Source: a virus
Virus record (IMG/VR): IMGVR_UViG_3300031987_000010
Location: 1 to 22,999 of that record
Reading direction: 5' to 3' (one strand)
DNA: 22,999 bases
Under the pieces are notes generated by a model. It was given only the letters and a program-made list of their open reading frames with translations, did not search any database and was not told the DNA's origin. The position numbers and the translations under genes were made by a program. Below are positions 1 through 22,999 of this stretch, one piece after another; within the stretch, counting starts at the first letter, position 1; the number at the start of each line of letters is the position of its first letter.

Positions 1-1388
1 TGGGTCTGCTCTTGCAGGCCGGATGTCGCATTGCCCTGCTTGCCCATGAACCCGGCCGTGATATTGCTCACGCGCTCGATGGTGGCGCGGTTGTCGTCAA
101 GCATCTGGTAATGCTGGTCGGTCAGCTGGTAATCGCGGGCCACTTCAAAGCGGGCGCCAGGGCGGGCCATGTGTTCGGCGTCCAGTACAACGTCCGCGTC
201 CGGCCGGGCCACTTGCTTGCGTAGCTGGGCGTCAGTCATGGCCACGGCGCCTTTGGTGCGCTCAACGCGGGTCACGCTCATGCCCCAACGTAACTTCGAC
301 TGACCGCTGTTCAGGGAGTCTTGGGCGTACTTCATGCCCCGGACATAGCCATACGGAATCCCGGTGTTGTCCTCCCGGAAACCCCAAAACGGCACATACG
401 GGAAATGCCGGTGCGGGTACGGGCTCGGGCCATCGTGTAGCAGGTGCGGGCCAATCCAGTAGCTGCGGCGCAAGCGGGCCACGGTCGCCTTCTTGGGCTT
501 CACCATGCCACTGGCCACGGCCGCTACGTGGGCTTCGTTGTCCTCGTCATACTCAACCACACGACCATCGGGCGCTTTGATGACCGGGACCGATACCCAG
601 CGCCGGTACCACAATTCGCAGACGTTAAGCTCCTTGTTGGTCGGGTTGTACCAGTGGTCTTCCTGGTGCGTCCATGCCCGTGCGCTGTTCCATGCGTTCT
701 GCAATCCGGTACTCATGCCGCCATCCAGTGCCGGCGAGTCCACTTCTTCCCACCAGCTGCCGCCATGGGTACCAAGTGATTCGATCAGGTCACTGTGCTG
801 CGGGAATGCCAGCTTGATACGCTCCGGAGACAACCACCGTTGCCGGCGCAACCATCGGGCGTCTGACAGGTCTGGCTCCCGCGCTCGCATATCCCAATGA
901 ATCTCGTTGCGGTGGATCGGGGTACAGCGGTATGGGAATTTGAACGGGTCACTCTCCCGGCTCACCTCCACAAAACCGACACCAACACCGACCTGTGGCC
1001 GGAAAGCCTCGGAACAGGCCCGGTCGGCCTTGCTCTGCTTCTCTGCCTGGTTAAGCTTGTAGTTCAGGGCGTCCGCGACATCCTGACCACCAATGTCACC
1101 GTCCGGAGTGACGCGCCAGTCGGTGCGGGTCTGTGCCTCATAGCCCTGAATGGACAGTAGCGCCGGGCCAATCAGATCCTCGACAGCAGGGGGAATGCCT
1201 AGCTCCTGCTGGCGCCTGAGTAGGTCGCTGTCCAGCTGGTTGCCATCGGCATAGTCCATTTCCTTATCGGCTACGTGGCGCCAATAGGGCTGTTCCTCAA
1301 TCTCGCTGTATATCTCGCTGTATTCCTCGAAAGACAGGGCCAGCTCATCATCCGGCGCTGCCTGGGGCTTGTCGTCTTCCATCATCAT
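1..1388 (-). CDS. P22-type portal protein, C-terminus beyond window
   Basis: This is the dodecameric vertex protein through which DNA is packaged and ejected; it docks the terminase. About 462 codons are visible and the gene runs off the left edge with no stop. The reading begins MMMEDDKPQAAPDDELALSF. It contains a region resembling P22-like portals (WYNPTNKELNVCELWYRRW, then YVPFWGFREDNTGIPYGYVR, and near the edge NITAGFMGKQGNATSGLQEQ, the family's conserved NxTSG stretch). Three in-frame ATGs sit at 1388, 1385 and 1382; I chose the first because GGAG lies 6 bases upstream. It begins 10 bases after the terminase large subunit stop, so the two are translated from one late mRNA. The family assignment comes from recalled sequence patterns, not a search. 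Confidence 0.88.
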   Translation of the reverse strand, partial: MMMEDDKPQAAPDDELALSFEEYSEIYSEIEEQPYWRHVADKEMDYADGNQLDSDLLRRQQELGIPPAVEDLIGPALLSIQGYEAQTRTDWRVTPDGDIGGQDVADALNYKLNQAEKQSKADRACSEAFRPQVGVGVGFVEVSRESDPFKFPYRCTPIHRNEIHWDMRAREPDLSDARWLRRQRWLSPERIKLAFPQHSDLIESLGTHGGSWWEEVDSPALDGGMSTGLQNAWNSARAWTHQEDHWYNPTNKELNVCELWYRRWVSVPVIKAPDGRVVEYDEDNEAHVAAVASGMVKPKKATVARLRRSYWIGPHLLHDGPSPYPHRHFPYVPFWGFREDNTGIPYGYVRGMKYAQDSLNSGQSKLRWGMSVTRVERTKGAVAMTDAQLRKQVARPDADVVLDAEHMARPGARFEVARDYQLTDQHYQMLDDNRATIERVSNITAGFMGKQGNATSGLQEQT

Positions 1389-1397
1389 CCTCTGCTC

Positions 1398-3002
1398 CTA
1401 CAGTCGCCAGTCCGGCGCGTCCGCTTCTTCGTAGTCGATATTCCCGTATTCCAGCATGTTCAGCTCCTTGGCCTGCGCCCACTGCCGGAAGGCGTCAGCG
1501 CCCTCCGTACAGCCGTTGCTCTTGTCCGGTTGGTCGGTGAATCGGTTGTCCTGCTTGCTGAACCGCTTGCGGTAGCCTTCCAGCCGGGTAATGCCATCGG
1601 CACACTGCGTCTCATCAATGAAGCAGCCCTTCATGTGCTTGCGAGTGGCGTAGATGCCGGTCATCAGCTCGGTCACCCTGGGCACAATGGCGAATTTCTC
1701 GCCGGGCATTAGGTCTTGCAGCTGCTCCATGGTGGATTTGTTGTAGTCCGATAGCCGCTTGTGTTCCGCGTCATGTGGTAGGTAGTGCTTCCCGAAGACA
1801 TAGCCGCGCTCTCTCAGGTGGGCCACGTAATGGCGCAGGTCTTCGTCATGGGCTTCGTAGTAATCAATGAACCGGTCCTCACCGTGGATCTCTTGGTGGA
1901 ACCAGATAGCCACACCATCACTGCGGCCAATGTCCCAAAAGGTGTTCACCGGGGCGTCCAGCACGGGCACACGGGTAATGCCGCCGCGCTTGCGCATCCT
2001 GAGCATATCCTTGGCAAAGTAGTTGCCCTCGGTGCTGACCTGGAAGGCCTCGGCCGGGAATGATGGGTACTCTTGCCACATCTTCTCGTCGGCGCCACTG
2101 AAGTCAGCCTGCCGGGTGGCCACGTACCAGGCCCGCTGGTCCGGGTCGATGGTGATATTCTGGTTCAGGTCGTCCCCGACACGGGCTTCCACCTCATCGA
2201 AATACTCATGGTCAGCCTCCGATACCTCCACTTCCCGGGAGTCCATGCGGTAGAGCGGCTCCATCCACCAGGCGTAGAAGTGCAGGCGGTAGTCCCGGGC
2301 GGTCAGCTTCTTGCGGCTGGCGTGGTGCTTCTCGGCAATACCCACCATGCGAAAAAACGCACCTTCCCGGCCTTCCGCAGTGGATTCGATGACAGTGACA
2401 CCAGTGAGTGGTACCGCCGGGATTGAACCGGTAATAACTTCCTTGGCTTTGTGCGGGGCCTCGGCGCAAATCTTCCCGAACTCGGAAATGTGAAGTCGGT
2501 GGATGGTGCCAGAACGCATTGAGGTACCAACACGCACACTGCTGTTGTTGTGGGCAAACAGAAGCTCTGTGGCGCTGTCTCGGGCCAATGGAAAGCGGTC
2601 GCGTATCTCGCGGGGCAGGTTCTCATACGCGAATTTGACCTTATCCCGGAATATCGTCTCCACGGCTTCCCGGTTCTGCGCCACAATGCCGCACCGCTGG
2701 TTGCCGTTGAACAGGGCGTGGTCGAGCCAGACAATCGCAATGAGGGTCGTGAAACCCAGCTGCCGGGCCTTGAGGATTAGATTCCGGTGCCACAACCGGC
2801 GGATAAAGCGGCGCTGTGCGGCGTTGGGCTTGAACGGCATCACAAAAGCCTCGCCGCCATCGTCCTCGTCGTCGCCTTTGACCATGATTTTGTAGAGACA
2901 GCCGGAGAACAGGCGCCACTCAGGGTCGGCCAGGCAACGGACCAGCTCGGTAGCGTCTGTGGGCAGCTCAATCAACGGCTCATCATGGACAATATCGGCC
3001 AC
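1398..3002 (-). CDS. Terminase large subunit (packaging ATPase/nuclease)
   Basis: This is the motor that translocates phage DNA into the prohead and cuts it. The protein has 534 residues, normal for the family. Visible landmarks are a variant Walker A loop KARQLGFTT at residues 78-86, a Walker B-like LHISEFGKI at about 170-178, a coupling motif IESTAEG at about 205-211, a nuclease-domain aspartate in FWDIGRSDG (D357) and a C-terminal GADAFRQW with another conserved acidic residue. The start codon is GTG, chosen because GGAGGA stands 8 bases upstream and overlaps the end of the small-subunit gene. It is flanked by the small subunit and portal, the usual packaging order. The combination with a P22-type portal suggests headful packaging (inference). 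Confidence 0.93.
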   Translation of the reverse strand: MADIVHDEPLIELPTDATELVRCLADPEWRLFSGCLYKIMVKGDDEDDGGEAFVMPFKPNAAQRRFIRRLWHRNLILKARQLGFTTLIAIVWLDHALFNGNQRCGIVAQNREAVETIFRDKVKFAYENLPREIRDRFPLARDSATELLFAHNNSSVRVGTSMRSGTIHRLHISEFGKICAEAPHKAKEVITGSIPAVPLTGVTVIESTAEGREGAFFRMVGIAEKHHASRKKLTARDYRLHFYAWWMEPLYRMDSREVEVSEADHEYFDEVEARVGDDLNQNITIDPDQRAWYVATRQADFSGADEKMWQEYPSFPAEAFQVSTEGNYFAKDMLRMRKRGGITRVPVLDAPVNTFWDIGRSDGVAIWFHQEIHGEDRFIDYYEAHDEDLRHYVAHLRERGYVFGKHYLPHDAEHKRLSDYNKSTMEQLQDLMPGEKFAIVPRVTELMTGIYATRKHMKGCFIDETQCADGITRLEGYRKRFSKQDNRFTDQPDKSNGCTEGADAFRQWAQAKELNMLEYGNIDYEEADAPDWRL

Positions 3003-3006
3003 GGGC

Positions 3007-3762
3007 TCAGTCCTCCGGGTCCGCGCTCATGGGCAATGCGCTGGCCGGCGGCTCTGGCAGCTGCTCGGGGTCATCGGCAACGGGCTTGAAGGCGTTGCCG
3101 GAGTTCTGCGTAATGCTGTCCAGAAGGGTGCTAAGTGCATCAGCTGGCCGGGTGTCCTTGTCGTCCATGCCGTAGGCCTGGCGTTCCATGTTCACCAGCT
3201 TGGTCATGGACTCGGACAGCTCGCGCATGGTCTTACTGCGGCCGGGCAGGCTGACAATCTTCTGGTACAGGTCGTTGAGGGTGTCGCGGCCCTTGTCGTC
3301 TTCACTGCGAAGGATGTCACCCAGCTGGGCCAGGTTCTTGGCTGTCTCGATACCAACCATGGCTTCCAGCTCATCCAGCAAACCCATTGCCACATTCCGG
3401 GCTCGGCTTATGTCCCGGCGGTGGGCTCGCTTCACTTCGGCTATGGCCTGGGCGTTGGCGTCAATCGTTTCCTGTTCCGAAACAGGGGAAATCGTGTTAA
3501 CTCGACCGTTAACCTCGGCCTCGTTGACCAGGGCATCGGCTTTGCTCTGGATCTGTTTGGACAGGTCTTTGGTCCAGCCGTGTTTCTTTGCCCGCTTGCT
3601 AATCGTTACATGAGAGACACCAGCATCGGCCGCAATCTCGCGCAGGCTCTTAACTCCGGCGCGATAGTCCAGCTCGATACGCTCCCAATCTGGCTTGGGC
3701 TTTCTGGCTTTGGTTGAGGGCTTGCTGCCCTTTGGCTCTGTCGTCATGCCGGTAATGGTCAC
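3007..3762 (-). CDS. Terminase small subunit (pac recognition)
   Basis: The small subunit recognises the packaging start site and activates the large subunit. The 251-residue protein has an N-terminal helix-turn-helix (roughly residues 36-62: LREIAADAGVSHVTISKRAK), a helical, charged middle region and a proline-rich end, as in many HTH-type small terminases. Two starts are possible: GTG at 3762 and ATG at 3747; neither has a convincing Shine-Dalgarno sequence, so the N-terminus is uncertain. The stop overlaps the leader of the large subunit. The gene contains two GTTAAC hexamers 12 bases apart (3496 and 3508) that match a phased array just upstream, which may be relevant to its own binding site. 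Confidence 0.87.
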   Translation of the reverse strand: MTITGMTTEPKGSKPSTKARKPKPDWERIELDYRAGVKSLREIAADAGVSHVTISKRAKKHGWTKDLSKQIQSKADALVNEAEVNGRVNTISPVSEQETIDANAQAIAEVKRAHRRDISRARNVAMGLLDELEAMVGIETAKNLAQLGDILRSEDDKGRDTLNDLYQKIVSLPGRSKTMRELSESMTKLVNMERQAYGMDDKDTRPADALSTLLDSITQNSGNAFKPVADDPEQLPEPPASALPMSADPED

Positions 3763-3771
3763 GGCACGGGG

Positions 3772-3863
3772 GTTAACAATCGAACCCTACAGGGTGGTGG
3801 GAATAGGCGGTGTTAACAGGGTGTTAACGGGTCTGTTAACGGGGTGGTAACCAGTCTGTTAAT
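3772..3863. repeat. Phased GTTAAC repeat array upstream of terminase
   Basis: Four exact GTTAAC hexamers occur at 3772, 3812, 3823 and 3835, followed by degenerate copies GGTAAC (3846) and GTTAAT (3858). From 3812 onward the start-to-start spacings are 11, 12, 11 and 12 bases, about one helical turn, with a GGGTG/GGGTCT flank. The last copy contains the stop codon of the upstream gene. Such phasing suggests a protein that binds one DNA face repeatedly: a pac/small-terminase site or an operator for the late genes. Function is inferred only. Confidence 0.7.
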
Positions 3864-4335
3864 CGGTGGCGAGTCTTGTGTTTGGGTTTCCGGTGGCTTC
3901 GGCCAGGGTTCGCTCCATCTCTCTGAGGCGCCTGGACAGATCGCTGGCAATGTGGGCGGTGTGTTGGCCCAGGTCTATCTGTGCAGCCTGCTGGGCGTAG
4001 CCTGACATTGCTACAGAGAACATGCGGGCCTCGCGGGGCGTCAGCTTCATTACATCGTCACCGATGTCGCACACCACGGTACCGTCAGGGAGCTGGGTCA
4101 CGCTGATCGGCCGGGCCGGCGGATGCTGGACAACCGGGACGAACACGCCGCGCTGAACACGGATGATCTTCTCGTCGTTCAACAGGGCCTTGAGCCGGTC
4201 GTCAATGATGGAGAGCTTGAGGCCGGTGTGGTCGGCCAGGGTTTCGCGGGTAACGATCTGCTCCAGGCGGTGCAGGTCTTCAACGGCTTCCAGTACCAGT
4301 TGCTTGTTCGTGCGGCGCGTGATTGTTGTCTTCAT
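3859..4335 (-). CDS. Small DNA-binding-like protein, first gene of late operon
   Basis: This gene encodes 158 residues, beginning MKTTITRRTNKQLVLEAVED. The N-terminal half (about residues 10-65) reads like a winged helix: a helix, then RETLADHTGLKLSIIDDRLKALLNDEKIIRVQRGVFVPV, with the wing at the end. The C-terminal part is helical and polar (LTPREARMFSVAMSGYAQQAAQIDL). I chose ATG 4335 because AAGG/GAGG lies just upstream and the mapped promoter (4446-4474) would start RNA near 4439, so the upstream in-frame start at 4458 would not be transcribed from that promoter. It is the first gene after the leader terminator and precedes terminase. I do not recognise a named family; a regulator of late genes or a packaging accessory are both possible. 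Confidence 0.75.
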   Translation of the reverse strand: MKTTITRRTNKQLVLEAVEDLHRLEQIVTRETLADHTGLKLSIIDDRLKALLNDEKIIRVQRGVFVPVVQHPPARPISVTQLPDGTVVCDIGDDVMKLTPREARMFSVAMSGYAQQAAQIDLGQHTAHIASDLSRRLREMERTLAEATGNPNTRLATD

Positions 4336-4370
4336 GGCGGCCTTCCCCTCCTGTACCAACCGCGAAACCG

Positions 4371-4399
4371 AAAAAAGGCCCGCCGAAACCGGGCGGGCC
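4371..4399 (-). terminator. Intrinsic terminator inside late leader
   Basis: Read on the minus strand, an 8-bp GC-only stem (GGCCCGCC at 4399-4392 with GGCGGGCC at 4384-4377, 7-base loop) is followed directly by six Ts (4376-4371). It lies between the late promoter and the first late gene, so it would stop transcripts after about 65 bases unless polymerase is modified. Confidence 0.85.
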
Positions 4400-4445
4400 A
4401 AGGATGCACACAACATGGTGTAGCGGGTCTGCCACCCAAGACCTA

Positions 4446-4474
4446 ATTGTACGCCCAACCACCAACTAGGTAAA
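4446..4474 (-). promoter_or_regulatory. Sigma70 promoter of the packaging (late) operon
   Basis: On the minus strand the -35 is TTTACC (4474-4469), the spacer 17 bases and the -10 TACAAT (4451-4446, 5 of 6 consensus). RNA would begin near 4439, run into the terminator at 4399-4371 and then the late genes. Confidence 0.72.
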
Positions 4475-4488
4475 ACTTTAGCTTTTTC

Positions 4489-4502
4489 AGTAATTCTTTA
4501 CT
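4489..4502. promoter_or_regulatory. Predicted repressor operator, third copy
   Basis: AGTAATTCTTTACT is an inverted repeat of the same 14-base length and outer arms (AGTAA...TTACT) as the sites at 11570-11583 and 12361-12374 in the immunity region. Its last T is the first base of the -35 of the plus-strand promoter, exactly as at 12374. It also lies 15 bases upstream of the minus late promoter, so a bound repressor could affect both directions. Confidence 0.62.
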
Positions 4503-4530
4503 TGCGTTACGCCGTAACGGCTGCTAATGT
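4502..4530 (+). promoter_or_regulatory. Weak plus-strand promoter for the 4573-6524 cluster
   Basis: A -35-like TTGCGT (4502-4507) and -10-like TAATGT (4525-4530) are separated by 17 bases. Each matches only 3 of 6 consensus bases, but the geometry relative to the operator is identical to the promoter at 12374-12402, which supports it. Confidence 0.45.
4505..4519. promoter_or_regulatory. 15-base perfect palindrome in the promoter spacer
   Basis: CGTTACG-C-CGTAACG is a perfect inverted repeat lying wholly between the -35 and -10 of the plus-strand promoter. Its sequence differs from the 14-bp operator beside it, so it suggests a second, separate regulator of this promoter. Confidence 0.55.
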
Positions 4531-4572
4531 TCGTGGTGAGAGTTAAGGAAACATGGCCACGAGGTATCGAAC

Positions 4573-4797
4573 ATGAGCAAGGTCTATCACGTACTGAACG
4601 ACTACAGCCTGGAAGAACTCACCACCAAGGAAGCGGAGCAATTCAGCGACCAAGTATCAGGGCTTCGCACCCACTCTGGAAAGGTCAAGGGGGCGCCGGC
4701 AACCTGCTACCGAAACGTCCACGGGGAGCTGGTTTATATCCGCGTGGAGAGCTGGGAAGACCTGAACGGCTATGAGCTTCAAGGCCCGGCCAGCTAA
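4573..4797 (+). CDS. Hypothetical protein, first gene of plus cluster
   Basis: This gene encodes 74 residues, beginning MSKVYHVLNDYSLEELTTKE, acidic at the N-terminus with a beta-like C-terminal half (CYRNVHGELVYIRVESWEDL). GAGG lies 8 bases upstream of the ATG. No membrane segment, signal peptide or known motif is visible. It follows the operator-associated promoter at 4502-4530 and is the first of six plus-strand genes lying between the replication and packaging modules, a place where phages often carry accessory genes. I do not recognise the family. Confidence 0.7.
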   Translation: MSKVYHVLNDYSLEELTTKEAEQFSDQVSGLRTHSGKVKGAPATCYRNVHGELVYIRVESWEDLNGYELQGPAS

Positions 4798-4809
4798 ACC
4801 GCAACCAAA

Positions 4810-4843
4810 CGAGTCAGCGTTAACAGGATCTGGAGGGATCAAG
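4810..4843 (+). repeat. Leader repeat CGAGTCAGCG plus GGATCTGGAGGGATCAA
   Basis: CGAGTCAGCG (4810-4819) recurs just before the starts at 5382 (5370-5379) and, on the minus strand, 10489 (10519-10510), with a 9/10 copy at 17938-17947. The 17-base GGATCTGGAGGGATCAA (4827-4843) recurs exactly on the minus strand at 10557-10541, and its 11-base core again at 12420-12430. The second element includes the Shine-Dalgarno sequence of the next gene. Confidence 0.6.
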
Positions 4844-4845
4844 CA

Positions 4846-5331
4846 ATGCGTTACTACATCGAGGCAACCACAACAGCCAACCCGGCCGAGAAAGTATGGG
4901 TACACAAGATCAGCGGTACCCACCACCCGGAAAGTCTGACCTTTCGCCCTGAGCGGGCGCATATCTTCGACACCCTGGCCGGGGCCGATATGGACGAATC
5001 CCTGCGGCTGGCCCGCGCCATGTTCTCCATGAACTTCCGAGTGGTACCGCTCTGCCCGACCATGCCGGCCCACCAGTTCAACCACTTCCGTGATGAAATC
5101 GACTCAGGGGTTACGGCGGCCTATTACGACAAGCTCGTAAAAGAGTTTGGCCCCACCAATGCGGCCGTGGTGCTGGCCATGGCCACCCGGGAAGCCAAGT
5201 ACGGGGTACCGGCCATCATGAATGCCGATGTCCTCAGTGACTACAGCATGAAGCTTGGCGGGGCTCTGGTGCGCCATATACACGCGGCCAGGACCGGCAA
5301 CCACGAATTGGCACAGAACAAGGCCAGCTAA
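4846..5331 (+). CDS. Hypothetical phage protein, 161 residues
   Basis: The protein begins [20 protein letters not shown]. The first about 45 residues look like a small beta-rich domain; the rest is helical ([31 protein letters not shown]). No transmembrane segment and no cysteine pair are visible. The start follows TGGAGGGATCAAGCA, a good ribosome-binding site that is part of a repeated leader element. A GC hairpin with a TTCG loop follows the stop. I do not recognise the family; the placement in a repressor-linked cluster suggests an accessory role in host interaction, which is inference only. Confidence 0.75.
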
Positions 5332-5335
5332 TCCC

Positions 5336-5351
5336 GGCGCCTTCGGGCGCC
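5336..5351 (+). other. Intercistronic GGCGCC-TTCG-GGCGCC hairpin
   Basis: A six-base perfect GC stem closed by a UUCG-type tetraloop sits 5 bases after the stop of the 4846 gene. No T-run follows, so it is not a classic terminator; it may stabilise or process the mRNA. Confidence 0.55.
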
Positions 5352-5381
5352 CTGAACCACCAGACAAAGCGAGTCAGCGCA

Positions 5382-5873
5382 ATGAGTAACGTAACCGCCA
5401 TCCGCACCGAATCCGTAGACCTGTTTGCCGGCATCAGCGAACAGCAAATCATCGACCGCGCCATGGTCATTCTGGAGGCTCGTCACGCGCCTGGGAGCGA
5501 GCCCTTGAAGTCGCCTAATCTTATCCGGGATCACTTGCGCCTGCGCATGGCCAACTTGCCCCATGAGGAGTTTGGCTGCCTGTTCCTGGACAACCGACAC
5601 CGCCTGATTGAAATGCGCGAGCTGTTCCGGGGCACGATTGACGGAGCGGCCGTGTATCCGCGTGAAGTAGTGAAAGCGTCCTTGGCGGTTAACGCAGCTG
5701 CAGTCGTGTTCTACCACAACCACCCTTCAGGCATATCCGAACCCAGCCAGTCAGACATTTCCCTGACAAGGCGACTCAAGGAAGCGCTTGGACTGGTTGA
5801 TGTCCGGGTGCTGGACCATTTCGTGGTCAGCGGTACCGAAAGCACATCCCTGGCTGAACGCGGTCTTATCTAA
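5382..5873 (+). CDS. RadC-like MPN+/JAMM domain protein
   Basis: The protein has 163 residues, beginning [20 protein letters not shown]. The RadC/JAB core is clear: residues 56-80 ([20 protein letters not shown]), then the metal motif [14 protein letters not shown] at 112-125 (H112, H114, D125) and the upstream glutamate in HEEFG (62-63). The usual N-terminal helix-hairpin-helix of chromosomal RadC (about 220 residues) is absent, as in many phage and mobile-element copies. Despite the old name, the repair function of RadC is doubtful; zinc protease or nuclease roles have been suggested for the family. CGAGTCAGCG stands immediately upstream. In this cluster it might serve defence, anti-defence or recombination; the sequence does not decide. 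Confidence 0.9.
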
Positions 5874-5879
5874 CCACCG

Positions 5880-5897
5880 GGAGCCCTCCGGGGCTCC
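5880..5897 (+). other. Intercistronic GGAGCCC-TCCG-GGGCTCC hairpin
   Basis: A seven-base perfect stem with a four-base loop begins 6 bases after the RadC-like stop. It is followed by ATGAAAAAAA, not Ts, so it is not a plus-strand terminator. It ends directly against an in-frame ATG (5898), which argues for the later start at 5919 for the next gene. Confidence 0.55.
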
Positions 5898-5918
5898 ATG
5901 AAAAAAAGGCAGGAAAGA

Positions 5919-6173
5919 ATGGAGAAGTACGCAATCACAGAAACCACCGGTTCCGTTGCCGAGGCCACTTGGACGCCGGTAAAAGCGAAGTCTCTGGTCG
6001 GGGCCATGCGGTCGGCAAACCGCAGCCAGGCCTTTCAGGGCTCAACCGTGGCGGTTGCCAGGCCTGACGGCAACGGAGACTGGAAGGCAATCGCAATTCG
6101 TGAACCGGCCGACAAACTTAACATGAACAGCGCCAGGCCATGGCGCTTTGTAGAGGGAGAGCCAAATGCTTGA
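5919..6173 (+). CDS. Hypothetical protein, 84 residues
   Basis: The reading is MEKYAITETTGSVAEATWTP, then VKAKSLVGAMRSANRSQAFQ and a beta-like region ending WKAIAIREPADKLN. AGGA lies 4-5 bases before ATG 5919; the earlier in-frame ATG at 5898 abuts a strong hairpin and lacks a ribosome site. No known motif is visible. The architecture (short strands, one helix) resembles small phage proteins that modify one residue-rich surface, but I do not recognise it. The 3' end overlaps the next gene by 8 bases, showing translational coupling. Confidence 0.7.
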   Translation: MEKYAITETTGSVAEATWTPVKAKSLVGAMRSANRSQAFQGSTVAVARPDGNGDWKAIAIREPADKLNMNSARPWRFVEGEPNA

Positions 6174-6351
6174 TATGGACCTGAACCGCCAGATTTCCGC
6201 GTACTGCTCAGACAGCGTTGGCTGTATTGAGTGCGGCCACTCCGGCCCCTGGCTGGACGAGGACAAATCCTCTGGCACGATCATGCACTTTGAGTGCAAA
6301 CACTGCGGGGAGAAGTGGACAGAACCCGATGGAACAGAAGGGAGCCAGTAA
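6166..6351 (+). CDS. Small zinc-ribbon protein
   Basis: The 61-residue protein MLDMDLNRQISAYCSDSVGC... carries CIECGHSGPWL and, about 24 residues on, CKHCGEKW: two CxxC knuckles typical of a single zinc ribbon. The start at 6166 follows GAGGGAGAG and overlaps the previous gene. Its stop overlaps the ATG of the next gene. Many phages carry such one-ribbon proteins; the partner (nucleic acid or protein) is unknown. Confidence 0.75.
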   Translation: MLDMDLNRQISAYCSDSVGCIECGHSGPWLDEDKSSGTIMHFECKHCGEKWTEPDGTEGSQ

Positions 6352-6524
6352 TGCCTATGACACCAGCGGAGCGGGCGCAGAAACATCGCGCCCGTAAACC
6401 AAAGCAGCATGTGGATGTTGAGCCGGATGTGCTGGCCAAGCTCAAGGCCTATCAAGAGCGCTGGGAGCTGCCCACACTGTCCGTTGCCATATCTCATGCA
6501 GTCACCTTCTCAAAGCCGGAGTAG
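6351..6524 (+). CDS. Small basic protein, possible ribbon-helix-helix
   Basis: The 57-residue protein begins MPMTPAERAQKHRARKPKQH and continues VDVEPDVLAKLKAYQERWEL. The basic N-terminus, a short strand (HVDVEPDV) and two helices (LAKLKAYQERW, LSVAISHAVTF) fit an Arc/MetJ-type ribbon-helix-helix DNA-binding fold, though no search was possible. GGGAG precedes the start. A similar basic N-terminus (SNKERARRKRERDRAM) opens the protein at 17633. It could be the local regulator acting at the palindrome 4505-4519 (inference). It converges with the minus-strand operon two bases after its stop. Confidence 0.68.
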   Translation: MPMTPAERAQKHRARKPKQHVDVEPDVLAKLKAYQERWELPTLSVAISHAVTFSKPE

Positions 6525-6526
6525 CC

Positions 6527-6781
6527 CTACCGCTCTCTCCACACACTGCGCCAGCCATTGTGCCGGGAATCCCACTCCTGCATTCTGAGCTGGCGCTTGG
6601 CGTGACCATTGACCAAGCCCTGGTACCCTGCCCCAAACTCATCCAGCAACTCATTCAGCTTCGCTCGGTAGCCTTCCCGGTCCTTTGCTTCGGCCAGGTC
6701 AACCAGCTGATTCGCGTGAACGTGGCACGGCTGGATACCAAGCCGCTTTGCCAGGGCCTTGACGCTTTCGTTACTTGTCAC
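6527..6781 (-). CDS. Hypothetical protein, last gene of replication operon
   Basis: The GTG start at 6781 overlaps the RusA stop (GTGA) and has GAGG upstream, giving an 84-residue, mostly helical, basic protein: MTSNESVKALAKRLGIQPCH, with a tail GWRSVWRER. ALAKRLGIQPCHVHANQLVD could be a helix-turn-helix. It occupies the place where lambdoid phages encode the late regulator Q, directly after the nin-type genes, but it is shorter than Q proteins and shows no zinc site. Role unproven. Confidence 0.68.
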   Translation of the reverse strand: MTSNESVKALAKRLGIQPCHVHANQLVDLAEAKDREGYRAKLNELLDEFGAGYQGLVNGHAKRQLRMQEWDSRHNGWRSVWRER

Positions 6782-7146
6782 AGCTTTGCCTCGTCTGGCA
6801 GTTCCCTGATAATGATGGCTCCCTCGTCGCCCCACAACTTGCTTACCCGGTTGTCCCATATCTGGCTGTCCTCGCTGAACACGGCATCCAGCAAGGCCTT
6901 TTCCAGATTGTCCTTGTCGGGCTTGGTCTGGTGCGGTTTGCCGTACATTTCGGCCCGCTTCTTCTTGCTCCACGATTTCGGCATGGGCAGCACGAAAATG
7001 ATGTGTGCCTGGCTCTCAGGTACCTGAACCCGGTGTAGCCGAACCTCATCTTTGAATGCCCGGTACCGGAGTACGCAGTCCCGCTTTTTCCACTTATCGG
7101 AGCGGGTCATTCGGGGCTTTCCCATGGGGGTAATGGGGTACTTCAT
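6778..7146 (-). CDS. rusA: RusA-family Holliday junction resolvase
   Basis: This endonuclease cuts four-way junctions made during recombination and replication, dissolving branched DNA before packaging. The protein has 122 residues, the usual RusA length. The active-site pattern matches E. coli RusA in spacing: D77, D79 and K83 in KPDKDNLEKALLDAV, and D98 in SQIWDNRV, equivalent to RusA D70, D72, K76 and D91. The N-terminus (PMGKPRMTRSDKW) and the HIIFVLPMPKSWSKKKR strand also fit. The start ATG overlaps the stop of the preceding gene (ATGA). It is near the end of the minus early operon, as in other nin-type regions. Confidence 0.93.
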   Translation of the reverse strand: MKYPITPMGKPRMTRSDKWKKRDCVLRYRAFKDEVRLHRVQVPESQAHIIFVLPMPKSWSKKKRAEMYGKPHQTKPDKDNLEKALLDAVFSEDSQIWDNRVSKLWGDEGAIIIRELPDEAKL

Positions 7147-7466
7147 CCGATCACCTCAACAATCTCTGACTGGTCACTTTCGGTCGTCCAAATCACCGCA
7201 AGTCCGCAAAGTTGAGAGCCGCCAGAACCATCCATGAAATCACCCTCTTTACATAAAACGCGATTCAATGCCCGCCGTTGCAGCTTCCCGAGAAGCCAGG
7301 CGATTTGGGGTTGGCTAGATTGGTCTAGGTCGATACCTCTTTCGCCAATCCTGAATTGGAAGCGGTGACCTTGACGAATCAGCTTGTTAACTATTTCTAT
7401 GTCGTCATTAGCTGTTGCGGCGTTAGATAGCTCCATCAAAACGCTCATTTTGGTACGTTGAGTCAA
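7143..7466 (-). CDS. Hypothetical protein, possible TTG start
   Basis: The protein has 107 residues from TTG 7466 (MTQRTKMSVLMELSNAATAN) or 101 from ATG 7448. I prefer TTG because GGAGG lies just upstream and the TTG overlaps the stop of the DUF1364 gene, as other genes here do, while ATG 7448 has no ribosome site. The middle (VNKLIRQGHRFQFRIGERG) looks alpha/beta; the end contains GSGGSQLCGLAVIWTTESDQ. No known motif is visible. It lies between a nuclease-like gene and rusA, so a DNA-processing accessory role is plausible but unproven. Confidence 0.66.
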   Translation of the reverse strand: MTQRTKMSVLMELSNAATANDDIEIVNKLIRQGHRFQFRIGERGIDLDQSSQPQIAWLLGKLQRRALNRVLCKEGDFMDGSGGSQLCGLAVIWTTESDQSEIVEVIG

Positions 7467-7900
7467 AGCGCCTCCTCTTGGCCGCCTGTCAGGCCTTTCC
7501 GCTTGAGTATTTCCCGCGTCCGCACAATGCCCTTGTCGTGTACCGCGTCTCTGTCCAGCCGGGTGAAGCCGTACCGGACGTAACCACCGTCGAGCCATTC
7601 GTGACAGGCTGAACAGGCGTATGCGGCGTCATGGTCGGAGGCCTTGCAGGCCATGCCGGCACCGTTGCGGTGCGCCAGTACCGTGGTGCTGGGGTCACCG
7701 TTGCAGATACCGGCAACGCGCACCTGACAAGGCTCTCCCCGGGCGCTGTCGCGGATCTTGGTCCGCTTCGGCCGGGCCTTGGTCTTCATCGGTGTGCGTT
7801 TCATCGCCTTGCGGGCCTGGGGCGGCTTTCCCCGGGACAGCGGCTTGTGTGTTTTCAGGCCAGTCTTGGCCTTGAGCTGGGTCTTGCGCTGTAACGTCAT
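7463..7900 (-). CDS. DUF1364 (YbcO-like) putative nuclease
   Basis: The 145-residue protein has a long basic, lysine-rich N-terminus (residues 1-50) followed by the DUF1364 core: C58 in GEPCQVRVAGICNGDP, C66, H77 in TTVLAHRNGAG, then YACSACHEWLDGG with C96, C99 and H100. This resembles E. coli prophage YbcO, whose fold is treated as an HNH-like nuclease with structural zinc. The ATG at 7900 overlaps the previous stop (ATGA). In lambdoid prophages the family sits among the nin genes next to RusA/NinB types, as here. The activity and substrate are not established. Confidence 0.88.
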   Translation of the reverse strand: MTLQRKTQLKAKTGLKTHKPLSRGKPPQARKAMKRTPMKTKARPKRTKIRDSARGEPCQVRVAGICNGDPSTTVLAHRNGAGMACKASDHDAAYACSACHEWLDGGYVRYGFTRLDRDAVHDKGIVRTREILKRKGLTGGQEEAL

Positions 7901-8145
7901 AGCTCGTAGAACCCCCCGCCTCCATACTGCTGCATGGCCGGCCGCTTCTTCGGTGGTACCTGTTGGCTGGGGATCTTCCGCACCCTGCCGCCGCTGGCCT
8001 TAAAAGCTTCGGTATCCTCGGCAAGTTTGCGGGCCAGCTCGGCGCGGTCCTGGGCCTTGCTCTTGACGGATTTCTGGATCTGGCCGTTGAAGATGTTGTT
8101 TTTGATCTGCTTTTGGCGCTTTTTTTCTTCTGCTGACAGACTCAT
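7897..8145 (-). CDS. Small charged protein of unknown function
   Basis: The 82-residue protein begins MSLSAEEKKRQKQIKNNIFN. It is very rich in lysine, glutamate and glutamine, probably one long helix in residues 3-55, with a proline/glycine end QQYGGGGFYEL. The start overlaps the NinB stop (ATGA) and AGAGGACAGG gives a ribosome site. No transmembrane segment or known domain is visible. The conserved-looking glycine-aromatic C-terminus could be a peptide that docks on another protein; this is speculation. Its place between ninB and the DUF1364 gene suggests a recombination accessory. Confidence 0.72.
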   Translation of the reverse strand: MSLSAEEKKRQKQIKNNIFNGQIQKSVKSKAQDRAELARKLAEDTEAFKASGGRVRKIPSQQVPPKKRPAMQQYGGGGFYEL

Positions 8146-8648
8146 GCCACCTGTCCTCTCTGGTCGTGATATTCGTATTCGATGCCTTGGCGGTCGGCCG
8201 GCCGGTACCGGTCGAAGTGAACCAGCGACTTCTCGCTCCACCGGATGCGGTGCTGGGAGCCATAGGCGTAAATCAGCTCGATGAGGTCCGAAAACTCAGC
8301 CTTGTTCATCTTTGAGGTGTGCAGGCCTAAGAAGACCGGCGCACCGTCGATGCCCACGGCTACCCGCTGCTCATGGCGTAGTGACGCGGTGAAAACGTCC
8401 TTCCAGTCCTCGGGCCTGGCCCACACTGCAACCCCGTTAATAACCAGCTGCTGCTGCATGGAGACATCCTTGAGCATTGGCCACAGCTTTCGGTTCTGGC
8501 TCAGGCTGCGCCCTGGGCGCCCCAGCCGAGCCACCACGGTTCCCGCCTGCAGGCCTCTTTGGATCAGGTCGCGGATGATGTTCATTGCGGCGCCAAGCTC
8601 GTGCCGCTCTTTAATCACCACCTCAACTTCTTGGCGTGGCTGGCTCAC
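8142..8648 (-). CDS. ninB: NinB (Orf-family) recombination protein
   Basis: NinB/Orf in lambda helps load the annealing protein by displacing SSB, replacing RecFOR. The protein has 168 residues, close to lambda Orf (146). The family region begins at GRPGRSLSQNRKLWPMLKDV and includes VWARPEDWKDVFTASL and GLHTSKMNKAEFSDLIELIY, ending with a YGSQHRIRW segment, all in the order known for NinB. The GTG start follows AAGGAG. It is encoded with the replication genes on the minus strand, while the partner annealing protein (Erf-like, 13593) is on the plus strand. Confidence 0.92.
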   Translation of the reverse strand: MSQPRQEVEVVIKERHELGAAMNIIRDLIQRGLQAGTVVARLGRPGRSLSQNRKLWPMLKDVSMQQQLVINGVAVWARPEDWKDVFTASLRHEQRVAVGIDGAPVFLGLHTSKMNKAEFSDLIELIYAYGSQHRIRWSEKSLVHFDRYRPADRQGIEYEYHDQRGQVA

Positions 8649-8772
8649 GGTTCGCTCCTTTCCGCTCGTCCGACATCAGGCTGTCACGGATGGCTGAAAG
8701 CCGGCGGCGGCCTTCTTCCCGGGTGACGCCCCTGGTAACGGTTCCTGACGGTGTTGGTTTCTTACTGGTCAC
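8623..8772 (-). CDS. Small basic protein between P and ninB
   Basis: A GTG at 8772, preceded by GGAGGA at 8 bases, opens a 49-residue frame overlapping the end of the P-like gene and the start of ninB: MTSKKPTPSGTVTRGVTREE then GRRRLSAIRDSLMSDERKGA. The ribosome site is among the best in the operon, so translation is likely. The protein is basic, disordered at the start, with one predicted helix. I do not recognise it. Confidence 0.68.
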   Translation of the reverse strand: MTSKKPTPSGTVTRGVTREEGRRRLSAIRDSLMSDERKGANREPATPRS

Positions 8773-9310
8773 TTGGCTTGTCCTCCACGAAACAGGCCTT
8801 GCCATTCAGCACGGCCCGGCAGGTTTTCGATGCAATCAGCCCGCACTCATAGCGCTGCTTCTTGCGCCATTCCGGTTCCGGCAGACCAACCGGGAAATGC
8901 GTGTGCAATGAGCGCACCTTGCCCTCGTTAATCAGGTTCAGAATCCGTGGCACATCCGGCCACTTGAAATCCGGGTCACCTAACGCCAACCGCTCCTTGA
9001 GGCGGCTGAAAATGGCTTCCAGCTGGTCAAAGCTGTATTCGCCAATCTTGTGCGCCCACTCCCGGCGCATGAGTACCAAGCGGTCCTCGTCCTCGCCCCA
9101 CAGCGTCTTGGTTCTGGACTCGCCGTAGATCGTCGCCAGGCGGGCAAAGAACACACTCGTCTTGTGGATCTCGTCGTCTGTAAACGCCCCTTCCGCCGGC
9201 GCCTGCTGGGCCAAGCTAGAAATTGTTTTTTGCGTATTCGAGGTCTGTAAGCTGGCTGCTGACTCCACTCTTTGAAGCAGAGCCGCTATTGGTTGAGCCT
9301 GTTTTTCCAT
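8762..9310 (-). CDS. Lambda P-like replication protein (helicase loader)
   Basis: P proteins bring the host replicative helicase DnaB to the phage initiator at the origin. The 182-residue protein has a variable N-terminus (1-40) then the P core: TDDEIHKTSVFFARLATIYG, REWAHKIGEYSFDQLEAIFS, and DPDFKWPDVPRILNLI, matching the family pattern of an F..L..IYG segment, a W-rich helix and WP motif. The start overlaps the end of the O-like gene by about 95 bases with GGGGG upstream. Lambda P is 233 residues, so this is a shorter member. No Walker motif is present, so it is not a DnaC-type ATPase. Confidence 0.82.
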   Translation of the reverse strand: MEKQAQPIAALLQRVESAASLQTSNTQKTISSLAQQAPAEGAFTDDEIHKTSVFFARLATIYGESRTKTLWGEDEDRLVLMRREWAHKIGEYSFDQLEAIFSRLKERLALGDPDFKWPDVPRILNLINEGKVRSLHTHFPVGLPEPEWRKKQRYECGLIASKTCRAVLNGKACFVEDKPSDQ

Positions 9311-10259
9311 GGTCGCTACCCCCGTTGTCGTGGTACCTGCGCTCGATGATTCGCATGAAGTTGCTGGCCTTGGTCAGCCATTCCAGATCCGCTACAAACC
9401 GTTTGCGCCCCGGCTTTGGGTCAACCCGTCCGCACAGGAAGTCGGACTGAGCCACGTACTCAAAGAACCGGCGCCAGAATTCCAACGAGTTGCAGGGCTC
9501 CTTGTTCCGGCCAATGCGCTGGTTCCAGCGGGCGCGCATCTGGCCTTCTCGGGTGGGCGTCCAGTCGATGAACTCCGGGTTCCCGGGCAGGATTTCGTGG
9601 TAGAGGTCCACGATGTCGTTGAACGGAACCGGTTTCTTGAGGTGCTTGGGTTTCTTGGGCGGCTTGCCTGGTGAATCATCCGCGCTGACTGTCGGGGAGG
9701 AATCCGGCTCGCTTTGAGCCGGTTCCGACAAGTAATCCGAAGGATTACTAACTATGTCTTTCTTGTCTTTTGTGTGAACCGTTTTACAGTTCTTTTTCCG
9801 AACCGTTTTACGGTTCACTGAACCGTTTTCATCGGTGGATTCACAATTACGGTTCACATTGGGATTCTCCGGGGCCTTGGTGGCCTTTTCCGGACGGTGC
9901 CACTGCTCAACCTGGCTGTTGATTTTGATCGGCGCCTGGGAGCCGCCTTCCCGGATAACCACCTGCTTCCGAATCAGCCCGGAAAGAACCGTGGAGGCTT
10001 TCTGCCGGGTAATTCGCTGCTCCGGAGAACTCATCAACTCGGCCAGCTGGCAGGCCGCTATGCGGTCCTTGCCCTTGTTGTAGCCGTAGGTCTTCCGGGC
10101 AATTGCCAGAACCATGCGCTGCTCCATGGAGGTCAGCGGAAACGACATCATCTTTTCCAGTACCGGGTTAACGATCCTGGTGTAGCCGTCCTCAAGGGCG
10201 GGCTTGCTGTCCGACATACGCGCAGACCTGGCCTCGTTTAAGCTGATTACCTGACTCAT
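9216..10259 (-). CDS. Lambda O-like replication initiator
   Basis: This is the origin-binding protein that starts phage replication. From ATG 10259 (MSQVISLNEARSARMSDSKP) it has 347 residues. Residues about 15-120 form the phage O winged-helix domain (YTRIVNPVLEKMMSFPLTSM, QRITRQKASTVLSGLIRKQV). Residues about 130-210 are a low-complexity linker encoded by the iteron region. Residues about 215-330 form the C-terminal domain that recruits P or primosome (NDIVDLYHEILPGNPEFIDW, EFWRRFFEYVAQSDFLCGRV). GGGGG is upstream of 10259, and the ATG overlaps the previous stop, so longer in-frame starts are unlikely. Confidence 0.9.
   Translation of the reverse strand: MSQVISLNEARSARMSDSKPALEDGYTRIVNPVLEKMMSFPLTSMEQRMVLAIARKTYGYNKGKDRIAACQLAELMSSPEQRITRQKASTVLSGLIRKQVVIREGGSQAPIKINSQVEQWHRPEKATKAPENPNVNRNCESTDENGSVNRKTVRKKNCKTVHTKDKKDIVSNPSDYLSEPAQSEPDSSPTVSADDSPGKPPKKPKHLKKPVPFNDIVDLYHEILPGNPEFIDWTPTREGQMRARWNQRIGRNKEPCNSLEFWRRFFEYVAQSDFLCGRVDPKPGRKRFVADLEWLTKASNFMRIIERRYHDNGGSDHGKTGSTNSGSASKSGVSSQLTDLEYAKNNF
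9704..9857. other. Probable replication origin inside the O-like gene
   Basis: The stretch carries, in order: inverted repeat CCGGCTC-5-GAGCCGG (9704-9722), AGTAATCC-3-GGATTACT (9731-9749), a T-rich, AT-rich tract (9749-9775), and at least five copies of GAACCG(T): 9776, 9800, the inverted copy at 9811-9816, 9820 and an inverted copy at 9851-9856. GAACCGT-TTT-ACGGTTC (9800-9816) is a perfect palindrome. As in lambda, repeats lie in the middle of the initiator gene, beside an easily melted tract. Confidence 0.75.
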
Positions 10260-10489
10260 ACCAGCCCCCTTTCCTGCTCGATCAGGCGTAGCTCGGCCTC
10301 GACGGCCGTGGGGTTGCACTGAGTCCCCAGCGAAACCCTCACGCACTCCAGCTGACGCAGCTCTTTGATGGGGAGCGGTTCGGTTGACCGCCTGGCTCGG
10401 CTGAGTAGCCGGCGCGTCAGGCGCCCAATACGGTAGTGCAGGCGGGCCAGCCGTAGCCGGCGCTTGCACTCAGGGATAAAACTGTTCAT
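10256..10489 (-). CDS. Small basic protein preceding the O-like gene
   Basis: The 77-residue protein is strongly basic at its start (MNSFIPECKRRLRLARLHYR) with two predicted amphipathic helices and a more acidic C-terminus (VEAELRLIEQERGLV). The stop overlaps the O-like start (ATGA), indicating coupled translation. GGAG lies 11 bases before the ATG, and CGAGTCAGCG lies about 20 bases upstream. No motif is recognised. It opens the replication gene run after an intrinsic terminator. Confidence 0.7.
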   Translation of the reverse strand: MNSFIPECKRRLRLARLHYRIGRLTRRLLSRARRSTEPLPIKELRQLECVRVSLGTQCNPTAVEAELRLIEQERGLV

Positions 10490-10529
10490 ACTTATTGAAT
10501 CTCCTAATGCGCTGACTCGTGTTGGAGAG

Positions 10530-10569
10530 AAAGCCCCTGATTGATCCCTCCAGATCCAGGGGCTTTTTT
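10530..10569. terminator. Bidirectional intrinsic terminator
   Basis: AAAGCCCCTG (10530-10539) pairs with CAGGGGCTTT (10557-10566) around a 17-base loop. Plus-strand reading ends in six Ts; minus-strand reading ends in TTTCTCTCC, weaker. On the minus strand it separates the 10866 gene from the replication genes, like lambda tR1, and would need antitermination. The loop contains the repeated GGATCTGGAGGGATCAA element. Confidence 0.7.
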
Positions 10570-10575
10570 ATGGCT

Positions 10576-10866
10576 TTAAATCCGGGTGTACCCGGACTCA
10601 AAGGCCTTTCCAGGTGACCACGATTCGTAGCCATCCTCGTACACCACGTAATACCCGCCGACTGCCGGCTTGTGCTTCATGACGTATTCCGCGCTCACTT
10701 CAAATGGCGCGAACCCATCTTCTTCAGGCGTAATCACAGCCCCGTAGGACGCGGCCGCAGAATTCCCGGACGTATCCGGATTCGGCAGCGGTTCAATGTG
10801 GGCAATCTTGAGCGCCCGAACCTCTTTGTGACTTCGGTACTTCGGCAACTCCTGCGATTCCGGCAT
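10576..10866 (-). CDS. Conserved phage protein of unknown function
   Basis: ATG 10866 has GAGGAAACAGCA upstream, giving a 96-residue protein MPESQELPKYRSHKEVRALK. The C-terminal half AEYVMKHKPAVGGYYVVYED and SWSPGKAFESGYTRI is a pattern I recall from many tailed-phage proteins of gammaproteobacteria, always with KYRSHK..ALKI near the start. The fold is probably beta-rich; function is not known to me. It lies between the cro-like gene and the replication genes, where lambda has cII, but it shows no HTH and is not a CII homologue. Confidence 0.8.
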   Translation of the reverse strand: MPESQELPKYRSHKEVRALKIAHIEPLPNPDTSGNSAAASYGAVITPEEDGFAPFEVSAEYVMKHKPAVGGYYVVYEDGYESWSPGKAFESGYTRI

Positions 10867-11290
10867 TGCTGTTTCCTCTTGGTCGTGAATTAAGGGCAGT
10901 TCCACGCCATGCCCAGGGCGACAAGTTCGCTGCAACTGTCATTGCTGCTTGGTACCCGGCCGAAAACCCCGACCCTTATGGCGGCCAGGGAACTCCCAGC
11001 CCGAAGGCACCGGAAAGGGCTCTGTCGCAATCCACTGGTATGGCCTCACTTGCGCTGCGAGTCTCCCAATGGCAAAGCCCTTTCCTGGTGCTGGCTCTTA
11101 ACGCGAGCCTCACGGCGCGAATCCGGAGGGCAACGAACCTGCCAGTTCGTAGAGGTATTTCCCGTTCCACGCTGCTGCTGATGTCTTTGGGCCAGACCCT
11201 AACCTGGCTTGCACTTGACCCAGCTCAGTCAGCACACCGGGGGCAGGCATTGATTGCGCCCCTGCCTGGCGCCGTCGAAAAATCACCCAT
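10867..11290 (-). other. Intercistronic region without a convincing gene
   Basis: These 424 bases between the cro-like stop and the next gene hold only short overlapping frames. On the minus strand a 21-codon frame starts right after the cro-like stop (MGDFSTAPGRGAINACPRCA) and ends in TGA; a 46-codon frame runs 11250-11110. Neither has a strong ribosome site. The region is dominated by inverted repeats, described separately (11007-11109), plus ACGAAC-6-GTTCGT at 11133-11150. It is better explained as untranslated leader than as a gene. Confidence 0.6.
11007..11109 (-). ncRNA. Two-stem RNA element downstream of cro (put-like candidate)
   Basis: In minus-strand RNA a short hairpin GGCTC-7-GAGCC (11109-11093) is followed, after one unpaired A (11092), by a 15-bp stem: GCACCAGGAAAGGGCT (11091-11076, one bulged A) with AGCCCTTTCCGGTGC (11021-11007), closing a loop of 54 bases. 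Two stems separated by a single unpaired base and a bulged long stem is the described architecture of HK022 put antitermination RNA. The position, after cro and before the next genes, equals lambda nutR. The structure is seen in the sequence; the function is inferred. Confidence 0.55.
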
Positions 11291-11551
11291 TCAGGCGGCG
11301 GTATTCTCCGGCGTTTCAGCCATACTGTTATCGACAGGGAACACGAACTCGGCGGGAACATGCCCGCGCTCGTACAGGGCAACCCACAGCCTTTCGAGGT
11401 TTGGCGCATAGACGTTCTGAGTCGATCCGCTTTTAACCTTCAAAACGGTCGATTCGCTCAGACCAGCCTCTTTGGCTATGGCCGGTATCTGCCGCAACTT
11501 GTGAGCGCGGCGGAGCCCGGACGCCAGGGCGGCAACCAGCTTGCTCTCCAC
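11291..11551 (-). CDS. Cro-like HTH regulator
   Basis: The 86-residue protein (MESKLVAALASGLRRAHKLR) starts at GTG 11551 with GGAGG 6 bases before. The helix-turn-helix spans about residues 20-42 (QIPAIAKEAGLSESTVLKVK), followed by a helix LERLWVALYERGHVP and a flexible tail. It is divergent from the XRE repressor gene and is the first gene of the minus early operon, the position of lambda cro. The predicted operator (11570-11583) lies at its transcription start. A CI role for this protein and Cro role for the other is the alternative, but the first-gene position in the replication operon favours Cro. Confidence 0.82.
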   Translation of the reverse strand: MESKLVAALASGLRRAHKLRQIPAIAKEAGLSESTVLKVKSGSTQNVYAPNLERLWVALYERGHVPAEFVFPVDNSMAETPENTAA

Positions 11552-11569
11552 GATAATCCTCCCTGTCTA

Positions 11570-11583
11570 AGTAAAGTTTTACT
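11570..11583. promoter_or_regulatory. Predicted repressor operator at the cro promoter
   Basis: AGTAAA-GT-TTTACT has perfect six-base inverted arms. It begins just after the -10 and covers the expected start point of the minus early transcript. A half site AGTAA also lies in the promoter spacer (11602-11606, minus reading). Near-identical 14-base sites occur at 12361 and 4489. Confidence 0.72.
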
Positions 11584-11584
11584 G

Positions 11585-11613
11585 AGCATACAGCCAACTC
11601 ATTACTTAGTCAA
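11585..11613 (-). promoter_or_regulatory. Early promoter of the cro/replication operon
   Basis: On the minus strand -35 TTGACT (11613-11608, 5 of 6), 17-base spacer and -10 TATGCT (11590-11585, 4 of 6) precede the cro-like gene. The start point near 11578 falls inside the 14-bp operator, so repressor binding would block initiation. Confidence 0.78.
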
Positions 11614-11712
11614 AGCCTTAAAATTACTACGAGGCGACAGCCCGACAGAACAAGGCCGGCCCCATGGCGGCCGCACAGGTGACACACAACCAAGCGAACG
11701 CGAGTCAAAAAA

Positions 11713-12060
11713 ATGGCAAAAATACAACGAGTCCTTGCAGATAACGCTCGGCGGCTGCGCGTACTGATGCGAAAAACCCAGAAAGACATTTCCGCGATGT
11801 GCGGCGTTTCCCAAAAAACAATCTCCAACCTGGAAACGCCCGACTCACCAATGTCACCCAAGCTTTCGACCGTTGAAAGCTTGGCAGCTGGATTCAAGTT
11901 GCACCCAGCAATACTGCTTCTTGAGGGAATCACGGACGAAGCCCTTACGGATAGGCAAGTTGGCGTGATGATTGAGGAATTCGCAGCACTTCCCGCACAG
12001 CGAAAGCGCCAGGTCATGGATCTGATCTCAGACTTTAGTCGATTGGAGCGTAGCGAATAG
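11713..12060 (+). CDS. Short XRE-family repressor (CI-like position)
   Basis: The 115-residue protein (MAKIQRVLADNARRLRVLMR) has an XRE helix-turn-helix at about residues 20-45 (KTQKDISAMCGVSQKTISNL), then LSTVESLAAGFKLHPAILLL as in HTH_3 proteins, and a helical tail EEFAALPAQRKRQVMDLISD that may dimerise. There is no S24 peptidase domain, so RecA-driven self-cleavage is not expected. The ATG lacks a Shine-Dalgarno sequence; it is preceded by CGAGTCA and seven As. A -10-like TAAAAT (11619-11624) with a poor -35 lies upstream. The gene has its own terminator at 12090-12116. By position it is the likely lysogeny repressor. Confidence 0.82.
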   Translation: MAKIQRVLADNARRLRVLMRKTQKDISAMCGVSQKTISNLETPDSPMSPKLSTVESLAAGFKLHPAILLLEGITDEALTDRQVGVMIEEFAALPAQRKRQVMDLISDFSRLERSE

Positions 12061-12089
12061 CTACATTACAATCTGTTCCATAATTATAA

Positions 12090-12116
12090 CGGCCGGCCCT
12101 AACCGGCCGATTTTTT
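12090..12116 (+). terminator. Intrinsic terminator after the repressor gene
   Basis: CGGCCGG (12090-12096), a six-base loop and CCGGCCG (12103-12109) are followed by A and six Ts. It makes the repressor gene largely a separate unit from the following gene. Confidence 0.88.
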
Positions 12117-12149
12117 ATGCCAAAAACAAACCGCTGAGCAGGATGCAGT

Positions 12150-12362
12150 ATGACGACAGAAGCGTTAACCAAGGCCATTGAAGACCGGATTCAGCACCTT
12201 GAAATCGACCTTATGTTCTTGTCCCGCCCCGAAAACCTTTCCGCCCAAGACGGTGAATTCATCGCCTCCAAGATTGCCCAGGACGGACTCAAGCAGTTGA
12301 GCGAACTACAGGATTTAGTTGCAAATCCGGACAGCCCTCAGAAAAAAACAGCTCCCTCGTAG
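12150..12362 (+). CDS. Small acidic protein after the repressor
   Basis: The 70-residue protein (MTTEALTKAIEDRIQHLEID) is mostly helical: an amphipathic coil in residues 5-30, then LSAQDGEFIASKIAQDGLKQ and a polar tail. GAGCAGGA lies before the ATG. It ends at 12362, so the stop codon overlaps the operator that begins at 12361. No known family is recognised; small helical proteins here can be antirepressors or superinfection modulators, but nothing proves that for this one. Confidence 0.7.
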   Translation: MTTEALTKAIEDRIQHLEIDLMFLSRPENLSAQDGEFIASKIAQDGLKQLSELQDLVANPDSPQKKTAPS

Positions 12363-12374
12363 TAAACTTTTACT
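12361..12374. promoter_or_regulatory. Predicted repressor operator at the left early promoter
   Basis: AGTAAA-CT-TTTACT differs from the cro operator only in one of two centre bases. Its last base is the first base of the -35 of the plus early promoter, so bound repressor would exclude polymerase. Confidence 0.72.
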
Positions 12375-12402
12375 TGATTTGATCCAACATGAGTTATACA
12401 TT
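12374..12402 (+). promoter_or_regulatory. Early promoter of the long plus operon
   Basis: -35 TTGATT (12374-12379), 17-base spacer and -10 TACATT (12397-12402), each 4 of 6. RNA would start about 12409, inside a small hairpin CCGTG-5-CACGG (12407-12421) that ends at the ribosome site of the next gene. Confidence 0.62.
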
Positions 12403-12433
12403 ACTACCGTGATCGACACGGAGGGATCAATGT

Positions 12434-12760
12434 ATGACTCATTCAACTGTTTATCTCATCGACAGTGGCGGGCTCTTTTCTGCCGCTGAACGCCGCGAAT
12501 TAAGCGCCATGCTGGACGGCCTTACCGTTGAGCAGGCAGCCCGCAAACACTTCGTATCTCCCGATACCGTAAAAACCCACCGAACTGCCCTGCGGCAGAA
12601 AACTGGTCAGCATTCCAGCGCCGCCGTGGTGTCTTATTGCTTTGCAACCGGTCTGGTCAAGATTTTCAGCGACAACGACCGGAACCACCAGGCGGCATCA
12701 ATCACCGCGTTTGTTCCAGTCCCGAATCATGTAGGGGGGCACTGTTATGGCCTCTATTGA
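12434..12760 (+). CDS. LuxR-type (GerE) HTH protein
   Basis: This is the first gene of the plus early operon, 108 residues (MTHSTVYLIDSGGLFSAAER). Residues about 15-70 form a LuxR C-terminal HTH: LFSAAERRELSAMLDGLTVE, then ARKHFVSPDTVKTHRTALRQ and K, with the usual SPDTVKTHR recognition helix. There is no receiver or autoinducer domain, so it is a stand-alone DNA binder. GGAGGGATCAATGT gives the ribosome site and shares 11 bases with the leader of the 4846 gene. It holds the place of lambda N but shows no N-like arginine-rich peptide. A control role in early expression is inferred. Confidence 0.82.
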   Translation: MTHSTVYLIDSGGLFSAAERRELSAMLDGLTVEQAARKHFVSPDTVKTHRTALRQKTGQHSSAAVVSYCFATGLVKIFSDNDRNHQAASITAFVPVPNHVGGHCYGLY

Positions 12761-13241
12761 TCCACGGGCTTATTCCGAAACCAAGCTGGAAGCGCCCCAC
12801 CCACTGCCGTTTGTCAGCCGAAAGGCGCTGCGCCGGGTGAAAGACCGCCTTCCAGCCCCTACCGACTGCCGCTACTGCGGCATGGATGTGGAGCTAGTTA
12901 ATCACTCGGAAATCTACGGCCGCGAGTACGGCGACTGGCCTTACGCCTATCTGTGCCGTTGCTGCTGGGCGTATGTGGGCCTTCACCCGTTTACCGACCT
13001 GCCGCTTGGAACCCTGGCCGACCGCTTTCTTCGTTCGGCCCGAAAAGCCCACAAGCGGTACTTCCTGGACCTGCAGCGCAAAAACGACTGGTCGCGCAAA
13101 GAGGCCTACCGCTTTCTCGCCAGCCGCATGGGGATTCCGGTCGAGGACTGCCATTGGGGCTGGTTTGAAATCGAAGACTGCGAAAAAGCCGGCGCTATCT
13201 GCCGGGCAAAGATGGAGGAAATGACCCATGGGAGCTGTTGA
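12747..13241 (+). CDS. DUF3268-type zinc-finger protein
   Basis: The 164-residue protein (MASIDPRAYSETKLEAPHPL) has a treble-clef-like zinc site: C41 and C44 in CRYCGMDVELVNHSEIYGRE, then C70 and C73 in YLCRCCWAYVGLH, followed by DLPLGTLADRFLRSARKAHK and a helical end with DCHWGWFEIEDCEK. This order (CPYC, EIYGR, C..C, YVG.H, PLGTLAD) is the DUF3268 pattern common in phage early operons. GGGGGG precedes the ATG; the start overlaps the previous gene by 14 bases. The biochemical function is unknown; the zinc site suggests nucleic-acid binding. Confidence 0.85.
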   Translation: MASIDPRAYSETKLEAPHPLPFVSRKALRRVKDRLPAPTDCRYCGMDVELVNHSEIYGREYGDWPYAYLCRCCWAYVGLHPFTDLPLGTLADRFLRSARKAHKRYFLDLQRKNDWSRKEAYRFLASRMGIPVEDCHWGWFEIEDCEKAGAICRAKMEEMTHGSC

Positions 13242-13596
13242 GCAAGACATCGACCGCTACGCCGAGGAATTGAGCGAACTGGACGCATTCGATGAGCAGG
13301 TGGAAAAAGCGTGGGAGGAATCCCGCGACACGCTCTGCGAAACCTTGGCGGCCGGAAAGCCGCTGTTCGTTCAGGGCAAGACGATTTTAACCAAGTACGA
13401 CCTGGTTGACGGGATGTTCGACCACTACCCGGACGAAGCCAACGAGGCAGTTATCCAGGCCCTGACAGACCCGGATAGCGGGCTGCCAGAAGTGGGCCGT
13501 ATTGCTCGTTTGGCAGCTGAAAAGCTGGTTGACGACTTTTCCGACCGGTTCAAGCAGGACATTGAAAGCGATATTCGCAAGGGAGACGCAGCATGA
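13228..13596 (+). CDS. Hypothetical acidic protein upstream of erf
   Basis: The 122-residue protein (MGAVEQDIDRYAEELSELDA) is strongly acidic and mostly helical. GGAGG precedes the ATG, and both ends overlap the neighbours (14 bases with the zinc protein, 4 with the Erf-like gene). No catalytic motif or transmembrane segment is visible. Its position immediately upstream of the annealing protein and the DNA-mimic-like charge could fit a nuclease inhibitor or Gam/Abc-like recombination modifier, but this is speculation. Confidence 0.75.
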   Translation: MGAVEQDIDRYAEELSELDAFDEQVEKAWEESRDTLCETLAAGKPLFVQGKTILTKYDLVDGMFDHYPDEANEAVIQALTDPDSGLPEVGRIARLAAEKLVDDFSDRFKQDIESDIRKGDAA

Positions 13597-14432
13597 GTAG
13601 CGAAGCAGCAGTAGTGCAGCACCAACAGCCGGCGACCACCACCCATAGCGGCCAGGTGGCTACCATGAACCCGGCCCGCATGATTGAACTGGCCATCGAA
13701 AAAGGCGCCGTCGAGCAGCTGGACAAGCTTCTGGAATTGCAGGAGCGGTGGGAAGCCAACGAAGCCCGAAAGGCCTTTGTTGAGGCCTTGACTGAGTTCA
13801 ACCAGAACAAGCCTGAAATCCAGAAGAACAAACACGTTGAATTTGAAACCCGCAATAACGGCCTCACCGCTTACGACCATGCCAGCCTGGACCACATCTG
13901 TGAAATCTTGGGCGAGGCGCTTGGCAGGGTTGGTATCGCTTTCCGGTGGAGCACCTTGAACCTGCCGAACGGCTGGATTCGTGTCACCTGCATTCTCACC
14001 CATAGGCAAGGCCACTCCGAGGAAACCACCCTGGAAGGCCCGCACGACCAGTCCGGCGGCAAGAACCCGATCCAGGCCATTGGCTCCACCACCGAATACC
14101 TGCGCCGCTACACCCTGCTTGCTGCCACCGGTGTCGCTGTCAAAGGCATGGACGACGATGGCCAGGGCGGCAACCAGCCAGACCCACGGGTACAGCAGGC
14201 CGCCGAACAGCGCAAGCAGAACGCGCCCCAGGGCCAGCAGAAAACCGCCCAGGGCATGATTAACGGAAACCAGCGCGAGGCCTTGCAGAAGGCCATCGAA
14301 AAGGCCGGGCAGACCACCGAGCAATTCTGCCGGTCTGCGGGAATCCCTAGCCTTGACCAGCTGACCGCCGACCGCTTCAAGGGCGCCATGCAGCACCTGA
14401 ACGCCATGAAACAGCGGAGTGCACAGCAATGA
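13593..14432 (+). CDS. erf: Erf-family single-strand annealing protein
   Basis: Erf proteins bind single-stranded DNA and anneal complementary strands, replacing RecA for phage recombination and genome circularisation. The protein has 279 residues. The Erf core lies at about 25-195: MIELAIEKGAVEQLDKLLEL, FVEALTEFNQNKPEIQKNKH, YDHASLDHICEILGEALGRV, and SGGKNPIQAIGSTTEYLRRY TLLAATGV (family hallmark). Residues 190-220 are a glutamine/asparagine-rich linker, and the C-terminus (EKAGQTTEQFCRSAGIPSLD) is a small helical domain. It overlaps the previous stop and the exonuclease start. The pairing with YqaJ gives a two-component annealing system. Confidence 0.93.
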   Translation: MSSEAAVVQHQQPATTTHSGQVATMNPARMIELAIEKGAVEQLDKLLELQERWEANEARKAFVEALTEFNQNKPEIQKNKHVEFETRNNGLTAYDHASLDHICEILGEALGRVGIAFRWSTLNLPNGWIRVTCILTHRQGHSEETTLEGPHDQSGGKNPIQAIGSTTEYLRRYTLLAATGVAVKGMDDDGQGGNQPDPRVQQAAEQRKQNAPQGQQKTAQGMINGNQREALQKAIEKAGQTTEQFCRSAGIPSLDQLTADRFKGAMQHLNAMKQRSAQQ

Positions 14433-15280
14433 GCTTTGTGATTATCGAGTGTGACCAGGGCAGTAGTGAGTGGCACGGAGCCCGAGCGGGCGCCATTACG
14501 GCCAGCATGTTTTCCGAAGTGCGCAAGGTCATGGACGGGCTGACCGAGCAACAACAGCTGTACGTTGACGCTATCCGGCTTCACGGCCTGAGCCCGGAAG
14601 ATGCCGCCACCTACGCCAAGTACAAAACCAAGCCCCGGTCCCAGCGCATCGAGAAAGCCCTGGATGGTGAGCGTGTAGGCGACTACACCAGTGCCGCCAA
14701 GGATTACGCATTCCGCCTGGCGCTCGAGCGGATTTCCGGCAAGCCGCTGGATGGTGGGTTCAAAACGTGGGCCATGGAGCGAGGCAACGAGTTGGAACCG
14801 GAGGCCCGACTGCTTCACGAACAGCGCATTGGCGTGATGATCGAGCATGCCGGCTTTGTGAAGACCGAGGACGGGCTTTTCGGCGCCAGCGCAGACGGCC
14901 TTATCGCCCCGGACGGCGGTTCGGAATACAAGTGCCTGGTGGACCCGGCCCGGATGCGTTCTGTGATTGTTGAGCAGGATCTTTCCGAGTTTATGGACCA
15001 GATGCAGGGCGGCATGTGGATCACCGGGCGCAGCTGGTGGCACTACGGCCTGTACTGCCCGGACCTGAAACCCGCCGGTAAAGAACTGATCCTGCACCAC
15101 GTTCGCCGTGATCCCGATTACATAGCGGCCCTGGAATCGGATTTGGTTGAGTTCAATCGCTACGTCGAACACTGCAAGACCAAGATTCTGGAAGCCCAAA
15201 CCAATGTTGGCATGGCCCGGGAGGCCGCCAACCAACCGCAACCCACTGAAAACGTCTTTATGACGGGAGTATCCGCATGA
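14429..15280 (+). CDS. YqaJ-family (lambda-exo-like) exonuclease
   Basis: This nuclease degrades one strand from DNA ends to feed the annealing protein. The 283-residue protein shows the YqaJ/lambda exonuclease core: GSSEWHGARAGAITASMFSE at 11-30, E124 in RGNELEPEARLL, the metal site D156 in GASADGLI and E166-x-K168 in SEYKCL, then QMQGGMWITGRSWWHYGLYC at about 191-210. All expected catalytic residues are present. The start overlaps the erf stop (ATGA), indicating coupled synthesis of the two partners. Confidence 0.93.
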   Translation: MSFVIIECDQGSSEWHGARAGAITASMFSEVRKVMDGLTEQQQLYVDAIRLHGLSPEDAATYAKYKTKPRSQRIEKALDGERVGDYTSAAKDYAFRLALERISGKPLDGGFKTWAMERGNELEPEARLLHEQRIGVMIEHAGFVKTEDGLFGASADGLIAPDGGSEYKCLVDPARMRSVIVEQDLSEFMDQMQGGMWITGRSWWHYGLYCPDLKPAGKELILHHVRRDPDYIAALESDLVEFNRYVEHCKTKILEAQTNVGMAREAANQPQPTENVFMTGVSA

Positions 15281-16332
15281 GTCAGCACAATCACGAAACC
15301 AACACCCTGAACCCGGAAATCACCCAGCAGCCGGCGGTCCTGAGCTTCGATTACGAGTCTTTCAAAGCCGACCTGGAAAAGCGGCTTGAGCTGTACCGCA
15401 CCGTGGTCACCGCCGACACGGTGAAGGAAGCCAAGGAAACTGCCACCGAGCTGAACAAGATTAAAACCGACCTGGACACCCGGCGTAAGGAGGCTATCAA
15501 GTACGTCTCCGCACCGATCAAAACGGCCGACGACCAGATGAAGGAGTGCGTGAAGCTGGTGGCGGACGGCCGCCAGGAAATCCTTGACCAAGTGGCGAAA
15601 TTCGATCAGGTCCGGCTTGACGGACTGAAAGAAGAATTGACCGGGCGCCGTGACCGCCTGCGGGCCGACGCCGGTATTCAGCCTGAATTCCACGGGGCGG
15701 CCGACGACCTGAGCGACTTGGTAAAGCACGGCAGCCTCACGGCCACGGACCGACTCACCAGCAAGGCCGCACAGGCGGTAGCAGACCGGGTTAACGCAGA
15801 GCTGCAACTGCAACAGACCGTTGAGCGCCGCCTTCTGGAGCTGGAAAACGCCAGCTACCGGGCAGGCCTGGCCGCTCCGCTGAAAAAGGCCCACGTTGAG
15901 CATTTCCTTCGCGCCGACGAGGACACGTATCAGGCCAAGCTCAACGAACTGCTTGAAACCGAAGTCGAGCGGGACCGCCAGAGCCGCGAGGCCATGGCCC
16001 GGGACGCCGAACGCCAGGCCCAGGTGAAGCCAGAACCGAAGCCGGAGCCGGCACCGGAGCCTGCCGCCACGGAAACCCAGCCGGTTGAGCAGGACAGCCA
16101 GCCAACTCACGGCGGGTATCAGCCGCAAGCCGAGGCCAAGCCCCAGGGCGCCCCGGCCGGTAAGTCTGAGAAATTCCACATGACCGTGACCATGACCGCC
16201 ACCCTGCCGGCAGGCCTGGCAGAAGCGGACATCGAGCGGCAATTCCGGGCTTTCATTGAGAAAGGCGGCAACACCAAGGTCGATTTTATGACCGTCACAC
16301 GCGACTCCGACGAGGCCCAGGATGTCGCGTAA
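15277..16332 (+). CDS. DUF1351 protein of the recombination operon
   Basis: The 351-residue protein resembles DUF1351 proteins, which usually lie next to YqaJ and RecT/Erf genes. Residues about 20-250 are a long charged helical region, likely coiled coil (ADTVKEAKETATELNKIKTD, LDTRRKEAIKYVSAPIKTAD). Residues 250-300 are a proline/glutamate/alanine repeat-like linker (KPEPKPEPAPEPAATETQPV). The last 50 residues form a beta-alpha module (KFHMTVTMTATLPAGLAEAD) possibly for protein contact. No active site is visible. It overlaps both neighbours. A structural or accessory role in the recombination complex is inferred. Confidence 0.82.
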   Translation: MSQHNHETNTLNPEITQQPAVLSFDYESFKADLEKRLELYRTVVTADTVKEAKETATELNKIKTDLDTRRKEAIKYVSAPIKTADDQMKECVKLVADGRQEILDQVAKFDQVRLDGLKEELTGRRDRLRADAGIQPEFHGAADDLSDLVKHGSLTATDRLTSKAAQAVADRVNAELQLQQTVERRLLELENASYRAGLAAPLKKAHVEHFLRADEDTYQAKLNELLETEVERDRQSREAMARDAERQAQVKPEPKPEPAPEPAATETQPVEQDSQPTHGGYQPQAEAKPQGAPAGKSEKFHMTVTMTATLPAGLAEADIERQFRAFIEKGGNTKVDFMTVTRDSDEAQDVA

Positions 16333-16927
16333 GAAGCAGGCCCCGAAGGTTCGGAAGCAGAACAACCCACTCAAGCGGTTGAGCCGCCTGAGTGTCAACA
16401 CCCGGGTATGGACTTGGCAAGGCCAGGCTCAGATCGAGACCGGCCGCCACGTTCGGGTGATGACAAAAATGGGCGGTTCGTGGGTTGATCTGCCGGACCT
16501 GACATCCCGCCGCGCCGTCACCAAGCAACAGGCTAACTGGATCTTCGGTTGGCGGGCGCTGTGCGTGGATAACCAGGGCGAAACCTACGTTGAGTCAGCA
16601 ACGGCCGCGATGAAAGCCTGCCGGTTGATCGACCTGCAAACCGACGACCTGAATTTCAAGTTGATCGAGGAAATGCTGGATGGCGTGAAATCCAGCCATA
16701 TCCATGACGCCGGCTGGTTTGCTCAAAGCTTCTCGGGGGATTGCTGGGAAGACGACGACCAGCGAATGGGCGAGTTGGCCCTTAAAGGTCTTGGCTGGCT
16801 GCCGGCCGCCTCGCCCTGGCGCAAGCGGTGCTGGAACGACATTCAACAAGAGCTGGAAACCGCCATCCGCCAGGTCCGGACAGAACACCTGGCCGGCGAA
16901 CAGCTTAAAGCGGTAGTTGGAGGGTAA
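16322..16927 (+). CDS. Hypothetical phage protein, 201 residues
   Basis: The N-terminus is very basic (MSRKKQAPKVRKQNNPLKRL), followed by a beta-rich part (VWTWQGQAQIETGRHVRVMT) and a helical C-terminal half rich in tryptophan. No zinc site, Walker motif or membrane segment is seen. The start overlaps the DUF1351 gene by 11 bases with AGG/GAGG upstream. The basic tail suggests nucleic-acid contact. I cannot place the family with confidence. Confidence 0.75.
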   Translation: MSRKKQAPKVRKQNNPLKRLSRLSVNTRVWTWQGQAQIETGRHVRVMTKMGGSWVDLPDLTSRRAVTKQQANWIFGWRALCVDNQGETYVESATAAMKACRLIDLQTDDLNFKLIEEMLDGVKSSHIHDAGWFAQSFSGDCWEDDDQRMGELALKGLGWLPAASPWRKRCWNDIQQELETAIRQVRTEHLAGEQLKAVVGG

Positions 16928-16930
16928 ACC

Positions 16931-17287
16931 GTGTTGATACAGAGCTACAGCGAATGGAAGGAACAGAAAAAACGGGACTGGTCGGAGGACAACCCGAAGA
17001 TTGATTGCCCCAAATGCGAGGGCGATGGTGACTTCATCGACGCCTGCCCATGTTGCGGCCATGAAAGCGACGAGGAGTGCCAGACCTGCGAGGGGGAAGG
17101 ACAGCTTTATTTCAATGACCTGGACAGCAGCGACCAGTCGGATTTCTTCACTCGGCGCATGTACCAGAAAGAGGTCATAGCCGACTTGAAACGGTGGTGC
17201 GCCTACACCCGTGAGGACTTCTTGGGAGTGGTCGGCCCATTCATCCAAAACCAGCGCACTGGTGGAGGCTCTACGGTATGGCGGTAA
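16931..17287 (+). CDS. DnaJ-type CxxCxGxG zinc protein
   Basis: The GTG start at 16931 follows GGAGGG and gives 118 residues (MLIQSYSEWKEQKKRDWSED). Three cysteine clusters, CPKCEGDG (26-33), CPCCGHE (39-45) and CQTCEGEG (50-57), match the repeated zinc knuckles of DnaJ's central domain, though the J domain and substrate-binding region are missing. A predicted helical tail follows. Phages carry such stand-alone cysteine-rich proteins in early operons; chaperone-like or redox-sensing roles are possible, not shown. It overlaps the next gene by 10 bases. Confidence 0.75.
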   Translation: MLIQSYSEWKEQKKRDWSEDNPKIDCPKCEGDGDFIDACPCCGHESDEECQTCEGEGQLYFNDLDSSDQSDFFTRRMYQKEVIADLKRWCAYTREDFLGVVGPFIQNQRTGGGSTVWR

Positions 17288-17619
17288 GCAAGACAGAAAT
17301 CACCTGCAAGTGCGGCTGCGGCCAGAAAAAGATGGTGCGCACCGCCGATGTAAAGCGGGGCTGGGGCAAATACTACTCCAAGGCCTGCAAGGCAAAGGCA
17401 CAAGCCAAGAAGCATGGCGGACGGCCAAAGGCAAAGCTGACAAAGGAGCAGCGGTTTCAGTGCCTTTGCATTGCCCATGAAGAAGGCCGGGTTTCCGATG
17501 AGTATTACTACGACACCCTGGAATCCGAGTATTCCGAGTTTATGACCTCAGACGACTGGCATCACATTGCCATGAACGACATCCACCCGTTTTCCAGTGA
17601 AGGGCTGGGCCAGGACTAA
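17278..17619 (+). CDS. Small zinc-binding protein, 113 residues
   Basis: The protein begins MAVSKTEITCKCGCGQKKMV: C10, C12, C14 and a later C39 in YYSKACKAK form a CxCxC..C pattern found in small phage and plasmid proteins. A lysine-rich stretch follows (KAKAQAKKHGGRPKAKLTKE), then an acidic helical C-terminus. DNA or RNA contact is likely from the basic middle; no catalytic motif is visible. The gene starts inside the end of the DnaJ-like zinc gene. Confidence 0.75.
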   Translation: MAVSKTEITCKCGCGQKKMVRTADVKRGWGKYYSKACKAKAQAKKHGGRPKAKLTKEQRFQCLCIAHEEGRVSDEYYYDTLESEYSEFMTSDDWHHIAMNDIHPFSSEGLGQD

Positions 17620-17632
17620 GGAGCTGACGCCA

Positions 17633-17953
17633 ATGGCAATGAGCAACAAAGAACGCGCCCGCCGGAAGCGAGAGCGGGACCGGGCCATGGGGATGAGGGT
17701 CTACCAGATGTACCTCACCGAGAACGAGAGCGGGAATATCGAGAAAGGCGCCCAGCGCCGGGGTTTTGAGGACCAAGCCGAATACCTGCTTTCACTGGTG
17801 GCCGCCGACTTGGAAAAGCCGCCGACCGTTGGGTGCAACTACCCCGAATGCGATTGCCCCTATGACCGACTGCCCGGGGAGCCATGTTTGAAGGGGCATA
17901 AAGAAGAAATTAAAACCGTGACAAGTAACGACAAGAGCGAGTCAGCAGCATGA
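17633..17953 (+). CDS. Small basic protein with C-terminal cysteines
   Basis: I start at ATG 17633 (MAMSNKERARRKRERDRAMG) because AAGGAG lies 10 bases upstream; the in-frame ATG at 17597 is inside the preceding gene without one. The 106-residue protein has a strongly basic helix (residues 4-20), then YQMYLTENESGNIEKGAQRR and EYLLSLVAADLE, which fits a ribbon-helix-helix-like fold, and a tail with CNYPECDCPY. It overlaps the next start. It may bind DNA; the target is unknown. Confidence 0.72.
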   Translation: MAMSNKERARRKRERDRAMGMRVYQMYLTENESGNIEKGAQRRGFEDQAEYLLSLVAADLEKPPTVGCNYPECDCPYDRLPGEPCLKGHKEEIKTVTSNDKSESAA

Positions 17954-18462
17954 GCATTGAAACCATTATCGAAGACATCAAGCAACAAGCCCGCAAAACA
18001 TGGGGTGGCGACGAAGGCGAACGCCGGGCCGAGAGCGTGGAGGCGGTGATTCGTAAGATCCTGCCCAACTACGCCCAGGTAATCGGCAAGCCAGAGCTGG
18101 AAATTCTAGAAGCCATTGAAAAACTCCGCACCTACAGCGTGGTGAACTACTACCAGGACGCCAATTTCCCGCTTCTTGAGGGTGACATCAAGGTGTACCA
18201 GACCGAAGACGAGCTTCGGGAAATCGTCGGCAAGGCCGGCTTCCGCTGCCCAGCATGTGAGGGGGTGTCGAGCAACCCTTATGAATGCAATGCGGGTGTT
18301 GAGCGGGATGGCGTCACCTGCAACTGGAAAGCCTACGGCCTGTTCGGAACCTTCGGGAAAGGCCTTCGCTTCACCATCGTTGAGAAGTTCATGGAGATTC
18401 CGAAGGTCGATGAAATCTTCATGCCCGTGGCCATGGAAGAAGGAGCCGACAGCAATGAATGA
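17950..18462 (+). CDS. Hypothetical protein with one zinc ribbon
   Basis: The 170-residue protein (MSIETIIEDIKQQARKTWGG) starts with an acidic helical domain, has a middle KLRTYSVVNYYQDANFPLLE and a probable zinc ribbon C100-x2-C103 ... C113 ... C124. CGAGTCAGCA precedes the ATG. No enzyme motif is visible. It lies in a run of cysteine-containing proteins and overlaps the next gene by 8 bases. Confidence 0.72.
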   Translation: MSIETIIEDIKQQARKTWGGDEGERRAESVEAVIRKILPNYAQVIGKPELEILEAIEKLRTYSVVNYYQDANFPLLEGDIKVYQTEDELREIVGKAGFRCPACEGVSSNPYECNAGVERDGVTCNWKAYGLFGTFGKGLRFTIVEKFMEIPKVDEIFMPVAMEEGADSNE

Positions 18463-19162
18463 TAAAGAGCGGATCCTCGGAAAAATCAAGAAGTGCATGG
18501 CTTTGGGGCGGTCGGCCAACGAGCATGAGGCGGCGGCCGCAATGCGCCAGGCCAGAAAGCTCATGGAAAAACATGGCCTGACAGAATCCCATGTTGGCCT
18601 GGCTGAGTTTGGAGAGAAAGGCGTAAAAGTCGGGTACCGGCGCTTCCCGAACTGGCTTTTAAGCCTTTCTACAGTCGTCGGCATGGCCTTCCAGTGCAGC
18701 TCCTACACCTCATGGAAAAGCGTGGATTTTGTTGGCCGGCAGGAAAACAGTGTTGTGGCCGGATACTGCCTGGAGGTGCTACTGCGCCAGATTCGAAAGG
18801 CACGAAAGGAGTACCTAGCCAGTTTGCCAAAGACTGGTCGAAGCGCAGCACACCTTAAGCGATGCCTTGGTGACGCTTACTGCGAAGGCTGGGTAGCAGC
18901 GGTTGCGCGTAAGGTCGAAGAATTTGCCTCGCCCCTAACCGAGCAGGAAGAAAGCCAGCACAACAAGTATCTGGCCGAAGTAAAGGGTTGTCAGGTCAAC
19001 GAAAGCCGAAAGGGTCAGAGAAAGTCTGCGGCCGAATCCAGCGACATTGCCATGACGGCGGCAGCCATGGGGTATCGCGCCGGTAAAGACGTTCAGCTCC
19101 ATCACGGCATGAATTCTGAGCAGAAAGAAACCTTGGCACTGGAAAGTGGAGCATTGTCATGA
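18455..19162 (+). CDS. DUF2786-type protein
   Basis: ATG 18455 (MNDKERILGKIKKCMALGRS) follows AAGGAG. Residues 1-50 match the DUF2786 opening: a helix ILGKIKKCMAL, NEHEAAAAMRQARKLMEKHG and LTESHVG. The remaining about 180 residues are a helical domain usual in longer family members, with KRCLGDAYCEGWVAAVARKV and a tail SDIAMTAAAMGYRAGKDVQL. In total 235 residues. The family is common in phages and plasmids; its biochemical role is not established. It overlaps both neighbours. Confidence 0.83.
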   Translation: MNDKERILGKIKKCMALGRSANEHEAAAAMRQARKLMEKHGLTESHVGLAEFGEKGVKVGYRRFPNWLLSLSTVVGMAFQCSSYTSWKSVDFVGRQENSVVAGYCLEVLLRQIRKARKEYLASLPKTGRSAAHLKRCLGDAYCEGWVAAVARKVEEFASPLTEQEESQHNKYLAEVKGCQVNESRKGQRKSAAESSDIAMTAAAMGYRAGKDVQLHHGMNSEQKETLALESGALS

Positions 19163-20295
19163 ATACCGATTTTGTATGGCCCAGCGATGCGGCCCGGGCA
19201 GAAAGCGACGAGCTGGACCGCGTATGCGAAGAACTGGAAGCGGCCTTTGACGAGCTGGAAGCCAATCGAGCCGGAAGCCCGGCCGCTGCCCAGCTGGTGA
19301 ATAAGATTGCCAGCCTGTACAGCGGTGAAGCGGTCCAGAATGACCCGACAGAGCTGACCATTACCGGTGACACGGTATGGCTGGCCCAGCAGGCCCGAAG
19401 GGAGTTGTCCGAGCTACTAGCCCAGGGTGCGGATCCGGTGGAATACATCTGCCATTACTGCGGAAATCCAGCGCAGCCCCCGGCCCCATTCACTATGTAT
19501 GTGAAGTGCCCGTGCGGAGCCACTACCCCAGCCACCATTGCAGCGGATTTGGCGCAACAGAACACCCAGCCACAGAGCGCCCAGGGTGCGGAGCCGGTGG
19601 CCGGCGACGTTACTACCGAGTTTAATCGGTATAAGCGAGCCGTAATAACCGGAGCCAAAAGAGACAAGGTTGAGGTTGATAAAACCTTCAGCTTTGCTGA
19701 TTTCCACGCCGGTTATCGAGCTGGACGCTGGTCTCCTGATCGCCCGGTCGCCCAGCCACAGAGCGCCGGGGTGCCGGAGGGGTGGGAAGTCTATAAAAAC
19801 CGCGTCTACGGGTACGTGGTTCTAAAAAAAGTGTCCGAGGATTGGTCGATGCGGTTCCCAGGGGAAACGGATGACACAGAAATGGCTTTCGTTGGTGAGT
19901 TTTTGGAAGCCCTGCTCTCCACCAACACCACCAGCCCCGAGCCGCGACCTCTGCCGAACAATCGGTTCGGCGTTGACCGGGACTACTTCACCAAGAAGCT
20001 GGAAATCATTATTCGGGACATGCGGGATTACATCCCGGCAGAACTGGCCCGCTCTCTGGCCCGGCTGGCTGCAGTTGCGGATGGTGAGGTTTTGCAGGAG
20101 GCCGAATTCAACACCACCAGCCCCGACACAAACCCAGAAGCCTGCTACTGGCACGGCGACGACAGCGGATGCTGGAAGGGCAGTTGTGGTATCGAGTGGT
20201 ATTTCGAGGACGGAGGCCCAGATGAAAACGGGGTAAACCATTGCCCACGGTGCGGCCGGGCGCGAGTCAACGAAGAACAGGAGGGCGAGCGATGA
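19159..20295 (+). CDS. Ead/Ea22-like mosaic protein with two zinc sites
   Basis: The 378-residue protein has an acidic helical start, a zinc ribbon (C98, C101, C117, C119), a linker with two copies of QPQSA (137-141 and again near 200) in the frequent phage pattern QPQSA..PEGW, a beta-alpha middle (WEVYKNRVYGYVVLKKVSED), a second linker with repeated NTTSP, and a C-terminal cysteine-rich end (CYWHGDDSGCWKGSCGIEWY, then HCPRCG). Such modular proteins with QPQSA linkers resemble Ea22/Ead-type accessory proteins of lambdoid phages. It may be assembled from swapped modules. The function is unknown. Confidence 0.62.
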   Translation: MNTDFVWPSDAARAESDELDRVCEELEAAFDELEANRAGSPAAAQLVNKIASLYSGEAVQNDPTELTITGDTVWLAQQARRELSELLAQGADPVEYICHYCGNPAQPPAPFTMYVKCPCGATTPATIAADLAQQNTQPQSAQGAEPVAGDVTTEFNRYKRAVITGAKRDKVEVDKTFSFADFHAGYRAGRWSPDRPVAQPQSAGVPEGWEVYKNRVYGYVVLKKVSEDWSMRFPGETDDTEMAFVGEFLEALLSTNTTSPEPRPLPNNRFGVDRDYFTKKLEIIIRDMRDYIPAELARSLARLAAVADGEVLQEAEFNTTSPDTNPEACYWHGDDSGCWKGSCGIEWYFEDGGPDENGVNHCPRCGRARVNEEQEGER

Positions 20296-20543
20296 ACAAA
20301 TCAACGCTGCAAAGAAAACTTGATCGCTTGGCGCGTCTTAACGAGCAAGCGCAGAAGGTGAGATCCGAGATTCACGACTACTGTATAGATCGGTGGGGCA
20401 AAGACCCGGCCGACCTGGATTTTGACGATTTCATAGACGGCTGCGAGGCCAACGGGGCTGGAGTCGGGATAACCGCTGACCGTTTTATTTCCGGCATGGA
20501 TGAGCTTTGCGCGTCAGAACAGGAGGGCTCCGGCCATGAGTAA
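20292..20543 (+). CDS. Hypothetical helical protein, 83 residues
   Basis: The ATG at 20292 overlaps the previous stop and has GGAGGG upstream. The reading MNKSTLQRKLDRLARLNEQA is a basic helix or coil, then WGKDPADLDFDDFIDGCEAN and an acidic C-terminal helix. No known motif is visible; the calcium-like acidic run (DLDFDDFIDG) is noteworthy but lacks EF-hand spacing. It overlaps the next gene by 8 bases. Confidence 0.7.
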   Translation: MNKSTLQRKLDRLARLNEQAQKVRSEIHDYCIDRWGKDPADLDFDDFIDGCEANGAGVGITADRFISGMDELCASEQEGSGHE

Positions 20544-21030
20544 CATCAAATGCAACTGTCCGTGGAACCCCAGCAGTCACGCAAAAGACTGCCCGGTGTA
20601 CATGCATGAAGAGATCACCCGCCTGCAACCCGAAAACGAGGCGCTGAAAGCCTCAAACCGAGACCTGCAGGACTGGTTTGATGATGCGCGGGCAGCGGCT
20701 GAGAAGGCCCAGGCGCGGGTGGCAGTGCAGTTTGACGCCCTGACGAGCGTTGCCGTTGCATTGAAAGATGCCGGAAATCTCACAAAAGAGATGCACGATT
20801 TAATTGTTGCAGCAACCGATGGAAGCAGCGAAGCGGTATTGCTCCGCAAGCAAGCCGAGGCGGTGGAGGCGGCCGCAGAAGACCTTGAGAAATTAATTAC
20901 GGAGGTTGAGCCAGAAGATTCTGATACAGCGCTTTCGATTCAAATTGCATGGGGCGCTGTTCTCAATGAGGCCCAACGCCTCCGCCAACGCGCCGACGAA
21001 CTGGACGCCGGGGCGGGAGGTGAATCATGA
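20536..21030 (+). CDS. Coiled-coil protein with N-terminal cysteines
   Basis: The 164-residue protein (MSNIKCNCPWNPSSHAKDCP) has four cysteines or histidines in its first 20 residues (C6, C8, H15, C19), enough for one small metal site. The rest is a long helix or coiled coil (YMHEEITRLQPENEALKASN, ending RLRQRADELDAGAGGES). Phage early operons often carry such scaffold-like proteins; no function is known to me. Overlaps both neighbours. Confidence 0.7.
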   Translation: MSNIKCNCPWNPSSHAKDCPVYMHEEITRLQPENEALKASNRDLQDWFDDARAAAEKAQARVAVQFDALTSVAVALKDAGNLTKEMHDLIVAATDGSSEAVLLRKQAEAVEAAAEDLEKLITEVEPEDSDTALSIQIAWGAVLNEAQRLRQRADELDAGAGGES

Positions 21031-21299
21031 GCCAACTGCGTTACACACGAGGAATGCTGTACATTCGCCGAGCCAAGTCAACCGACAAGGCGGATTCCAT
21101 ATTCACCGCAATGTCCATGGCCGCCAAAGAGGCGGCAAGGGGGCCTCGGGGTTATTTCGTTGCCGTCCGTCGCGGTTTCCCAGGCGAGGTATTGGCGTGT
21201 GACTACACGCGCCAAGGCCTGAAATCACGATTTCACCCGGGGCCATGGAAGCGCACCCAGCGCTTTTTCCGGGTGGCGAAGGCGGGAGGTGAGCAGTGA
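21027..21299 (+). CDS. Small basic hypothetical protein, 90 residues
   Basis: The protein (MSQLRYTRGMLYIRRAKSTD) is basic, with a helix ADSIFTAMSMAAKEAARGPR, a beta strand YFVAVRRGFPGEVLACD and a basic tail. GGGAGGTGAATC precedes the ATG and the TGA of the previous gene overlaps it. No family is recognised. Confidence 0.66.
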   Translation: MSQLRYTRGMLYIRRAKSTDKADSIFTAMSMAAKEAARGPRGYFVAVRRGFPGEVLACDYTRQGLKSRFHPGPWKRTQRFFRVAKAGGEQ

Positions 21300-21628
21300 A
21301 CTGTGAATACGCGCAGCAATATTACGGCGTCCCTGCTTCTATTGGACGCCGGGTTGTCGTGAATGGTCGCCACGGCGTCATTGCCAAATATTGCGGGCAC
21401 CACATTGGCGTCAATTTCGACGACGAAAAGCCGGGCAGCATTTCACCCTGCCACCCGACTTGGGAGGTTGAATATCTCGGCATGGGCAAGGTCCGGAAAA
21501 TGACCCGAAGCCAGAAGCGGTATCAGCGCTTTCGTGAGTTTGGCGACTGCTTCGACAGTTTCATTGATTTTTGCCGGTGGCACGATTCGCCAGAACGGTC
21601 ATGGAATACAGGAGGGCTCCAGCGATGA
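21296..21628 (+). CDS. Conserved phage protein with KOW/SH3-like start
   Basis: The GTG start at 21296 overlaps the previous stop. The reading is MNCEYAQQYYGVPASIGRRV, then VVNGRHGVIAKYCGHHIGVN and HPTWEVEYLGMGK: a small beta-barrel-like domain of the kind found in several tailed phages. The C-terminal part (TRSQKRYQRFREFGDCFDSF) is helical. In total 110 residues. The domain may bind nucleic acid or protein; its role is unknown. Confidence 0.75.
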   Translation: MNCEYAQQYYGVPASIGRRVVVNGRHGVIAKYCGHHIGVNFDDEKPGSISPCHPTWEVEYLGMGKVRKMTRSQKRYQRFREFGDCFDSFIDFCRWHDSPERSWNTGGLQR

Positions 21629-21822
21629 GCGGCACAGTAAAAATCAAGTATTACGTCCGCACCGACATAGTTGGTAGTACCTGCGAGGACACTGAAGAAT
21701 TCGACCGCGCTGAATGGGAGGCCATGAGCGAAAAGGAAAAAGAGGACGCCATGCGAGAGCTGGCCTTTAACTCTATGGAGTGGGGTTTCCGCGAGATACC
21801 GGAGGGCTCAGAAGATGCGTAA
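21625..21822 (+). CDS. Small acidic protein (DUF7167-like)
   Basis: ATG 21625 follows GGAGGGCTCC. The 65-residue protein (MSGTVKIKYYVRTDIVGSTC) has a beta strand with YYVRTDIVGS and an acidic helical part EEFDRAEWEAMSEKEKEDAM, ending EWGFREIPEGSEDA. I recall this strand-plus-EWEAMSE pattern from a small family of phage proteins. It overlaps the next gene by 8 bases. Function unknown. Confidence 0.72.
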   Translation: MSGTVKIKYYVRTDIVGSTCEDTEEFDRAEWEAMSEKEKEDAMRELAFNSMEWGFREIPEGSEDA

Positions 21823-22183
21823 CGGAAACGAAGCGGCGAACCGAACTGACTTGCAGAAACTGATTATCTCCGGCGGCCGACAGTGCGGGAAGACCAGTGT
21901 CCTGGCCAAAATACTCAAACCTGAAAATCCGTCGAAGATCAAGAGCCTTGCCGCGCAAGTCGAGACGCTTACCCAGCAAAACGACTACCTGAGAAAGCGG
22001 GTGGAGGAATTGGAGCTGCGTGAGGCGGCAATGTGTGACCTGCACTATGCCAACGGCGCGAAACAAGGTTTCAGCTGGGGACAGATTGGGGCCAACGATG
22101 CCCTTGATCGTTGTGTAAATAACCGGATTCCACCGGCCGTCAGAATCCTGAAAGGAAGCGAGCCAGGAGGTAAGCATGGCTAA
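21815..22183 (+). CDS. Small P-loop-like protein with coiled coil
   Basis: Residues 17-26 of the 122 read IISGGRQCGKTS, a good Walker A (GxxxxGKT/S), but no Walker B or arginine finger follows. Instead there is a coiled coil (LAAQVETLTQQNDYLRKRVE) and a cysteine/aromatic tail (DLHYANGAKQGFSWGQIGAN). This may be a truncated NTPase or a nucleotide-binding scaffold. The start (MRNGNEAANRTDLQKLIISG) overlaps the previous gene by 8 bases. Confidence 0.68.
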   Translation: MRNGNEAANRTDLQKLIISGGRQCGKTSVLAKILKPENPSKIKSLAAQVETLTQQNDYLRKRVEELELREAAMCDLHYANGAKQGFSWGQIGANDALDRCVNNRIPPAVRILKGSEPGGKHG

Positions 22184-22472
22184 GTATCAGCATGGAGAAC
22201 TCATTGCCCTGTATTTCGAGGAATACGACCACCCCGAATACATCAAGGGGGAGGTCACATTGGAGCAGGCACAGAAGACCGTGAGCGAATACTACGGCGA
22301 AGACAAGATTGTAACCGAGGTATCCCACAAGTACGCATTTTGGGGCGTTGGTCACGACGAAATGGGCGAGTCCTGTCAGATCCTCTATGACCGGGACACG
22401 CCAGGGCGGGGCCGATTCAGGGTGACCGAATGCAAATGTCAGTGGGTCGATGATACAGGAGGTGGCCGGTGA
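22176..22472 (+). CDS. Hypothetical protein, 98 residues
   Basis: The protein (MAKYQHGELIALYFEEYDHP) has a beta-rich start, a helix LEQAQKTVSEYYGEDKIV, then strands HKYAFWGVGHDEMGESCQIL and RFRVTECKCQW. AGGAGG precedes the ATG; the stop overlaps the next GTG. No known motif is visible. Confidence 0.7.
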   Translation: MAKYQHGELIALYFEEYDHPEYIKGEVTLEQAQKTVSEYYGEDKIVTEVSHKYAFWGVGHDEMGESCQILYDRDTPGRGRFRVTECKCQWVDDTGGGR

Positions 22473-22618
22473 CTTCTCTTGAAATAACCCTGGCCATACT
22501 GGCTCTGTTTTTCTTCGTGACCACGGTCCTAGCTGTGCGAGCAAATAAACGCCATGTAGCAATGTACCAGGAGCTTTCTGAGGATTTGGAGCTTCTGACT
22601 GATGAGGGGGTGAAATAG
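22469..22618 (+). CDS. Single-pass membrane microprotein, 49 residues
   Basis: A GTG at 22469, overlapping the previous stop (GTGA) and preceded by GGAGG, opens a 49-residue frame: MTSLEITLAILALFFFVTTV followed by LAVRANKRH. Residues 4-23 are hydrophobic enough to cross the membrane once, with the basic RANKRH on the cytoplasmic side (positive-inside). The tail (MYQELSEDLELLTDEGVK) is acidic. It might bring an early complex to the membrane or act on host envelope proteins; neither is proven. Confidence 0.66.
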   Translation: MTSLEITLAILALFFFVTTVLAVRANKRHVAMYQELSEDLELLTDEGVK

Positions 22619-22620
22619 GC

Positions 22621-22860
22621 ATGAGTACACACAAGCTAAGCGCTGAATCACTGGACCCCCGGAAGGTGCAAATCAGCCGGCAACAGGCGGCTGAGATTCT
22701 TGGCGTAAGCCTAGCTACCTTCACCCGGCTTCGCGTCAGTGATCCGAAGTGCCCGAAGGGCTACAAATACGGGAAGTACCGAACCTCAACGGTCACCTTC
22801 CGGCTGTCGGAAATCTATGAGTACAACGAGTACCGGATGAGCCAGGCAGAGCGAGTTTAA
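22621..22860 (+). CDS. Excisionase / AlpA-like HTH protein
   Basis: The 79-residue protein has a MerR-type winged helix at about residues 18-50: VQISRQQAAEILGVSLATFT then RLRVSDPKCPKGYKYGKYRT. This fits excisionases and AlpA-type regulators, which bend att DNA and direct integrase. It is the last gene before a terminator and integrase-arm-like repeats, where xis lies beside int in lambdoid phages. Whether it acts in excision or as a regulator is unproven because the integrase is not in the window. Confidence 0.75.
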   Translation: MSTHKLSAESLDPRKVQISRQQAAEILGVSLATFTRLRVSDPKCPKGYKYGKYRTSTVTFRLSEIYEYNEYRMSQAERV

Positions 22861-22879
22861 TCCCCCGCCAGGGAATACC

Positions 22880-22901
22880 GTGTATCCCACAGTGTATCCC
22901 A
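22880..22901. repeat. Tandem GTGTATCCCA repeats, possible integrase arm sites
   Basis: GTGTATCCCA occurs at 22880-22889 and 22892-22901 (12-base period), and an inverted partial copy GGGAATAC stands at 22871-22878. Short, phased repeats right after an excisionase-like gene are typical of the arm-type binding sites of attP. Confidence 0.5.
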
Positions 22902-22910
22902 GCAAAAACA

Positions 22911-22942
22911 AAGCCCTCTAAACCGCATGGTTGAGGGCTTTT
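22911..22942 (+). terminator. Terminator at the end of the plus operon
   Basis: AAGCCCTC (22911-22918) pairs with GAGGGCTT (22933-22940), extended by AACC/GGTT inside with a two-base bulge; TT then GCTCTC follow. It is a strong stem with a short T run and ends the early plus operon. A second stem (22980-22999, TTTC loop) reaches the window edge. Confidence 0.7.
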
Positions 22943-22999
22943 GCTCTCTCTCATCAGGAGCTTTACGCTCTCTTTAACAGCCTCACCTTTCGGTGGGGC

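Follow-up and report, generated by a model that had tools for sequence, protein, structure and literature searches.

A two-stem structured RNA in the early right-operon leader of an uncultured F116-like phage

In an uncultured F116-like phage, the leader behind the cro-like gene contains a structured RNA element, as is evident from its fold, covariation, strand and position and from its repetition in another phage record (L062). It very probably represents a family of cis-acting structured RNAs of the early pR transcript in some F116-like phages, and this family of early-operon leader RNA is apparently undescribed. In the architecture that we propose, a short hairpin would be stacked, with 0-1 unpaired nucleotide in between, on an 18-bp helix that is near-perfect and ends in a branched tip, and selection would act on the shape and length of this helix and leave most letters free. 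To our knowledge, temperate phages have few structured RNAs that act on their early transcript, i.e., nut, put and RNase III leaders. A new family at the nutR/putR map position, with covariation and tandem copies, provides a defined test object, and the alternatives at stake are a second protein-free antiterminator or a long processing helix at the place where lambda has nutR.

The window, i.e., the whole stretch of DNA that was analysed, is a 22,999-base IMG/VR virus record, whose large terminase shares 75% identity with the terminases of Pseudomonas phages F116, phiC725A and 8P. Its early region has a lambda-like map (Table 1): a repressor-like gene is divergent from the cro-like gene, an O-like replication gene lies behind cro, and a GerE-type HTH gene and recombination genes occupy the other arm. 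The GerE/LuxR-type HTH gene holds what we take to be the map position of lambda N and has a counterpart at the equivalent place in a related record (L049). Copies of AGTAAANTTTTACT at 11570-11583 and 12361-12374, on either side of the repressor region, are probably Cro/repressor operators that mark pR and pL. At about 30 nt the pL leader is short; the non-coding leader that contains the element measures 420 nt. A motif, GAGTCAGC, was also observed shortly 5' of several gene starts (5368-5396 and 17936-17964 on the plus strand and about 10508-10524 on the minus strand). The earlier note had assigned the element to the nutR position and we concur, since it lies between the cro-like gene and the next gene. 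The latter, a phrog_11049 gene, is replaced in L049 by an unrelated 101-aa gene; because the downstream genes differ between phages, the element appears to serve the transcript and not one particular gene.

Table 1. Positions of the leader element and of the surrounding early-region features in the window and in two related phage records.
Feature	Record	Position	Strand	Remark
Replication protein, O-like	window	9216-10259	-	
77-aa Arg-rich protein (15 Arg)	window	10256-10489	-	52% identical in L049; adjoins O-like gene
Hairpin AAAGCCCCTG..CAGGGGCTTT, SD-like loop GGATCTGGAGGGATCA	window	10526-10569	-	
Same hairpin	L049	1090-1135		
Next gene after element, unknown function, phrog_11049	window	10576-10866	-	start about 10866
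P3 3' arm CAGAGCCCTTTCCGGTGC	window	11007-11024	-	pairs with 11091-11073
Branched apical part, 48 nt, CCATTGG/CCAGTGG around CTCGC/GTGAG	window	11025-11072	-	fold
P3 5' arm GCACC(A)GGAAAGGGCTTTG	window	11073-11091	-	bulged A at 11086
Single unpaired A between P2 and P3	window	11092	-	G in L049; 0-1 nt in L062 copies
P2 hairpin GGCTC-GCGTTAA-GAGCC, 5 bp, 7-nt loop	window	11093-11109	-	fold
Third hairpin ACGAAC-6-GTTCGT	window	11133-11150	-	in window; absent from L049
Conserved block with hairpin GCCAG..CTGGC	window	11171-11273	-	
Conserved block with hairpin GCCAG..CTGGC	L049	388-488	+	
Cro-like small HTH protein	window	11291-11551	-	weak match to phage repressor family
Likely pR, TTGACT-17-TATGCT	window	11585-11613	-	consensus match only
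GerE/LuxR-type HTH gene	window	12434-12760	+	first in left operon
Element copies	L062	2211-2312, 2424-2536, 3355-3477	+	two successive gene leaders

Read along the minus strand, the element comprises a 5-bp hairpin (P2), a single unpaired A and a stem of 18 bp (P3) from which one A bulges. The hairpin and the single unpaired base had been described correctly in the earlier note; the 15-bp stem given there is in fact one of 18 bp with one bulge, and the inner loop does fold further (CTCGC with GTGAG), although this apical part comprises 48 instead of 54 nucleotides. The apical fold of the window is not conserved in L049, and the third hairpin, which had also been pointed out, is present in the window but missing from the corresponding stretch of L049. 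The loop-proximal end of P3 (UUUG/CAGA) is kept in L049 and in one of the copies in L062 and slightly changed in the other two. The fold energy of the window element has a z of -2.9, with 3 out of 200 dinucleotide shuffles folding equally well. A 64-aa ORF that runs over the element was set aside; it is without a counterpart in L049.

The L049 record was reached through its large terminase, which is 87% identical to that of the window, and was selected by synteny and sequence, structure playing no part. Right behind the cro-like genes of both, a non-coding block of 103 nt shows 82.5% DNA identity and is better conserved than the Cro-like protein (37% identity between the two phages); it may represent the sequence-specific portion of the leader. 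Behind it, a hairpin GACTG-7-CAGTC is followed in L049 by a single G and a stem of 18 bp, i.e., the same plan as in the window, with a fold energy z of -3.4. When both stems are compared, with the bulged A of the window omitted from the alignment letters, the two phages have different letters at 14 of 46 paired positions, yet keep all 23 pairs, six of them via two-sided changes and two via G-U. In a random substitution control, all 23 pairs survived in none of 200,000 trials and, under a strong transition bias, in 5 out of 200,000. Compensatory changes, whose absence from homologues the earlier note named as refuting its proposal, are thus present in the stems of the syntenic L049, and the element survives this check. 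No reading frame of at least 50 codons runs across the element on its own strand in L049.

L062, another F116-like phage, provided further copies. A stem resembling P3, first seen in this record, came out on top when 1.9 Mb of loci from related phages were scanned with a descriptor; 4 out of 13 matches are elements of the window, L049 and L062, whereas block-shuffled sequence used as a control gave 1-2 matches per run. A covariance model built from the window and L049 alone was then run unfiltered on the whole 65-kb L062 record, and its best three matches (22.3, 16.4 and 13.0 bits) all fall on the plus strand, within 1.3 kb, in the early right operon. A methyltransferase-like gene has two of these copies in its leader, and the third lies between it and the following gene; this third copy had been missed by the descriptor and also has a hairpin, CCCTCTCA..TGAGAGGG, directly 5' of its long stem. 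P2 takes the forms CCCCT/AGGGG and CCCTC/GAGGG in the L062 copies, and the copy E-a has a helix of 20 bp plus 8 bp. Taken singly, E-c and E-d (16.4 and 13.0 bits) score no better than chance, as 15-17 bits are reached elsewhere in about 90 kb; the case for these weaker copies is, therefore, based on their clustering and on the adjoining hairpin. Over the five copies from three phages, 114 of 115 cells are paired and 15 of the 23 pairs show two-sided changes, the L062 copies having been selected by structure. Between the first two copies a further structured stretch, AACCATGCGGTCACC..GGTGACGATGGTT, was observed.

The same copies indicate which strand acts. When read as pR transcript, each of the five contains 1-4 G-U pairs, which on the other strand would be A-C mismatches, and scores of 100-108 bits stand against 21-23 bits on the opposite strand. 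The G-U pairs on the pR strand establish the RNA of the rightward early transcript as the functional molecule.

Beyond these three phages the searches yielded little. No DNA relatives of the window leader or the L062 leader were found in phage records, and among viral contigs the conserved block occurs only on the L049 contig. The 399 Pseudomonas genomes gave noise only, protein P0006 found nothing in 391 genomes of the order, the element model nothing in 369 genomes of the class, and an unfiltered search of 16 other related-phage loci returned chance matches only. Phage F116 itself (L128) lacks a leader of the element type, and so does the methyltransferase relative in phage KLER1-1. Loci reached via the next gene (P0002) were rejected for their unrelated context, a perfect-arm pattern match in L002 because it looks like coding sequence, a match in L110 because it lies within a gene, and a permissive long-stem scan because its noise was too high. 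Separately, a GGTCGGAAAAATCCGA-like repeat array that resembles replication iterons was seen inside an early gene of F116 (L128, 9790-9965). The family may nevertheless be larger than three phages. Rfam gave no match in the window at gathering and only sub-threshold matches, including microRNA families, in three leaders; HK022 put is likewise left without an Rfam match, so that silence of Rfam at such loci means little and does not exclude put.

As to function, we slightly favour, as a tentative reading, that the element is an intercistronic signal for processing and stability of the RNase III type. The long double helix would be cut or held by a host enzyme that recognises double-stranded RNA, e.g., RNase III, and a cut of this type would divide the transcript between cro and the distal early genes. 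RNase III sites separate the early genes of T7 in this way. For RNase III the helix should amount to about 20 bp or more, a length reached in the window by 18 bp plus an inner helix of 7 bp. Since the stem letters are free at a fixed length, the element fits recognition of a helix, and its repetition at gene borders in L062 fits processing. Such a signal would account for most of the observations, which also include the RNA strand, the location in the early right operon and the unrelated downstream genes; a put-like antiterminator would account for the position and the two-stem plan. Three observations speak against it: the UUUG/CAGA end is kept beyond what a plain double-stranded RNA signal needs, the window and L049 have a single copy just behind cro, like a nut or put site, and the sequence-conserved block upstream is left unexplained.

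The position and the two-stem plan had led the earlier note to propose a protein-free antiterminator of a new sequence class, comparable to put, the textbook RNA that controls RNA polymerase alone; the nascent two-stem RNA would bind the polymerase and make it resist the terminators of the right operon. We consider this rather unlikely. The element is placed after cro exactly like HK022 putR, and its two stems with one unpaired base match the predicted fold of put (PMC9378689). A boxA (CGCTCTTTA-like) is absent from the minus strand between 10900 and 11550 with up to 2 mismatches, and in both the window and L049 a hairpin with a weak U-run lies ahead of the replication genes, which also accords with the proposal. 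This hairpin had been put forward, at 10530-10569, as the downstream terminator. Its stem covaries with that of L049 and its SD-like loop GGATCTGGAGGGATCA is unchanged. In the pR direction it is followed by a poor U-run (TTTCTCTC in the window and TTTTCTCTC in L049), while in the opposite direction TTTTTT and TTTTTTT, respectively, are found. As the stronger U-run belongs to the opposite strand, the hairpin would act only as a weak intrinsic terminator of pR transcription, and it may serve the other strand, e.g., by ending antisense transcripts. In L062, where three copies share one operon, no plus-strand intrinsic terminator was found in the 7.5 kb behind the copies and no terminator-like site between 1400 and 10000.

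A direct comparison with put also argues against such a function. We retrieved HK022 and relatives and built a put model from 10 aligned putL/putR sequences, which recovers HK022 putL (94 bits) and putR (75 bits) but, at E values up to 10, finds nothing at the element in any of the three phages (window, L049, L062). Even with up to 3 mismatches allowed, the put core GG-TCA-GGATGA-CGGCAAT has no match in the window. No second copy of the element is present in the whole window or the whole L049 record (both fragments), and the left-operon leaders of both are too short to hold one. In our 10-sequence alignment put is conserved base by base, and the cryo-EM structure shows it to be held by conserved bases, non-canonical pairs and a triplex, with contacts with the beta' zinc-binding domain and with the base between the stems in fact paired (PMC9378689), whereas the stem bases of the element are mostly free. 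Based on the failure of the model, the absent core, the free change of the stem and the restriction to a single operon, the element does not belong to the put family; as judged from sequence, kinship with HK022 put is not supported. The part of the original proposal that is supported is a structured leader RNA of new sequence at the nutR position. A second and independent class of protein-free antitermination, in which a long-helix module, able to work in tandem and unrelated to put in sequence, would act on RNA polymerase by its shape, seems to us unlikely.

Alternatively, the conserved block and the fold could jointly bind a phage or host protein and form a nut- or LoaP-dfn-like ribonucleoprotein. 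LoaP, for which antitermination through a leader hairpin has been reported (PMC12691694), provides a precedent, and the sequence of the 100-nt stretch upstream is better conserved than that of the cro-like gene. The 77-aa Arg-rich protein kept beside O is, speculatively, a candidate RNA-binding factor, and the conserved GerE-type HTH gene that comes first in the left operon is in the place of lambda N. However, family searches recognised no N-like or LoaP-like protein, and the Arg-rich gene is situated 3' of the putative terminator and is absent from L062 (tblastn). We regard a protein partner as unlikely. It is less likely still that the leader releases a regulatory or decoy RNA, e.g., an sRNA or an inhibitor of host defence: the long structured non-coding leader of the window and the tandem copies in L062 would be consistent with it, but there is no Rfam match, no promoter or terminator of its own was found around the element and no target is known. 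That the element is a chance inverted repeat or a palindrome at the DNA level is hardly credible, since, even though a z of -2.9 for the single sequence is modest and scanning 3 Mb of strand turns up stems of this length by chance, the changes in the syntenic L049 are compensatory and the G-U pairs are confined to one strand.

Compared with known systems, the element resembles HK022 putR in its location after cro in the right operon, and it resembles put in the two adjacent stems with one unpaired base and in the lack of a recognised N-like gene. There is no sequence or model match between the two. Put has stems with non-canonical pairs, measures about 70 nt, is fixed in its bases and occurs in each early operon of HK022; the element has one long helix, near-perfect over 18 bp and branched at its tip, measures 103 nt, varies freely in its stem letters and has no left-operon copy in the window or L049. 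Like lambda nutR, it sits behind cro and ahead of both the next early gene and the replication genes, but it has no nearby boxA on the coding strand and is far larger than boxB, and no N-like protein was found. LoaP-dfn is a hairpin of Bacillota with a UNCG tetraloop, to which a NusG paralogue binds (PMC12691694); such a hairpin and a LoaP-type protein are not seen at the element, although both are leader hairpins located 5' of terminators in a long operon. RNase III sites occur in the early mRNAs of several phages, i.e., the early sites of T7 and the lambda N leader. The adjacent small hairpin, the fixed 18 bp and the kept UUUG/CAGA of the element would be unusual there, but both have a long helix in leaders or between early genes, several copies may occur per operon (as in L062), and selection acts on the helix and little on the sequence.
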